64,000 nt of DNA. Origin: an uncultured Bacilli bacterium. GTDB lineage: Bacteria > Bacillota_I > Bacilli_A > RF39 > UBA660. The notes under the pieces were generated by a model. It was given only the letters and a program-made list of their open reading frames with translations, had not been told where the DNA came from and did no database searches. Position numbers and translations under genes: made by a program. This document shows, piece by piece, positions 1 through 64,000 of this stretch. Numbering within the stretch: position 1 is the stretch's first letter; each line of letters opens with the position of its first letter. The stretch spans positions 31,001-95,000 of the forward strand of contig CANQCR010000005.1 of NCBI GenBank assembly GCA_947589735.1. The letters run 5' to 3'.

Positions 1-591
1 ACCTCTCGAGCTGAATATCGCCTATTATTACGTAGTGATAACGCTGATATGCGTTTAACGGATTATGGATATAAGATTGGTTTAATAAGTGAAGATAGAT
101 ATGCTCGTTTTAAAGAAAAAATGGAGCAAATTAAAGAGTTAGAAGAAACATTAAAGAATAATAAAATTACTCCAACTGAAGAAACAAATAAGTATTTAGA
201 AACTATTCCAACAACACCATTAAAAGATGGTATAACATTGTATGATTTTCTAAAACGACCAGAAATAACTTTCGAACATGTGAAACATTTTATTTCCCTA
301 AATTATTCCGATGTTGTTTTAGAACAAATATTAATTAATACTAAGTATGAGGGTTATATTGTTAAAGCTAATAAAGAAGCTTTAAAAATGGTTGACTTAG
401 ATAATAAAAAAATACCAGATGATATTGATTATGACAAAATTCATAACCTTGCAAGTGAAGCTAAACAAAAATTAAAACAGATAAGACCTACTTCTATTGG
501 TCAAGCAATTCGTATTAGTGGTGTTAATCCAGCTGATATTTCCCTAATTATGGTTTATTTAAAAAAGGAGTACTTCTATGAATCAAAGTGA
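1..591 (+). CDS. mnmG: tRNA uridine-5-carboxymethylaminomethyl modification enzyme MnmG (GidA), C-terminal part; truncated by window start
   Basis: Open frame from base 1 reads TSRAEYRLLLRSDNADMRLTDYGYKIGLI..., typical of the MnmG C-terminal region; directly upstream of rsmG. Confidence 0.95.
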   Translation, partial: TSRAEYRLLLRSDNADMRLTDYGYKIGLISEDRYARFKEKMEQIKELEETLKNNKITPTEETNKYLETIPTTPLKDGITLYDFLKRPEITFEHVKHFISLNYSDVVLEQILINTKYEGYIVKANKEALKMVDLDNKKIPDDIDYDKIHNLASEAKQKLKQIRPTSIGQAIRISGVNPADISLIMVYLKKEYFYESK

Positions 592-1279
592 TTTTATTAA
601 AGAAGTAGATGCATTAGGAATAAAATTAACGGATAAGCAACTAAACCAATTAAATCTTTATTATGAATTACTAGTAGAATATAATAAAAAAATGAACTTA
701 ACCGGTATAACCATTAAAGAAGATGTTTATTTAAAACATTTCTATGATAGTTTAACAATTGTTAAGGCGATAAATCTTAATGAAGTAGATACCTTATGCG
801 ATATTGGAAGTGGTGCTGGATTGCCGGGAATAGTTTTAAAGATTGTATTTCCCAACTTAAAAGTATTACTTATAGACTCCTTAAATAAAAGGGTTGAATT
901 CTTAAAAATTGTTATTTCCAAACTCGGTTTAACAAATATTGAAGCCCTTCATTATCGAATTGAGGAATATGGTATTAAAAACCGGGAAATATTTGATGTC
1001 GTAACAGCAAGAGCTGTAGCTGGAACCAATATTTTGTTAGAATATGCCGCATCATTAGTTAAAAAGAATGGCTATTTTATCCCTTTAAAAGGTCATAAGG
1101 AAGATATAACATTATATGAAAAAGCTTGTCAAAAACTCGGTTTAAAGTTGGATGAAGAAATATCCTTTTTATTGCCCGTTGAAAATAGTGAGCGAACTAT
1201 TTTCAAGTTTAAAAAGGTATCATCAACGCCACAAAAGTATCCGCGGAAGAATAGTGAAATAAAAAAGCGTCCATTATAA
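578..1279 (+). CDS. rsmG: 16S rRNA (guanine527-N7)-methyltransferase RsmG
   Basis: YNKKMNLTGI..., CDIGSGAGLPGIVLKI motif; follows mnmG. Confidence 0.95.
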   Translation: MNQSDFIKEVDALGIKLTDKQLNQLNLYYELLVEYNKKMNLTGITIKEDVYLKHFYDSLTIVKAINLNEVDTLCDIGSGAGLPGIVLKIVFPNLKVLLIDSLNKRVEFLKIVISKLGLTNIEALHYRIEEYGIKNREIFDVVTARAVAGTNILLEYAASLVKKNGYFIPLKGHKEDITLYEKACQKLGLKLDEEISFLLPVENSERTIFKFKKVSSTPQKYPRKNSEIKKRPL

Positions 1280-1294
1280 AAATGGACTTTTTTT
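1269..1294 (+). terminator. intrinsic terminator after rsmG
   Basis: GTCCATT-ATAAA-AATGGAC followed by T7. Confidence 0.8.
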
Positions 1295-1378
1295 ATTTAA
1301 TTTATTATTTCCCAAAAAATATTGTATTATTTCCCGAAATATATTATAATTATTGATAGAATAGAAGTGAGGTTGGAA

Positions 1379-3994
1379 ATGAACGATACGCGAAATAAAA
1401 TCGTTGAGTTAAATTTGAATGATATACTTCCTAATCGTTTTCAGCCTCGAATCCAATTTAATGAGGAAGCGATTATTGGATTATCAGATTCAATTCGCGA
1501 GCATGGTGTTTTAGAACCAATCATTGTACGACCAATTGGCGATAAATATGAAATAGTAGCAGGCGAAAGAAGATATAAAGCCTGTGTTTTAGCGAATTTA
1601 GAAACAATTCCTGCTAGAATTATTGATATGAGTGATCATGATAGTGTTGAAATAGCTTTGATTGAAAATGTTCAACGTCGTGATTTAACACCAATTGAAG
1701 AAGCTTTATCTTATAATCGTATCCTTGATATGGGTTATTTAACACAGGAACAATTAGCTCGTAAATTAGGTAAAAGTCAATCAACTATCGCTAATAAGAA
1801 ACGTCTTTTAAACTTGTGCGATGAGGTTCAATCTGCTTTAGTTGAGGAAAAAATTTCGGAAAGACATGCTAGATCTTTACTTAAACTTAGTAACGCTAAT
1901 GCTCAAAAAAGAATGTTAAATCGGATTATTGATGAACGTTTAACTGTAAGACGCTTAGATGAAGAAATTGAAAAAGAATTAGCATTAATGACGCCGGAAG
2001 AACAATTAGAAGAAGTGGCTAATGCTCTACTTAATGTAGAAGACGATGTTCAAGAAGATTCAATTATCGATATTTCAAACTTATTTGATGATGATATTAA
2101 GCCAATTGAATCTTTAGATAAACCAACAACTTCAATGTCATCTAGTCCAGCTATTTCTGAAATTAATACTAATGTTTCTAACAATATTGAAAGTGCTCCA
2201 ACACCTACATTAGAAACATCAATTAATCCAGCATCAGCACCAATGAATAGTGAAACGGAAAGTGTTCCAACACCAAGTCCACATATTGAGCCTCTACCAA
2301 GCTTAATGCCTACTATTCATCAGTTTGTAGAAACAATAGCTCCGGAATCAATGGATAATCCAATCATGACAAACGAGACAACAACATCTATTTCACCAAC
2401 CCCAGAAATGCCAGTAGTTGAACCAAGTCCAATGACGATGGCGCCAGAATTAACTAGTGAACCAATTACTAATGATGTGTCATCTCCATCAATTACTGAG
2501 GTGAATAGATTTAATAAATTTATTGCTCCAGAATACAAGAATGAAGATCCTGATAATAAACTAGATCCATTAATAGCGCCAGTAATAGAAAATCCTAATG
2601 GAACTAGTGAACCAAGTGTTGAACCTATTGCGCCACCAGATAATCTTACCCCAACAACGATGTTTTCAAACTTAATGAATAATAATCCGGTGCAAGAGAG
2701 TGAAAATGTTCCTATTAATCAAGATGATTTAAACAATTTCTTAGATCCATCTATTATTGATGGTCAAAAACAGGAAGTGCCTGAAAATATTGATATTATC
2801 GATGCTTCCGTATTTGCTAGGTTCTTAGATCCTGATTATGATATAAACAGTATAGATAATGAAGAAAAAGAGGAGGTTAAACCTATGTCATTTGCTCAAT
2901 ATTTAAATAATGATAACAGTAATGATCAAGTTCAAACGACGCCAATGACGCCATCACCAAGTGCTCCAGATATGCTAGCACCACAAGGAACCCCATCATC
3001 AATGCCAGATATGTTAGCGCCACAGAGTCAACCAAGTGCGCCAACAGGTTTTGATATGCCAAAACCAGACTTAATGGCAACGATGGATTCTAATTATAAT
3101 CCAACAGCAATGCCACAAGCACCAGCAGTACCGGACATGTTAGCACCAGCGGAAACGCAAGCTCCAGATATGCTAGCACCACAAGAAATCCCATCACCAA
3201 TGCCAGATATGTTAGCGCCACAGAGTCAACCAAGTGCGCCAACAGGTTTTGATATGCCAAAACCAGACTTAATGGCAACGATGGATTCTAATTATAATCC
3301 AACAGCAATGCCACAAGCACCAGCAGTACCGGACATGTTAGCACCAGCGGAAACGCAAGCTCCAGATATGCTAGCACCACAAGAAATCCCATCACCAATG
3401 CCAGATATGTTAGCGCCACAAAGCGCACAACAAAGTTTGAATCCAAGTATGGGCGTTGGAGGATCAACTTTAACTCCTGATACTTCTTTTGGTTTAGCGC
3501 CTGAAGTAGAAACACCAACAGAAACGCCACTTACTGAAAGTTATCAAGTACCACAAGAAACAAATCAACCTGGCTTTGTTATGGCTACAAGTGATCAACC
3601 AAATTATAATATGCCATCAACACCAGTGATGGATACAAATACAAATGCTTTATTCCAACCGCCAGCTCCAGAAGAACAAGCTCCTGTAGAAACTCCAGCT
3701 CCAGTTGTGGATTTACCACCAGCCGAGACGGAGATAACAGCTGAGCCAACTGACGAAGACATAAGCCGTTCACAAGCGGAAATTCAGCCAATTATTGTTA
3801 CTGATTATGAGAAACAATATGATCCTTTATTACCTGATAATCCAGCTAATATGGAGCCAAAAGTTGATTTACGCCAAGTTATTGATATGATAAGATCATT
3901 AAGTAATCAAATTGAAGATTTAGGCTTTAAAATTGATACCGAAGAGGTTGATTTTGATGATTCTTATAAAGTAACTTTTGTGATTGAAAAATAA
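1379..3994 (+). CDS. noc: Noc/ParB-family nucleoid occlusion-like protein with very long low-complexity linker
   Basis: ParB N-terminal motifs (LNLNDILPNRFQPR, VAGERRYKACVLA, ENVQRRDLTPIEEA, HTH LARKLGKSQSTIANKKRLL); C-terminal IRSLSNQIEDLGFKIDTEEVDF; follows rsmG as noc does in Bacillus. ATG at 1379 has an upstream GAGG-type RBS, so the 1322 start is less likely. Confidence 0.8.
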   Translation: MNDTRNKIVELNLNDILPNRFQPRIQFNEEAIIGLSDSIREHGVLEPIIVRPIGDKYEIVAGERRYKACVLANLETIPARIIDMSDHDSVEIALIENVQRRDLTPIEEALSYNRILDMGYLTQEQLARKLGKSQSTIANKKRLLNLCDEVQSALVEEKISERHARSLLKLSNANAQKRMLNRIIDERLTVRRLDEEIEKELALMTPEEQLEEVANALLNVEDDVQEDSIIDISNLFDDDIKPIESLDKPTTSMSSSPAISEINTNVSNNIESAPTPTLETSINPASAPMNSETESVPTPSPHIEPLPSLMPTIHQFVETIAPESMDNPIMTNETTTSISPTPEMPVVEPSPMTMAPELTSEPITNDVSSPSITEVNRFNKFIAPEYKNEDPDNKLDPLIAPVIENPNGTSEPSVEPIAPPDNLTPTTMFSNLMNNNPVQESENVPINQDDLNNFLDPSIIDGQKQEVPENIDIIDASVFARFLDPDYDINSIDNEEKEEVKPMSFAQYLNNDNSNDQVQTTPMTPSPSAPDMLAPQGTPSSMPDMLAPQSQPSAPTGFDMPKPDLMATMDSNYNPTAMPQAPAVPDMLAPAETQAPDMLAPQEIPSPMPDMLAPQSQPSAPTGFDMPKPDLMATMDSNYNPTAMPQAPAVPDMLAPAETQAPDMLAPQEIPSPMPDMLAPQSAQQSLNPSMGVGGSTLTPDTSFGLAPEVETPTETPLTESYQVPQETNQPGFVMATSDQPNYNMPSTPVMDTNTNALFQPPAPEEQAPVETPAPVVDLPPAETEITAEPTDEDISRSQAEIQPIIVTDYEKQYDPLLPDNPANMEPKVDLRQVIDMIRSLSNQIEDLGFKIDTEEVDFDDSYKVTFVIEK
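2966..3420 (+). repeat. 198-bp (66-aa) in-frame tandem repeat inside the noc-like CDS, about 2.3 copies
   Basis: Unit start 'ccagatatgctagcaccacaag' at 2966, 3164 and 3362; encodes PDMLAPQEIPSPMPDMLAPQSQPSAPTGFDMPKPDLMATMDSNYNPTAMPQAPAVPDMLAPAETQA. Confidence 0.95.
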
Positions 3995-4049
3995 AATAAA
4001 CATTGATTTTTTGCCAAGTAGTGTTGGTAGACAATAAATATAATTATAG

Positions 4050-4073
4050 AGGATGATGAAAATCATCCTTTTA
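4050..4073 (+). terminator. intrinsic terminator after noc-like gene
   Basis: AGGATGAT-GAAA-ATCATCCTTTTA. Confidence 0.75.
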
Positions 4074-4214
4074 TAATGCCCTTGCCAAGAATATTTTAGA
4101 TAAAAATGACTAAGATACTCATGAACTACTAGTAGATAGATTTATATTTTAGGGTGTTCAAAATAATGTAAAAAGAACTAATGTTTATAATATTACTAAA
4201 AGAGAAAAAAATTA

Positions 4215-4243
4215 TTGTAATATGAACATATGTTTGATATAAT
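4215..4243 (+). promoter_or_regulatory. sigma-A-type promoter with LexA/DinR-like box in the spacer
   Basis: TTGTAA (4215-4220), 17 bp, TATAAT (4238-4243); TGAACATATGTTTG at 4223-4236. Confidence 0.7.
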
Positions 4244-4266
4244 ATGTATAGCAAAGGAGGTATCTT

Positions 4267-5121
4267 ATGAATCAAGATAAAATGCATTTAATAAATAAAA
4301 TATTTAATAATGAAACCATTAGAACTGTTTGGGATAAGGAACAAGAAAAATACTTTATAAGTATTGTCGATATAGTTGGCGTTGTTTCAGAAAGTGATAA
4401 TCCACAAACATACTGGAGGGTGCTCAAAAAGAGACTTAAAGATGAAGGAAATGAAACCGTTACAAATTGTAACGCTTTGAAACTTAGAGCTAAAGATGGT
4501 AAATATCGTTTAACTGATGTTGTTGATATTGAAGGAATGTTTAGAATCATTGAATCAATTCCTAGTAAGAATGCGGAACCAATAAAGCAATGGCTTGCAA
4601 AATTAGGCAGAGAAAGAATTGATGAAACATTTGATCCTTCGCTAGCAGCCCAAAGAGCGATAGACTTATATAGATCTAAAGGTTATGATGAAAAATGGAT
4701 TGCAAAAAGAATTAAAGGTATTCAAGATAGAAAGCAACTTACTGATGTATGGAAAGATGGAGGTATAACTGAATCAAAAGAATATGTGATTCTAACAAAT
4801 GAAATTTATAAAGAATGGTCTGGCATGACTGCAAAAGAGTATAAATCATTTAAAGGACTTAGGAAAGAATCACTCCGAGATAATATGTCTGATGTTGAAG
4901 TTGCACTTGCAGATTTAGGAGAAATAGCAACAAGAGAAATTGCTAAAAAGAAAAATCCAAAAGGTTTAAATGAAAATATTGAAGTAGCAAGACGTGGTGG
5001 CAAAATTGCTGGCAATACAAGAAAAGACTTAGAACACGAAATAGGTGAGAGTGTTGTTACTAGTAATAATGCATTAAACTACGAATATGTAGATAAAAAA
5101 GAAATTGAAATGAAAAATTAA
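4267..5121 (+). CDS. BRO-N / DinD-like (DNA-damage-inducible protein D-like) protein
   Basis: BRO-N-like N-terminus (IRTVWDKEQEKYFISIVDIVGVVSESDNPQTYWRVLKKRL); DinD-like C-terminus (FKGLRKESLRDNMSDVEVALADLGEIATREI...NIEVARRGGKIAGNTRKDLE). Confidence 0.7.
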   Translation: MNQDKMHLINKIFNNETIRTVWDKEQEKYFISIVDIVGVVSESDNPQTYWRVLKKRLKDEGNETVTNCNALKLRAKDGKYRLTDVVDIEGMFRIIESIPSKNAEPIKQWLAKLGRERIDETFDPSLAAQRAIDLYRSKGYDEKWIAKRIKGIQDRKQLTDVWKDGGITESKEYVILTNEIYKEWSGMTAKEYKSFKGLRKESLRDNMSDVEVALADLGEIATREIAKKKNPKGLNENIEVARRGGKIAGNTRKDLEHEIGESVVTSNNALNYEYVDKKEIEMKN

Positions 5122-5387
5122 TTACTTTCTAGCATAATAATTTTTAAGATATAAAAGTTATTACACCTAACCATGATAACTTTAAACTAGAAATTAGTTG
5201 CATAATGATTATTGCTAGGTGGAGATAACTATTGTGTGATTTAGCGTATAAGTTAATAAAAAATAATAATGGCTATTTAAATAAAAGCACCATATTTAGT
5301 AAATTTAAGATATAATTATTTATAGACATAAGTTTTGATCCTTTCAATGTTTTAAGGTAATTACATTGTATCAAACTTATGTCTTTT

Positions 5388-6269
5388 TTATATAATTTTC
5401 TTGTTTTTAAAAATAATCAAAAAAATACCAATTACAACTAAACAAGTAACAATAACAATAGGATAAGTGTACTCATAATTTACTTCTGGCATATATTTTA
5501 AGTTCATACCATACCAACTAGTTATAAGTGTTAATGGTAAAAATATAGATGTAATAACAGTTAAAACTTTAATTACTCTATTTTGATAATAATCTAGGTA
5601 TGATTGATATATTTCTCTTAAATGAATAGTATTTTGAATCAGATATTCTGTTTGTTTAGCTAATCTTTCCAAAATGCTTATATCATGATTTAAAAAAGGG
5701 AAACTCTTTTTATTAGCTATAATAGATATAAAACTACTTATATATTCATAATAACGTTTAAGATTTACTAATTCTCTTTTTGTATTAAAAATAACGCGAT
5801 TTAAATTTTTATATATTTCTTTTTCAAAAAGTTCTTGTTCGATATTAACGATTTTATTTTCAATATATTCTAATTTATTAAAGCTATTATCAACAATTTC
5901 TTTAATAAAAGAACTAAAATAATGATCAGTAGTATAATCACTAGTAATATTGGAAATAATTTTTTCAAATAGTTCATTTACTTTATTCTTTTCATCAATA
6001 TTTATAATAATAAATAAGTTATTTGAAAGAATAATGCCTACTTTAGAAATAATTTTCCCAATATCATTAATAGATCGTATATTAAGAAGACCAAAATAAT
6101 ATTTAGAATCTTTTTCTAAAAGGTTAAAATCACCATTACTATTAAGACATTTATTTAATAGAGCTTGGTTATTATTTAAATCTTTAATGGATATTAAACC
6201 AATATACTTTTGATGTTTGCTATATTTTTGAAATGGTATAAGACCTTTTCTTGTCAATGTACAAATCAT
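5388..6269 (-). CDS. corA: CorA-family divalent cation transporter
   Basis: C-terminal WYGMNLKYMPE (GMN signature) followed by a second TM helix. Confidence 0.9.
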   Translation of the reverse strand: MICTLTRKGLIPFQKYSKHQKYIGLISIKDLNNNQALLNKCLNSNGDFNLLEKDSKYYFGLLNIRSINDIGKIISKVGIILSNNLFIIINIDEKNKVNELFEKIISNITSDYTTDHYFSSFIKEIVDNSFNKLEYIENKIVNIEQELFEKEIYKNLNRVIFNTKRELVNLKRYYEYISSFISIIANKKSFPFLNHDISILERLAKQTEYLIQNTIHLREIYQSYLDYYQNRVIKVLTVITSIFLPLTLITSWYGMNLKYMPEVNYEYTYPIVIVTCLVVIGIFLIIFKNKKII

Positions 6270-6415
6270 TTGATCACCTTTTGATTATTATACCCCAAAA
6301 TAGTCTTTTTCTTCGCTTTAAGAGGCTTAAAATGATATTAATGATAAAATATACATTTAAACTATTTTTAACGATTATATGGCGTTTAAAATAGTATTTT
6401 TTAAGGCAACAAAAA

Positions 6416-6442
6416 GGGATAGAAAATTAATTCTATCCTTTA
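6416..6442 (-). terminator. terminator at end of the 1260-aa secreted protein gene
   Basis: GGATAGAA-TTAATT-TTCTATCCCTTTTT read on minus strand. Confidence 0.7.
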
Positions 6443-9400
6443 ATTTCTTGGACAACCAACGAAATTACCATTTTTATCTGGTTTAACATAAGCTAGGGCT
6501 CTTGATCTAGCTGTTGAGTTATGTCCTACACAGCTACCCTCTAACCTTGTTCCACCGTGATCATTTTTAAATGTATCATTAGCTAACAATGATAAGAATC
6601 TACTAGCACAATATTTATAAACATCTTGTCCTTCGATACTTGTATCAGTTGTTGCATTTAAGCCACTATAATTAACACAATAGTATCCAATATAACCAGG
6701 AAGATTACTAATATTTTCTATGTCGTTATCATTATCAAACATCCGCATTTCTGTGTATGGATCAGCAGCATTGTATGTTCCTGATGCAGATCTTGCTTGA
6801 CGATTTAATTCTCTAATATAGCGAATATTAGTTGTATTTAATTCAAGAGAATACATTGGTTCTTTTCGGTAGATGTCTTCACTTAATACATCTTCTACTT
6901 CAGAATCTGTAAGTTTAGCCCAGTTACGACCTCTTATACGGCCTGTTCCTAAAATACCAGGGAAGGCATTATCAACAACGTTTTTATTTGGCGTGATATT
7001 GGTTGAAGAGATTAAATCAATAACTCTAAAGACAACATCAATATCTCTAATATAACGTCTTCTATTATATGGATTATCTGGATCATCGTTAGGATCAGGG
7101 TCACCAGATTCAACTTTATCATCATCTTTTGGATCACAATATGCTGGAGAATCATCGGTTAAAACTAAATTACCCATTGAATCTTCTTCATATTTACAAT
7201 CGTTACCGAATAATTCATTAATAATTCTAAATGGACAACCATATTTTAATTTTGTTGAACCAAAGACTTTTTGTAGTAACATATCAAAGTGGGTTTCAGC
7301 TATAGCTCCATTATTTTCTTCTTCGTCACCAAAATCTTTAGTTGATATACCAGCTTTACCATTTATATTAGTTTTAGTACCTAAATGGTCAAATGTTAGT
7401 TTTAACAAGCCATCAAATTTTCCATCGCCGTTACCATTTTTATCTACCCAATCAGCACCATATGTACCATTTGGAGTCATAAAGGCGGTTGGAAGACCAT
7501 AACCTAACCATTTATACCAAGGAAGACCTTTAGATCCGGCTGGTTTTTTAACAATATCTTGTTTAGCTTCTGGTTCACCTGTTGACTTATTACCATACCA
7601 GTTTAATGGGTCATGGTAAACAATATTATATGTTGCATAAGTTGTTAGATCATCTGGAGTTAAATATTTGTCACAGTTAGGGTCGTTATTACCACATGTT
7701 ACCCCAACGATATCTTGAGTTTGAACAGGGTGAAGCCAATCGATACTAACATCATGATTTACATCGGAATATTGATATTCTTCTAGTGGATCAACATAGT
7801 CGATTTGTGTAGTATTACGATCGCCAACTTGGGCAGTCTCAATCCAATCATCGACGCTATAATCAACTCTAATATTACTACAGTTTGGTTTATATTGTGA
7901 GCCATCAGCGAGTAATATATTATCTTGACGAACAACACACTTCTTAGTGAATGTAATTGTACCTAAAACATTATTTTTAGTATCACGTTTTAAGCCCCAT
8001 TTGAAGATAGTACCAGCTCTAATAGCAGGATTATCACTATCATCTGTTCCTGTTCCTACTTCACCTGGAAGAGAGAACTTAACTTGTTCACTACAATATA
8101 AGTTACAAACATCGTTGCCAGAACCTACTTTTTTAGCCCAGCTTCCAACAATACCTGTTTGATTTCCATTTGCATCAAGGTTAGTATAAGCAAATCCTTT
8201 TTGCCAACATTTTATAGCCTCTTCGTTATTTTCCCCAAAAACATAGTCTTCTAAAACAATATTTTTATTTTCTGATTCACAGGTGTTATCAATATCTTCG
8301 TTAGCTGGACAATTTATGATTTCTTCACATCTTGGACCATCACGACCAACAACTGTCCACCAACGTTCTAGTAATAATAACGTATCTTGACCTGCTTTAT
8401 CTGTACCATAAAACTTACTTACTGCATTGTGTAACCAGTTGAAATACTCTTTATAGTCGGCTTGTAATGCTGCATCAGTTTCTCGATTTTTATAAGCGAT
8501 TTTGTGAACGCGGTTAACATTATCTTGAACACATTGAACAATAGGGCATCCTGTTCCGCCATTTGAGGTATATTCAGGATAGAAATATGGATTTAAACGT
8601 CGTTGTGTTTTCATATAAATAGTGTGAAATTCTGATTGCTCATAATTAGCTTCTGTTATCATTTGCTCGCCCTTAACATCATCTTTAGACCAAGCAATTA
8701 AAGCTTCTTCATAACTACCATAGCGTTCATCTTTAGAAATGGTACATCTATCACCAGGGTTTTTACCGCAGGCATCATATATTGCTCTTGCTTTTTGACC
8801 ACAAGTAATTTTAGATCCGCAGTTGAAGCCTTTGTTTTCTGTGTGGTCATATAAGAATTTTGCTTGTTCGTAAGTATAGTGTTTAACGAACCAAAGTCTT
8901 TCATCGCCCCAAGCACTGAAATCTTTTTCTAGAGAGTCATATAAATCTTTATCTCCTCGTTGTAAAGATTTTTGAAGGGCTGTTGCACATGGGTCAGGTG
9001 TGAACCAAAAGTTTAAAAGACTAATGGTATCTTTTCTTTGGTAGAATTTCTTTAAAGTAGAGCTTGCTATTGAAGATCCAATAGGCAATTTTGGAGAAAG
9101 ACTATCAGGGTCTTCACTACTCCATCTGTCATCGTCGCCGTCCCCTACAGGCCATGATTTTTCTTGAGCAGCTGTTGATAGATTAATATTCCATCCTTTT
9201 TGAGGTCCTACGGAAGCAAGTATATAGTTACAAGCTGTTGGAGGATTATATGGATCGTGAGAATAATATCCAAATTGTTCACCAACACCATTATCACACA
9301 TCCACATTACTTCTGTAACTGATCCGGCCATATATAAAGTCCTATTGTTTTGATTCCAAGTTCGTAATACTAAATCTTGTTCAAATAAGATGAAAGTATT

Positions 9401-10222
9401 TTGAACTGACCAGTATGGTAGGGCGGCTGCGTCAATTTGTTTTTTACCATCTGTTCTACCAGCAACCCAACCATAACCATAGAAAGAACGTGTGAATATA
9501 TTATTGAATACTGTATAGTTTGGTACAGGATAATTTTTACAATAACTAGAATCCTTATCTGGTTGTTGTTGACAGTTAAGATATTTAATTATCGCAAAGT
9601 TCATATTTTGTGGTTGATACCAAGAAGCTGTATCTGTGATCCATCTATCACTCCACTCTTCGTACCAATCCCAAGCACCCAAAGGAAGTCCTAAGACATC
9701 CATTTTTAAATATGGACCTTTGGTAGTTACGCCGTATAAACCATTACTTGAACTACTTCCTTTAAGATCGTTTTTACCAAGTATTTCTAGTTTAGTAGGT
9801 TTATTGTTATTTCCACCATTACCATTACCTGTTGTAAAATAGGCGGTATTACCTTCGTTTCCAAGGCCTTCATCTTTAGCACTTTTCCACCAATAATCAT
9901 ATGAAACTGATGGAAGTGTTCCACTACCAGAAACTTCGTCAAGTTTCCCATCCTTGTTACTATCTGTTTCTCTCCGGCACATTTCTCCAGTTGCGGGGTC
10001 GTAGTTACAACGTTTACCAGTTTCTTTATCTACGATGGTTATTCGAAAGCCAAGTCCAAATCCGGTACACCAACCAGTTTTACAACTATTATCCGTCTGT
10101 CCGGTACCTCCACCTCCGTGATCATCAGATGCATTTAACTGAGTCGTATTAACCAAAAACAGTAGTGCGAAACACATTGTATAAATAAGATATTTTAATT
10201 TCTTTTTCATTTTATCACCCAT
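6440..10222 (-). CDS. large Cys-rich secreted protein of unknown function (1260 aa)
   Basis: N-terminal signal peptide MGDKMKKKLKYLIYTMCFALLFLVNTTQLNASDD; about 30 Cys; EF-hand-like loops DSNKDGKLDE and DKNGNGDGKFDG. Confidence 0.75.
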   Translation of the reverse strand: MGDKMKKKLKYLIYTMCFALLFLVNTTQLNASDDHGGGGTGQTDNSCKTGWCTGFGLGFRITIVDKETGKRCNYDPATGEMCRRETDSNKDGKLDEVSGSGTLPSVSYDYWWKSAKDEGLGNEGNTAYFTTGNGNGGNNNKPTKLEILGKNDLKGSSSSNGLYGVTTKGPYLKMDVLGLPLGAWDWYEEWSDRWITDTASWYQPQNMNFAIIKYLNCQQQPDKDSSYCKNYPVPNYTVFNNIFTRSFYGYGWVAGRTDGKKQIDAAALPYWSVQNTFILFEQDLVLRTWNQNNRTLYMAGSVTEVMWMCDNGVGEQFGYYSHDPYNPPTACNYILASVGPQKGWNINLSTAAQEKSWPVGDGDDDRWSSEDPDSLSPKLPIGSSIASSTLKKFYQRKDTISLLNFWFTPDPCATALQKSLQRGDKDLYDSLEKDFSAWGDERLWFVKHYTYEQAKFLYDHTENKGFNCGSKITCGQKARAIYDACGKNPGDRCTISKDERYGSYEEALIAWSKDDVKGEQMITEANYEQSEFHTIYMKTQRRLNPYFYPEYTSNGGTGCPIVQCVQDNVNRVHKIAYKNRETDAALQADYKEYFNWLHNAVSKFYGTDKAGQDTLLLLERWWTVVGRDGPRCEEIINCPANEDIDNTCESENKNIVLEDYVFGENNEEAIKCWQKGFAYTNLDANGNQTGIVGSWAKKVGSGNDVCNLYCSEQVKFSLPGEVGTGTDDSDNPAIRAGTIFKWGLKRDTKNNVLGTITFTKKCVVRQDNILLADGSQYKPNCSNIRVDYSVDDWIETAQVGDRNTTQIDYVDPLEEYQYSDVNHDVSIDWLHPVQTQDIVGVTCGNNDPNCDKYLTPDDLTTYATYNIVYHDPLNWYGNKSTGEPEAKQDIVKKPAGSKGLPWYKWLGYGLPTAFMTPNGTYGADWVDKNGNGDGKFDGLLKLTFDHLGTKTNINGKAGISTKDFGDEEENNGAIAETHFDMLLQKVFGSTKLKYGCPFRIINELFGNDCKYEEDSMGNLVLTDDSPAYCDPKDDDKVESGDPDPNDDPDNPYNRRRYIRDIDVVFRVIDLISSTNITPNKNVVDNAFPGILGTGRIRGRNWAKLTDSEVEDVLSEDIYRKEPMYSLELNTTNIRYIRELNRQARSASGTYNAADPYTEMRMFDNDNDIENISNLPGYIGYYCVNYSGLNATTDTSIEGQDVYKYCASRFLSLLANDTFKNDHGGTRLEGSCVGHNSTARSRALAYVKPDKNGNFVGCPRN

Positions 10223-10331
10223 CTTATATCCTCTATTATTAATTATTTATACACTACGGTATACTAATAAAATTGTATCAAAAAATAAGGGTAATGTAAA
10301 TACCATATTTGAAAGATATATTAATTTGAGT

Positions 10332-10360
10332 TTGACAATTTTAATTAATCAATATATACT
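10332..10360 (+). promoter_or_regulatory. sigma-A-type promoter of the 10389 operon
   Basis: TTGACA (10332-10337), 17 bp, TATACT (10355-10360). Confidence 0.75.
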
Positions 10361-10388
10361 AGTAAACCGTTAAAAAGAGGGGGATAAT

Positions 10389-11579
10389 ATGCCAGGATAT
10401 ATTGAAAGATTTATAGCTTATATTGATAAAGAAACCAAAAAATTACAAGAAAACATCTTAAAACAAGCTCTAATAGATGGACGACAGGAGTTAACAGCAT
10501 CGGATGATGAGGCCATCGATTACATAACCCAAATGGAAAATATCAAACGTCAGCTTTTAGCGCCAACATCTGAGTGGCCACTATTAGGAGAAGTATTCAT
10601 TCAATTTGATGAATTATCCACTATGATGAGTAAAGCTGGCTTAAAAATGCGTGATAAATTAGAAATTGTTATCCATTTATTAAGAAAAAACTTGGCAACT
10701 GAGATTGCCACAGGAGATTGTGTTGGTTTTGATGAAAGGTTAGTTTCTAGACACGAGTTTAAATATTTAACTAAAGATGAGGTATACGATATTCTTTATG
10801 ATAAAAAATATGGGAAATATATTAAAGGATACATGTCAATAGACGATAAACTTACCAAAGAAGAAGAACGAAAAGTTCAAGAATTAAAAGATGTGATTGA
10901 CTCTTATCCTGTTGATATCAAAGATGTTGCCGCAAAACACGTTTTATTAAAAGAACATCTTTTTGATAAATGGCCTCTTATTGATGAAGATGATATCGCT
11001 GTTGTTGTTTCTATTCTCTCATCTTTTGGCTTACATGAAGATATCTGTGCGTCACTAGGGTTTAGTTTAAGAAAGCAAATTACAAAAAGAGAAAAGGAAA
11101 AAGAAAGAGCTAATTTAAGCCAACCGAAGTATGTTTATAAATATCAAGAGGGGTTATCAGACCGAGAGTATAAAAGATTAAATCGAGCTTTAAGGCCATA
11201 TTTTGATTTAAATAGTATGGTTGCATCTCACCCTTTATCACTAAAAGAGCAAATTACGTGTACGAAGATACTTATGGATATGTTACTGGATGATGCGACA
11301 ATCATTGCTATTTTAAATCAAATTAATCGTCTTGGTTTAAAAGACAATCATCCAATAAAAAGATATCTTGAATTATACGATAAACTTATTTATTATCGTG
11401 GTGAGGATGGAATTGATGCTTTAATAACGGAATTAGAACAAACTTTTAAACAGTCATTTATGGCTGATAGTGAAGAGTATGAGATTATTAAATGTGTGCT
11501 TGATGATGATCTTAATAAGGCCTTAACATTAATTCCTCACACTTATGATTATGAAAGATTTAAAGCGAGGGAATTATAA
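10389..11579 (+). CDS. hypothetical protein, tandem paralogue A
   Basis: Long ORF with RBS (AGAGGGGG); C-terminal half aligns by eye with the next ORF. Confidence 0.75.
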   Translation: MPGYIERFIAYIDKETKKLQENILKQALIDGRQELTASDDEAIDYITQMENIKRQLLAPTSEWPLLGEVFIQFDELSTMMSKAGLKMRDKLEIVIHLLRKNLATEIATGDCVGFDERLVSRHEFKYLTKDEVYDILYDKKYGKYIKGYMSIDDKLTKEEERKVQELKDVIDSYPVDIKDVAAKHVLLKEHLFDKWPLIDEDDIAVVVSILSSFGLHEDICASLGFSLRKQITKREKEKERANLSQPKYVYKYQEGLSDREYKRLNRALRPYFDLNSMVASHPLSLKEQITCTKILMDMLLDDATIIAILNQINRLGLKDNHPIKRYLELYDKLIYYRGEDGIDALITELEQTFKQSFMADSEEYEIIKCVLDDDLNKALTLIPHTYDYERFKAREL

Positions 11580-11580
11580 G

Positions 11581-12795
11581 ATGTCAAAGCAATCCCGGAA
11601 TTTAAAAAAATTGTGTGATAAATTAGAAGAACTGGGTAATCATTATATTGCTAAGTGTAGCCCTATTAATGGTCATAATGAACAATTAACAACCAAGGAG
11701 TTAGAAATTGCTCTTAATATGGGATCATTTTATACATGGCTTCAAAATTATGATGTGTTTAAAAAGGCTAAGATGTTATATCATCGTTTTGATCTTTTGG
11801 ATGCTTATGTTAATGCTTTTGGTTTTAGTCCTGTAGAAAAGGCTGATATCATTTTCGAAGTTATGAAAAGAAACATAGCAATAGGTATATTGAAATTTGA
11901 TGCTAAATCAGTAGATCAAAAGCGAAAATCACCATTAAATTATGAAAGATTAATGGAACAATTCCGCCGACCTTCTAAAAACTATATGCAAAGTTTTGAA
12001 CGGGTTTTTCTAGCAACCATTGAAGAATCTTTAGATAATAATTTCTTAGCATTAGGAGGAACATCAATATCTCATTTTGACAATTTAAAACAGCTTCATA
12101 ATCTTTTAAACGAACGTCTTTTTACTAATAACGATATGAACGATAAAGATGTTGGTGTTATAATGAAAGCCTTAGAGCCTTACTTTTTAGACCAAACACT
12201 TGTAGGAATTAAACTTTATCTTCAAAATAAGTTAGCTAATCAGGAAAAGATAAGGGAAGAAGACATAAAAAAAGAAGCCCTAAGACTTCATATATATCTT
12301 GAAAGAGAGACAATACAATCCAAACTAGTGCCTAGCTCTAAAGTTATGAGTAAAAAAGAGTATAATGCCTTATATCATGAATTATTAAGTTATTTTGATT
12401 TTGATAATATGCGCGCTATAAGGTATTTAAAAATGAATGAAATAATGCGTTGCCTTATTATATTAAGACAATTATCCTTTAACGATGATGTTATTAATCT
12501 TTTTTTAGCAACAATAGATACATATAATCAAAAAAGTGGCGAACATGCTATTATTCGCTATATGGATTTAAAAGAAAAACTACAGTATTATAAGGATACT
12601 CCGGAAGTAGTAGATCTTTTAAAAGAGGTAGAAGAAGCTTTTCAGCGAACTTTTATGGCCTCTTGTGATGATTATGAGTTTTTAAAACAATATCTTGATA
12701 TGGAACTTAATCTTGCCTTAGACCATCTCAAAGACAATTATTCTTATGAACATCAAAAGGTTTTAACTATTAAACCAAAAGAAAAGGACAATTAG
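11581..12795 (+). CDS. hypothetical protein, tandem paralogue B
   Basis: Start MSKQSRN at 11581 preceded by GCGAGGG; shares EAFQRTFMASCDDYEFLKQYLDMELNLALDHL with ETFKQSFMADSEEYEIIKCVLDDDLNKALTLI of paralogue A. Confidence 0.75.
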   Translation: MSKQSRNLKKLCDKLEELGNHYIAKCSPINGHNEQLTTKELEIALNMGSFYTWLQNYDVFKKAKMLYHRFDLLDAYVNAFGFSPVEKADIIFEVMKRNIAIGILKFDAKSVDQKRKSPLNYERLMEQFRRPSKNYMQSFERVFLATIEESLDNNFLALGGTSISHFDNLKQLHNLLNERLFTNNDMNDKDVGVIMKALEPYFLDQTLVGIKLYLQNKLANQEKIREEDIKKEALRLHIYLERETIQSKLVPSSKVMSKKEYNALYHELLSYFDFDNMRAIRYLKMNEIMRCLIILRQLSFNDDVINLFLATIDTYNQKSGEHAIIRYMDLKEKLQYYKDTPEVVDLLKEVEEAFQRTFMASCDDYEFLKQYLDMELNLALDHLKDNYSYEHQKVLTIKPKEKDN

Positions 12796-12805
12796 TCCTT
12801 TTTTT
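12782..12805. terminator. bidirectional terminator between convergent genes
   Basis: AAAGGAC-AATTA-GTCCTTTTTTT. Confidence 0.75.
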
Positions 12806-13403
12806 CAATATTATGAACTTTCGCATAGACGTCATACCAACTATAACATCTTGTAATATTTTTATTATGGCACTTTTTATTATATCCGGCATTGAAACAG
12901 ATAACTGGTATTTTTTCTGATAACTTATCAATATTTTTAGGATTATCTTCAATCATAAGATCAATCTTTTGTTTTAAACAAGTATCAAGCTTATCTTCAT
13001 TAGAAAAGAAAATATTATCATAAGCGATATGATGCTTGTCTAACCATTCTAAAGTTATTTTCTTATTTTCTTTAAATGATAGTATTTCAACACCTTCAGC
13101 AAAGAAATTACCCCGAGCTGTTACTATATATATTTCGTGTCTTTCTTTTTTTAACTTTTTAATAACTTCACTAGCGAAAGGTCGAGGCTTTATCATAATG
13201 GTGTATTTTTTAAAGTATTTTTTCCAGAAAAGTAAATCGAGTTTATCATCAACACCAAAAATATCGGCTGATTCATAGGCTTCCGGATTAATAATTTGTT
13301 TATCTAATGTTTGATAATAAAATCTACTACCATAGTCTAGTATCCATTTTTCAATATCCGTTAGTACACCATCGATATCAATTCCAATACGCATTTTTAT
13401 CAT
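12792..13403 (-). CDS. HAD-like 5'-nucleotidase (NT5C-type)
   Basis: MRIGIDIDGVLTD motif I, IYIVTARG motif II, DLMIEDNPKNI motif IV. Confidence 0.85.
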   Translation of the reverse strand: MIKMRIGIDIDGVLTDIEKWILDYGSRFYYQTLDKQIINPEAYESADIFGVDDKLDLLFWKKYFKKYTIMIKPRPFASEVIKKLKKERHEIYIVTARGNFFAEGVEILSFKENKKITLEWLDKHHIAYDNIFFSNEDKLDTCLKQKIDLMIEDNPKNIDKLSEKIPVICFNAGYNKKCHNKNITRCYSWYDVYAKVHNIEKKD

Positions 13404-13432
13404 CTAACTTTCTATTTTAAACGTATCATATT

Positions 13433-13461
13433 TTAACATTATTTTCAAGGTGTGTTATAAT
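13433..13461 (+). promoter_or_regulatory. sigma-A-type promoter with TG-extended -10
   Basis: TTAACA, 17 bp, TGTTATAAT. Confidence 0.65.
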
Positions 13462-13482
13462 TTAGATGGGGGTATTGGGTGC

Positions 13483-14076
13483 ATGGATGAATATGATGGC
13501 ATAGGAAGTGTCTATTTTGAATTAGCTCTTAAAAAGAAAATACTTTTAGACGCTATAAAAGATAAAAGTGTTGATATTTTACTTGCTAAAAGAAAGATTA
13601 AAGAAATAGAAAGTGGTATGCAAGATATAAAAACGGGTGCCTTTTTTACTAAAGAACCTCTTATAAGTGATGATGTAATTGACATTAGAACACCATATCT
13701 TAGTATGGGTATATATTATATTTGTTTGCATGATCAAAAAGAAGTTATTGGCCTCATCGATTATCGTGGCTACCATAAAAGTAATTTAGGTGATGTTGGG
13801 TTATATATTAATGAAGAGTATCAACACCAAGGCTATGGTAAAAGAGCATTGACGTTATTTAGCTATTTTGCGTATAGCGGTAATATTGATGATTTTCGTA
13901 CTTATATTTATGAAGATAATTTAGCTTCTATTCATCTCGTTACATCGTTAGGCGGTAAACTTGTAAACAAAGGCGTGCACGAAGGAAAGACAATATTAAT
14001 TTTTGATATTGCTACCACGCCACAAGTTAAAGGCAAAGAAAAAAAGATTGGGGAGATTCATAGTGATAACAATTAG
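13483..14076 (+). CDS. GNAT-family N-acetyltransferase
   Basis: LYINEEYQHQGYGKRALTLF acetyl-CoA motif A; ATG at 13483 lies downstream of the promoter. Confidence 0.8.
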   Translation: MDEYDGIGSVYFELALKKKILLDAIKDKSVDILLAKRKIKEIESGMQDIKTGAFFTKEPLISDDVIDIRTPYLSMGIYYICLHDQKEVIGLIDYRGYHKSNLGDVGLYINEEYQHQGYGKRALTLFSYFAYSGNIDDFRTYIYEDNLASIHLVTSLGGKLVNKGVHEGKTILIFDIATTPQVKGKEKKIGEIHSDNN

Positions 14077-14491
14077 AAAATATCAAGATAATGATTATGA
14101 TGCTGTAAATGAAATATTGAAACAGGCTTTTAATGTATCAAAAGCCCACAATCAAGATGCTAATAATTTAGAGTATGTAGCTTTAAAGGATGATGATATT
14201 CTTGGATATTTTATCATCCGTACTTGTCATGACATTATTATAAATAAAGATTATGCTTATCTTGAATATGTATGTGTTAAAGAAGAATATCAAAATCAAG
14301 GTATAGCTAGTGAAATGATGCGTTATGCGATTAGTGAAGGTAAACTTATGCATCTTTCTTATTTTGAATTAACATCTAATTATACGCGTAAAAGTGCTCA
14401 CCATGTTTATGAGAAATTAGGGTTTGTTAAAAGAGATACCTATGTTTATTCTTTATCTTTGGAGGGTGATAAAAATGTATCAAATGAGTGA
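14063..14491 (+). CDS. GNAT-family N-acetyltransferase
   Basis: YVCVKEEYQNQGIASEMMRYAI...VYEKLGFVKRD; GTG start at 14063 with GGGGAG RBS. Confidence 0.85.
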   Translation: MITIRKYQDNDYDAVNEILKQAFNVSKAHNQDANNLEYVALKDDDILGYFIIRTCHDIIINKDYAYLEYVCVKEEYQNQGIASEMMRYAISEGKLMHLSYFELTSNYTRKSAHHVYEKLGFVKRDTYVYSLSLEGDKNVSNE

Positions 14492-14828
14492 TGTGACTAA
14501 GGCAAGTCTTAATAATCTTTTTTCTAGAGGTATGGGGATGAGTCTAGATGCGTTTAGTGAGTTAACAATTGAAGAGCAAGAAGCTCTTTTCACTCAACAT
14601 CGTCAACATCGTGCTCCTAAAAAGACGATTAAAATGCGTATTGGTTCGGGTGAGACAGCGATGACATTAAATGTTCAAAGTGGCACAAAAGTTATGCTTA
14701 CTGGTGGGACTATTATTAGAGCTGGCGCTAACCCTGAAAGTGAGAGATTGCGAGTTAATCGTCGTATTGATAAAATACTTACTACACAGAAAGAAAAATC
14801 AAAAAGTTTACTTAAAAAGTATCATTAG
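14475..14828 (+). CDS. hypothetical protein
   Basis: MYQMSDVTKASLNNLFSRGMGMSLDAFSELTIEEQEALF...; GGAGGG RBS upstream. Confidence 0.6.
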   Translation: MYQMSDVTKASLNNLFSRGMGMSLDAFSELTIEEQEALFTQHRQHRAPKKTIKMRIGSGETAMTLNVQSGTKVMLTGGTIIRAGANPESERLRVNRRIDKILTTQKEKSKSLLKKYH

Positions 14829-14888
14829 ATGATTTTTTTGTTAAATCACCATATGAGTAATACTGCATATGATACAAAGGGTGATTTA

Positions 14889-15809
14889 ATGAACTTTGAT
14901 TATCGTTATGGAAATACATGGTATAACTATTATAATCCAGTTGGAATTAAGAGTATAGAGTATGAAATAATGGCTCCTCCGCAAGAGCAAAAGAACCAAC
15001 CTGGACTTGAATATCTTATGAATCCTCGACCAATTTTTGATAATCCTAATTATAAAGGTAGTGGCAAACTAAAAGATAAGGTTGCTATAATAACGGGTGG
15101 TGATAGTGGTTTAGGTCGAGCTGCCGCTGTCGCTTTTGCTAAAGAAGGAGCTAAAGTAGTTATTCCTTATTATAATGAGCATATTGATGCCGAAGAAACA
15201 AAAAAATATATTGAAAGTTTAGATGGTGAGTGTCTTCTTTTAAGCGGTGATATTACTGATGAATCTTTTTGTAAGAAAATAGTTGATGAAACGTTAAAAC
15301 GTTTTGGTAAAATCGATATTCTTGTTAACAATGCCGGTGTGCAATATCAACAAGATGAGTTAACGTCTATTAGTGATGAACAATTCGATTGGACAATGAA
15401 AGTTAATGTTTATGGAATGTTTTATCTAACGAAAGAAGTTTTGCCACACTTAAAAAGTGGGGCTTCCATAATTAATTTAACATCTGTTACAACCTTTTAT
15501 GGTGAACCACAACTAATTGATTATGTAACTACTAAAGGAGCTATTGTTGGTTTTACGCGTTCGTTAGCTCGTAACTTAGCTTTAAAAAATATTCGTGTTA
15601 ATGCTATAGCGCCGGGATTCTTTTGGACTCCTCTTCAACCTGCCTGTTGGGAGGAAGATAAAATACCATCACTTGGTAGTGATGCGGCTATGGCAAGGGG
15701 AGCGATGCCTTATGAATTAGCCCCTACTTTTGTCTTTTTAGCCAGTGATGATTCAAGTTATATGACAGGGCAAGTTATTCATAACAATGGTGGTCAAATA
15801 ATGGGATAA
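14889..15809 (+). CDS. SDR-family oxidoreductase (general stress protein 39/YhxC-like)
   Basis: KVAIITGGDSGLGRAAAVAFAKEGA, NNAG, YVTTKGA, FLASDDSSYMTGQVIHNNGG. Confidence 0.9.
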   Translation: MNFDYRYGNTWYNYYNPVGIKSIEYEIMAPPQEQKNQPGLEYLMNPRPIFDNPNYKGSGKLKDKVAIITGGDSGLGRAAAVAFAKEGAKVVIPYYNEHIDAEETKKYIESLDGECLLLSGDITDESFCKKIVDETLKRFGKIDILVNNAGVQYQQDELTSISDEQFDWTMKVNVYGMFYLTKEVLPHLKSGASIINLTSVTTFYGEPQLIDYVTTKGAIVGFTRSLARNLALKNIRVNAIAPGFFWTPLQPACWEEDKIPSLGSDAAMARGAMPYELAPTFVFLASDDSSYMTGQVIHNNGGQIMG

Positions 15810-15835
15810 AATACTTTTATAGAGTATTTTATTTT
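15808..15835 (+). terminator. intrinsic terminator
   Basis: AAAATACT-TTTATAG-AGTATTTTATTTT. Confidence 0.7.
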
Positions 15836-15893
15836 GTTGAAATAAGGTAGCATTTATAATATAATACTGAATAGTAGAGTTGAGGTAAGTAGG

Positions 15894-17087
15894 ATGAAGT
15901 TTGATTTTCGAAAAGTATTTGTTATCGTTAGTGCTATTTTTCTAAGTTTTATGGTGAGCTTTTATGGTTACCGTTTAGTTCATTTTTATCTTAAGGAAAA
16001 AGAGAAAGATACAACAACTTATACAATGATTGCGTATTTAACTAAAGAAGAAAACCTCATTAATAATAAATTAATTAAAGAGGAAAATAGATATTATTTC
16101 CCAAAAGATGCCGAGAATAATTATTTATATTTTAGTGGTTTAATGTACCGAATTCTTTATATGGATGATAAGACTATTTATGCGATTACTGATGAAGTTA
16201 TTACTAAATTAAAATACGGCATAACAAGTGATTATAATAGTTCTAATGTTAAAGTATGGTTAAATGAAGTCTTTTTAAATAATCTTAATAAAGAGTATTT
16301 AAATAGTGATGAAGTAAGACTTATAAATAAGGAGTTATATCAAAAAATTGGCGCTAAAGAAAGCCCTATTGTAGACCATGATATGTGGGTTTTAGATAAT
16401 GATGAGGGGCTTGTTTTAACTTCTACGGGTGAACTTATGAAACCAACTAATTATGAAGATTTCTTGGGTATTAAACCCTTAATTGAATTAAATGGTACTA
16501 AAAAATATATTACGGGTAAAGGTAGTATTGAAGAACCTTATTTATTTGAAGAAAGAGGCGCTAGTACTTTAAATGATTTATATGTAGGAGATTATTTGAT
16601 ATATAATGGTATGACTTTCCGCCTTATTGAAAAGAATGATGGTAGTGTTAAAGTTTTAAGCGTTGATAAATTAGATAAGCAATTAGCTTTTTCTGACAAA
16701 AGTAATGTTTATCAAACAAATAATAAAAAAGCTTTAGGTTATTATTTAAATAATACTTATCTAGATTTATTAAATAAAGATGATCTCATTTTAACTAAAT
16801 GGTATACTGGTGATTATCATTTTGATTATAAAGAAACTTTAAGTAGTAGTCTTAACGCTTATGTTGGTTTATTAAAAATTGGTGATTATTTTATTATGGA
16901 TTCTTTAAATAGTTACTTATTAACAAGAAGCGGTAATTATGTTTATACTATTAATAGCGAAGGTGGTTTATCCCTTACCTCTCCAACTAAAGTGCTTGAT
17001 ATTTATCCCGTTTTAACTTTAAAGAGTGATTTAAATGTCGGTAGTGGTTTAGGATATATGGATAATCCTTATGTAGTAGGTGAGTAA
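15894..17087 (+). CDS. membrane-anchored protein with two related extracellular segments (DUF6273-like by appearance)
   Basis: N-terminal TM; LYFSGLMYRILYMDDKTIYAITDE... and LIYNGMTFRLIEKNDGSVKVLSVDK... halves. Confidence 0.55.
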   Translation: MKFDFRKVFVIVSAIFLSFMVSFYGYRLVHFYLKEKEKDTTTYTMIAYLTKEENLINNKLIKEENRYYFPKDAENNYLYFSGLMYRILYMDDKTIYAITDEVITKLKYGITSDYNSSNVKVWLNEVFLNNLNKEYLNSDEVRLINKELYQKIGAKESPIVDHDMWVLDNDEGLVLTSTGELMKPTNYEDFLGIKPLIELNGTKKYITGKGSIEEPYLFEERGASTLNDLYVGDYLIYNGMTFRLIEKNDGSVKVLSVDKLDKQLAFSDKSNVYQTNNKKALGYYLNNTYLDLLNKDDLILTKWYTGDYHFDYKETLSSSLNAYVGLLKIGDYFIMDSLNSYLLTRSGNYVYTINSEGGLSLTSPTKVLDIYPVLTLKSDLNVGSGLGYMDNPYVVGE

Positions 17088-18191
17088 ATGATTAAAAAGA
17101 AAATAAAAAAAGAAGATAATATTGATACGCCTTTAAATACTACAGAAGCTAGCGTTAAGGAAGATAAAAAAATAAAAAAGAAAATACCGCTTTGGATTGT
17201 TATTATTATGGCCATTTTAGATTTAGGGGCTATTGGGTGTTTAGTATTAGCATATGGACCTAATGAAGATTTTAAAGAGTTTCTTATCACAACCGCGATG
17301 TCAACAATGAATCATAAATATTTAGCGCGGATGATTTATGATGAAGAGACGATTAACCAAGTTTTAAGAGAAAATACGATAGTTGAAATTGATGAAGTGA
17401 CTAACCCTGATGAAATTACTATTGGTAGCTATGAAACACAAAATTATGAATCAAAATATGAAGAACAAATCTTAAAGAAAGATCCTAATAATGATGTTTA
17501 TAAAATTTTAAAGATTAAAGAAAACAATAATACTTATTATATTGCTGTTATCTATGATCCAGCCAGAATAAGTTTAGCTTTCTCATCCACTCCGGGTGTT
17601 AGAGGTGAAAAAATAAAGACTATTGCTAAAAGAAATAATGCACTGTTAGCTATTAATGCAAGCGGTTTTGAAGATCCTAAGGGTGAAGGTAATGGCGCTA
17701 ATGCTACTGGCGTTGTTATTCATAATGGCAAGGTTGTTTATAGAGGACGCCCTAATCATTGGGGTGGCGGTTTAGTTGGTTTTGATAAAAATTATAAACT
17801 TGTCTTAACGAAAAAGAGTGCAGAAGTAGCTATTAAAAATGGCATGTGGGATGCCGTTCAGTTTGGACCATTCTTAATCGTTAATGGTAAAGAGGCTTCT
17901 ATTAAAGGTAGTGGCGGGGGTGTTCACCCTAGAACGATTATTGCTCAACGTCGTGATGGTATTGTTCTTTTTATCATTATTGATGGAACCGGTGTTAAAA
18001 AAGGATATCGGGGTGGTGCTAGTTTTAAAGAAGTAATTAAGGTTTTAAAACGTTATAAAGTTTATAATGCTTCTAATCTAGATGGTGGTGCTTCTAGTAT
18101 TTTAGTTGAAAAAGATAAAATTGTTAATAATCCGGTGGGTTATTCAGCAACAGGTGAGAGATTTCACCCTAATGCTTGGATAGTAAAATAG
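17088..18191 (+). CDS. phosphodiester glycosidase (NAGPA/DUF2233) family protein, membrane-anchored
   Basis: HPRTIIAQRRDGIVLFIIIDG...NASNLDGGASSILV. Confidence 0.85.
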   Translation: MIKKKIKKEDNIDTPLNTTEASVKEDKKIKKKIPLWIVIIMAILDLGAIGCLVLAYGPNEDFKEFLITTAMSTMNHKYLARMIYDEETINQVLRENTIVEIDEVTNPDEITIGSYETQNYESKYEEQILKKDPNNDVYKILKIKENNNTYYIAVIYDPARISLAFSSTPGVRGEKIKTIAKRNNALLAINASGFEDPKGEGNGANATGVVIHNGKVVYRGRPNHWGGGLVGFDKNYKLVLTKKSAEVAIKNGMWDAVQFGPFLIVNGKEASIKGSGGGVHPRTIIAQRRDGIVLFIIIDGTGVKKGYRGGASFKEVIKVLKRYKVYNASNLDGGASSILVEKDKIVNNPVGYSATGERFHPNAWIVK

Positions 18192-18292
18192 GTGCATTTA
18201 GCTTATATAATTTATATATATTTGATAATCATTTATGAAATAATACCTTTTAAAATCATAAAATTAATGGTATACTTTTATAAGAGAGGAGT

Positions 18293-19003
18293 GTGCATAT
18301 GAGTCGTGCGGAATTAAAAAAGAACGCTAAAGCATCTTTAAAAGGAAATTATGGTCAAGCCATTTTGTTGATGCTTTTAACAATGGCTATTCCTGTTTCT
18401 ATTTCTTTAGTAGGTTGTTCAGTTATGGGACTCGATTTTTCAGCTAATGGCTTTGATGTTGTTAAGTTTGGTAGTGATTGGTTAATCCTAGAACTTATCA
18501 TTTATATAGTAACTTCAGCTATAGCTTTAGGTATGGTAAACTTTTTCTTAAAAATATCTCGTAATAAGGAAGCATCTGTTGGTGACTTGTTTAGTAAGGT
18601 AAATCTTTTCTTCCTATATATAGGAACAAGTTTTATTACCGGTATCATTATTGGTTTAGGAATGATTTTACTTGTTGTTCCTGGTGTGATTGCAACTCTT
18701 AATTATGCTTTAGTAGACTATATTTTAATTGATAATCCAGAATTAGGTATTGTTGGAAGTATAAAGAAGAGTAAAGAAATGATGAAAGGTCATCGTGTTG
18801 AATTATTTGTTTTAGTTTTAAGTTTCATTGGTTGGACTATTCTTGCTAGCCTTACTTTTGGTCTTTTACTTTTCTGGTTAATCCCTTATATGAATGTTAC
18901 AATGGCTAACTTCTATAATAAATTAAGAGGACCAGTTGAAGAAGAGGTTGAAGAGGAAAAAGAAGAAGAACCAGAAATCTTAGATGAAGATGTCGAAATA
19001 TAA
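18293..19003 (+). CDS. DUF975-family membrane protein
   Basis: MSRAELKKNAKASLKGNYGQAILLML; LVVPGVIATLNYALVDYILIDNPELG...SIKKSKEMMKGHRVELF. Confidence 0.85.
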   Translation: MHMSRAELKKNAKASLKGNYGQAILLMLLTMAIPVSISLVGCSVMGLDFSANGFDVVKFGSDWLILELIIYIVTSAIALGMVNFFLKISRNKEASVGDLFSKVNLFFLYIGTSFITGIIIGLGMILLVVPGVIATLNYALVDYILIDNPELGIVGSIKKSKEMMKGHRVELFVLVLSFIGWTILASLTFGLLLFWLIPYMNVTMANFYNKLRGPVEEEVEEEKEEEPEILDEDVEI

Positions 19004-19025
19004 GGTAATTTAATTACCTTTTTTT
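19002..19025 (+). terminator. intrinsic terminator
   Basis: AAGGTAATTTAATTACCTTTTTTT. Confidence 0.7.
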
Positions 19026-19107
19026 GATGCTTAAAAAGGATTTTAACATCCTTGTTTTATATTAGAAATAGTGATAAAATAAGCACAACAATGAGAGGAG
19101 GATTAAG

Positions 19108-21057
19108 ATGTTTGAGTTAGTTTCTGAATACACGCCATCTGGTGATCAACCTAAGGCTATTGAAAAATTAGTTGAAGGTATTAAAGAAGGTAAGAAAGAT
19201 CAAGTTTTACTTGGCGCCACTGGTACTGGTAAAACATTTACGATTGCAAATGTTATTAAAGAAGTTAATAAGCCAACCTTAGTCCTTGCTCATAATAAAA
19301 CTTTAGCGGGTCAATTATATGGTGAGTTTAAAGAGTTATTTCCTCATAATCATGTTGAATATTTTGTATCTTATTATGATTATTATCAACCGGAAGCATA
19401 TGTTGCTAAAACGGATACTTATATTGAAAAAGATGCGGCTATCAATGATGAGATTGATGAGTTAAGACATTCCGCAACGGGCGCTTTACTTGATAATAAA
19501 GATGTCATTGTTATCGCTAGTGTTTCTTGCATTTATGGTATTGGTGATATTGATGATTACCGGGATAAAATGCTTGTTTTAAGATGTGGTGAGACGGTTG
19601 AAAGAGATGCGATTATTGAACGTTTAATTGAGATGCTTTATGAGCGCAATAATATGGACTTTAAACGGGGTACTTTTCGAGCTAAAGGGGATGTTTTAGA
19701 AATAATTCCTGTTAACCAGCATAGTAAAGGTGTTAGAGTTGAATTCTTTGGTGATGAGATTGACCGCATTTCTGAGTTTGATGTTGTAACGGGTGCTATC
19801 TTAACGAATAAACAGACGATATCCATCTTCCCAGCTAGTCACTTTGTGACATCAGAAGAAAAATTAAATCAAGCTTGTGATAATATTGAAAAAGAATTAG
19901 AAGAACGTTTAGAATATTTTAAAAAAGAAAATAAATTGCTTGAATATCAACGCTTGGAAGAACGGACTAAGTATGACCTTGAAATGCTAAGAGAAACAGG
20001 CTTTTGCCGGGGTGTCGAAAATTACTCTCGGCATTTAGCTTTAAGAGGTCCAGGAGAGACGCCAACGACTTTAATGGACTTTTTTGGTGATGATTTCCTT
20101 TTAGTTATCGATGAATCACATGTTACAATTCCTCAAGTACGTGGTATGTATAATGGTGATAGGGCTCGTAAAGAAGTTTTAGTTGAATATGGCTTTCGTC
20201 TTCCTAGTGCTTTGGATAATCGCCCTTTAAAGTTTGATGAGTTTGAAGCTAAAAAAGGTCAAACGATATATATATCAGCAACCCCAGGCGATTATGAACT
20301 TGCCAAGACTCACCATGAAGTTGTTGAACAGATTATTCGTCCAACCGGTTTATTAGATCCTAAAATTAGTATTCATCCAACGAAGAATCAAATTGATGAT
20401 TTATTAGAGAATATCAATGAATGTATTGAAAAGAAAGCCCGTGTTTTAATAACGACTTTAACCATTCGTATGGCCGAAGAATTAACTAATTATCTAAAGA
20501 AAGCGGATATTAAAGTAGCTTACTTACATAATGAGATTAAAACATTAGAACGAATGGAAATTATTCATGACTTAAGAACCGGTAAATATGATGTTTTAGT
20601 TGGTATTAACTTATTAAGAGAAGGATTAGATATTCCAGAAGTTGAATTAATTGCGATAATGGATGCGGATAAACAAGGTTTCTTAAGAAGTGAGCGAAGC
20701 TTAATTCAGACCATCGGTCGGGCCGCTCGTAATGCGAATGGTCATGTTATTATGTATGCTGATGAAATTAGTGAATCAATGGATTTAGCTATTAAGGAGA
20801 CGAACCGAAGAAGAGAAATCCAAGAAGCATATAATACGGAACATGGTATCACGCCTAAGACGATTATTAAAGCCATTCGGGAAGTTATATCTAATAATAA
20901 AAATGTTACTAAGAAAAAACGTGAGAAATTATCTAAACATGAAAAGATTGACTTAATGGCTCAAATTGAAGCCGAAATGCATGAAGCAGCTAAAAACTTA
21001 GACTTTGAGCGCGCTATGGAATTAAGAGATGCTCTATTTGAAATTCGTAGTGAATAG
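19108..21057 (+). CDS. uvrB: excinuclease ABC subunit UvrB
   Basis: [45 protein letters not shown] motif at C-terminus. Confidence 0.98.
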
Positions 21058-21094
21058 TTTAAAAATTAAGGCGAAAACAAAGTAAAAATCAAAG

Positions 21095-21120
21095 CGGTAA
21101 GAGTGAAATCTTACCGTTTT
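21095..21120 (+). terminator. intrinsic terminator after uvrB
   Basis: CGGTAAGA-GTGAAA-TCTTACCG-TTTT. Confidence 0.75.
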
Positions 21121-21171
21121 GAATATTTGAAATAGCTATAGAATAGTGTTATAATGAATCAAGGAGAAATT

Positions 21172-21606
21172 ATGAAAAAAGAAGAAATAACAACAGAAAG
21201 AAAATGGAACAAACGTGAAAGTATTAGCCGTTCTTTGGATATTTTTATTCATCTTGTTGGCTATACTTTAGTTTTAATTACAGTATCAATGATTTTTAAC
21301 GATACGGTATTCGTCAAAAACATTTATTGGGGCTTTTTAGCTGTTTTAATTATTTTTGTTTTAAATCGGACGATAAAGCCTGTTTTAACATGGTTGACAA
21401 TTCCTTTAACAGCGATGACTTTAGGATTGTTTTATCCTTTGATTAATGCTTTTATTTTAAAGTTATCCGATTGGATTTTACAATCTAATTTTAATGTTCA
21501 TGGCGTATGGATGTTAATCATTGTATCAGTTGTTATATCAATTATGAATGCTATTATGGATAACTGGATTATCGATGGCATTTTAAAAGGAGGTAAGCGC
21601 AAATGA
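21172..21606 (+). CDS. phage-holin-family (4-TMS) / PF04020-like membrane protein
   Basis: RTIKPVLTWLTIPLTAMTLGLFYPLINAFILKL; located before lgt. Confidence 0.65.
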   Translation: MKKEEITTERKWNKRESISRSLDIFIHLVGYTLVLITVSMIFNDTVFVKNIYWGFLAVLIIFVLNRTIKPVLTWLTIPLTAMTLGLFYPLINAFILKLSDWILQSNFNVHGVWMLIIVSVVISIMNAIMDNWIIDGILKGGKRK

Positions 21607-22418
21607 GTCCTGTTGCTTTTCATATTTTTGGTTTAACAGTATATTGGTACTCATTATGCATTCTTACAGCCTTTTTTATTGGCTTTTTCCTTGTTTATTT
21701 AGAGATTAAAAGACATCCTAATATTAAAAAAGAATTTTTATATGACTATTTCTTTTATTTAGTACCAATTGTTATTGTTGGCGCTAGACTATATTATGTT
21801 ATCTTTGAGTGGAATGCATATAAGAATAATATTATGCAAGTATTTGCAATTTGGAATGGTGGCCTTGCTATTCATGGCGGGGTTATTGCGGGGTTAATAT
21901 TTACCATTTTCTATACGCGTAAGCATCATATCAATACTTTTAGATTTATGGATATAGTTGCTCCATCGCTCGTTTTAGGTCAAGCAATTGGCCGGTGGGG
22001 AAACTTCTTTAATCAAGAAGCTTTTGGACCCGTTATTTCTTTAGCTAAGTTAAAATCCTTACCCATCCCAAGGTTTGTTATTGATGGCATGAATATTGGT
22101 GGTGTGTATCATCATCCAACTTTCTTTTATGAATCAATGACTTGTCTTTTATGTTTTACTATTTTAATAATTTTATGTAAAAAATATAAAAAGCTTAAAG
22201 TTGGTACTCTAAGTGGCATTTATTTTATCATCTATGGCGTGGAACGCTTCTTTGTCGAGGGGCTTAGAACCGATAGTCTAATGTTAGGACCTATTAAAGT
22301 AGCGCAGTTAGTATCAGTTATTATGGTAATAGCGGGTATTATCTTTATCATCGTATCTTTAAAAAAAGGTGTCTTATATTTAGAACCTGAAGAAAAAGGA
22401 AGGAAGATGAAAGCATAA
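21603..22418 (+). CDS. lgt: prolipoprotein diacylglyceryl transferase
   Basis: GARLYYV, GGLAIHGGV, GRWGNFFNQEAFG. Confidence 0.97.
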   Translation: MSPVAFHIFGLTVYWYSLCILTAFFIGFFLVYLEIKRHPNIKKEFLYDYFFYLVPIVIVGARLYYVIFEWNAYKNNIMQVFAIWNGGLAIHGGVIAGLIFTIFYTRKHHINTFRFMDIVAPSLVLGQAIGRWGNFFNQEAFGPVISLAKLKSLPIPRFVIDGMNIGGVYHHPTFFYESMTCLLCFTILIILCKKYKKLKVGTLSGIYFIIYGVERFFVEGLRTDSLMLGPIKVAQLVSVIMVIAGIIFIIVSLKKGVLYLEPEEKGRKMKA

Positions 22419-23365
22419 TGAAAAAAGTTGTCGTTTTAGGAGGAGGAACAGGGTCTTCAACCCTACTTAGAGGCTTAAAACAGTTCCCTATTGATCTAAC
22501 GGCCATTGTATCTGTTTGTGATGATGGCGGTGGGACTGGTGTTTTAAGAGAAGAGTTTAATATCCCAGCTGTTGGCGATATCAGAAGAGTTTTAGTGGCT
22601 CTATCAGAGACGGAGCCTTTAGTTATGGACCTTTTTAATTATCGTTTTAATACGACAAGTGATTTAGAGGGTCAGACCGTTGGCAATATTTTACTTACAG
22701 CTTGCGCTAAAATAAGTGGTAACTTATCTGATGGTATTGAAGCCTTAAGTAAAGTTATGAACTTAAAAGGTAAAGTGGTTCCACTAACAGAAGATAATGT
22801 CATTTTAATGGCCGATATGAAAGATGGCAGCGTTGTTGAAGGGGAACACAATATTACTTTGTGTAAGAAAGGTGTCAAAAAAGTTTATTATAAAGAGTCA
22901 CCCACTCCAACTAAAGAAGCTATCGAAGCTTTAAAAAGTGCTGATTTAATCATTCTTAGTATGGGTAGCTTGTTTACAAGTATTATTCCTAATCTAATTT
23001 GTGATGATATCATTAAGGCTATCGATGAGAGCCAAGCCAAAGTAATGTATGCTTGCAATATGATGACGCAGCCAGGGGAAACTGATGGCTTTACAGTATC
23101 TGACCATATTAAATTATTAAATGGTTATTTAGGTAAGCATAAAATCGATGTCGTAGTTGCCAATAGTGGTGAAATTGGACCAGAGATAGCTCATAAGTAT
23201 GAAACATTAGAACAAAAAGATGCCGTTCTTTTTGATGAAGATGAAGTAAAGAAAATAGTTAAAGACATCATCAGTGATAACTTCTTTATTATCAATAATA
23301 ATTTAATTCGTCATGATGCGATGAAGTTAAGTTTGCAGATTTTCTCATACTTATTAAAGGACTAG
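22418..23365 (+). CDS. yvcK: YvcK-family (gluconeogenesis factor / UDP-GlcNAc-binding) protein
   Basis: VVVLGGGTGSSTLLRGLKQ..VSVCDDGGGTGVLR; followed by whiA. Confidence 0.95.
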   Translation: MKKVVVLGGGTGSSTLLRGLKQFPIDLTAIVSVCDDGGGTGVLREEFNIPAVGDIRRVLVALSETEPLVMDLFNYRFNTTSDLEGQTVGNILLTACAKISGNLSDGIEALSKVMNLKGKVVPLTEDNVILMADMKDGSVVEGEHNITLCKKGVKKVYYKESPTPTKEAIEALKSADLIILSMGSLFTSIIPNLICDDIIKAIDESQAKVMYACNMMTQPGETDGFTVSDHIKLLNGYLGKHKIDVVVANSGEIGPEIAHKYETLEQKDAVLFDEDEVKKIVKDIISDNFFIINNNLIRHDAMKLSLQIFSYLLKD

Positions 23366-23371
23366 ATATTT

Positions 23372-24295
23372 ATGTCATTTACAAGTGATATTAAAAATGA
23401 AGTAAGTAAGTTAAACCATGAACGCACGGAAATGATTGCTGAATTATCTGTTATTTTAAGAAATAGTGCCATTATTACTGATACTATTAAAATAACTACG
23501 GAAAATGCTAGTGTCGCTAGGTATGTTTTTTCATCAATCAAAGAAATGTATGATGTTTCTCCTAAGATAACTGTAAGGCATGGTTATAACTATATGAAAA
23601 GTTATCTCTATATCTTAGAGATAACTCGGAAAGTTAAAGATATTATCAATGATTTAAGCCTTGATACGAATATTCCAAGAGATTATATTCTTGATGATGA
23701 TTTATCGAAACGAGCTTATTTAAGAGGATTATTTATAGCCTGTGGTAGTATTAATGACCCCAAAAAGTCACGTTATCATTTAGAGTTTTTTGTTGATAAC
23801 TTAGAATATGCTAAGTTTATTAGTAAGTTATTAAATGAATACTATTTAAATAGCAAAGTTTTAAAACGGGATAATAAGTATATGATCTATGTTAAAGAAG
23901 CCGAAAAAATAGGGGATTTTCTTCGAATGATGAACGCTATTAATGCGTTATTCTACTTTGAAGATATTCGTATCTATAGGGATCATAAGAATATGACGAA
24001 TCGTCTTAATAATTGTGAACAAGCCAATGTCGATAAAATTATTGAAACAGCGACGAAACAGGTAAGAGATATTGAGGTGATTGAAGCTGAAGGTGGACTA
24101 GATCTTTTAGATGAAAAAGAAAGATTAGTTGCCACTTACCGTTTAAAATACCCCGAAGCTTCGTTAGTTGAATTAAGTGAAATTATTAGTATTGAAACTG
24201 ATACGAAAATTACTAAATCAGGTTTGTATCATCGCTTTAATAAAATAAAAGCGTTAGCTGAAAGAATTAGAAATAAAAAAGAAAGAAACAAGTAA
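23372..24295 (+). CDS. whiA: DNA-binding protein WhiA
   Basis: MSFTSDIKNEVSKL; RAYLRGLFIACGSINDPKKSRYHLEF; ASLVELSEII. Confidence 0.95.
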   Translation: MSFTSDIKNEVSKLNHERTEMIAELSVILRNSAIITDTIKITTENASVARYVFSSIKEMYDVSPKITVRHGYNYMKSYLYILEITRKVKDIINDLSLDTNIPRDYILDDDLSKRAYLRGLFIACGSINDPKKSRYHLEFFVDNLEYAKFISKLLNEYYLNSKVLKRDNKYMIYVKEAEKIGDFLRMMNAINALFYFEDIRIYRDHKNMTNRLNNCEQANVDKIIETATKQVRDIEVIEAEGGLDLLDEKERLVATYRLKYPEASLVELSEIISIETDTKITKSGLYHRFNKIKALAERIRNKKERNK

Positions 24296-24339
24296 CTAAT
24301 ATATCTCGCAAAAAAGTTACTTGTTTTTTTTTTTTTTTT
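24288..24339 (+). terminator. intrinsic terminator after whiA with T16 tract
   Basis: ACAAGTAACT ... AGTTACTTGT followed by T16 (24324-24339). Confidence 0.8.
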
Positions 24340-24441
24340 GTTGATATAATGATTTAGAAAAGGATAGATAAAGATAGTAATGTCCAAATATTGAATCTAT
24401 TTTAAATATAAAAAGAATTATTAAGAAAAGTAGGAGAAGTT

Positions 24442-27400
24442 ATGAATAACATTAAGAAAATATCTTTAAAAATATTGGTGTTAACGATATGTATTTCTTT
24501 AGCTGTTATAAGCTTTGGCAATAAAAGTTTATTGACGATGATGGGATTTATCAATAATAAATCTTATAGTTCATCTAATTTTAATCGTATTTCTGATCCT
24601 AGTACGATGGATTCATATCAAAATCTTTTACTTAGTGATGCGGATGGTTCAAGATATGCTGGCCGTATTTGGTCTGATAAGTCTGTTTTTACTAATGATT
24701 TAACTTTAGATATGGCAACTGACGGATATGACGGTAAAGTCAAACTTAATACCGATTTTTTAAATGTTTTCTCAGCTTTAGGATCTAGTCAGGCTTGGAT
24801 AGGTTTACCACCAACTAAAACCGTTATTGTTATAGATAATTCTGGTTCGATGTATTCTAATAATAAAACAGATTGGTCTAAAACCCGTATGGATAAAACC
24901 GTTAGCGCTGTTAACGAATCTATTGATAAGTTAATGCGCGCTGGCGCTTTTAATGAAGTGTCTGTTGTTCTTTTTGGTAACAGTGGTAAAAATGGAGTAA
25001 AAGATGGTGATTATCATACAGCAACAACTATTGTTCCAATGGGGCATTATGAGGTAAGTGATGATGAAGAACAACCATATCATTATCTTGATGCCGGCTG
25101 GGCAGAAGCAGGGGTTACTGATTACACCCAGTTTAGTGAACCTATCAAAGATCCAAGTCATGCTAATACTGCTGGTGGCTTTGTTTTTGTTGATAAAAGG
25201 TATGTCAATGATACTTTTAAAGTTGATGAGAATATACGACTTACTGATAATGGTATAAAAAGATATGATACATATCGTAATGGAACAACGAATATTAATG
25301 CTGGTACTTATGCGGCATTTAAAGCTTTATTACAAGAGGAAACTAAAGTTAAGGTTGCGGGAATTACCTTTAATTATATTCCTTCCGTTGTTGTATTATC
25401 TGATGGTGCAGCTACCGATATGTTGGAGGGATCATGGTCTAATCCTACCCTACAAGCTATGGGCTTTACAAATGATCGAGGTAATAAAAAAGCTAGTTAT
25501 ATCAAGGCGTTTGAAGATCCACAAGGAACCTGGACATGGGATTGGAATATGTACATTGATTTAATAGAAAAAGATGGAGTTCCAACATTAGAACAAATTG
25601 GTTATGGAGATGGAACATTAACAGATGGCCATATTAAAGACTCTAACCCTGGTGCTGTAGGTGAACAAAAGTTAAAAGAGTTTGCTAATGAGGTAAGATC
25701 TTCACAAGCAGCGATTATATTAACAACAATTTTAAATGGTTCATATATGAGAGCTCAGGTAGAAAAAAAGTTTGGAGGAAATTGTAAATTTTATACAGTT
25801 TCTGTTGATATGAATAATCCAGAAGAAGTAAAACTACCTGATCCAGAAGAATGGTTTAGTGGTACAGCTAATTATACTATAAATACTAGTTCAGTACTTA
25901 TGAACCCCAACGATTATTTTAATACTGATTGGTTAAAAGAAAAGGGTTATATCAAACAAGATGCTGATGTAAACAATTTAAAAGATGATGATATTGTTTA
26001 TGAACCATATACGGTTGGTTATGAAATAATATCAGCCATTATTGATGCTATTAATGCTTATGATGAATTCAAAAATGATAGTAATTCCTATGATGATCGG
26101 GGAAAAATAAATAAATATGTCATTTACGATGAAGCAAAAGGCCTTTGGGATGATATGAAAGATGAAAGAGCTACTGTTAATGGTGTTGAATATGATGCAA
26201 CTGTTCCAATAGGACACAACCATTCTAATGCTTATTTTGTATCAGAAAGAAAAGATGTATCATTTGATAACTTAGATCCTGGTGATACAGCCAATAATCC
26301 TTACGGATTAAGTAATGCTGATTTAGAATATGACTATGTAACTAAATCTTATTATGCATCTAGTAAAGAAGAAGCAGCAGATAAGATTGCTGAAACATTT
26401 GATGCCATCGTTGAAGATATTGTTTCTAGTGCTTTCGAGCCCATTAGTGGTATTAATGATATTGGTATCGAAGATTCAATGACTTTTATGGATCCACTGG
26501 GACAATATATGGATGTCAAGAATAAGGCAATTACCGTTAGTGGTGAAACCTATGATATGGGTTTACTTCTTTTTGGAAAAATTCATGGTATTACAAAGAC
26601 AGCTGTATACGATTATAATTTTAATATTAAGCATCGTGGACCAAGTCATGATAGTGAAGATTTATCATTACCTTTTGAAATGGGTTGGTATAATAAAGAT
26701 GGCGAATTTTTAGGGACTAGCGGTAGCTGGGATAATGGTGATACTTATTACGTTGATAGTGAAACTGTTCGAAAGTACGTTCCAAATCTTTTAGAAGAGG
26801 GAAGTATGACTGATCAGCAAAAGAACACTATCTATACTTTGTATCGTTTTATAGAAGATAGTAGAAATGATGAAGTTCATAACCCTTGTTATAATGATAA
26901 AAAGGTCAAATATAAATTAAGTGATATTCGGATATGGGTCGAAGACACTGAAAATTTTGAAGATGAAAATAATGATGCAGCTATTGATTTAGGCTTTGAT
27001 CGCGCTATTTATGTCAATATTCCAGTAAGTGCCCTACCTATTGAAGTAGCAAATATTACGATAGGAACTGACGGGTTTGTCTCATCATACACAACTAATT
27101 TAGGTAATAAAACGATAACGACACCATTTAGACTTTTCTATGGTGTGGGTTTACAAGATTCTATTTTTACGGATGATGGCTTAAATGTAGATATGGCCAA
27201 AATTTCTCCTGAATATCTACAAAAAAATAAAATTGGCGATGTTGTTTATTTCTATTCTAACTATTATAGTAACACGTTATATAAAGATTATGTTACAGAC
27301 ACAAGCGCTGAAAGAACTAGAGGCGATGCTGTCTTATCTTTCTCACCAAATGAAACGAATCGCTTCTATATGTATCAAAATCCGCTACCTTTATATAGTT

Positions 27401-30400
27401 TAGGTGCTGATGATGGTGACCTTGAAACTAATGGAACATATAAAGATGTCCCACTACTTACGGATGATGAGTTTAATGTCTTTAAAGCTACTCATCAAAA
27501 AATAACTGATGCTCAAACATTAAGTCCTGATAAATGGTACTATGTTATACTTGATTATTACTTGCCAGGTAGAAAGGACCTTGTTCATGTTGCTGTATCA
27601 AGATTAGGTAAAGAATTTGGTTCCGGAATAGCTGGTGGAAGTATTGAGGCAGGAAACTACTTAGCTTGGTATGATGAAGTAAATGACACATGGGTTCAAT
27701 ATGACCAAGGAAAAGAAAAGCCTAGTGGTGATAATTGGGTAATTGCAACACGTCCTGGTGGTTTACGTGTTGGTGATATGGCTCAAAGTTTAAGACCAAA
27801 AACAACTAACCGAACAAGTACAGCTTATAATTATTATCTACCAACCATTAGTGCGACGACGGGAACGACGTCTAATGATAGTAATATTATCATTAATTCT
27901 TATCTAGGAAATAATGGTCGCCTTGAGGTTAACGATTCTTTGTTATTTATGACTAAAGAAGTAGAAACTAATGAGGTTGGTAAGCAAAAAATTGATAATA
28001 ATAAAGAGTTTAATTTTAGTGTTAAGTTAGATGACCATGAAGGCGATTTTGAAGCTTTAAAAATGTACAAAAATCCTTATAGTAATGAGTGGCAACTTCG
28101 TTTAAAAACTATAGATATTTTGACTGACAATGGAGGATTTTTACAAAACGCTAATAATGATTTAACTGTTTATCGTAAAAATAATGGCCGAAGTTATTAT
28201 GTTTATATTGGAACTAATAAAGCCAAAAGTGTCAGCGATGAAAATGTCTTTAGGCTATATCAAGCACCAGATAGTGAAGATTATGTTGAATTAACATTAT
28301 CAGGTATGACCACTTATGTTGAAAATCCTGACGAGATAAGTAGCAGTTTAAAGACTGATTTAAATAAATATAAAAAATATGACGATGAACATACCCTTGG
28401 ATCATTGGATTTCTGGGTAAAGAAAGCTTATTTAATCCCTGTTATTGAGGTTGAAAATGGTACATGGGATGGAACAACTTCTGGATATGACTCATTAGAT
28501 GAGTTTGTTATCGCTCATCTAAATCCATATTCATATGGCGCTAGTGAATTATCATCACCTTATGCAACCCAAACAGCCTTTTTAACCCAAAAAGTATATT
28601 TTGGGTATAGTGACGATAAAAAGCCAGGAGATAAGCCTGAAGGTTGGACCGATGATGATTGGAAAAATCAAGAAGTTAATGTTGCTCATATTACATTAAA
28701 GAATAATGAAGGCTTAATGTTCTCCGGATTAAATAGCGACTCGACATATGAAATCGAAGAACTTCTTACCGAGTCTGAACATCGCGAAGGATATTTCTTT
28801 GACCGCATCCATTTAGCGGAAAAAGATACGGCTACAATCGAGGGTACGAAGGTAATCGGTCAAGTTAACGATAATTACTTCGATGAAGTTGACTACATTA
28901 ATACTTTCTATGCCCCAGTTGATTTAACGATTCAAAAAAATGTTGTTGGAGCTTTAGCTGATCAAGAAAAGGAATGGACATTTGATATTTCTTTAACTCC
29001 TAATACCAATGTTACATTAGAAGATAGTTATGAAACTTTAAAGCATAAAGCAAATGGTGAAGATGAGACTGGTAGTATCTCTTTGATGAAGCAACCTAGT
29101 GGTAATTATACAGGTAGTGTTACTTTGAAGCATGGTGAAAAAATAACACTTAAAGGTATACCGCAAAATACGCAATATGAAGTTACGGAAACTTTAGCTA
29201 ATCGTGATGATTATGTAACAACGGCTGTTAATGCTAAAGGAACATTAGTAGATAATGAGACTAGTGTTACGTTTGAAAATGCTAAATATTCTAAACATGA
29301 TATTGTTTTATCAAAAGAAGTACTAGGTGCTTTAGGTGATCAAGAAAAAGAGTGGGCATTTAATATCAACTTTACGCCACAAGAGAATATTCCATTTGCT
29401 AAAAGTTATGCTTATCTTGGAAGCAAAGATGGAATGATGGAACTTACCGATAATCACGATGGAAGTTATACAGGAACTATTAGTCTAAAACATAATGAAA
29501 GTGTGACAATTAAAAATATTCCTGAAGGTACAAGTTATGAAATCGTGGAAAAAGATGCTAGCCAAGATGGTTATATAACTTTAAAAAATAATGAAACAGG
29601 ATTATTAAAAGATGAACCAAGTGTTAATGTTAAATTTACAAATATAAAATATTCCCGTCATCAATTAAAATTAGAAAAAATTGTAACTGGCGGTGCTGGC
29701 GATAAAGAAAAAGAATGGACCTTTAAAGTTACCTTTACGCCTGCGGAAGATGTTATATTTGATACGACTTATCATTATGTAGGCGGTCATGCTGCTAATG
29801 GTGTGACTGATCATGCTGATGGAGATTTACATTTAACGAAACAAGGAGATAGTTATACAGGAACTATTAAATTAAAACATGGTGAAAGTGTAACAATTGA
29901 AAACATTCCAGAAAGGACAAAATATAAAGTTGAAGAGGTAGAGGCTAACCAAGAAAAATATTATACGATGGCAACGCTTAATACCGAAGGAGAATTAACT
30001 AAAGATCTTGAAACGGTACGCTTTACTAATACGAAATTAAGTAAGCACGATATAACTATTTCTAAAAAAGTAACCGGTGCTTGGGCTGATGAAGAAAAAG
30101 AATGGACCTTTAAAATTATCTTAAAGCCTTTAGAGTATGTCATTTTAGATAAAGAATATCAATTTGATGGAACTAAGAGTGGAAAGATATCATTCACTAG
30201 TAATACAGATGGAACTTACACCGGAGAAGTATTACTAAAACATAATGATACGGTAACAATTAAAGGTTTACCAGAAGAAACAAAGTATAAAGTTGAAGAA
30301 GAAGAAGCTAATACTGATGGATATACAACTCGGGTAACAGGCGATGTTGAAGGTACTTTGACGTATGGAAAAGATAATCCTAGTATTTCCTTTAACAATA

Positions 30401-32058
30401 TCAAATTATCGGAACATAGTTTAACAATTTCTAAAGAAGTCCTTGGTAGTGATGGCGATCAAGACAAGGTTTGGAATTTTATAGTTAAGTTTACTCCTCA
30501 AGAGGGTGTTACACTATCGGATAGCTATCCAATTACGAGTGGTAATTTTGTATCTGAAATAGTGCCATCAAATGATGCATATATAAAGTTACAACATAAT
30601 AGTGATGGTACAAGTAGTGCCCATGTAACACTAAAACATGGTCAATCTTTGACAATTAATAATTTGCCACAAGGAACGCAGTATGAAGTGGTAGAAGAAG
30701 AAGCTAATACTGATGGATATGTTACTTGGACAACAGGCCAAGAAAAAGGCACACTTATTGATACTGATACATTTATGGTTAAGTACAATAATAAAAAGCC
30801 ATCAAAACATTCTTTAACAATATCTAAAGAAGTAGCCGGTGGAGCCGGAGATAAGAATAAAGAATGGACTTTTGAAATAACTTTAACACCGGATGATCAT
30901 ATAACATTATTAGATGAATATTTATATGATGGATCTAAAACAGGTCTAATTGCATTTGCAAAACAAAGTGACGGTAGTAGTGTTGGAACAATTACTTTAA
31001 AACATAATCAAACAGTTACTATTAATGGTTTGCCAGAAAAGACGACTTACCGTGTTAGAGAAAAAGAAGCTAATCAAGACGAATATATAACTCATGTAAC
31101 TGATGAAGATGGCATATTAAATGATGATGTAAAAGTATCATATAAGAATACAAAATTATCAAAACACAATATTATCATTAGTAAAGAAGTATTTGGTAAT
31201 TTAGGCAATAAAGAAAAAGAGTGGACGTTTAAAATAAAGCTTGTAGCGCCAAGTATCAAAAAATTAGATAAAAAATATGCCTATGTTTTGACAAAGAAAG
31301 TTGTTCAAGATGATATTGAAACTGAAGAAGTTGAAGAGGTTGAAGAACTTGAAGAAGGAACAATCGATGTCGTAGAAAAAGATGGTTATAATGAGGCTAC
31401 TATAAAATTAAAACATAATGAAAAAATAGAAATAAAGGATTTGCCAGAAGGTACGGAATATGAAGTAACCGAAGAAGAAGCTAATCAAGACGACTATGTA
31501 ACTATTACTACGGAAAACACTAAAGGAATCTTAAATGGTGATACTCCATTAGTTAAGTTTAGTAATAAAAATTATTCAAAGCATAGTATCAGTATTGAGA
31601 AAAAACTAGAAGGAACTAATGTTGAATCCGAAAGAGAATGGACCTTTAAAATTACTTTAAAACCAGATAAAGATGCCCCATTTAAAGAAGCATATGCATA
31701 TACCGGTCTTGATGAAGATGGCATAATTAATTTTACGCCAACAGATGATGAAGAAGCATATGAAGGAACAATTACCTTAAAAGGTGGCGATAAAATTGTT
31801 ATAGAAGATATACCTTATGATACTTTATATGAGGTAATTGAAGAAGAAGCTAATCAAGATAAATATCAAACAACTTATACCGACAACGAAGGAATAGTTA
31901 ATGATGATATTGTCGTAACTATAACAAATAAAAGAAATATTGAAATCCCATTAACTGGAGATCAAATAAAGAAGTTTATAATTATTTTTGAGATGGCTTT
32001 AATCACTCTTTTAAGTGGTATACTTCTATGTAGAAAATTTCTAAAGAGTAAGTGCTAG
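24442..32058 (+). CDS. giant surface protein: signal peptide, vWA (MIDAS) domain, eight isopeptide-type Ig-like repeats, LPXTG-like (IPLTG) anchor
   Basis: TVIVIDNSGSMYSN MIDAS; repeated (S)KEV.G...EKEWTF...LKHGE.VTI..(I/L)P.GT.Y.V.EE.AN; C-terminal IPLTGDQIKKFIIIFEMALITLLSGILLCRKFLKSKC. Confidence 0.9.
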   Translation: MNNIKKISLKILVLTICISLAVISFGNKSLLTMMGFINNKSYSSSNFNRISDPSTMDSYQNLLLSDADGSRYAGRIWSDKSVFTNDLTLDMATDGYDGKVKLNTDFLNVFSALGSSQAWIGLPPTKTVIVIDNSGSMYSNNKTDWSKTRMDKTVSAVNESIDKLMRAGAFNEVSVVLFGNSGKNGVKDGDYHTATTIVPMGHYEVSDDEEQPYHYLDAGWAEAGVTDYTQFSEPIKDPSHANTAGGFVFVDKRYVNDTFKVDENIRLTDNGIKRYDTYRNGTTNINAGTYAAFKALLQEETKVKVAGITFNYIPSVVVLSDGAATDMLEGSWSNPTLQAMGFTNDRGNKKASYIKAFEDPQGTWTWDWNMYIDLIEKDGVPTLEQIGYGDGTLTDGHIKDSNPGAVGEQKLKEFANEVRSSQAAIILTTILNGSYMRAQVEKKFGGNCKFYTVSVDMNNPEEVKLPDPEEWFSGTANYTINTSSVLMNPNDYFNTDWLKEKGYIKQDADVNNLKDDDIVYEPYTVGYEIISAIIDAINAYDEFKNDSNSYDDRGKINKYVIYDEAKGLWDDMKDERATVNGVEYDATVPIGHNHSNAYFVSERKDVSFDNLDPGDTANNPYGLSNADLEYDYVTKSYYASSKEEAADKIAETFDAIVEDIVSSAFEPISGINDIGIEDSMTFMDPLGQYMDVKNKAITVSGETYDMGLLLFGKIHGITKTAVYDYNFNIKHRGPSHDSEDLSLPFEMGWYNKDGEFLGTSGSWDNGDTYYVDSETVRKYVPNLLEEGSMTDQQKNTIYTLYRFIEDSRNDEVHNPCYNDKKVKYKLSDIRIWVEDTENFEDENNDAAIDLGFDRAIYVNIPVSALPIEVANITIGTDGFVSSYTTNLGNKTITTPFRLFYGVGLQDSIFTDDGLNVDMAKISPEYLQKNKIGDVVYFYSNYYSNTLYKDYVTDTSAERTRGDAVLSFSPNETNRFYMYQNPLPLYSLGADDGDLETNGTYKDVPLLTDDEFNVFKATHQKITDAQTLSPDKWYYVILDYYLPGRKDLVHVAVSRLGKEFGSGIAGGSIEAGNYLAWYDEVNDTWVQYDQGKEKPSGDNWVIATRPGGLRVGDMAQSLRPKTTNRTSTAYNYYLPTISATTGTTSNDSNIIINSYLGNNGRLEVNDSLLFMTKEVETNEVGKQKIDNNKEFNFSVKLDDHEGDFEALKMYKNPYSNEWQLRLKTIDILTDNGGFLQNANNDLTVYRKNNGRSYYVYIGTNKAKSVSDENVFRLYQAPDSEDYVELTLSGMTTYVENPDEISSSLKTDLNKYKKYDDEHTLGSLDFWVKKAYLIPVIEVENGTWDGTTSGYDSLDEFVIAHLNPYSYGASELSSPYATQTAFLTQKVYFGYSDDKKPGDKPEGWTDDDWKNQEVNVAHITLKNNEGLMFSGLNSDSTYEIEELLTESEHREGYFFDRIHLAEKDTATIEGTKVIGQVNDNYFDEVDYINTFYAPVDLTIQKNVVGALADQEKEWTFDISLTPNTNVTLEDSYETLKHKANGEDETGSISLMKQPSGNYTGSVTLKHGEKITLKGIPQNTQYEVTETLANRDDYVTTAVNAKGTLVDNETSVTFENAKYSKHDIVLSKEVLGALGDQEKEWAFNINFTPQENIPFAKSYAYLGSKDGMMELTDNHDGSYTGTISLKHNESVTIKNIPEGTSYEIVEKDASQDGYITLKNNETGLLKDEPSVNVKFTNIKYSRHQLKLEKIVTGGAGDKEKEWTFKVTFTPAEDVIFDTTYHYVGGHAANGVTDHADGDLHLTKQGDSYTGTIKLKHGESVTIENIPERTKYKVEEVEANQEKYYTMATLNTEGELTKDLETVRFTNTKLSKHDITISKKVTGAWADEEKEWTFKIILKPLEYVILDKEYQFDGTKSGKISFTSNTDGTYTGEVLLKHNDTVTIKGLPEETKYKVEEEEANTDGYTTRVTGDVEGTLTYGKDNPSISFNNIKLSEHSLTISKEVLGSDGDQDKVWNFIVKFTPQEGVTLSDSYPITSGNFVSEIVPSNDAYIKLQHNSDGTSSAHVTLKHGQSLTINNLPQGTQYEVVEEEANTDGYVTWTTGQEKGTLIDTDTFMVKYNNKKPSKHSLTISKEVAGGAGDKNKEWTFEITLTPDDHITLLDEYLYDGSKTGLIAFAKQSDGSSVGTITLKHNQTVTINGLPEKTTYRVREKEANQDEYITHVTDEDGILNDDVKVSYKNTKLSKHNIIISKEVFGNLGNKEKEWTFKIKLVAPSIKKLDKKYAYVLTKKVVQDDIETEEVEEVEELEEGTIDVVEKDGYNEATIKLKHNEKIEIKDLPEGTEYEVTEEEANQDDYVTITTENTKGILNGDTPLVKFSNKNYSKHSISIEKKLEGTNVESEREWTFKITLKPDKDAPFKEAYAYTGLDEDGIINFTPTDDEEAYEGTITLKGGDKIVIEDIPYDTLYEVIEEEANQDKYQTTYTDNEGIVNDDIVVTITNKRNIEIPLTGDQIKKFIIIFEMALITLLSGILLCRKFLKSKC
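28915..31938 (+). repeat. eight divergent protein-level tandem repeats of about 120-140 aa each
   Basis: Repeat starts at LTIQKNVVGALADQEKEW, IVLSKEVLGALGDQEKEW, LKLEKIVTGGAGDKEKEW, ITISKKVTGAWADEEKEW, LTISKEVLGSDGDQDKVW, LTISKEVAGGAGDKNKEW, IIISKEVFGNLGNKEKEW, ISIEKKLEGTNVESEREW. Confidence 0.9.
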
Positions 32059-32100
32059 ATATTAATCAAATGATTAAAATCACACTTACTTTTATCAAAT

Positions 32101-32130
32101 GAAAAGAAAACAGTTGATGTTTTCTTTTTT
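32101..32130 (+). terminator. intrinsic terminator
   Basis: GAAAAGAAAAC-AGTTGAT-GTTTTCTTTTTT. Confidence 0.75.
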
Positions 32131-32194
32131 ATGTTGGTTATGTTTGTGGAATGATAAATTTTATAGTATAATATTAAGTGATTAAGGAGGGCCT

Positions 32195-33184
32195 ATGGAA
32201 AGTTTATTTGGACGTTTAACGGAGTTAGTTAAAGACTATAACAAAATTATTATTGCTAGTCATAAGAATCCTGATCTTGATGCTTTAGGATCAAGTTTAG
32301 GATTAAGTTCTATTTTTAATGCAATGGGTAAAAAGACATATATTTTTATTGATCCAGATAGTGATGAAAATAACAATACCGTTAAGCAAGCTTTATCATT
32401 AGTTCCTAACTTTAATTATGTAAGTGAGAAGAACTATAGTAAGTTAGTTAGTGATAAAACGTTATTAGTTGTCTTAGATGTACATCAACAAGAGCGGATT
32501 GTTTGTCCTAAATTGGTTGATGAAATATCTGATAAGGTTGTTTTAGATCATCATATTAAGATGGGTAATTATATTCGGGAAACAGAGATTTTTTATATTG
32601 ATTCATCTTTATCAAGTGTTGTTGAATTAATTGCCTTTTATAGTAAAAATATGAGTATTCCCATTAGTCCAGTAGTAGCGTCTATTATGCTTGCTGGTAT
32701 GGAAATTGATACAAATGGTTTTAATGTTAAAATAACGGAGAAAACTTTTGAAGCCGCCGCTTATCTCATCTCTTTAGGAGCAGACCCCATTGTTAAACAA
32801 AACCTTTTGAAAGAGAGTAAAGATGAGTTTTTAAGAAAAGCTGATTATATTAAGAGTAGTTATATCTATGATAAAGATATGGCTATCTGTCTTCTTTATG
32901 CGACATCCACAACCCCAGAAGAGTTAGCTGAAATAAGTGAAGAATTACTTAATTTTGATGGCGTTAAAGCTAGTTTCACTATTGGCCAATTAGGTAAAAA
33001 ATTAGTTGGCATTAGTGCGCGTAGTATTGGTGATGTTGATGTCTGTGAAGTAATGAAACGTTTAGGCGGTGGAGGTCACACCAATACGGCCGCTGTTCAA
33101 GTCGAAAACACGACAATCAAAGCATTAGAGAAAGCTTTAAAGAAAGTGCTAGGTGAAATAAAAGATGAAGATAATCTTGCTTGA
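32195..33184 (+). CDS. DHH/DHHA1 phosphoesterase, GdpP-like without N-terminal membrane/PAS/GGDEF domains
   Basis: HKNPDLDALGSSLGL, VVLDHHIKMGNYI, DSSLSSVVELI, GMEIDTNGF, GGGGHTNTAAVQ; directly upstream of rplI-dnaB as gdpP is in Bacillus. Confidence 0.85.
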   Translation: MESLFGRLTELVKDYNKIIIASHKNPDLDALGSSLGLSSIFNAMGKKTYIFIDPDSDENNNTVKQALSLVPNFNYVSEKNYSKLVSDKTLLVVLDVHQQERIVCPKLVDEISDKVVLDHHIKMGNYIRETEIFYIDSSLSSVVELIAFYSKNMSIPISPVVASIMLAGMEIDTNGFNVKITEKTFEAAAYLISLGADPIVKQNLLKESKDEFLRKADYIKSSYIYDKDMAICLLYATSTTPEELAEISEELLNFDGVKASFTIGQLGKKLVGISARSIGDVDVCEVMKRLGGGGHTNTAAVQVENTTIKALEKALKKVLGEIKDEDNLA

Positions 33185-33602
33185 TGATGTTAAAAAACAA
33201 GGTAAAAAGGACGATATTATCGATGTAGCTGATGGCTATGCTAATTATTTAATTAAGGCCGGTCAAGCTGTTCCAGCAACTGGAGCGGGTGTTAACCGCC
33301 TAAACCGGGAAAATGAAGAAAAAAAGCAGGCAATGGATGCTTTAATTAAAAAGTGTGAACAAATTAAAGCTAAATTGGAAAAAGAAGAACTAAAGTTTAA
33401 AGTTAAAACCGGTGAGATGGACCGTGTTTTTGGTAGCGTTAGTGCAAAACAAATTGCTAGCGAACTAGTAAGTAAAGGTTATGAAATAGATAAAAAACAA
33501 GTTCATATTAACACCCCCTTGTCAACCTTAGGCTATCATAATGTTGATATTGAACTACATAAAAAAGTTATAGCTAAAATAAGAGTTGAATTAGTGAAGT
33601 AG
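33165..33602 (+). CDS. rplI: 50S ribosomal protein L9
   Basis: MKIILLDDVKKQGKKDDIIDVADGYANYLI. Confidence 0.97.
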   Translation: MKIILLDDVKKQGKKDDIIDVADGYANYLIKAGQAVPATGAGVNRLNRENEEKKQAMDALIKKCEQIKAKLEKEELKFKVKTGEMDRVFGSVSAKQIASELVSKGYEIDKKQVHINTPLSTLGYHNVDIELHKKVIAKIRVELVK

Positions 33603-33612
33603 GAGGTGTTTT

Positions 33613-34968
33613 ATGCCTGAGAAAACAATACCCCATAATACCGAAGCTGAACAATCAGTAATAGGATCAATGTTTTTAACTAAAAAAGCTTTACAAAAAG
33701 CTGTTGAAGGTTTAACTAGTGATGATTTTTATATTGATGCTCACAGTAAAATTTTTACGTGTATAAAGTATTTAAATGATAAAAAAGTTCCCATTGATTT
33801 AACAACGGTTAGTGAAGAGTTGAATCACCGCCATTTACTAGAACAGGTTGGCAATATCGAATACTTAGTTCAAATTATTAATGATGTTCCAACGACCGCT
33901 AATATTGATGAATATATTAAGATTGTTTCAGAAAAAGCGATTTTAAGACGTTTAATTGATGAAGCTACTAGTATTGTTCAAGATAGTTATAATGTTGGTA
34001 GGGATATTACGGACTTTTTATATGAGGCTAGTAAAAAGATTAGTGATGTGTCTGATGGAATTAAAACAACCGAGTTTAAGCCTATTAAAGAAGTATTGGA
34101 AAAAACCCAAGCTGATATTGAGTTTTTAGCTGCTAATAAAAAAGATGTTACCGGTATTCCAACAGGCTTTTATGATTTAGACCGCCTAACAACCGGATGG
34201 CATCCACATCAATTTATCATTATTGCTGCTCGTCCCGGTATGGGAAAGACAGCTATTGCTCTAAATATGGCAACGCATATGGCGATTAATGCTAAAAAAT
34301 CTGTAGCTGTTTTCAACATGGAGATGGGTGCAGAACAACTAGCGACGCGTATGTTATCATCAGTAGGACAAATTACAGGTGATAAATTAAAGACGGGTAA
34401 TCTTGAACACGATGATTGGAAAAAGCTTAATGAAGCTATTAGTAAATTAGCTAAGACAAATCTTTTTATTGATGATAGTGCCGGTCAAACCGTGTCAGAG
34501 ATTATGTCTAAATGTCGGCGTTTAAAAAGTTCAGAAGCTGGTCTTGATATTGTTATTATCGATTATTTAACATTGATTCAAAGTGCTACTAAAGGTGGAT
34601 CTAATGGTCAAAATAGGCAACAAGAAGTTGCTGAGATATCAAGAGCGTTAAAGACAATGGCAATGGACTTAGATATTCCGGTTATTGCTCTATCCCAATT
34701 ATCTCGTAGTATTGAACAACGTAATGGTGATAAAAAGCCAATGTTAAGTGATTTAAGAGAATCTGGTGCTATTGAACAAGATGCTGACTTTGTTGCTTTC
34801 CTTCATTGTACAGAACAAGAAAAGGAAAAACCTGAAAGTTTAATGCAACTAGTTGTTCGTAAACATCGTAATGGTCCATTAAAAGATATTAACTTATTAT
34901 TTCAAAAATCTATTAGTACGCTTGTTAGTGTAGCTGATAGTGATATTAAAGATACCGAAGAAAAATAG
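33613..34968 (+). CDS. dnaB: replicative DNA helicase DnaB (DnaC in Bacillus)
   Basis: PHNTEAEQSVIGSMF, AARPGMGKTAIALNMA, LSQLSRSIEQR, SDLRESGAIEQDAD. Confidence 0.97.
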   Translation: MPEKTIPHNTEAEQSVIGSMFLTKKALQKAVEGLTSDDFYIDAHSKIFTCIKYLNDKKVPIDLTTVSEELNHRHLLEQVGNIEYLVQIINDVPTTANIDEYIKIVSEKAILRRLIDEATSIVQDSYNVGRDITDFLYEASKKISDVSDGIKTTEFKPIKEVLEKTQADIEFLAANKKDVTGIPTGFYDLDRLTTGWHPHQFIIIAARPGMGKTAIALNMATHMAINAKKSVAVFNMEMGAEQLATRMLSSVGQITGDKLKTGNLEHDDWKKLNEAISKLAKTNLFIDDSAGQTVSEIMSKCRRLKSSEAGLDIVIIDYLTLIQSATKGGSNGQNRQQEVAEISRALKTMAMDLDIPVIALSQLSRSIEQRNGDKKPMLSDLRESGAIEQDADFVAFLHCTEQEKEKPESLMQLVVRKHRNGPLKDINLLFQKSISTLVSVADSDIKDTEEK

Positions 34969-34975
34969 GTGATTT

Positions 34976-36994
34976 ATGAAGAAATATGTTATTTACATAG
35001 TTGTTTTTCTAATTGGAATAGCTGTTTTTTTCTTACAGTTTAACTATGGCAAAAAATATGTTCCACGAAGTTTTTATCAAGTCTATCTTGATAATGAAAA
35101 AATAGGCGTTATTACATCCAAAGAAAAACTTGAAAAACACATTTATGAACAAGGTGAGATTATCCAAAATCAAGTTATTGAATATCAAGCTGATATTGAA
35201 AGAATTGAATCTACACACCAAGTTATGAAAAATGTTTTTACAAGGAAAAACTCATTATATTTAAACTATGTTTATATGACTAATTTAGAAAATATTTATA
35301 ATGAATTATCTTCTTATGTTGACGATGAAGGAAATGCTAAAGAAGGAAAATATGCAAGTTTAAGTAAATTGTATAGAAGTTTTGATGATGAATATCAATC
35401 TGGTAGTAAATTAACGAGTAAAGGTATTAAAAACTTTGAACGTCTTCAAGCTAATTTCGATAATAACATTAAGAATTATCAAAAAGATTTAGTTGATTAT
35501 CTTTATCAAAATAGGGAAAATCTTAATATAACGAGTAGTGAAGCTAGTTATTTAGAAGAGTTCGTTGATAATAATATGATAGATATAACTTATAGTAAAT
35601 ATCTTTATATGAAAAATTATGTTAACGAAAATGAAATATATCTTCATACTACTAACGTTTTAGAACCATTAGGTATTAACATTAAAAAGATTACAACCTA
35701 TGATGATACTTATAGTGATATTGAAGATGTATATAATAAAATTATTGCTAAAAAACCTTGTACCATTGAAGGTTATCAATTTAGAATCAAAGTTAAAGAC
35801 GACGAAGAAGATATGGAATCAGATAGCGAACTCATCGATTTAGATGAAGAGACTTCTAGTGATGAGGAAAATGGCAAAGATATCATTTTATATGTAACAG
35901 ACCCGGATATTTTTAATGATGCTATTGAAGAGGTAACAAAAGTTTTTGTTGGTAACGAAAATTATGAAGCTTATCAAAATGGTACTCAGCCAGAAATTAA
36001 AACCACCGGAACCTTAATTGATAACATTTATCTTGATGATGATATAACTATTAAAAAGACTAATATTTCGGTTAGTGAAAAGATTTATACTGATTCAGCA
36101 AGTCTAGCTAGTTATTTGTTATATGGTGATAATAAAGTATCAAAAACGGTAATGGCTTCATCTAAAGATAGTGTTGATGATGTCGCTTACCGGAATGGTA
36201 TTAGCGTTGAGGAGTTCTTCCTTTCTAATCCAAGCTTTACAAGTGTTGATAATATGTTTTATGATAATCAACCTATTACCATTACTAAATTAGATCCTAA
36301 AATAGAGGTTATTGTTGAAGAATCACAAGTCTTTGATCAAACAATTTACTATGATACGATTGAAAAGGCTGATAAAACGATGACAACAGGATCAGAGTAT
36401 GTTGAACAAACTGGTCAAAATGGTATCATGCGTGTTTCGCAAACCGTTCAAAAAGTAAATGGTGCAGTTGTTAAGACCGATCCTATTAGTAATGAGACCA
36501 TTAAGCCATCGCGTAATAAAATTGTTCGTGTTGGTACGCATAATGTACCAAGTATTGGTAGTGTTCGTAACTGGTTATGGCCAACTAATGCTTATTCGAT
36601 TAGTTCCCGTTTTGGTTGGCGGACTTATCCATTTAACTATAAGAAACGTGAACTTCATAGTGGGGTTGATATTCCAAATAACTATGGCGAACCAGTATAT
36701 GCTTCTAATAATGGTACCATCTATGCTATTAATGATACAAGATATGGTTATGGTAAGCATATTATTATCAATCATAATAATGGTTATTGTACGCTATATG
36801 GTCATATGAGTGGCTTTGCCAAAGGATTAAAGAAAGGTAGCGTTGTTGCTCGGGGTCAGGTAATCGGTTATATTGGACACACTGGTGCGGCAACTGGTAA
36901 TCATGTTCATTTTGAAATTAGAGTTGGAGCAACAACGAGTAAATGTCCAGGTAGTGGTGGCGCTACTAATCCATTACCATATTTAAGGAAGTAA
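34976..36994 (+). CDS. M23-family peptidase with LysM-like and G5-like regions, membrane-anchored
   Basis: C-terminal SSRFGWRTYPF...LHSGVDIPNNYGEPVYASNNGTI...GHTGAATGNHVHFEIRVG; preceding VAYRNGISVEEFFLSNPSF (LysM-like) and QTGQNGIMRVSQTVQKVNGAVV (G5-like). Confidence 0.9.
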   Translation: MKKYVIYIVVFLIGIAVFFLQFNYGKKYVPRSFYQVYLDNEKIGVITSKEKLEKHIYEQGEIIQNQVIEYQADIERIESTHQVMKNVFTRKNSLYLNYVYMTNLENIYNELSSYVDDEGNAKEGKYASLSKLYRSFDDEYQSGSKLTSKGIKNFERLQANFDNNIKNYQKDLVDYLYQNRENLNITSSEASYLEEFVDNNMIDITYSKYLYMKNYVNENEIYLHTTNVLEPLGINIKKITTYDDTYSDIEDVYNKIIAKKPCTIEGYQFRIKVKDDEEDMESDSELIDLDEETSSDEENGKDIILYVTDPDIFNDAIEEVTKVFVGNENYEAYQNGTQPEIKTTGTLIDNIYLDDDITIKKTNISVSEKIYTDSASLASYLLYGDNKVSKTVMASSKDSVDDVAYRNGISVEEFFLSNPSFTSVDNMFYDNQPITITKLDPKIEVIVEESQVFDQTIYYDTIEKADKTMTTGSEYVEQTGQNGIMRVSQTVQKVNGAVVKTDPISNETIKPSRNKIVRVGTHNVPSIGSVRNWLWPTNAYSISSRFGWRTYPFNYKKRELHSGVDIPNNYGEPVYASNNGTIYAINDTRYGYGKHIIINHNNGYCTLYGHMSGFAKGLKKGSVVARGQVIGYIGHTGAATGNHVHFEIRVGATTSKCPGSGGATNPLPYLRK

Positions 36995-36998
36995 TGTT

Positions 36999-37757
36999 AT
37001 GCAAGTATGTGTTTTAGCAAGTGGAAGTAAAGGAAACTGTACCTATATTGGGGCTGGGAGTCATAAAATCCTTGTTGATATAGGTACTTCTTCTTTAAGT
37101 ATTGAAAAAAAATTAAAAGCTTTAGGTGTTAATCCTAGTGAGATTGATAGTGTTTTTATAACTCATGCTCACACGGATCACGTATCAGGCGTAAGTGTCT
37201 TTTATAAGAAGTATCATCCGCATATCTATATGTCTGATGCGATATGCAAAGAAGCCAATTTAAAGGTTGATTATACTAATCTAAATGAATCAATTGATTT
37301 AGATGGCCTCATCATCACACCGGTTCCAACTAGTCATGATGCTTCTGATGCCAGAGGATATATCTTTGAATATGAAGGCAAGAGTGTTGTCTATATGACC
37401 GATACAGGATATATTAGTGAAAAATATTATAAGTTACTTACTAATAGAACAGTCTATGTTATGGAAAGTAATCATGACATTGAACTTTTGATGAATAATG
37501 AACATTATCCACATCAAGTTAAAATGCGCATTTTAGGTGATAGTGGTCACTTATCTAATAAAGATTCATCTTTGTATCTATCGAAGTTTATCGGTAATGA
37601 TACTAAAAAAGTTTTTTTAGCGCACCTTAGTGAACAAAACAATACGAAAGAGATGGCCTATAATAGTTTAAAAGAAACTTTAAAAAGGAAACATATTTCT
37701 TTTGATGATATCAGTATTACTGATCAAAGGGAAGCATCCGAATTGGTGGAAGTATGA
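36999..37757 (+). CDS. walJ: MBL-fold metallohydrolase, WalJ/YycJ-like
   Basis: VLASGSKGNCTYIG, FITHAHTDHVSG, MTDTGYI, ESNHD, LSNKDSSLYL; followed by rlmH. Confidence 0.9.
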   Translation: MQVCVLASGSKGNCTYIGAGSHKILVDIGTSSLSIEKKLKALGVNPSEIDSVFITHAHTDHVSGVSVFYKKYHPHIYMSDAICKEANLKVDYTNLNESIDLDGLIITPVPTSHDASDARGYIFEYEGKSVVYMTDTGYISEKYYKLLTNRTVYVMESNHDIELLMNNEHYPHQVKMRILGDSGHLSNKDSSLYLSKFIGNDTKKVFLAHLSEQNNTKEMAYNSLKETLKRKHISFDDISITDQREASELVEV

Positions 37758-38206
37758 TAAAAATATTATGTGTTGGTAAAATTAAAGAAGCTTTTTATCG
37801 TGACGCTATAAATGAATATCTAAAAAGATTAGGAAAATATACGAAAATTGAAGTTATTGAATGCAAAGACTATAGCGATAATAATGATAAAGTTTTAGAG
37901 CGTGAAAAAGAAGAATTAGAAAAATATATTAGCGATAAAGATTATGTTATTACGCTTGAAATTGAAGGCGAGATGTTATCCTCACCTGCTTTAGCGCAAA
38001 AATTAGATAGCCTTTATTTAACATGTTCTAATATATGCTTTGTTATTGGTGGATCTTTGGGATTTCACGATGATATTAAAAAGAGGAGTGACTATGCTCT
38101 TTCTTTTTCTAAACTTACTTTTCCGCATCAATTATTTCGTGTTATATTATTAGAACAAATCTACCGAGCTTTTAAAATTAATAATAATGAGCCCTATCAT
38201 AAATAG
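37754..38206 (+). CDS. rlmH: 23S rRNA (pseudouridine1915-N3)-methyltransferase RlmH
   Basis: FVIGGSLGFHDDIKKRSDYALSFSKLTFPHQLFRVILLEQIYRAFKI...EPYHK. Confidence 0.97.
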   Translation: MIKILCVGKIKEAFYRDAINEYLKRLGKYTKIEVIECKDYSDNNDKVLEREKEELEKYISDKDYVITLEIEGEMLSSPALAQKLDSLYLTCSNICFVIGGSLGFHDDIKKRSDYALSFSKLTFPHQLFRVILLEQIYRAFKINNNEPYHK

Positions 38207-38269
38207 TTCGTATGTTTTATTTTAAAAATAATTAAAGTATGATATGATATAGATAGTAGGAGGTAGTAT

Positions 38270-38902
38270 ATGAAAAGATGTAGAGCATGCAGTAGCCAGG
38301 TAGCTGATACAGCAAATAATTGTCCAAATTGTGGTAGCGCTGATTTAGAAGTTATGGCTATGCCACAACAACCATATTATGATCAATCAATGATGAATGG
38401 GGGTCAACCTCAAGTACAACCAATGATGAATGGAGGATATCCACAAGCACCAGTTAATGGTGCACAGCCAATGATGGGAGGATATCCACAAGATCAAGGT
38501 CAATCTCAAAAGGGAATGACTTATTCTGTTGTATATATGGTCATTTTAGGGTTGTTTTTAATTACTAATATTAGAAAGTTATCTGATGGTTTCAACGTTG
38601 GAACTTTAATTGACGTTGCTTTATTTGAATCGACTATTGTTTTAGTGGCTATGCGAAAGAAAGCTGGACGGATTCTTGCTATGATTCAATCAGCATTGCA
38701 AACATTTAATGGTATCTTAATCGGTATTTTAGCTATTATTGGTGGCGAAACTATCAAAGAAGTTGCTAATCAAATATTAGCAATAGATGGCTCAGGAACA
38801 TATATTATTACTGTTTTTGTTGCTTCTTCTATTCTCTCAATTGCCTTTGGTGTTTGTTCATTTATCTATTTCAAGAAAAGAGCTTCAATGTATACAAAAT
38901 AG
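38270..38902 (+). CDS. zinc-ribbon, PQG-rich membrane protein
   Basis: MKRCRACSSQVADTANNCPNCGSAD, repeats (M)MNGG/PQ, then TM helices. Confidence 0.7.
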   Translation: MKRCRACSSQVADTANNCPNCGSADLEVMAMPQQPYYDQSMMNGGQPQVQPMMNGGYPQAPVNGAQPMMGGYPQDQGQSQKGMTYSVVYMVILGLFLITNIRKLSDGFNVGTLIDVALFESTIVLVAMRKKAGRILAMIQSALQTFNGILIGILAIIGGETIKEVANQILAIDGSGTYIITVFVASSILSIAFGVCSFIYFKKRASMYTK

Positions 38903-38920
38903 TGAATAATCACTATTTTT
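38897..38920 (+). terminator. intrinsic terminator
   Basis: AAATAGTGA-ATAA-TCACTATTTTT. Confidence 0.7.
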
Positions 38921-38975
38921 CTTTTTCTTGTATAAAATCAAAGAATGTTTATCAATATATAGTAGGTGATGACAG

Positions 38976-39497
38976 GTGAAGAACATTCTTTGGGTTTTAA
39001 TAGCTGTAATTATTTTAGGATTTGTATCTAAAGGTATTACTGATAATAATTTAATACCGGATGAGGCGATAAGGATTCGGGTTATCGCTAACTCAAATAG
39101 TGATTCGGATCAAAAACTTAAGTGGGAAATAAAAGAAGATATTGAAAAATACTTATATAGCAAGCTAGATGGTGTGGAAAATATTGAAGAAGCTGATGCC
39201 TTAATTAAGAAAAATATTCCTAAAGTAAAAGAATTAATTAACAAATATACACATAGTTATAATCTTAATTATGGCCTTAATTATTTCCCCGAAAAGACTT
39301 TTAAAGGTGTTGAATATGAGGCCGGGCAATATCAATCATTAGTAGTAACTTTAGGTAGCGGCTTGGGTGATAACTGGTGGTGCGTCCTATTCCCACCTCT
39401 TTGTTTATTAGAAGCTGAAGATAGTACGGAAGTGGAATATCGTTCTTTTGTAGCTGATATGATTAGTAAATATTTCCCAAGTAAAAGCAATGTCTAA
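38976..39497 (+). CDS. spoIIR: stage II sporulation protein R homologue (SpoIIR), GTG start
   Basis: IRIRVIANSNSDSDQKLKWEIKEDI...LGSGLGDNWWCVLFPPLCLLE. Confidence 0.9.
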   Translation: MKNILWVLIAVIILGFVSKGITDNNLIPDEAIRIRVIANSNSDSDQKLKWEIKEDIEKYLYSKLDGVENIEEADALIKKNIPKVKELINKYTHSYNLNYGLNYFPEKTFKGVEYEAGQYQSLVVTLGSGLGDNWWCVLFPPLCLLEAEDSTEVEYRSFVADMISKYFPSKSNV

Positions 39498-39506
39498 TTG
39501 CTTTTT
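39484..39506 (+). terminator. intrinsic terminator overlapping spoIIR stop
   Basis: AAAGCAAT-GTCTA-ATTGCTTTTT. Confidence 0.65.
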
Positions 39507-39567
39507 ATTTTGCTTAAGTTTATTGACTTTTATGAGTATACATAATATATTTAAATTGGGTGAGAAT

Positions 39568-40416
39568 ATGTTAGTTAATATGATTAAAATGTTAAATGAT
39601 GCTAAAGAGGGTAAGTATGCGGTTGCGCATTTTAATATAAACAATCTAGAGTGGACGAGATTTGTCTTAGAGGAATGTGAAGAATTAAAGGTACCTGTTA
39701 TTTTAGGTGTTAGTGAAGGAGCATCTAAATATATGGGTGGCTATAAGACCGTTTTTGATATGGTTAAAAACTTAATGGATTATCTTCATATAACGATTCC
39801 GGTTGCCGTTCATCTAGATCACGGAAGCAGTTTTGAAGCTTGCAAGGAAGCTATTGATGCCGGCTTTACTTCTGTCATGATTGATGCATCTAAATATGAA
39901 TTAGATGAGAATATTCGTCTAACGAAAGAAGTATGTGATTATGCGAAAGAAAGAAACGTCAGTGTTGAAGCAGAAGTAGGACACGTTGGCGGTAGTGAAG
40001 ATGGTGTTGTTACTGGCATCTTATATGCTGAAGTAGCCGATTGTAAGCGCTTTGTTGAAGAGACGGGTATTGATGCTTTAGCGCCAGCTTTAGGTAGCGT
40101 CCATGGCCCATATCATGGCGATCCTGTTCTTGCTTTTGACCGAATGGAAGAAATTAAAGAGGTATGTAATATTCCTCTAGTTTTGCATGGCGGTAGTGGC
40201 ATTTATGACGAACAGATTAGAAAAGCTATATCGTGTGGTATTTGTAAGTTAAATATTAATACGGAATTACAACAAGCTTGGACAAAGGGTGTGCGGGAGA
40301 AACTTGAAAGTGATCCTGAAGTATATGATCCTCGTAAGGTTATTAAAGCTGGTGAAGCTTATATGAAAGAGGCCATCAAAGCTAAAGTTGCCTTACTTGG
40401 AACTAGGCACATGTAA
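39568..40416 (+). CDS. fba: class II fructose-1,6-bisphosphate aldolase
   Basis: MLVNMIKMLNDAKEGKYAVAHFNINN, HLDHGSSFE, VEAEVGHVGGSEDG, LHGGSGI. Confidence 0.95.
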   Translation: MLVNMIKMLNDAKEGKYAVAHFNINNLEWTRFVLEECEELKVPVILGVSEGASKYMGGYKTVFDMVKNLMDYLHITIPVAVHLDHGSSFEACKEAIDAGFTSVMIDASKYELDENIRLTKEVCDYAKERNVSVEAEVGHVGGSEDGVVTGILYAEVADCKRFVEETGIDALAPALGSVHGPYHGDPVLAFDRMEEIKEVCNIPLVLHGGSGIYDEQIRKAISCGICKLNINTELQQAWTKGVREKLESDPEVYDPRKVIKAGEAYMKEAIKAKVALLGTRHM

Positions 40417-40450
40417 TAAGTATTAACATATAGTATTAAGGGAGGTATGT

Positions 40451-41707
40451 ATGAAAAGAATTAAAATAGAAGGTGGACATAAACTAACCGGTGAGATCAA
40501 TATTAGTGGTGCTAAAAATAGTGCGGTAGCGCTTATTCCAGCCGCTTTGCTTTCTGATGAAGAAGTAGTTATTGACAATGTACCTAATATTTCTGATATT
40601 GATGCTTTACAAGAAATACTAGTTTATTTAGGGGCTAATGTGATAAGAAGTAATGGTCAAATAAAGATTGATGCAAGACCCGTTGTAAATAAAGAAATAC
40701 CGGAAGCTATTGCTAAAAAGTTACGTGCATCTTACTATTTTATGTCCTCTTTACTAGGTAAATATAAATATGTTGAAATGTATTTTCCAGGTGGCTGTTC
40801 GATTGGGGCCCGTCCTATTGATCAAACTTTAAAGGGTTATCGGGCTTTAGGAGCAAATGTTATTGAAGAGGGAAATAAGTTTACTATTTCCGCTGATAAA
40901 TTAGTAGGTAATAATATTTATCTTGATATGCCAAGCGTTGGCGCTACAGTTAATACTCTTTTGGTAGCTGTTAGAGCCGAAGGCAGGACTGTTATTGAAA
41001 ATGCTGCTAAAGAACCAGAAATTGTTAATATTGCAACTTTCTTAAACAATATGGGCGCTAAAATAATGGGCGCTGGAACTAGTACAATTACGATTGATGG
41101 TGTAGAACATTTAGGTAAAGGTTTTACCGAAGTTATACCTGATCGTATTGAAGCTGGTACTTATGTTATTGCGGGAGCTTTAATGGGTGATAATTTAACC
41201 ATTAATAATATTATTCCGGAACATATTGATGCCTTAATTGAAAAACTTAAAGAAGCTGGTTGTAAGATGGAAGTATCATCTTCAGCAATTACTTTGTCAA
41301 AATTAGATAATGGCTGGGCTATCAACGTTAAAACTCTAGGTTATCCTGGCTTTGCGACGGATTTGCAACAACCTCTTACGACTTTATTAACCCAGCTAAG
41401 TGGAGAGTCTATTTTAGAAGAGACTATCTATGAAAATCGTTTTCAAAATGTTAAATATTTAGTCGATATGGGTGCGGATATTACTATTGATGATCGTAAA
41501 ATATATGTTCATGGTCCTTCCCCTTTAAAAGGAGCTATGGTAACAGCCACTGATCTTCGAGCTGGAGCTTGTCTTGTTCTTGCTGGTTTAGCCGCATCTG
41601 GTGAGACGATTGTTGATAGTGTTGAACACGTCTTAAGAGGTTATGAAAATATTATTGGTAAATTAACAAGTGTTGGTGCAAAAATCGAATTAGAAGAATA
41701 TAATTAA
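40451..41707 (+). CDS. murA: UDP-N-acetylglucosamine 1-carboxyvinyltransferase
   Basis: GGHKLTGEINISGAKNSAVALIPAALL; GGCSIGARPIDQTLKGYRALGA; TDLRAGACLVLAGLAA. 'GGCSIGARP' contains the MurA Cys-loop region. Confidence 0.96.
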   Translation: MKRIKIEGGHKLTGEINISGAKNSAVALIPAALLSDEEVVIDNVPNISDIDALQEILVYLGANVIRSNGQIKIDARPVVNKEIPEAIAKKLRASYYFMSSLLGKYKYVEMYFPGGCSIGARPIDQTLKGYRALGANVIEEGNKFTISADKLVGNNIYLDMPSVGATVNTLLVAVRAEGRTVIENAAKEPEIVNIATFLNNMGAKIMGAGTSTITIDGVEHLGKGFTEVIPDRIEAGTYVIAGALMGDNLTINNIIPEHIDALIEKLKEAGCKMEVSSSAITLSKLDNGWAINVKTLGYPGFATDLQQPLTTLLTQLSGESILEETIYENRFQNVKYLVDMGADITIDDRKIYVHGPSPLKGAMVTATDLRAGACLVLAGLAASGETIVDSVEHVLRGYENIIGKLTSVGAKIELEEYN

Positions 41708-41727
41708 GTAGCTTAGGCTACTTTTTT
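41707..41727 (+). terminator. intrinsic terminator after murA
   Basis: AGTAGC-TTAG-GCTACTTTTTT. Confidence 0.75.
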
Positions 41728-41732
41728 ATGAG

Positions 41733-42161
41733 GTGAAAATGAAAAAACTTCTATTTCTTATCATGGTTGTTATTGTTGTTATAACAATTAGCCTTAAGGT
41801 CAACTATAAAGCACATATAAGCTTATCTTTTGGTAATAATATTAAAAGTAATTATCAATACCATTATCAGGATACCCGTCCTAAGGATATTACCAATGAT
41901 ATTTTAGATAACATTAAAATTAGTGATCGCTATCTTCAAAATATTTTAGTTAAAGCGGATAATATCTATATCGATTTAAATGGCCTTTTAGTTAATAAAA
42001 ATAATTTTAAAGATTTAAATAAATTACTAGAAGTTATGCGTAAATATACGAAAGAAAAGATAACTATTATCTTAAAAGATGAAAATAATTATGATGATTA
42101 TCTTTTAAATAAATGGATTTTTAAAATTAAAAGTAATTATGATATAATGGTAGAGAGGTGA
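41733..42161 (+). CDS. hypothetical membrane-anchored/secreted protein
   Basis: N-terminal hydrophobic segment; RBS GAGGTG; ORF 142 aa. Confidence 0.55.
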   Translation: MKMKKLLFLIMVVIVVITISLKVNYKAHISLSFGNNIKSNYQYHYQDTRPKDITNDILDNIKISDRYLQNILVKADNIYIDLNGLLVNKNNFKDLNKLLEVMRKYTKEKITIILKDENNYDDYLLNKWIFKIKSNYDIMVER

Positions 42162-42165
42162 TTTT

Positions 42166-42816
42166 ATGAATGATGAATTAAGAGACGTTTTTTCTAAAGT
42201 ATTTATGTGGCTATTTGTAGGCCTACTTATAACCTTTGGTATGGGATATGGTATTCAAGAATCAACGTTAATGGATACTTTATTCTCAGGAGGATTATAT
42301 TTATTTGTATGGTTAGCTGAAATTGTTATTGCGATTGTTTTAGCTGTTCGAATAAGGAAGATTAAACCTTTAACAGCAACGATTTTATATCTATTTTATA
42401 CAGCTTTAACAGGTATAACATTTGCAACTATCTTCGCTTATTTTGAGCTAGGATCTATTATGATTATCTTTGGCGTAACCGCCCTTATAATGTTACTATT
42501 TGGTCTTGTCGGTTATTTTACCAAGATTGATTTAACTAAAATATCGACTTTCTTATTTATGGGTATTTTAGCTATTATCATTATGTCTGTTGTTAATATC
42601 TTTATTGGTTCTGAAACTTTAGACCTTGGCTTATGTATTATTGGTATTATTATCTTTATGGCGTATATTGCCTTTGATATTCAAGCTATTAAAAGAAAAT
42701 TATATGGCATTGAAAATCAAGATAGCCTAGCTATTTATGGTGCTTTCCAATTATATTTAGACTTCGTTAATATTTTCTTAGATTTACTAAGTTTATTTGG
42801 TAATAGTAGAGATTAA
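42166..42816 (+). CDS. Bax inhibitor-1 (BI-1/YbhL) family membrane protein
   Basis: Seven predicted hydrophobic segments; YTALTGITFATIFAYFELGSI; YGAFQLYLDFVNIFLDLLSLFGNSRD. Confidence 0.85.
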   Translation: MNDELRDVFSKVFMWLFVGLLITFGMGYGIQESTLMDTLFSGGLYLFVWLAEIVIAIVLAVRIRKIKPLTATILYLFYTALTGITFATIFAYFELGSIMIIFGVTALIMLLFGLVGYFTKIDLTKISTFLFMGILAIIIMSVVNIFIGSETLDLGLCIIGIIIFMAYIAFDIQAIKRKLYGIENQDSLAIYGAFQLYLDFVNIFLDLLSLFGNSRD

Positions 42817-42921
42817 TGTAAAATTATCTTAAGTACTTGCAAATTATAAAATAATTTGATAAACTAGGTAAGAATTAGTTTTCTATGACTTATCAAAGTC
42901 ATGGCGGAAGGAGCGAAGAAG

Positions 42922-43137
42922 ATGAAAAAAGGAATTCATCCAGAATACGTTGAAACTAAAGTAATGTGTGCTTGCGGCAATACTTTTACAGTTATGTCAA
43001 ATAAGCCTGAATTACATATTGAAACATGTGACAAGTGTCATCCATTCTATAATGGTAAAAAAGATGGCGCTAGTGCATCAAAAGCAGGCCGTGTTGAAAA
43101 GTTCAATCGTAAATATGGTTTAGACAAACAAAACTAA
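42922..43137 (+). CDS. rpmE: 50S ribosomal protein L31 (zinc-binding form)
   Basis: [22 protein letters not shown]...[12 protein letters not shown]...[12 protein letters not shown]. Confidence 0.95.
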
Positions 43138-43160
43138 AACGTACTTAGGTACGTTTTTTT
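43136..43160 (+). terminator. intrinsic terminator after rpmE
   Basis: AAACGTAC-TTAG-GTACGTTTTTTT. Confidence 0.8.
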
Positions 43161-43180
43161 GTGAGTATATTTAAATGATT

Positions 43181-43216
43181 AAAATCCATAATATTATTGG
43201 TGATATTATGGATTTT
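43181..43216 (+). promoter_or_regulatory. 14-bp perfect inverted repeat spanning the DUF421 gene start
   Basis: AAAATCCATAATAT-TATTGGTG-ATATTATGGATTTT. Confidence 0.7.
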
Positions 43217-43924
43217 TCAACCCTTGGGACGGTTACTTACCGGGCTTTAATCAGTTTATTTACTCTTTTTATCGTTACTAAATTATTGGGTAAAAAACAA
43301 GTGTCCGAATTAAGTTTATTTGACTATGTTATCGGGATTTCGATTGGTAACTTTGCTGCGGAAATGACCATCAACACTGAATCACCAGAAATAAATGGCA
43401 TATTTGCTGTTATCTTATTTGGACTAGTCGCCTATTTAGTTTCATGGTTAACGATGAAAAGCATTTTTATGCGTCGTCTTTTTATGGGAACACCAACCAT
43501 CATCATTCAAAATGGCAAAATCTTAAGAGATAATATGCGTAAAGCGCATCTTGATATTAATGAACTATTAGAAGAATGTCGTATCAAGGGATATTTTGAT
43601 ATTTCCAATATTGCTTATGGCATTATGGAAGTAAATGGCGAGATGAGTTTTCTACCGAAAGCCTTATATAAACCATTAAGCCCTAGCGATATGAAAATAA
43701 AGCCTGATAAAGAAGTATTAGTCGGTAATGTCATCATCGATGGACATATTATGGACAAGAATTTGTCTTTAATGCATAAAGATGCTAGTTGGCTTTTAAA
43801 ACAGCTTAAAGTTTTAGGGTGTAATAATGTTAAGGATATTTTACTATGTACTTTAGATGAAAACGAGAAGGTAACAATTTATAAAGATAATGAGAACATA
43901 CAAGGACTTGACATTCTTGAATAG
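43208..43924 (+). CDS. DUF421 (YetF/YdfR-like) membrane protein
   Basis: RALISLFTLFIVTKLLGKKQVSELSLFDYVIGISIGNFAAEM; GTPTIIIQNGKILRDNMRKAHLDINELLEECR. Confidence 0.85.
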   Translation: MDFSTLGTVTYRALISLFTLFIVTKLLGKKQVSELSLFDYVIGISIGNFAAEMTINTESPEINGIFAVILFGLVAYLVSWLTMKSIFMRRLFMGTPTIIIQNGKILRDNMRKAHLDINELLEECRIKGYFDISNIAYGIMEVNGEMSFLPKALYKPLSPSDMKIKPDKEVLVGNVIIDGHIMDKNLSLMHKDASWLLKQLKVLGCNNVKDILLCTLDENEKVTIYKDNENIQGLDILE

Positions 43925-43942
43925 ACAGGAATGTCTTTTTTT
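43910..43942 (+). terminator. intrinsic terminator overlapping DUF421 stop
   Basis: GACATTC...GAATGTCTTTTTTT. Confidence 0.65.
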
Positions 43943-43965
43943 GTTATAATCAAAATGGTGATAGT

Positions 43966-44400
43966 ATGGCAAGACATTTTTGTGCCTCTGTTTTTATTAT
44001 AAATCCAGTGGATAAACGTATTTTACTAATTATGCATCGTAAAAATCATCGTTGGACGCAACCAGGAGGCCATATTGAATTAGATGAAACTCCTGAGGAG
44101 TGTGCCTTAAGGGAGGCCTATGAAGAGACCGGCTTAAAAGTAACTTTGTTAGGTGAACATTTCCCTCGTGAAGAAGATTTTATCCGTCCTTTAGGTATCC
44201 AAAAGAATCGTCATAGTAATGGTGAGATGCACGTTGATATTATTTATGCCGCTATTCCTAACAATGATACAAATCCAACTCTTAATATTGAAGAAAGTAC
44301 GGATATTAGATGGTTTACTAGAGAAGAACTCGATCACATCGATTGCTTTCCGGATATTAAAATTACGATGGATTATATTTTAAAAGAAATGATAAAGTAG
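43966..44400 (+). CDS. NUDIX hydrolase
   Basis: GGHIELDETPEECALREAYEETGL Nudix box. Confidence 0.93.
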   Translation: MARHFCASVFIINPVDKRILLIMHRKNHRWTQPGGHIELDETPEECALREAYEETGLKVTLLGEHFPREEDFIRPLGIQKNRHSNGEMHVDIIYAAIPNNDTNPTLNIEESTDIRWFTREELDHIDCFPDIKITMDYILKEMIK

Positions 44401-44404
44401 GTGG

Positions 44405-45064
44405 ATGATGGAAGAATATACGTTTGTTTTAACCATAGCTTCAATTGTTGTACCCGTTTGTGCGACGATTATAGCGGCGATGTATACCGTTGCTGGTCGT
44501 GTCAAAGCGGAACATAAGCCATATATAATTTTAGATAAGATTGAAGATGTTAGTAACTTAGATAAATGCTTTTATTTTATCGTTATGTTAGGTAACAAAC
44601 TCCGAAAAAAATATAAAGGTACTGCTCTAGATAAAATAGCTGGAAGTAGTGATAGTATTGACGTCAAGATAATGTTACGAAATATCGGCTATGGTGTGGC
44701 AACAAATATTAAGTTTTATGATTTAGAAAGTGGCGAAAAGATTTATGGTGCTCAAGAAGTAACGGACAATTTAAATCAACGGTTGTTTACAACTTTTGAT
44801 ATTGCGTCTGGTGAGGAGAAAAGCGTTCAAACATCTTTAGCTATTCAAAAAGAAGAAGGTAAGATTATTGAAGATACGATAAGTGTTTTATGTATCTATC
44901 AAGATTTAAACAGTAATGTATATAGTTTCATCTTTGTTATTGATGTTAAAAGAGGTGGCGGATACAGTTATTATGCTTGTCAACCAAGTAGTCATAGCTA
45001 TAAGAAATTAGCTAAAAAGTATCGCCATACACGAAGAAAAATTATTTTTGATTATGAAAGATAA
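44405..45064 (+). CDS. hypothetical protein with N-terminal TM segment
   Basis: EYTFVLTIASIVVPVCATIIAAMYTVAG then soluble domain. Confidence 0.5.
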   Translation: MMEEYTFVLTIASIVVPVCATIIAAMYTVAGRVKAEHKPYIILDKIEDVSNLDKCFYFIVMLGNKLRKKYKGTALDKIAGSSDSIDVKIMLRNIGYGVATNIKFYDLESGEKIYGAQEVTDNLNQRLFTTFDIASGEEKSVQTSLAIQKEEGKIIEDTISVLCIYQDLNSNVYSFIFVIDVKRGGGYSYYACQPSSHSYKKLAKKYRHTRRKIIFDYER

Positions 45065-45085
45065 ACTATTGTAAAATAGTTTTTC
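45063..45085 (+). terminator. intrinsic terminator
   Basis: AAACTATT-GTAA-AATAGTTTTT. Confidence 0.65.
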
Positions 45086-45152
45086 TTATGCACTTTACTT
45101 TATTCTTGGGATGTGCTATAATCTCGAAAGTGTGCGAAAAGGGTGTATATGT

Positions 45153-46961
45153 ATGAAGAAAAGAAATATTGCGATAATTGCTCACGTCGATCATGGAAAG
45201 ACAACTTTAGTTGATAAGTTATTACAATCATCAGGAACTTTTCGTGATAATGAAAATGTGCAAGAGCGAGCTTTAGATTCTAATGATATTGAAAGAGAAC
45301 GTGGTATTACTATCTTAGCTAAGACAACAGCTATTAATTATAAAGATACAAGAATTAATATTCTTGATACACCAGGCCATGCTGATTTTGGCGGCGAAGT
45401 TGAACGTATTATGAATATGGTTGATGGTGTCTTACTTGTTGTTGATGCTTATGAAGGAACAATGCCTCAGACGCGCTTTGTTTTAAAGAAGGCCATGGAA
45501 GCTCATGTTAAACCGATTGTCGTTGTTAATAAAGTTGATAAACCAGCCGCTCGTCCTAAAGAGGTTATCGATGAAGTTATTGACCTATTTATTGAACTAG
45601 GTGCTGATGTTGATGATTTGGATTTTCCAATTGCTTATTGTTCAGCTATTAATGGTACCTCATCACTAGATCCAGATTTAAGTACGCAAAAAGAAGGTAT
45701 GGAAAATATCCTTGACTTAATTATCGACTATATTCCCGAACCTAAAGTTGAATTAGATGCTCCTTTACAATTTCAACCAGCACTACTTGACTATAATGAT
45801 TTTGTTGGTCGGATTGGTATTGGTTTAGTCAAAAGAGGAACCATCAAATTAAATGAAATGGTATCTTGTGTTCGGGTTGATGGCACGATTAAACAATTTA
45901 GAGTTGCTAAAATATATGGCTATCTAGGTTTAAAAAGAATTGAAGTTGACCACGCTGAAGCAGGTGATATTGTCGCTATTGCTGGTTTACCAGATATTTC
46001 GGTCGGAGAAACTGTGTGTACAGTAGGAAAAGAAGAAGCTCTACCACTTCTTCGTATTGATGAACCAACTTTGCAGATGACTTTTGGCGTTAACACCAGT
46101 CCTTTCTGTGGTAGAGAAGGAAAGATTGTTACAGCGAGAAAGATTGAAGAACGCTTGATGAAAGAAACAGAACGTGACGTCTCCCTTCGTGTTCAACCAA
46201 ATGATTCAGAATCCTTTATTGTCTCTGGTCGTGGCGAGTTACACTTATCAATTCTAATTGAAAATATGCGTCGTGAGGGATTTGAACTCCAAGTATCTAA
46301 ACCTAAAATTATTGAAAAGGTTATCGATGGTGTTACATGTGAACCTTATGAAGAGGTCCAAGTCGATGTTCCTGAAGAATATGTTGGCGCTGTTATTGAA
46401 GCTTTAGGTAATAGAGAAGGAACAATGGAAAATATGACGAATACGGAAAATCAAGTTCGTCTTAACTATCTTGTTCCAACACGGGGTCTTATCGGTTTTA
46501 TGACCGAGTTTATGACGATGACAAAAGGTTATGGTATTATTAATCATACTTTCAGTGCTTATCGTCCTAAAGCAGGAGCTTTAGTTGGAACCCGTAAAAA
46601 TGGTGTTTTAGTTTCAATGGAAAATGGCGCAGCGACGGCTTATGCCTTGGGTGGACTAGAAGAACGGGGCGTTATGTTTATTGAACCTGGTACCCAAGTT
46701 TATGAAGGAATGATTGTTGGTGAAAGTAACCATGAGACGGATTTAGCGGTTAATGTTGTCCGTGGTAAAAACTTAACTAACACGCGTTCGGCTACAAAAG
46801 ATCATACCGTTGTCCTAAAAAGACCAAAACAAATGAGTTTGGAAGTATGTCTAGATTATATTAATGACGATGAATTAGTTGAGATAACACCAACTAATTA
46901 TCGGATGCGCAAAGCTATTTTAAATACGAACGAACGAAAAAAATATGATAGTCGTAAATAG
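45153..46961 (+). CDS. typA: translational GTPase TypA/BipA
   Basis: IAIIAHVDHGKTTLVDKLL, ERERGITILAKTTAI, DTPGHADFGGEVERI; start at MKKRN since the 5' ORF extension covers a TGCTATAAT promoter. Confidence 0.96.
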   Translation: MKKRNIAIIAHVDHGKTTLVDKLLQSSGTFRDNENVQERALDSNDIERERGITILAKTTAINYKDTRINILDTPGHADFGGEVERIMNMVDGVLLVVDAYEGTMPQTRFVLKKAMEAHVKPIVVVNKVDKPAARPKEVIDEVIDLFIELGADVDDLDFPIAYCSAINGTSSLDPDLSTQKEGMENILDLIIDYIPEPKVELDAPLQFQPALLDYNDFVGRIGIGLVKRGTIKLNEMVSCVRVDGTIKQFRVAKIYGYLGLKRIEVDHAEAGDIVAIAGLPDISVGETVCTVGKEEALPLLRIDEPTLQMTFGVNTSPFCGREGKIVTARKIEERLMKETERDVSLRVQPNDSESFIVSGRGELHLSILIENMRREGFELQVSKPKIIEKVIDGVTCEPYEEVQVDVPEEYVGAVIEALGNREGTMENMTNTENQVRLNYLVPTRGLIGFMTEFMTMTKGYGIINHTFSAYRPKAGALVGTRKNGVLVSMENGAATAYALGGLEERGVMFIEPGTQVYEGMIVGESNHETDLAVNVVRGKNLTNTRSATKDHTVVLKRPKQMSLEVCLDYINDDELVEITPTNYRMRKAILNTNERKKYDSRK

Positions 46962-46973
46962 CTATCATATTTT
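46943..46973 (+). terminator. intrinsic terminator after typA
   Basis: ATATGATAG ... CTATCATATTTTATT. Confidence 0.7.
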
Positions 46974-46990
46974 ATTATAGGAGGATTAAA

Positions 46991-47809
46991 ATGGAAAAAG
47001 TAAACATTCAGAAATTACCTTTATCAGCTTTATCATATACTGTCATTACTAATGATGATAGTTATGGCGTTAATCCTAGTGAAGCCGAAGCTGAAATTAA
47101 AAGACGTTTTGAAAATACCGGCTTTGATTATGATGAGTTTTTAGCTTATGAAGAAGATGCTATTTATGAACGGGGTGAGGATAAGAATAATTATTTAATC
47201 AGTTCTAATCCTAATTCCCAAAAATTGATGGAAACATTCTTTACCCAAGTTTATCCAGTTCCGGCCTATTCGGAACATGGGCGCCTTTTATTTAGTGAAG
47301 TCCTATTATGTAATAGTCGTGGCGGGATTGAATTCTTTAAAGAAGCCGTTCAATGGGAACTTCAAAATCTTCGTAAAAGAATGGAAAATGAAGAATTAAC
47401 GGAAGAAGATCAAGATTTATTGCGAGCTGTTTTTGAAGCCTTAAAAGAACGTAGTGAGGTACACCGCGATTTATTTCAAGATAATTCTATATCCGATGCC
47501 GTTATGGACTTTGTCCTAAATGAATCATCACTTATGAGTGACAAAAGAGTGGAACATTTAGATGAACTAGCTCATTGTGGTAAAAAATTAGCTCTATACC
47601 GTGCTTATCTATCATCGGCTGTCTTGACCTTGGATAGCGTTGATCACTTAAATATGATGTGGTTTGCTAGAAGAGATTTTGCAAGATTAAAGGAACAACG
47701 AAAAAGCATTATGCATTCTGTTCGTTCTGGTGATGAAGTAGATTATTCTTTCGTCCGCGATAAGCAATTAATTTTAGAGCCAGCTAAAACTTATTATGAA
47801 GCAAGTTAA
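46991..47809 (+). CDS. hypothetical protein
   Basis: 272-aa ORF with GGAGG RBS, acidic; no recognised motif. Confidence 0.6.
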   Translation: MEKVNIQKLPLSALSYTVITNDDSYGVNPSEAEAEIKRRFENTGFDYDEFLAYEEDAIYERGEDKNNYLISSNPNSQKLMETFFTQVYPVPAYSEHGRLLFSEVLLCNSRGGIEFFKEAVQWELQNLRKRMENEELTEEDQDLLRAVFEALKERSEVHRDLFQDNSISDAVMDFVLNESSLMSDKRVEHLDELAHCGKKLALYRAYLSSAVLTLDSVDHLNMMWFARRDFARLKEQRKSIMHSVRSGDEVDYSFVRDKQLILEPAKTYYEAS

Positions 47810-47810
47810 G

Positions 47811-47835
47811 ACCAATCGTGATGATTGGTTTTTTT
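47811..47835 (+). terminator. intrinsic terminator
   Basis: ACCAATC-GTGAT-GATTGGTTTTTTT. Confidence 0.75.
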
Positions 47836-47913
47836 ACCCCATTAACTTATTGGCTTTATAGGGTAAAGTATGATAAAATAGATATAGGAAAGAAGTTTAA
47901 AACAGGTGAAATT

Positions 47914-48699
47914 ATGGGAAAAATTATAGCATTTGTTAATCAAAAAGGAGGCGTTGGTAAGACGACCTCTAGTATCAACCTTGCGGCTTCTTTAGGCCTT
48001 TTAGGGAAAAAGACTTTATTAATCGATTTAGATCCTCAAGGTAATGCCACAACAGGTGTGGGGGTTGATAAAGGAACATCTAAAGCAACTACTTATGAAT
48101 TACTAACCGATAAAGCGAGTGTTCAAGATGTTGTTATTAAAACCCATTTTAAGAATTTATATATGATGCCAGCATCTATTAATCTAGCTGGTGTGGGTAA
48201 TGAATTACGTGATTTAGCCAGGGAAAATAGTAAGTTTATTCCATCCTTGCAATTAAAAAAACATCTTCGAAAGCTCGTTGATGTATTTGATTATGTCATC
48301 ATCGATTGTCCACCATCATTAGAGATTATTACGATGAATGCTTTAGCAGCGGCTGATTCCGTTATCATACCTGTTCAATGTGAGTTTTATGCTCTTGAAG
48401 GAATTATGCAACTATTAAGTTCTATCAAACTAGCTCAAAAGAAACTAAATCCTGAGTTAGAAATTGAAGGCGTTTTACTTACGATGCTTGATAGTAGAGC
48501 TAATTTAGGCCTTGAAGTCGTTGAGGATATCAGGAGTTACTTCAAGGATAAAGTATATGATACGATTATTCCTAGGTTAGTAAGATTAGCTGAAGCGCCA
48601 AGTCATGGTAAGCCAATTCATGCTTATGATCCACGGAGTCGTGGAACAGAAGCATACTTAAATTTAGCTAAAGAGGTGATTGAGAGAAATGGAAAATAA
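47914..48699 (+). CDS. parA: chromosome-partitioning ATPase ParA/Soj
   Basis: MGKIIAFVNQKGGVGKTTSSINLAASLG deviant Walker A; start at 47914. Confidence 0.96.
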   Translation: MGKIIAFVNQKGGVGKTTSSINLAASLGLLGKKTLLIDLDPQGNATTGVGVDKGTSKATTYELLTDKASVQDVVIKTHFKNLYMMPASINLAGVGNELRDLARENSKFIPSLQLKKHLRKLVDVFDYVIIDCPPSLEIITMNALAAADSVIIPVQCEFYALEGIMQLLSSIKLAQKKLNPELEIEGVLLTMLDSRANLGLEVVEDIRSYFKDKVYDTIIPRLVRLAEAPSHGKPIHAYDPRSRGTEAYLNLAKEVIERNGK

Positions 48700-49564
48700 A
48701 AAAAGAGCCTTAGGACGCGGATTAGAACAATTATTTAATACAGAGAATCTAGATTTAGATAGTTTTGAACAAGCTGTTTATGAAAGTGCTTCTCGTGAAG
48801 AAATCATTGATCTTAATCTTGATGAGTTAAGACCAAATCCTTATCAACCACGTCGTAACTTTGATAAAGAAGCTTTAGAGGAACTCGCATCATCAATTAA
48901 AGAACATGGTGTTTTTCAACCTATTATTGTTAAAAAGAGTATTAAAGGTTATGAGATTATTGCGGGTGAAAGAAGAGTAAGAGCGAGCCAAATAGCTGGA
49001 CTTAAAACAATTCCAGCCATTATTCGTAACCTTGATGATATGCAGATGATGGAAATCGCCTTACTTGAAAACTTACAACGGGAAGATTTAACTGCAATTG
49101 AAGAGGCCCTAGCTTATAAGACGATGTTAGAGCGCCTTCACATTACCCAGGATGAGTTAAGTGTCCGGGTTGGTAAAAGTCGTAGCCATATAACTAATTT
49201 ATTGGGACTTTTACGTCTTCCTAATGATGTTCAAGATTTAGTTACATCGAATAAACTTAGTATGGCTCATGCTAGAGTCTTAAGTAAATTAGAAGATGAT
49301 GAACGTATTAGAGAACTTGCTTATGACATTATTGAAAACAAAGTACCTGTTCATAGTCTTGAAGAGCGCGCTAAAAAAGAGGATAAAAAAGTTAAGAATG
49401 TTCATCATACGAAACCGGTTAGACCAGATTATCTTTATGTTGCTGAACTTTTATCAGACAAGTTAGATACGAAAGTAAAAGTTAAAGAAAATAAGATTGA
49501 AATTGGTTTTACTAATGTAGCTGATTTGAATCGTATTTTAGATGTTTTAGGAATAAAGGAATAA
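48689..49564 (+). CDS. parB: chromosome-partitioning protein ParB/Spo0J
   Basis: RALGRGLEQLF, LRPNPYQPRRNFD, AGERRVRASQ, ENLQREDLTAIEEA. Confidence 0.95.
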   Translation: MENKKRALGRGLEQLFNTENLDLDSFEQAVYESASREEIIDLNLDELRPNPYQPRRNFDKEALEELASSIKEHGVFQPIIVKKSIKGYEIIAGERRVRASQIAGLKTIPAIIRNLDDMQMMEIALLENLQREDLTAIEEALAYKTMLERLHITQDELSVRVGKSRSHITNLLGLLRLPNDVQDLVTSNKLSMAHARVLSKLEDDERIRELAYDIIENKVPVHSLEERAKKEDKKVKNVHHTKPVRPDYLYVAELLSDKLDTKVKVKENKIEIGFTNVADLNRILDVLGIKE

Positions 49565-49565
49565 T

Positions 49566-50372
49566 ATGAAAAAAATATTAGAAATAATTCTTAATCGCAA
49601 GATTGTTGTACCGATTATTATCATTATTGTAGCGATTTTAATTTATGTTATTATTCATAAAGTAATCAAGAAAGCTTTTTCAATTAAGACACGTAATATA
49701 AGAGTTGATTCTCGTCGTCAAAAGACGATGGTTGGTTTAATCGATAACATTTCAAAATACTTTATTGCGGTAATTGCATTACTTATGATTTTAGATGTCT
49801 ATGGCATTGATACTAAATCATTACTTGCTTCTTTAGGGGTAGTGAGTTTAGTCGCTGGTCTTGCTTTACAAGATATGTTAAAAGATATTATCGCTGGCGC
49901 TGGAATCATTTTTGAAGATCAATTTGATATTGGTGATGTGGTAACTATCGGCGATTTTAAGGGGACTGTTACTTATTTAGGTATTAAGTCAACACGTCTT
50001 ACCGCATACACTGGTGAAGTGTTAGTTATTGCTAATCGTAATATTGACCGGGTTATTAATCATACCCTTCAAAATAATATTAGTATTATTGATGTTGAAG
50101 TTGCTTATAGTTCTAACTTGGATAAAGTAAAAGAGGTTTTAAATAACGTTTTAGATGATTTTACCAAAGAATTAAACATTACGGAACCTGCTACTTTATG
50201 TGGCGTCGAAGAGTTAGGTGAAAGTGGCATTCTTATGCGTGTCATTTTTGGATCTAATTATAATGATCGTTATAGTTATGAACGAATTTTAAGAGAAAAA
50301 ATAAAAAAGGCTTTCGATGAAAATGATATTGAAATACCTTTCCCACAGGTGGTGGTTCATAATGGAGAATAA
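49566..50372 (+). CDS. mscS: MscS-family mechanosensitive channel
   Basis: ASLGVVSLVAGLALQDMLKDIIAGAGIIFEDQFDIGDVVTIGDFKGTV. Confidence 0.93.
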   Translation: MKKILEIILNRKIVVPIIIIIVAILIYVIIHKVIKKAFSIKTRNIRVDSRRQKTMVGLIDNISKYFIAVIALLMILDVYGIDTKSLLASLGVVSLVAGLALQDMLKDIIAGAGIIFEDQFDIGDVVTIGDFKGTVTYLGIKSTRLTAYTGEVLVIANRNIDRVINHTLQNNISIIDVEVAYSSNLDKVKEVLNNVLDDFTKELNITEPATLCGVEELGESGILMRVIFGSNYNDRYSYERILREKIKKAFDENDIEIPFPQVVVHNGE

Positions 50373-50547
50373 CTATAAATTAGGTAGTATCGTGATGATG
50401 AAAAAGGAACATCCTTGCGGTACGAATGAATGGGAGATAACGCGCATTGGCGCTGATATTAAAATCAAGTGCGTTAAATGTGGCCGGAGTATCATGTTTC
50501 CTCGAATTGAGTTTAACAAGAAGTTAAAAAAAGTCATTACTTATTAG
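50362..50547 (+). CDS. DUF951 family protein (YyzM-like)
   Basis: GSIVMMKKEHPCGTNEWEITRIGADIKIKCVKCGRSIMFPR. Confidence 0.9.
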   Translation: MENNYKLGSIVMMKKEHPCGTNEWEITRIGADIKIKCVKCGRSIMFPRIEFNKKLKKVITY

Positions 50548-50555
50548 GAGGACTT

Positions 50556-52055
50556 ATGCGAAAAAAAAGAACAAGAAAGATTAATCTTGGACCTTTAACA
50601 GTTATGATTTTACTTAGTGCGATCATTGCTGTTATCAGTTTTATTGGTAGTAAATTAGGACTAAGTGGCGTTTTAACTGATCAAGAAACATTAGAGACAA
50701 CAACGATTACAGTTAATAACATTTTCTCTAAAGAAGGTATTCAATACGTTATTGGATCAGCTTTAAGAAACTTCCGGGGAGTTGAACCATTAGTAGCTGT
50801 TATCGTATCTTTAATCACGGTTTCTATTTTAGAGGTTAGTGGTTTATTAAGACATTTATTTGGTGGCCTTAAAAATGTTAAAAGTAGTATCATAACATTT
50901 GTTGTTTTATTTATCAGCATTTGTTCAACTTTTGTTGGTGACTATAGTTATGCAATTTTACTACCTTTTGTGGCAGCTATCTATCGGATTATGGGTCGTG
51001 ATGCTAAGACGGGTATAATGACATCCTTTATTGGTATTACAATGGGTTATGGAACTGGTTTAGTCTATAATTATCAGGATGTTTTACTAGGTAATATGAC
51101 TGAAGTTGTTGCTCGTAATGTCTTAGATAATTATAGTTTCTTCCCTTGGTCAACTCTATTTATGATGTTAGCTTCAACTATTATTCTAACAATTGTTGGA
51201 ACGATTATGATTGAAAAAACTTTTCCGAAGAAAGTTCGTTATGAAGAAGAAGAGGAATTAGTTACATCACGTCCAGCTTTAAGGGCCGCGATTGCTGCTT
51301 TTATTGTTATGGCACTTGTAACGGTTTGGTCAATTATTCCTGGTTTACCTTTATCTGGTTGGATGCTAGATGAAAGTGCTAAATCATATATGGCAAAGCT
51401 AATGGGAGAAAATGCTCCATTTAAAGATGGTTTTATGGTTATTCTTTTAGGAATGGCGTTAATATGTAGTTATATCTATGGTAAAGTATCTCGTAATATT
51501 AAAGGTAGCGGTGAGTTTAATAAAGCGATATCTAAGACTTTCCAAAATACTGGCTTTATCTTTGCCGGATTGTTTTTCGCATCCATCATGTTAAGTGTTT
51601 TAGAGTTTACTAATTTGAATACTGTTCTTTCTTTAAAACTATTAGAAGTCTTAAGGATAAGTGAGATGTCTGGTGTCTTTATTGTTGGTGCGACACTCAT
51701 CGTATGTATTATCATTACTATTTTAAATCCATCAACAATAAGTAATTGGCGTATTGCCTCACCAATCGTTATCGATAGTTTAGTTCGCGCTAATATCTCA
51801 CCAGAGTTTGGGCAAATGATTTTTAAAGCCGGTGATTCCATTGGTAAATGCTTCAGCCCCTTTTATATTTTCTTCATTATTATGTTAGGATTCTTGTATA
51901 AAGCGGATAGTCAAGACGAAGACATAAGCTTCTTTGGAACCATCCGTAAGATGTGTCCTGTTTTAATAGTTTTAGCTTTAACTTGGTTAGTTATTATCGT
52001 TGGTTGGAATCTTATTGGTATAAGTATTGGTATGGGTTCAACTGCAACACTATAA
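50556..52055 (+). CDS. AbgT-family transporter
   Basis: 12-TM-like; LRNFRGVEPLVAVIVSLITVSILEVSGLL, ISICSTFVGDYSYAILLPFVAAIYR. Confidence 0.75.
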   Translation: MRKKRTRKINLGPLTVMILLSAIIAVISFIGSKLGLSGVLTDQETLETTTITVNNIFSKEGIQYVIGSALRNFRGVEPLVAVIVSLITVSILEVSGLLRHLFGGLKNVKSSIITFVVLFISICSTFVGDYSYAILLPFVAAIYRIMGRDAKTGIMTSFIGITMGYGTGLVYNYQDVLLGNMTEVVARNVLDNYSFFPWSTLFMMLASTIILTIVGTIMIEKTFPKKVRYEEEEELVTSRPALRAAIAAFIVMALVTVWSIIPGLPLSGWMLDESAKSYMAKLMGENAPFKDGFMVILLGMALICSYIYGKVSRNIKGSGEFNKAISKTFQNTGFIFAGLFFASIMLSVLEFTNLNTVLSLKLLEVLRISEMSGVFIVGATLIVCIIITILNPSTISNWRIASPIVIDSLVRANISPEFGQMIFKAGDSIGKCFSPFYIFFIIMLGFLYKADSQDEDISFFGTIRKMCPVLIVLALTWLVIIVGWNLIGISIGMGSTATL

Positions 52056-52081
52056 AAAGGAATTGTCGGATTCCTTTTTTT
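52051..52081 (+). terminator. intrinsic terminator after AbgT-like gene
   Basis: AAAAAGGAAT-TGTCGG-ATTCCTTTTTTT. Confidence 0.75.
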
Positions 52082-52121
52082 GTGCTATGATAAAAAGCAA
52101 TTTAAACTTATCGGGAAGTGA

Positions 52122-53759
52122 ATGATGAAGAATAAAGTGCGTTTTTATGCCGGACTTTTAGCCGTCGTTATGACAGGAAATATTGGCCTTACTTTATGTA
52201 AGATGCATTTTAGAAGTCCTGAAAATATTAAATTAGTAGAACGTCAGATGGAAGATAGTGATTATCCTTATTTTCATCGTGCTCCTAATAAGATAGCTAC
52301 AGTAGATGATATCGTCTTAACCATTGATGAAAAGACGGGCTCTGATCTTACGAAGGCTAAAGCTTGGGCCCAAAAAATCAAAAAGGTGGGATGTGTTTCA
52401 GATGATATTATAGATACATTAAATATTGATGATTACCTTTTTGATGCTCTAACTGATTCTACTATTACGGGATTAGTTATGAAGCATGATAATATGCTTT
52501 TTTATAACCCTTATAAAGATACTATTAATTGGACTAATCTTGCTCTTAAAATTAAAATTAATGGCACGCTACTTACCACTTTCGATATCCTTAATTTAGT
52601 TAAAAAAGAAAATCATGATAAGTATAAAGGTATTAAAAATATGAGCTTAGATGATATTAATATTGTCTTAAATCAGTTAAAAGAAACGGTCTTAGAAACT
52701 AAAAAGAGATATCATGATTATGATATGGCTCATCTTGCGTGCCTATTATCCCATATGGCTTTTACTTATCACGATAGCGCGGATAGTGAAGCTTTAGGGG
52801 TTGTAGCTATGACATCTTTTAAAGATATCGGTTGGATTTTAACAAATGATGGTAGGTATCCCGCTTTAGAAAGTTTTAAACCAATTAATATTCATGAGTT
52901 TAAACATCTTTTATCAGCTGCTTGTCCTGATGAATATAATAATCAAGTGTATTCAACATTCACTGGAATCAATTATTATGAAGATGATACCTTAATGTTT
53001 AATTTTATTGAGGAAGTAACAGCGGAAGAATATGCGATGAGCTTAACTGGGCGTGACATTTTAGCTAGTTTTGAAGAAAAAGAAATTTTAGATAATATCC
53101 GATTTGTTTTAAGCTTACAAGATGATTATCAAAAAGATGGTTTTTTAAGATATAGTCTATCTAAAAATCCAATTGCCTTATTAGAACAATTCCCGGTCTT
53201 TGATGAAGAAGAGTTTATCGGTGTAGTTAAAATGCTTGTGGCCTATGATTTAATGTTGGGTTTGTTTCCTAATGATTTATATGATAGCGCTTTAGAACTT
53301 AATGAAGAGATTGACCATTATAGTTTTATTAGTGCGATTATTGATTACGCTAATATAAGCCTTACTGATTTATTTTTTACTAACTTATTAGTTTTAAATG
53401 AGACTAAGGATGTTCCAATCGATTATAATATGTATTTAATTCGTCTCTTCGAACAACGAATGAGTGTTGGCTTCTTTGCTTTACTTCAAACCCGTGGATA
53501 TCATATTACAATGGATAGCTATAATGCTTTATATAGTCAAAAGTTAGATGTCTTCTTAACCTATTTAGCTGAAAAATATGATTTGGCTCCTTATAAGACT
53601 TATAGTGAGTATCAACTACCAAAAGAATATGATTATCCAGCTTTTGTATCGAAAGACGTAATAGAACTATATGACAACATTCGTAATCGTCGCTATAATT
53701 TAGAAGCGATAAGAGAAGTTGTCAACGATGAATTAGCTAAATATTTAGTATATAAATAG
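52122..53759 (+). CDS. putative secreted zincin-like metallopeptidase, tandem paralogue 1
   Basis: N-terminal hydrophobic signal; HEFKH (52893-52907) and downstream FIEEVTAEE; paralogous to next ORF. Confidence 0.6.
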   Translation: MMKNKVRFYAGLLAVVMTGNIGLTLCKMHFRSPENIKLVERQMEDSDYPYFHRAPNKIATVDDIVLTIDEKTGSDLTKAKAWAQKIKKVGCVSDDIIDTLNIDDYLFDALTDSTITGLVMKHDNMLFYNPYKDTINWTNLALKIKINGTLLTTFDILNLVKKENHDKYKGIKNMSLDDINIVLNQLKETVLETKKRYHDYDMAHLACLLSHMAFTYHDSADSEALGVVAMTSFKDIGWILTNDGRYPALESFKPINIHEFKHLLSAACPDEYNNQVYSTFTGINYYEDDTLMFNFIEEVTAEEYAMSLTGRDILASFEEKEILDNIRFVLSLQDDYQKDGFLRYSLSKNPIALLEQFPVFDEEEFIGVVKMLVAYDLMLGLFPNDLYDSALELNEEIDHYSFISAIIDYANISLTDLFFTNLLVLNETKDVPIDYNMYLIRLFEQRMSVGFFALLQTRGYHITMDSYNALYSQKLDVFLTYLAEKYDLAPYKTYSEYQLPKEYDYPAFVSKDVIELYDNIRNRRYNLEAIREVVNDELAKYLVYK

Positions 53760-53855
53760 AATGATTATTTAAAAACTTCTAGATATGACAATCTTATTTT
53801 TATCTAGCTCTAATGAGTATTAATATGAAAGGTGCATATAACATATAAAAGGAAT

Positions 53856-53884
53856 TTGTAAGATTCCGTTTTGGATGTTATAAT
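53856..53884 (+). promoter_or_regulatory. sigma-A-type promoter of paralogue 2
   Basis: TTGTAA, 17 bp, TATAAT (53879-53884) with TG extension. Confidence 0.65.
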
Positions 53885-53910
53885 AGTCAACACTTTAGGA
53901 GGTTGGTTGT

Positions 53911-55647
53911 GTGAAAAGAAGAGTATTAGCATTTGTTTCAGCACTAACATTATCTTTAAATAGCGTTGGTATATCCCTAATTAAAAATGATAAACCCGTT
54001 ACTTTATCTAGCCCATTATATATTGAAGAACCAGCTGGATATTGTCGTTACTTATCAAGTGAAACAATACCCTTACCATATTCTAGGAGCACTTCCGGTG
54101 ATGATAGCCCATACTTCCAGAAGGGTGAAGATGACTTAAAAACCATTGAAGATCTTAGATTGACGCTTGAAGAAAAAGGCTTGGCAAGATTAAGTCTTTC
54201 AGCTAGAACAGCGATTGACAATATTTCTAAAACGCTTGTCAATGATATTAACTATGACTATATCTCGGCTTTAGGGGCTGACGATTTAAGCATCTTTTTG
54301 TCACCCTTTCTTACGGATGTTGTTGATAAACATAGTAATGAATTTTTATACGATGTGGAAAATGACGACATCTATTGGGAACAACTGCCAGAATTAATTT
54401 ATGTTAACAATTTACTCTTTATCGGCAAGGATTGTCAATATAAAGGCATCGATAAAAAAGATTCTCCTTATGAATCACTATCAAAAGAAGATATTATATC
54501 TGTTTTAAATCAATTAGAAGATTTTGTTCATTATATAAAGGATACATACCCTAATTATGACATGAAACACTTAGCCTGTGTTTTATCACAGTGCACCTTT
54601 TTATATGACCATTTTCCTAGTAATGCTATTGCAGCAACTGGTACTTCTGGTATTCGTTGGAATGTCATTAATGGTAAGTATCCTAATCTTAGTTCTTTTA
54701 TTACAACCAATGAACATGAGTTTAAACATTTACTATGTGCTGAATGTGAAGACGAAAATGGATATAGTGGCCAAAATAATGAATATTATTGGGCATCATT
54801 TACAGGTGTTGAAGGCTTTTTAGATAGTCGTTTATCAATGACCTTTATTGAAGAAGCAACAGCTGAAGAACTATCTGCCCAAATGACTAATCGCGATATG
54901 GATTGTTATCTAATTAATGAAGAGATTCTTAATAATATTCGCCTCGTTTTAAGCATGCAAGATGACTATGAACCAGATGGCTTTCTAAAATATGGTTTAC
55001 TTCAAAATCCTATTGCTTTAATTCAACAATTGCCTCTTTTAAATGTTCAAAAATATAGTTTTGCCGACAATGTTAGAATGTTAGCTGCCTATGAGGATAT
55101 GATTGGTAATGGTCCTTATGATTTTATCTTCGCTATAAATAAATTAAAAGGTTGTGAGGGCTTCCCTTTTGATAAATCAGCAATAGATGTTTATAAAAGC
55201 TTACTTAATTATGCTCAAATTCAACTATCAAGAATGTTTTACACTAATCTAATTGTTCTAAATGAGACTAAAGATGTGCCACTTGATTACAATTTATTTA
55301 TGTTACGATTATTTGAAAAAAGAATGGATATCGCTTATAGAGCTATCAATTTTTATTTAAAGAAAATAGTTCCAGATATTGATTTAACAGATTATGAAAA
55401 TTATGCATCTTATCATTTGGATAATTTTCTTTCTTATCTATCTAATACTTTTCACATGAGTATATCTAGGTTAAATGAATTATATCGTGAATATAGCCTT
55501 GATGATGATGTAACTTATCCTAAGTTTTTAAGCGAAGATGTTGTTAATCTAAATGAGTTTTTACGGTGGCATGATTTTAGTGAAGACGAATTAAACGAAA
55601 AAATGGAAAAGTCGGTATCTGGCCTTGTGTATAAGAATAATTATTAA
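53911..55647 (+). CDS. putative secreted zincin-like metallopeptidase, tandem paralogue 2
   Basis: Signal-like MKRRVLAFVSALTLSLNSVGISLI (GTG start); HEFKH (54715-54729) and FIEEATAEE; paralogous to previous ORF. Confidence 0.6.
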   Translation: MKRRVLAFVSALTLSLNSVGISLIKNDKPVTLSSPLYIEEPAGYCRYLSSETIPLPYSRSTSGDDSPYFQKGEDDLKTIEDLRLTLEEKGLARLSLSARTAIDNISKTLVNDINYDYISALGADDLSIFLSPFLTDVVDKHSNEFLYDVENDDIYWEQLPELIYVNNLLFIGKDCQYKGIDKKDSPYESLSKEDIISVLNQLEDFVHYIKDTYPNYDMKHLACVLSQCTFLYDHFPSNAIAATGTSGIRWNVINGKYPNLSSFITTNEHEFKHLLCAECEDENGYSGQNNEYYWASFTGVEGFLDSRLSMTFIEEATAEELSAQMTNRDMDCYLINEEILNNIRLVLSMQDDYEPDGFLKYGLLQNPIALIQQLPLLNVQKYSFADNVRMLAAYEDMIGNGPYDFIFAINKLKGCEGFPFDKSAIDVYKSLLNYAQIQLSRMFYTNLIVLNETKDVPLDYNLFMLRLFEKRMDIAYRAINFYLKKIVPDIDLTDYENYASYHLDNFLSYLSNTFHMSISRLNELYREYSLDDDVTYPKFLSEDVVNLNEFLRWHDFSEDELNEKMEKSVSGLVYKNNY

Positions 55648-55772
55648 TAGTTATCAAAGAAATGAAAGTTCTATCTTCAAAAGCAAGGATGAGGTGTAGC
55701 TTATTTTAAGATTGTTATCGAATGATTGATTTTTAAAAATGAATATAGTAAACTTGATATGAAGGTGATTTT

Positions 55773-56870
55773 ATGAGTTTAACAACCGGTATTGTTGGTT
55801 TACCTAATGTTGGTAAGTCAACCCTATTTAATGCGATAACGAAACAAAAGATTTTAGCAGCCAATTATCCTTTTGCGACAATTGAACCTAATGTTGGTGT
55901 TGTGGTTGTTCCCGATAAAAGGCTAGACTTTTTAAATGATTTATATAAACCAGCTAGCTTAGTTCCAACAACTTTTGAGTTTACCGATATTGCTGGCCTT
56001 GTTAAAGGCGCTTCTAAAGGGGAAGGATTAGGCAATAAGTTTCTATCTCATATTCGTGAAGTTGACGCTATTGTAGAAGTTGTAAGGTGTTTTGAAGACA
56101 AAAATATTATTCATGTCGAAAGTGAAATTAATCCTTTAAGAGATATTGAGACGATTGCTTTAGAACTTATTTTAGCGGATTTAGAAATAGTTGATAACCG
56201 GTTAAATAAGATTGGTAAAAAAGCAACAATGTCCAAAGATAAAGAAGTTCAAAAAGAGGCAACGCTTTTAACAAAATTAAAAGAAGCTTTAGAAAATGGT
56301 CAAAATATTCGTGATGTTGAACTTACGCAAGATGAGATTAAGATAATCAAACCATATAACCTATTAACAGCTAAACCAATTATTTATATGGCTAATGTTA
56401 GTGAAGATGACGCTAAAGATGGTAATGCGTATGTTGATAAAGTTAAGGAATTTGCTGATAAAACTGGTGCAAAAGTCATTATCGTTTGCGCTAAAATCGA
56501 AGAAGAGTTAAGTGAACTTACTGACGATGAGAGATTAGAGTTTTTAAGTGCTTTAGGTATTGAAGAAAGTGGCTTGGATAAGCTAATTAAAGCATCTTAT
56601 TCTCTACTTGGTTTAAAGACTTTCTTTACTGCTGGATCTGATGAAGTAAGGGCATGGACTTTTAAAGATGGTATGAAGGCTCCTGAATGTGCTGGTATTA
56701 TTCATACCGATTTTGAAAGAGGATTTATTAAAGCTGAAGTAATGAGCTATACGGATTTAGAAGCTTGCGGTAGTGAGAAAGCTGTTAAAGAAGCAGGCAA
56801 AATGCGTCTTGAAGGTAAAGAATACCTAATGCAAGATGGCGACATTTGTTATTTTAGATTTAATGTATAA
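55773..56870 (+). CDS. ychF: redox-regulated ATPase YchF (YyaF)
   Basis: TGIVGLPNVGKSTLFNAIT, YPFATIEPN, DIAGLVKGASKGEGLGNKFLSHIREVDAI. Confidence 0.97.
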   Translation: MSLTTGIVGLPNVGKSTLFNAITKQKILAANYPFATIEPNVGVVVVPDKRLDFLNDLYKPASLVPTTFEFTDIAGLVKGASKGEGLGNKFLSHIREVDAIVEVVRCFEDKNIIHVESEINPLRDIETIALELILADLEIVDNRLNKIGKKATMSKDKEVQKEATLLTKLKEALENGQNIRDVELTQDEIKIIKPYNLLTAKPIIYMANVSEDDAKDGNAYVDKVKEFADKTGAKVIIVCAKIEEELSELTDDERLEFLSALGIEESGLDKLIKASYSLLGLKTFFTAGSDEVRAWTFKDGMKAPECAGIIHTDFERGFIKAEVMSYTDLEACGSEKAVKEAGKMRLEGKEYLMQDGDICYFRFNV

Positions 56871-56871
56871 G

Positions 56872-56896
56872 AAAAAGGTTCAAAATGAACCTTTTT
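56872..56896. terminator. bidirectional terminator between convergent ychF and 56895 ORF
   Basis: AAAAAGGTTC-AAAAT-GAACCTTTTT. Confidence 0.8.
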
Positions 56897-57443
56897 ATAT
56901 TCGATATGTTTTTTCTTTGCCACTTCGTACATCTAAAATTATTTTTTGATGCGTTCTTTGGATGACTTGTTCTAGTGTTCTTAAATTACTGAAGCGAAGA
57001 GTATCTAGTGTTTGTTCCATTCTTTCTCTTTCACTTAAATAAGCAATAAGCTTTTCATAAGTAGCTATATTATCTTCACTAGTGTGAAGTTCAAAGCGTC
57101 TTTCATAGCCATAAGTTAAATCATAGATAAAGAAACTAGCGCCTTCTAAATCGAAGTCAAATGATATAAAATTATCGAGCGTTAAGACCGCTTCTCGCCA
57201 TACAATAAAAGCGGGCTCTTTCGTATATCTTTGTAAAACAAAATGGCCGTCGGTTAAAAACTTTTCTTTAACATCCTTGTGATATAACTTACCGGCGGAA
57301 ATTTTAAAGCAACTATTGACATCATCATGAACAAAAAGCTGACACTTTAGATGAGCTTTATTTAATTCTTTTTTATAGTCATACAAAGGATCAGTTTTTG
57401 CATACATTTGTGGCGCAACTACCATATACATCACCTGTGGCAA
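56895..57443 (-). CDS. hypothetical protein
   Basis: 182-aa ORF on minus strand between ychF and rpsF, ends at a shared terminator. Confidence 0.6.
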   Translation of the reverse strand: MPQVMYMVVAPQMYAKTDPLYDYKKELNKAHLKCQLFVHDDVNSCFKISAGKLYHKDVKEKFLTDGHFVLQRYTKEPAFIVWREAVLTLDNFISFDFDLEGASFFIYDLTYGYERRFELHTSEDNIATYEKLIAYLSERERMEQTLDTLRFSNLRTLEQVIQRTHQKIILDVRSGKEKTYRI

Positions 57444-57482
57444 GTATTATAATACAATTTTCTATTAAAAGTAAAGAACTTA

Positions 57483-57511
57483 TTTACAAATCGTTTTTAA
57501 TTTGCTATAAT
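57483..57511 (+). promoter_or_regulatory. rpsF operon promoter
   Basis: TTTACA, 17 bp, TGCTATAAT. Confidence 0.75.
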
Positions 57512-57576
57512 CTTAAGCGAGTAATTTAATTACTCCTTGCTTCAATGAAGCCAAAGACCATAAGGAGGTGTAAAAA

Positions 57577-57879
57577 ATGCGCAATTATGAAATTATGTTC
57601 ATTGTTCGTCCAACATTAAGTGAGGAAGATATCCAAAAAGTAGCTGATTCCTTTAAAGCAACTTTAGAAGGTAAGGGATCTAAGGTTACATCAGTTGATG
57701 CTTGGGGACAAAAAGCATTAGCTTACGATATCAAAAAAGGTTCTGAAGTTTATAAATCAGGATATTATTTTGTATATCAAATTGAGTCTGCAGATGATTC
57801 AGGCGTTAAAGAGTTTGATCGTTTAGCAGGTATTTCATCAGATATCGTTAGACATTTAATTATTAGAAAAGAAGACTAA
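57577..57879 (+). CDS. rpsF: 30S ribosomal protein S6
   Basis: MRNYEIMFIVRPTLSEEDIQKV; rpsF-ssb-rpsR order. Confidence 0.97.
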   Translation: MRNYEIMFIVRPTLSEEDIQKVADSFKATLEGKGSKVTSVDAWGQKALAYDIKKGSEVYKSGYYFVYQIESADDSGVKEFDRLAGISSDIVRHLIIRKED

Positions 57880-57891
57880 TAGAGGTGAAAT

Positions 57892-58350
57892 ATGAATAAA
57901 GTTATTTTGTTAGGTAGACTAACAGCTAAACCAGAATTACGTTATACAAGTTCTAATACAGCTCTTCTTCGTTTTACGGTTGCTGTTAATCGTAATTTTA
58001 CGAGCGCTGACGGTAAAAGAGAAGCTGATTTTATTAATGTCGTAGCTTGGAGAAAACAAGCTGAAACAATAGCTAAATACTTTGATAAAGGTAATTTGAT
58101 CGCTATTGAAGGTAGATTACAAACCGGAAGTTATGATGATAAAGATGGAAATAAACGCTATACAACAGATGTTGCTTTAGATAATTTTGAGTTTGTTGAA
58201 AGTAAGAGTAGCCGTGAGAAGTCAGCGGGTGCGGATGTAAATTATGATGAACCAAGCCCATATGATTATCAAGATAGCGTCAATGTTGAAAATGATCCAT
58301 TTGCTGAATATGGTGATTCTGTTTCCATTGATGATAATTTCCTAGACTAA
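57892..58350 (+). CDS. ssb: single-stranded DNA-binding protein
   Basis: [34 protein letters not shown]; acidic tail ending SIDDNFLD. Confidence 0.95.
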
Positions 58351-58363
58351 AAGGAGGATTAAG

Positions 58364-58582
58364 ATGGCAGAGTTCTATCGTAAAAAGAAAAAAATATGCC
58401 AAATGTGTGCAGGTAAAGATGTTGATTATAAAAACGTTGAAGTTATAAAGAAGTATGTAAGTGCTGATAAAGGTAAAATTTTACCAAGAAGAATTACTGG
58501 TGCTTGTGCTAAACATCAACGTCATATTGCAACGCAAGTTAAATATGCACGTTTTATGGCATTAATTCCATTTGTTAAATAA
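58364..58582 (+). CDS. rpsR: 30S ribosomal protein S18
   Basis: [22 protein letters not shown]...[32 protein letters not shown]. Confidence 0.97.
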
Positions 58583-58586
58583 TAAG

Positions 58587-58618
58587 AAAAGTAAGATCAA
58601 TAAAGATCTTACTTTTTT
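58587..58618. terminator. bidirectional terminator
   Basis: AAAAGTAAGATC-AATAAA-GATCTTACTTTTTT. Confidence 0.8.
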
Positions 58619-59703
58619 GTTTTTTGATGTCCCCATTCTGGTTCGTCGTCATAATCAGGTATTAAAGAGTCACTAAGGGATTCATGGTAATTACCAAATA
58701 AAGACGTTTGAACATTTTCTTCATCATCATCAAGCATTAATTGTTCATCACTTAAAACGTCGTCAAACAAAGATGTTTGTCCTTCAACTTGATCTTTTTT
58801 GGTTCTTTTCTTAATCGTTTTCTTCTTTTTAGCTAAAGGATAAACAATTTCTTCTTTATTTTGTGCAAACTCTCCTAATTCTAAATCCAGTTTACTACCA
58901 AGCCACATAATAAAGTTATGAAACTCTAAATATTTAACAGCTATAGTACCATCCTTGTTCTCTTTAAAAGTTAATTCGGTTGCATCATCAACTCTATCAT
59001 AGGAACTAACAACCTGGTACTTAATTCTTAAGAAAAACTCTTTAGCATTGTTATAGGCACTTCTCGTCTCACCGGGAGTATGTGTTTTATGACTAGCATA
59101 AGCTAGCATACTATCTAATAAACCTCTAACTACAGCCATTTGTTGATAGCGATAGCGATATGATTGTAAAGCTTTCTTTTGCTTTTGATATTCACTATAA
59201 TTATAATGTTCAGCATTTTCTATTTTGTGGATTTTATTTTCTAAAGCATCAAAAGCAAAATCATTATATGGCCCTTCACTGCGATATTTTGAACATAATG
59301 ATTCGATAAAATCATAATCATCTAAATGATCTTGAAGAGTTCTTATAACTACTTTATCGTATTTAAATAATGGCAAATAAGCTTTATAGGCAAGTCCAAA
59401 TCTTAAGTTACCATTAGGCTTAAAATCAATGCCATCAAGCGCTTTCTTATCTTGCCTTACCTGACATAGTTGAAGTTTAATACCACGCGCTTCACTAGGC
59501 GTTAATACCTCAGAATTGATAAGTTCGGCGATTAAACTTTCTCGACTAGTATAATGCGTTGTAAAAAAGTCAATTTTATCTAGACGATAACGCTTTGATT
59601 TTAATTTAGCAAAACGCTTAATTTTGGTCCAGTCGATAATAATAGGCTTTTCACCACTTTTACCGACAATAACATAACTATTATATCGTGTTTTCTTTTC
59701 CAT
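58609..59703 (-). CDS. hypothetical protein with two QTSLF motifs in an acidic C-terminal tail
   Basis: 364-aa ORF; ...EGQTSLFDD...NVQTSLFGN...; divergent from nothing obvious, abuts gpsA. Confidence 0.7.
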   Translation of the reverse strand: MEKKTRYNSYVIVGKSGEKPIIIDWTKIKRFAKLKSKRYRLDKIDFFTTHYTSRESLIAELINSEVLTPSEARGIKLQLCQVRQDKKALDGIDFKPNGNLRFGLAYKAYLPLFKYDKVVIRTLQDHLDDYDFIESLCSKYRSEGPYNDFAFDALENKIHKIENAEHYNYSEYQKQKKALQSYRYRYQQMAVVRGLLDSMLAYASHKTHTPGETRSAYNNAKEFFLRIKYQVVSSYDRVDDATELTFKENKDGTIAVKYLEFHNFIMWLGSKLDLELGEFAQNKEEIVYPLAKKKKTIKKRTKKDQVEGQTSLFDDVLSDEQLMLDDDEENVQTSLFGNYHESLSDSLIPDYDDEPEWGHQKTKK

Positions 59704-60675
59704 TTACTTCACCACCAAGAATGTTAATAATGCACTTGCTGGTTTGTTATTATATATGATATCGTTAATTAAATCAATAATTGGCATATTTACTTTTTTA
59801 TCTTTTAATAATTTATAGATAGATTTTAAGGTGTATAAGCCTTCAATTGTAGTTGTTTCAATATAATTATTGATTTCATCTTGTGACTTGTTTTGACCAA
59901 TTAAACGGCCGAAAGAGAAATTTCTACTTTTAGTACTTGTACAAGTTAAAAGCAAATCTCCGAATCCGGCGAATGATAGAATGGTCATTTTATTACCGCC
60001 TAGGGCATTAATTAATTCTTTAATATCGTTCAAAGATTCGGTAATCAACATCGCTTGCGTCGATATTGGAAGACCCATTCCATCTAACATACCTGAGGCG
60101 ATAGCGATAACATTTTTGATACTACCACATATTTCTACACCTAGAATATCATCCGTCTCTCTTAGTTTAACATGTTTATTCTGTAGAGCTTCTTTGATAA
60201 CACTAATCGTCTTTTCATTAGTACTAGCTAAAGAAAGACCAATCGGTACTTTTTTGATAACATCGACAGCAAAGCTTGGACCAGATATAACACCTACTTG
60301 ATCGCTAGTGATATACTTTTTAAATACATCATAAACGAAAAGGCACGTACTTTGTTCAATACCTTTAGAGGCGATACAGACATGTTGATTGTTTTTGATT
60401 TCTTTTTTTAATAAACGAGATATATCATCAACAAAACCGGCTGGAACAGCAATGATAACTAGTTCAGTCCCTTGAACTGTTCTTTTAAAATTAGTTGATA
60501 TCTTAATTTTAGAATCAATAATAAAATTTTTTAAATTAGGACTAGTATGAGTTTGATTTAGATAGTTAGCCTCTTCTTCAAACTTGGTCCACATCTTAAC
60601 AGTATGACCATTTTCGTTTAAAATTGAAGCTAAGGCTAAACCAAAGGCTCCTGTTCCTAATACTGATACTTTCAT
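59704..60675 (-). CDS. gpsA: NAD(P)H-dependent glycerol-3-phosphate dehydrogenase
   Basis: VSVLGTGAFGLALASILNENGHTVKMW, GPSFA, EICGSIKNVIAIASGMLDG, AGFGDLLLTCTSTKSRNFSFG. Confidence 0.96.
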   Translation of the reverse strand: MKVSVLGTGAFGLALASILNENGHTVKMWTKFEEEANYLNQTHTSPNLKNFIIDSKIKISTNFKRTVQGTELVIIAVPAGFVDDISRLLKKEIKNNQHVCIASKGIEQSTCLFVYDVFKKYITSDQVGVISGPSFAVDVIKKVPIGLSLASTNEKTISVIKEALQNKHVKLRETDDILGVEICGSIKNVIAIASGMLDGMGLPISTQAMLITESLNDIKELINALGGNKMTILSFAGFGDLLLTCTSTKSRNFSFGRLIGQNKSQDEINNYIETTTIEGLYTLKSIYKLLKDKKVNMPIIDLINDIIYNNKPASALLTFLVVK

Positions 60676-60820
60676 ACAATCACCAATAACATTATATCAT
60701 AGTGATAAACATTTAAGCAAAATACTTCTAGTCATTTATAATTTAGAATTAAATTATAAATGATGAAAAGATTTTATTTCACTAAAACAATCACAAATAA
60801 AAAGATGTCTAAAAGATCTT

Positions 60821-61099
60821 TTAAAATTTATTTATTTCATCGTTCATCTGCCTAATTGATTTTTTAAGTGTATTCATATCAAAACCATTTACAATGTGTT
60901 CACCATTTTGATTATTATTACTATTATTTATAACTTGTTGTTGGGCGGCATTAGTACAAAGTACTTGTCCTGTGAGCATAAACCAGTTACCGATTGTATT
61001 TTGTTCAGAAGGGTCAAGATCATTACTTAAAACATAACCAATCGCAATCGCACTTAAAGAGAATGCTGGTGGGCTAATGGTTGAAAGAAGATTTTTCAT
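60821..61099 (-). CDS. small hypothetical protein with N-terminal hydrophobic segment
   Basis: 92-aa ORF MKNLLSTISPPAFSLSAIAIGYVLSND...; N/Q-rich middle. Confidence 0.5.
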   Translation of the reverse strand: MKNLLSTISPPAFSLSAIAIGYVLSNDLDPSEQNTIGNWFMLTGQVLCTNAAQQQVINNSNNNQNGEHIVNGFDMNTLKKSIRQMNDEINKF

Positions 61100-61165
61100 A
61101 CTAAAATATATGATAAACGCTATATAAAAAGTAGGAAATATGATATAGTTATAATAGGTGGTACG

Positions 61166-61717
61166 ATGAATGAGCTAATCACGACATCAATCAAAATCTA
61201 TGGTATAACTGATTATGATTGGCTATCATTTAAAATAACGAATGAAAACCCACTAACGAATCACCATATTAAGAAAGATGAACATGGTGGAAGAAGGATT
61301 ATATCCAATTTAGCGCCTTTAACTAAACTTGCCCACCAGTATTTACATGAAATTGAAAGAATTGATATTGATGCGTATAATACCATCAACTATTTATTTC
61401 AAGTGATTAACGATAGTGGTGAGGCGGCTACGCCAAGCGTTTTAGAACTTATTCAAAAAACTTTGCTAGAATATGAACAAGAACATAAGAGTGAATTAGA
61501 AAAGAAAATTAAACATATGCATCTTAATATGGAAGCAATAAAAAGAGTTATGCCTAGGCGTTTAACCTTAAGTCCTACTAGTCTTCGTCTTGTTATGCAA
61601 GAAGGGATAGATCCTATTATACATAAAACGAAAAAAGCAAGGCGAAAGCAAAAACAAAAAATAAAAAAGAGGGTATGGAGAGATATAAATCAAGTGTCTA
61701 GTGATAACTATTTATAA
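61166..61717 (+). CDS. HNH-nuclease-like protein with basic C-terminus
   Basis: NPLTNHHIKKDEHGGRRIISNLAPLTKLAHQYLHEIE resembles HHI..GG..NL..L..xxH..LH HNH core. Confidence 0.55.
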   Translation: MNELITTSIKIYGITDYDWLSFKITNENPLTNHHIKKDEHGGRRIISNLAPLTKLAHQYLHEIERIDIDAYNTINYLFQVINDSGEAATPSVLELIQKTLLEYEQEHKSELEKKIKHMHLNMEAIKRVMPRRLTLSPTSLRLVMQEGIDPIIHKTKKARRKQKQKIKKRVWRDINQVSSDNYL

Positions 61718-61752
61718 AAAAAGTAAAAAATAAAATAAATTTTCAAAAAGTG

Positions 61753-61781
61753 TTGATTTTTCAGCACTTTTTTAGTAAAAT
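61753..61781 (+). promoter_or_regulatory. S10 operon promoter, overlapping a terminator-like inverted repeat (61746-61773)
   Basis: TTGATT (61753-61758), 17 bp, TAAAAT (61776-61781); AAAAAGTGTTGA...TCAGCACTTTTTT. Confidence 0.65.
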
Positions 61782-61786
61782 GGATT

Positions 61787-61913
61787 ATGTGTGGCGTGCA
61801 TTGATGTGTGAGGTTGCTGATACGCCCGGTTAAGTTGTTATATAAACACTGACCAATATCAGGTTTTTTACACGGAGCAAGTCTATACGAGATATAGGCG
61901 AAGGGAGGACATT
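61787..61913 (+). promoter_or_regulatory. S10-operon 5' leader (possible structured region)
   Basis: About 125-nt untranslated stretch, GC-richer than surrounding intergenic DNA, immediately upstream of rpsJ. Confidence 0.4.
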
Positions 61914-62222
61914 ATGTCAAAAGTAAAAGTTCGTATCAAATTAAAAGCATTTGAACATAAAAGTTTAGATACTGCTTGTGCGAAAATTGTTGAGACAGTC
62001 AAAAGAAATGGTGGCGAAGTAAGTGGCCCAATTCCACTACCAACGGAAGTTGAAAAAATCACTATTTTAAGAGCTGTTCACAAAGATAAAGATTCACGTG
62101 AGCAATTTGAAAAAAGAACACACAAAAGACTTATCGATGTCATCAATCCATCAAAGGAGACTATTGAAGCATTAGCTCATTTAGAAGTTCCAAGTGGTGT
62201 TGATATCAAAATTGTAAAATAA
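61914..62222 (+). CDS. rpsJ: 30S ribosomal protein S10
   Basis: [40 protein letters not shown]. Confidence 0.98.
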
Positions 62223-62240
62223 TTATAGGAGGAAATGTAT

Positions 62241-63026
62241 ATGAAAGGAATCTTAGGTCGTAAAATTGGAATGACTCAAGTATTTACAGAATCTGGAAAA
62301 TTAATTCCTGTAACTGCCGTTTATGTTGAACCAAATGTGGTAACACAAATTAAGACTAAAGAAAACGATGGTTATGAAGCAATTCAATTAGGATTCGATA
62401 CTAAAAGAGAAAAGTTAGCGACGAAAGCAATAGCTGGTCACACAGCTAAAGCAAACACTACACCTAAGCGCTTCTTTAGAGAAATTAAAGGTGTAGATAT
62501 CAATGAATATACAGTTGGTCAAGAAGTCAAAGCTGACATCTTTACTGCTGGTGAAGTTGTTGATGTAACAGGAACTACAAAAGGTAAAGGGTTCCAAGGT
62601 GTTATTAAAAGACATGGTCAATCAAGAGGCCCTATGGGACATGGTTCACATTATCATAGAAGACCAGGTTCAATGGGAACAATGCGACCAATGCGTGTTT
62701 TCAAAGGTAAGAAATTAGCTGGCCATATGGGAACACTTACAGTAACAATTCAAAATCTAGAGATTGTTTCTGTTGATATGGAAAATAATGTAATATTGAT
62801 TAAAGGTAATATTCCTGGACCAAAACAAGGATTAGTTATCATTAGATCAGCTGTTAAAGCTAATGGCGCTGTTAATGAAGCTGAAGCTTTAGTTGATTAT
62901 AGTGTTAAAGAAGAAGCTCTATCTGAAACAGAAGCTAGTGAAGCTCCAGTTGAGGATGAGACTGAAAAAGATGCCGAAACACCTATAGAACCAACTGATA
63001 ATGAATCCCCAGAGGAAGAAAATTAG
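62241..63026 (+). CDS. rplC: 50S ribosomal protein L3 with acidic C-terminal extension
   Basis: [63 protein letters not shown]; extra about 54-aa Glu-rich tail. Confidence 0.97.
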
Positions 63027-63038
63027 GAGGTATAACAT

Positions 63039-63665
63039 ATGAGTAAAATTGATGTGTTAAATGTTAAAGGTGAAAAGGTTAAAGATATTACATTAGCTAA
63101 AGAAGTTTGGAATATTGAACCAAATGATACAGTATTATATGATGCTATTCGTTTAGCAACAAGTAATGCTCGTCAAGGAACACATAGTGTTAAAAATCGT
63201 TCCGAAGTTTCTGGCGGTGGTAGAAAGCCATGGCGTCAAAAAGGTACCGGACGTGCTCGTCAAGGTTCTACTAGAGCACCACATTGGTATCATGGTGGCG
63301 TTGTTTTCGGACCACAAACAGAAAAGAATTATACAAAGAAAATGAATCGTAAAGAAAGACAGTTAGCTTTAAAATCAGCTCTATCTTATAAAGTATTAGA
63401 TAGTGAGTTAATCGTTTTAGATGAATTAAAGTTAGCTTCTAATAAAACGAAAGAAATGAAAGATATTTTAGCAAATCTAAAGGTAGATAGAAATATTTTA
63501 GTTGTTGTCGATGAGTTAGATGATAATATCGTTTTAGCAACTCGTAACTTAAATAATGTTCTATTATTAAGTGCTGATGAAATTAACACAATGGATGTTG
63601 TTTCAGCTCATGCCTTAATTGCTACCGAAGCTGCTATTAAGTCAGTAGAGGAGGCTTTGAAATAA
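63039..63665 (+). CDS. rplD: 50S ribosomal protein L4
   Basis: RQGTHSVKNRSEVSGGGRKPWRQKGTGRARQGSTRAPHW. Confidence 0.97.
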   Translation: MSKIDVLNVKGEKVKDITLAKEVWNIEPNDTVLYDAIRLATSNARQGTHSVKNRSEVSGGGRKPWRQKGTGRARQGSTRAPHWYHGGVVFGPQTEKNYTKKMNRKERQLALKSALSYKVLDSELIVLDELKLASNKTKEMKDILANLKVDRNILVVVDELDDNIVLATRNLNNVLLLSADEINTMDVVSAHALIATEAAIKSVEEALK

Positions 63666-63943
63666 TGAATAACTATCGTGATATTATTAAAGCACCGATT
63701 GTTACTGAAAAAAGTGCTGCTTTAGCTGATACTAATACAATTGTATTTAGTGTTGATCCTAAAGCTAACAAAACACAAATTAAACAAGCCGTAGAAGCTA
63801 TCTTCAATGTTAAGGTTGTAAGCGTTAATACTTTAAATGCTCCTACGAAGAAAAAAAGAGTTGGTCGTTATACAGGACGTACTAACAAAGTAAAAAAGGC
63901 TATTGTTAAATTAGCTGAAGGAAGTTCAATTGAACTAAACTAA
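63665..63943 (+). CDS. rplW: 50S ribosomal protein L23
   Basis: DIIKAPIVTEKSAAL...VDPKANKTQIKQAVEAIFNVKVVSVNT. Confidence 0.97.
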   Translation: MNNYRDIIKAPIVTEKSAALADTNTIVFSVDPKANKTQIKQAVEAIFNVKVVSVNTLNAPTKKKRVGRYTGRTNKVKKAIVKLAEGSSIELN

Positions 63944-63964
63944 ATCTAAAGGAGGATTATACAT

Positions 63965-64000
63965 ATGGCAATCAAAAGTTATAAGTCAACAACTAATGGT
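63965..64000 (+). CDS. rplB: 50S ribosomal protein L2, N-terminal fragment (truncated by window end)
   Basis: MAIKSYKSTTNG after rplW with GGAGG RBS. Confidence 0.9.
   Translation, partial: MAIKSYKSTTNG

What the first reader, a model, noticed from the sequence alone, without database searches (positions are those of the whole stretch)
52122..55647. Tandem pair of secreted proteins with a conserved HEFKH ... FIEE(V/A)TAEE signature: candidate uncharacterised metallopeptidase family
Seen: two adjacent ORFs (545 and 578 aa) align along most of their length (YPYFHRAPNKIATVDDIVLTIDEKTG / SPYFQKGEDDLKTIEDLRLTLEEKG; YDMAHLACLLSHMAF / YDMKHLACVLSQCTF; NLLVLNETKDVPIDYNMYLIRLFEQRM / NLIVLNETKDVPLDYNLFMLRLFEKRM). 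Both begin with a hydrophobic signal-like segment. Each keeps HEFKH (52893-52907; 54715-54729), a perfect HExxH, and an acidic FIEExTAEE about 35-45 residues downstream. Established: HExxH followed by a distal Glu is the zinc-binding arrangement of gluzincin metallopeptidases. Inference: they are exported zinc peptidases. I do not recognise the family.
Basis: partly seen in the sequence, partly recalled or inferred. Interest (0 to 1): 0.65.

Follow-up and report, generated by a model that had tools for sequence, protein, structure and literature searches.

The report
Unnamed exported zinc-protease family, tandem pair
Two neighbouring genes of an uncultured gut bacterium encode exported proteins that keep every residue of a zinc-protease active site but match no catalogued protease family, so they probably define a small unnamed family of extracellular proteases whose target is unknown.

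Summary
Two adjacent genes (52122-53759, 545 aa; 53911-55647, 578 aa) are 37% identical along almost their full length. Each has HEFKH at the stated place and FIEExTAEE downstream.

I found 24 intact members (about 15-86% identity), all in MAGs of one bacterial family. HExxH and a downstream ExxA (Glu 24-56 residues after the second His) are invariant in all 24. The only two copies lacking part of the site are frameshifted. An AlphaFold model puts HEFKH on one helix and the Glu on a second, after a small beta sheet. PDB fold matches of the compact core are led by gluzincin peptidases (selecase, clostridial collagenase, abylysin, M1), none significant alone. All members have a hydrophobic N-terminus and three a lipobox, so export is likely. 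Two cysteines are also invariant, probably a disulfide.

Pfam, NCBIfam and PDB sequence searches find no family. The genes are accessory: six congeners have AbgT directly followed by ychF here.

Best reading: a new, lineage-restricted, surface-anchored gluzincin endopeptidase family, duplicated at least twice. Substrate, zinc binding and activity are untested. It is a new family of a known kind, not a new mechanism.

The parts
52063..52091 (+). promoter-like site of the first gene (TTGTCG-17-TATGAT, TG-extended), inside the terminator-like hairpin after AbgT
   Evidence: consensus match, not above shuffles by itself; a like element lies upstream of the group-A genes of three relatives
52122..53759 (+). 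first exported gluzincin-like peptidase (P0001, 545 aa)
   Evidence: ORF; orthologue in L042 86% identical, dN/dS 0.18
52740..52742 (+). Cys207, invariant cysteine 1
   Evidence: invariant in 24 of 24
52893..52907 (+). HEFKH of the first protein (His258, Glu259, His262): two proposed zinc ligands and the catalytic base
   Evidence: sequence; invariant in 24 of 24
52923..52925 (+). Cys268, invariant cysteine 2
   Evidence: invariant in 24 of 24
53013..53015 (+). Glu298 of FIEEVTAEE, proposed third zinc ligand
   Evidence: invariant column
53856..53884 (+). promoter-like site of the second gene (TTGTAA-17-TATAAT, TG-extended), in a hairpin resembling the one before the first gene
   Evidence: alignment score 42; best of 500 shuffles 34
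53911..55647 (+). second exported gluzincin-like peptidase (P0002, 578 aa, GTG start, AGGAGG just upstream)
   Evidence: ORF; AlphaFold model pLDDT 69.7, pTM 0.74
54577..54579 (+). Cys223, invariant cysteine 1
54715..54729 (+). HEFKH of the second protein (His269, Glu270, His273), on predicted helix 264-275
54745..54747 (+). Cys279, invariant cysteine 2, six residues after the second His
54853..54855 (+). Glu315 of FIEEATAEE, proposed third zinc ligand, on predicted helix 311-326

Best explanation
The two genes are paralogous, surface-anchored, extracytoplasmic zinc endopeptidases of the gluzincin type, and belong to a family not described in the libraries searched. The N-terminal segment directs export and tethers the protein to the membrane, as a lipoprotein in some members and by an N-terminal helix in others. 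The core is a zincin: a small sheet, an active-site helix with HExxH and a second helix with ExxA. His269, His273 and Glu315 (second protein) would hold one Zn2+, and Glu270 would activate the zinc-bound water to attack the peptide bond. A Cys223-Cys279 disulfide probably staples the core, and an all-helical C-terminal half would shape the substrate cleft. The loop between HExxH and the Glu helix differs in length by over 30 residues between members, which suggests different substrates for the copies. Each gene seems to have its own promoter. Shown here: the conservation, paralogy, lineage restriction, accessory status and selection. Inferred: export, zinc site, disulfide, proteolysis, and that the substrate is an extracellular gut protein or a protein of the cell's own surface.
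For: H, E, H, E and A of HExxH/ExxA are invariant in 24 of 24 intact members down to about 15% identity. HEFKH is on predicted helix 264-275 and Glu315 on helix 311-326, after strands 229-233, 241-243 and 247-251. The trimmed model of a compact homologue gives the same order: strands 87-91, 100-103, 106-109, HExxH helix 118-134, Glu helix 152-167. Its PDB matches are led by selecase (probability 0.69-0.89 for the seven best chains) and clostridial collagenase G (0.60), with PprI, tricorn F3, abylysin and EryP also in the top 20: 13 of 20 rows are zinc peptidases or zincin-fold proteins. An M78 profile aligned to this family at the HExxH helix, while YchF, IleRS and M48 profiles did not. N-terminal hydrophobic segments in all and a lipobox LTGC in three members; in L021 the two invariant cysteines are the only ones. 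dN/dS 0.18.
Against: No Foldseek match reaches E<=0.001; the best in favour is 0.099, and the full-length model gave only weak zincin hits among helical noise. AlphaFold confidence is moderate (pLDDT 69.7), with most of the HExxH-Glu loop below 50. No biochemical data. An invariant His141 and Tyr147 have no assigned role.
Confidence: 0.85

Rival explanations
1. Exported zinc peptidases that act on the bacterium's own surface proteins (shedding or maturing adhesins), rather than on host or dietary protein. This is a variant of the best explanation that differs in the substrate.
For: Members are predicted to be membrane-tethered. The window encodes a 2538-aa protein with a VWA domain, eight DUF7601 and six DUF5979 matches, a plausible surface substrate. 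Cell-surface proteases that release adhesins are known in other Firmicutes (general knowledge, not tested here).
Against: No gene-neighbourhood link: the pair lies about 20 kb from that gene and its relatives sit in unrelated contexts. Co-occurrence was not tested.
Confidence: 0.25
2. Zinc-binding but non-proteolytic surface proteins (pseudo-peptidases or zinc scavengers).
For: Activity has not been shown. The three proposed ligands could bind metal without catalysis.
Against: The catalytic Glu of HExxH is as invariant as the ligands (24 of 24); a pseudo-peptidase would not need it.
Confidence: 0.07
3. HExxH and EExxA are structural motifs of a helical surface protein and there is no zinc site.
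For: Whole-protein Foldseek is dominated by helical noise with no significant hit; HExxH alone occurs by chance, e.g. in IleRS.
Against: The combination is invariant across the deepest splits while most of the sequence is not; the compact-core model matches several different zincin families.
Confidence: 0.05
4. The pair serves the AbgT transporter next to it, releasing p-aminobenzoyl-glutamate or peptides for uptake.
For: The pair lies directly downstream of an AbgT-family gene (PF03806), as do the copies of two relatives.
Against: Six congeners keep AbgT without the pair, a third relative keeps a copy beside ychF without AbgT upstream, and most family members have other neighbours.
Confidence: 0.04

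Closest known systems
Minigluzincins (selecase 4QHF-4QHJ, abylysin 4JIU)
   Same: Best fold matches of the compact core: small sheet, HExxH helix, Glu helix.
   Different: Those are proteins of about 105-110 residues; this is an exported 470-626 aa protein with a long helical C-terminal half. E-values 0.1-1.2, 12-20% identity, no sequence match.
Clostridial collagenases, peptidase domain (MEROPS M9; ColG 7ZBV, ColH 4AR1)
   Same: Secreted gluzincins of Firmicutes; second best fold match.
   Different: No Pfam or PDB sequence match in any of 16 members; E=0.099, TM-score 0.30.
M1 aminopeptidases (tricorn F3 1Z1W, EryP 7V9N, IRAP)
   Same: Weak fold matches of both models; HExxH plus Glu on a following helix.
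   Different: M1 has the Glu 18 residues after HExxH and a GxMEN motif (general knowledge); here the Glu is 24-56 residues away and no Pfam hit is found.
M78 (ImmA/IrrE, PprI)
   Same: Profile aligns at the HExxH helix; PprI is a weak fold match.
   Different: hhalign probability 5.6% over 22 columns only; M78 proteins are mostly cytoplasmic (general knowledge).
M60-like/PF13402 mucin-targeting peptidases of gut microbes (PMC3267712)
   Same: Same ecological type: extracellular, surface-anchored zinc peptidases in the disposable pan-genome of host-associated bacteria.
   Different: No PF13402 match and no glycan-binding module in the window proteins.
IgAse of Thomasclavelia ramosa (M64, PMC12237041)
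   Same: Extracellular zinc peptidase of a gut Firmicute.
   Different: IgAse is a metzincin with HExxHxxxGxxD; that motif is absent here.

Membership tests
Gluzincins (clan MA(E)) | HExxH zinc-binding motif conserved and on a helix | tested here: met
   24 of 24 intact members; helix 264-275 in the model and helix 118-134 in a homologue's model
Gluzincins (clan MA(E)) | downstream Glu as third ligand, on a second helix | tested here: met
   Glu315 invariant, on helix 311-326; position and helix only, metal binding not tested
Gluzincins (clan MA(E)) | zincin fold | tested here: inconclusive
   order of elements fits; 13 of the top 20 PDB rows are zincins but the best E is 0.099
Gluzincins (clan MA(E)) | ligands converge on one zinc ion; proteolytic activity | not testable with these tools
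   model coordinates not available; needs structure and assay
Metzincins (including M64) | HExxHxxGxxH/D or HExxHxxxGxxD | tested here: not met
   the sequence after HEFKH is LLSAACPDE / LLCAECEDE; no such motif in the alignments
Any Pfam or NCBIfam peptidase family | profile match | tested here: not met
   no peptidase family for P0001 and P0002 up to E=10 in Pfam or NCBIfam; among 16 members only one chance-level peptidase name, the aspartic Peptidase_A3B, E=0.014 in one member
M48 (HtpX) | profile similarity over the catalytic domain | tested here: not met
   hhalign probability 0.2%, not at HExxH
M78 (ImmA/IrrE) | profile similarity over the catalytic domain | tested here: not met
   22 columns around HExxH only, probability 5.6%
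Minigluzincins | small catalytic domain of about 110 residues alone | tested here: not met
   members are 469-626 aa with an N-terminal hydrophobic segment; core fold similarity only
M34 (lethal-factor type) | profile similarity over the catalytic domain | not tested

The most novel reading that the evidence does not exclude
The family is a new MEROPS-level peptidase family: exported gluzincins that arose or diverged beyond recognition within one lineage of genome-reduced gut Bacilli, were repeatedly duplicated and lost, and carry a variable loop next to the active site that tunes each copy to a different host, dietary or neighbour protein.
Probability: 0.6. Interest if true: 0.55.

Novelty: new variant of a known kind. 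Interest (0 to 1): 0.45.

Why it matters
Uncultured, genome-reduced gut Bacilli have small gene sets and few known ways to act on their surroundings. A family of surface proteases that sequence libraries miss would be a concrete, testable handle on what they do to host or dietary protein. The alignment gives a profile with which such proteins could be annotated, and a compact homologue (24-25 residue loop) that is a good target for a structure.

Tried and rejected
A single-protein scan of genome contigs found nothing; a mixed alignment succeeded. Viral, phage and plasmid collections gave no homologue. Hits L028-L034 are isoleucyl-tRNA synthetases and were dropped; L012 and L013 and L039 are marginal and were not used. 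Whole-protein Foldseek was uninformative, so a trimmed compact homologue was modelled instead. PHROGs matches were weak and unnamed. hhalign against M48 gave nothing and against M78 only the HExxH helix; M56 was collected but had too few members to use. A second HExxH in the most divergent group (HEIMH, L023) is lost in L027 (HKIMH), so it is not a second site. Functional coupling to AbgT was considered and rejected. That the pair is one gene split by a frameshift was rejected: these are two complete paralogous ORFs.

Full report
What is there. Two complete ORFs lie head to tail between an AbgT-family transporter gene and ychF: 52122-53759 (545 aa) and 53911-55647 (578 aa). They are paralogues: 37% identity over 554 columns, E=1e-94. 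The window genome has these two copies and no third.

Relatives. A search of 12 genomes of the genus found relatives in three besides the window's own. Of 385 genomes of the order, 13 have true members once seven isoleucyl-tRNA synthetase hits are set aside; the family sample gave four more-distant genera. Beyond that, class (395 genomes) and phylum (392) samples gave nothing outside the family except one marginal hit at E=7.5e-4. A scan of one genome for each of 84,980 species gave 12 loci, all in MAGs titled uncultured Bacilli or Tenericutes. Phages, plasmids and viral contigs gave none. These MAGs look like the uncultured order RF39 (my inference, not tested; most RF39 are predicted to keep a peptidoglycan wall, PMC10868615).

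The active site. Over 24 intact, distinct members the columns invariant in all are H141, Y147, I154, A222, C223, L225, H269, E270, H273, C279, E315 and A318 (P0002 numbering). Five of these twelve are HExxH and ExxA. The distance from the second His to the Glu varies from 24 to 56 residues, so the motif pair is kept while the loop between is not. Two copies lack part of the site: L043, broken by a deletion and frameshift between HEYKH and the Glu, and L052, frameshifted with the HExxH-Glu core missing. Both look like decayed genes (or assembly errors), not intact homologues without the site. The window's first gene and its orthologue in a related species differ with dN/dS 0.18, so the gene is under purifying selection.

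Fold. AlphaFold with 14 sequences gives pLDDT 69.7 and pTM 0.74 for P0002; HEFKH lies in helix 264-275, Glu315 in helix 311-326, and three strands precede. The whole model finds no significant PDB or viral match, although M1, M61 and M32 peptidases recur among the weak ones. A trimmed model of a homologue with the short loop matches selecase best (probability 0.69-0.89 for the seven best chains), then collagenase G (0.60), and further down PprI, tricorn F3, abylysin and EryP; 13 of the top 20 rows are zincins, from several separate families, though the eight selecase rows are one protein and the best E-value is only 0.099. I take this as support for a zincin core, not as proof.

Export. Every member has an N-terminal hydrophobic stretch, and three have a lipobox LTGC. 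Cys223 and Cys279 are invariant, and in L021 (the same protein as in L051) their counterparts are the only cysteines; in an exported protein this points to a disulfide.

Gene context. In six congeners AbgT is followed directly by ychF, so the peptidase genes are accessory at this site; one relative has only the first gene, one a broken copy, and one a single copy beside ychF without AbgT upstream. Other members have unrelated neighbours. Each window gene has its own promoter-like site in a hairpin; the two upstream regions resemble each other (alignment score 42, best of 500 shuffles 34), and a like element precedes the group-A genes of three relatives. That fits a duplication of gene plus promoter, though the paralogues are old (37% identity). 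A second tandem pair occurs in L048 and L050; the tree groups its copies apart from the window pair, so duplication happened at least twice.

Comparison with known families. No Pfam, NCBIfam or PDB sequence match. It works like a gluzincin; it is not, by any test here, a member of a named gluzincin family. The metzincin motif is absent. hhalign finds only the HExxH helix in common with M78 and nothing with M48. The M34 family was not compared, since its type member is a listed toxin.

Verdict. This is a probable new family of exported gluzincin endopeptidases confined to one lineage of gut bacteria: worth naming and testing, but a known kind of enzyme.

Noticed in passing
window 24442-32058 (+): 2538-aa protein with a VWA domain, eight DUF7601 and six DUF5979 matches; looks like a giant surface adhesin or pilin-like protein.
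   Followed up: no
window 6440-10222 (-): 1260-aa ORF without any Pfam match.
   Followed up: no
window 58609-59703 (-): 364-aa ORF between ssb and gpsA without a Pfam match.
   Followed up: no
window 56895-57443 (-): 182-aa ORF between ychF and rpsF, no Pfam match; found in three congeners at only 28-32% identity although its neighbours ychF and rpsF are about 75-87% identical, so it evolves fast.
   Followed up: partly
L048 5272-9467 and L050 3364-7455: Independent tandem pair of the same family, with a 234-aa gene between the copies; the second copy has a much shorter HExxH-Glu loop (25 residues).
   Followed up: partly
L023-L027: Most divergent group (15-19% identity, about 470 aa), in five genomes of one genus, next to a gene for a small lipoprotein-like protein with MMNTPTK.
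   Followed up: partly
window 54331-54351 (P0002 His141 to Tyr147): H-x5-Y stretch about 128 residues before HExxH, with His and Tyr invariant in all 24 members; no role assigned.
   Followed up: no
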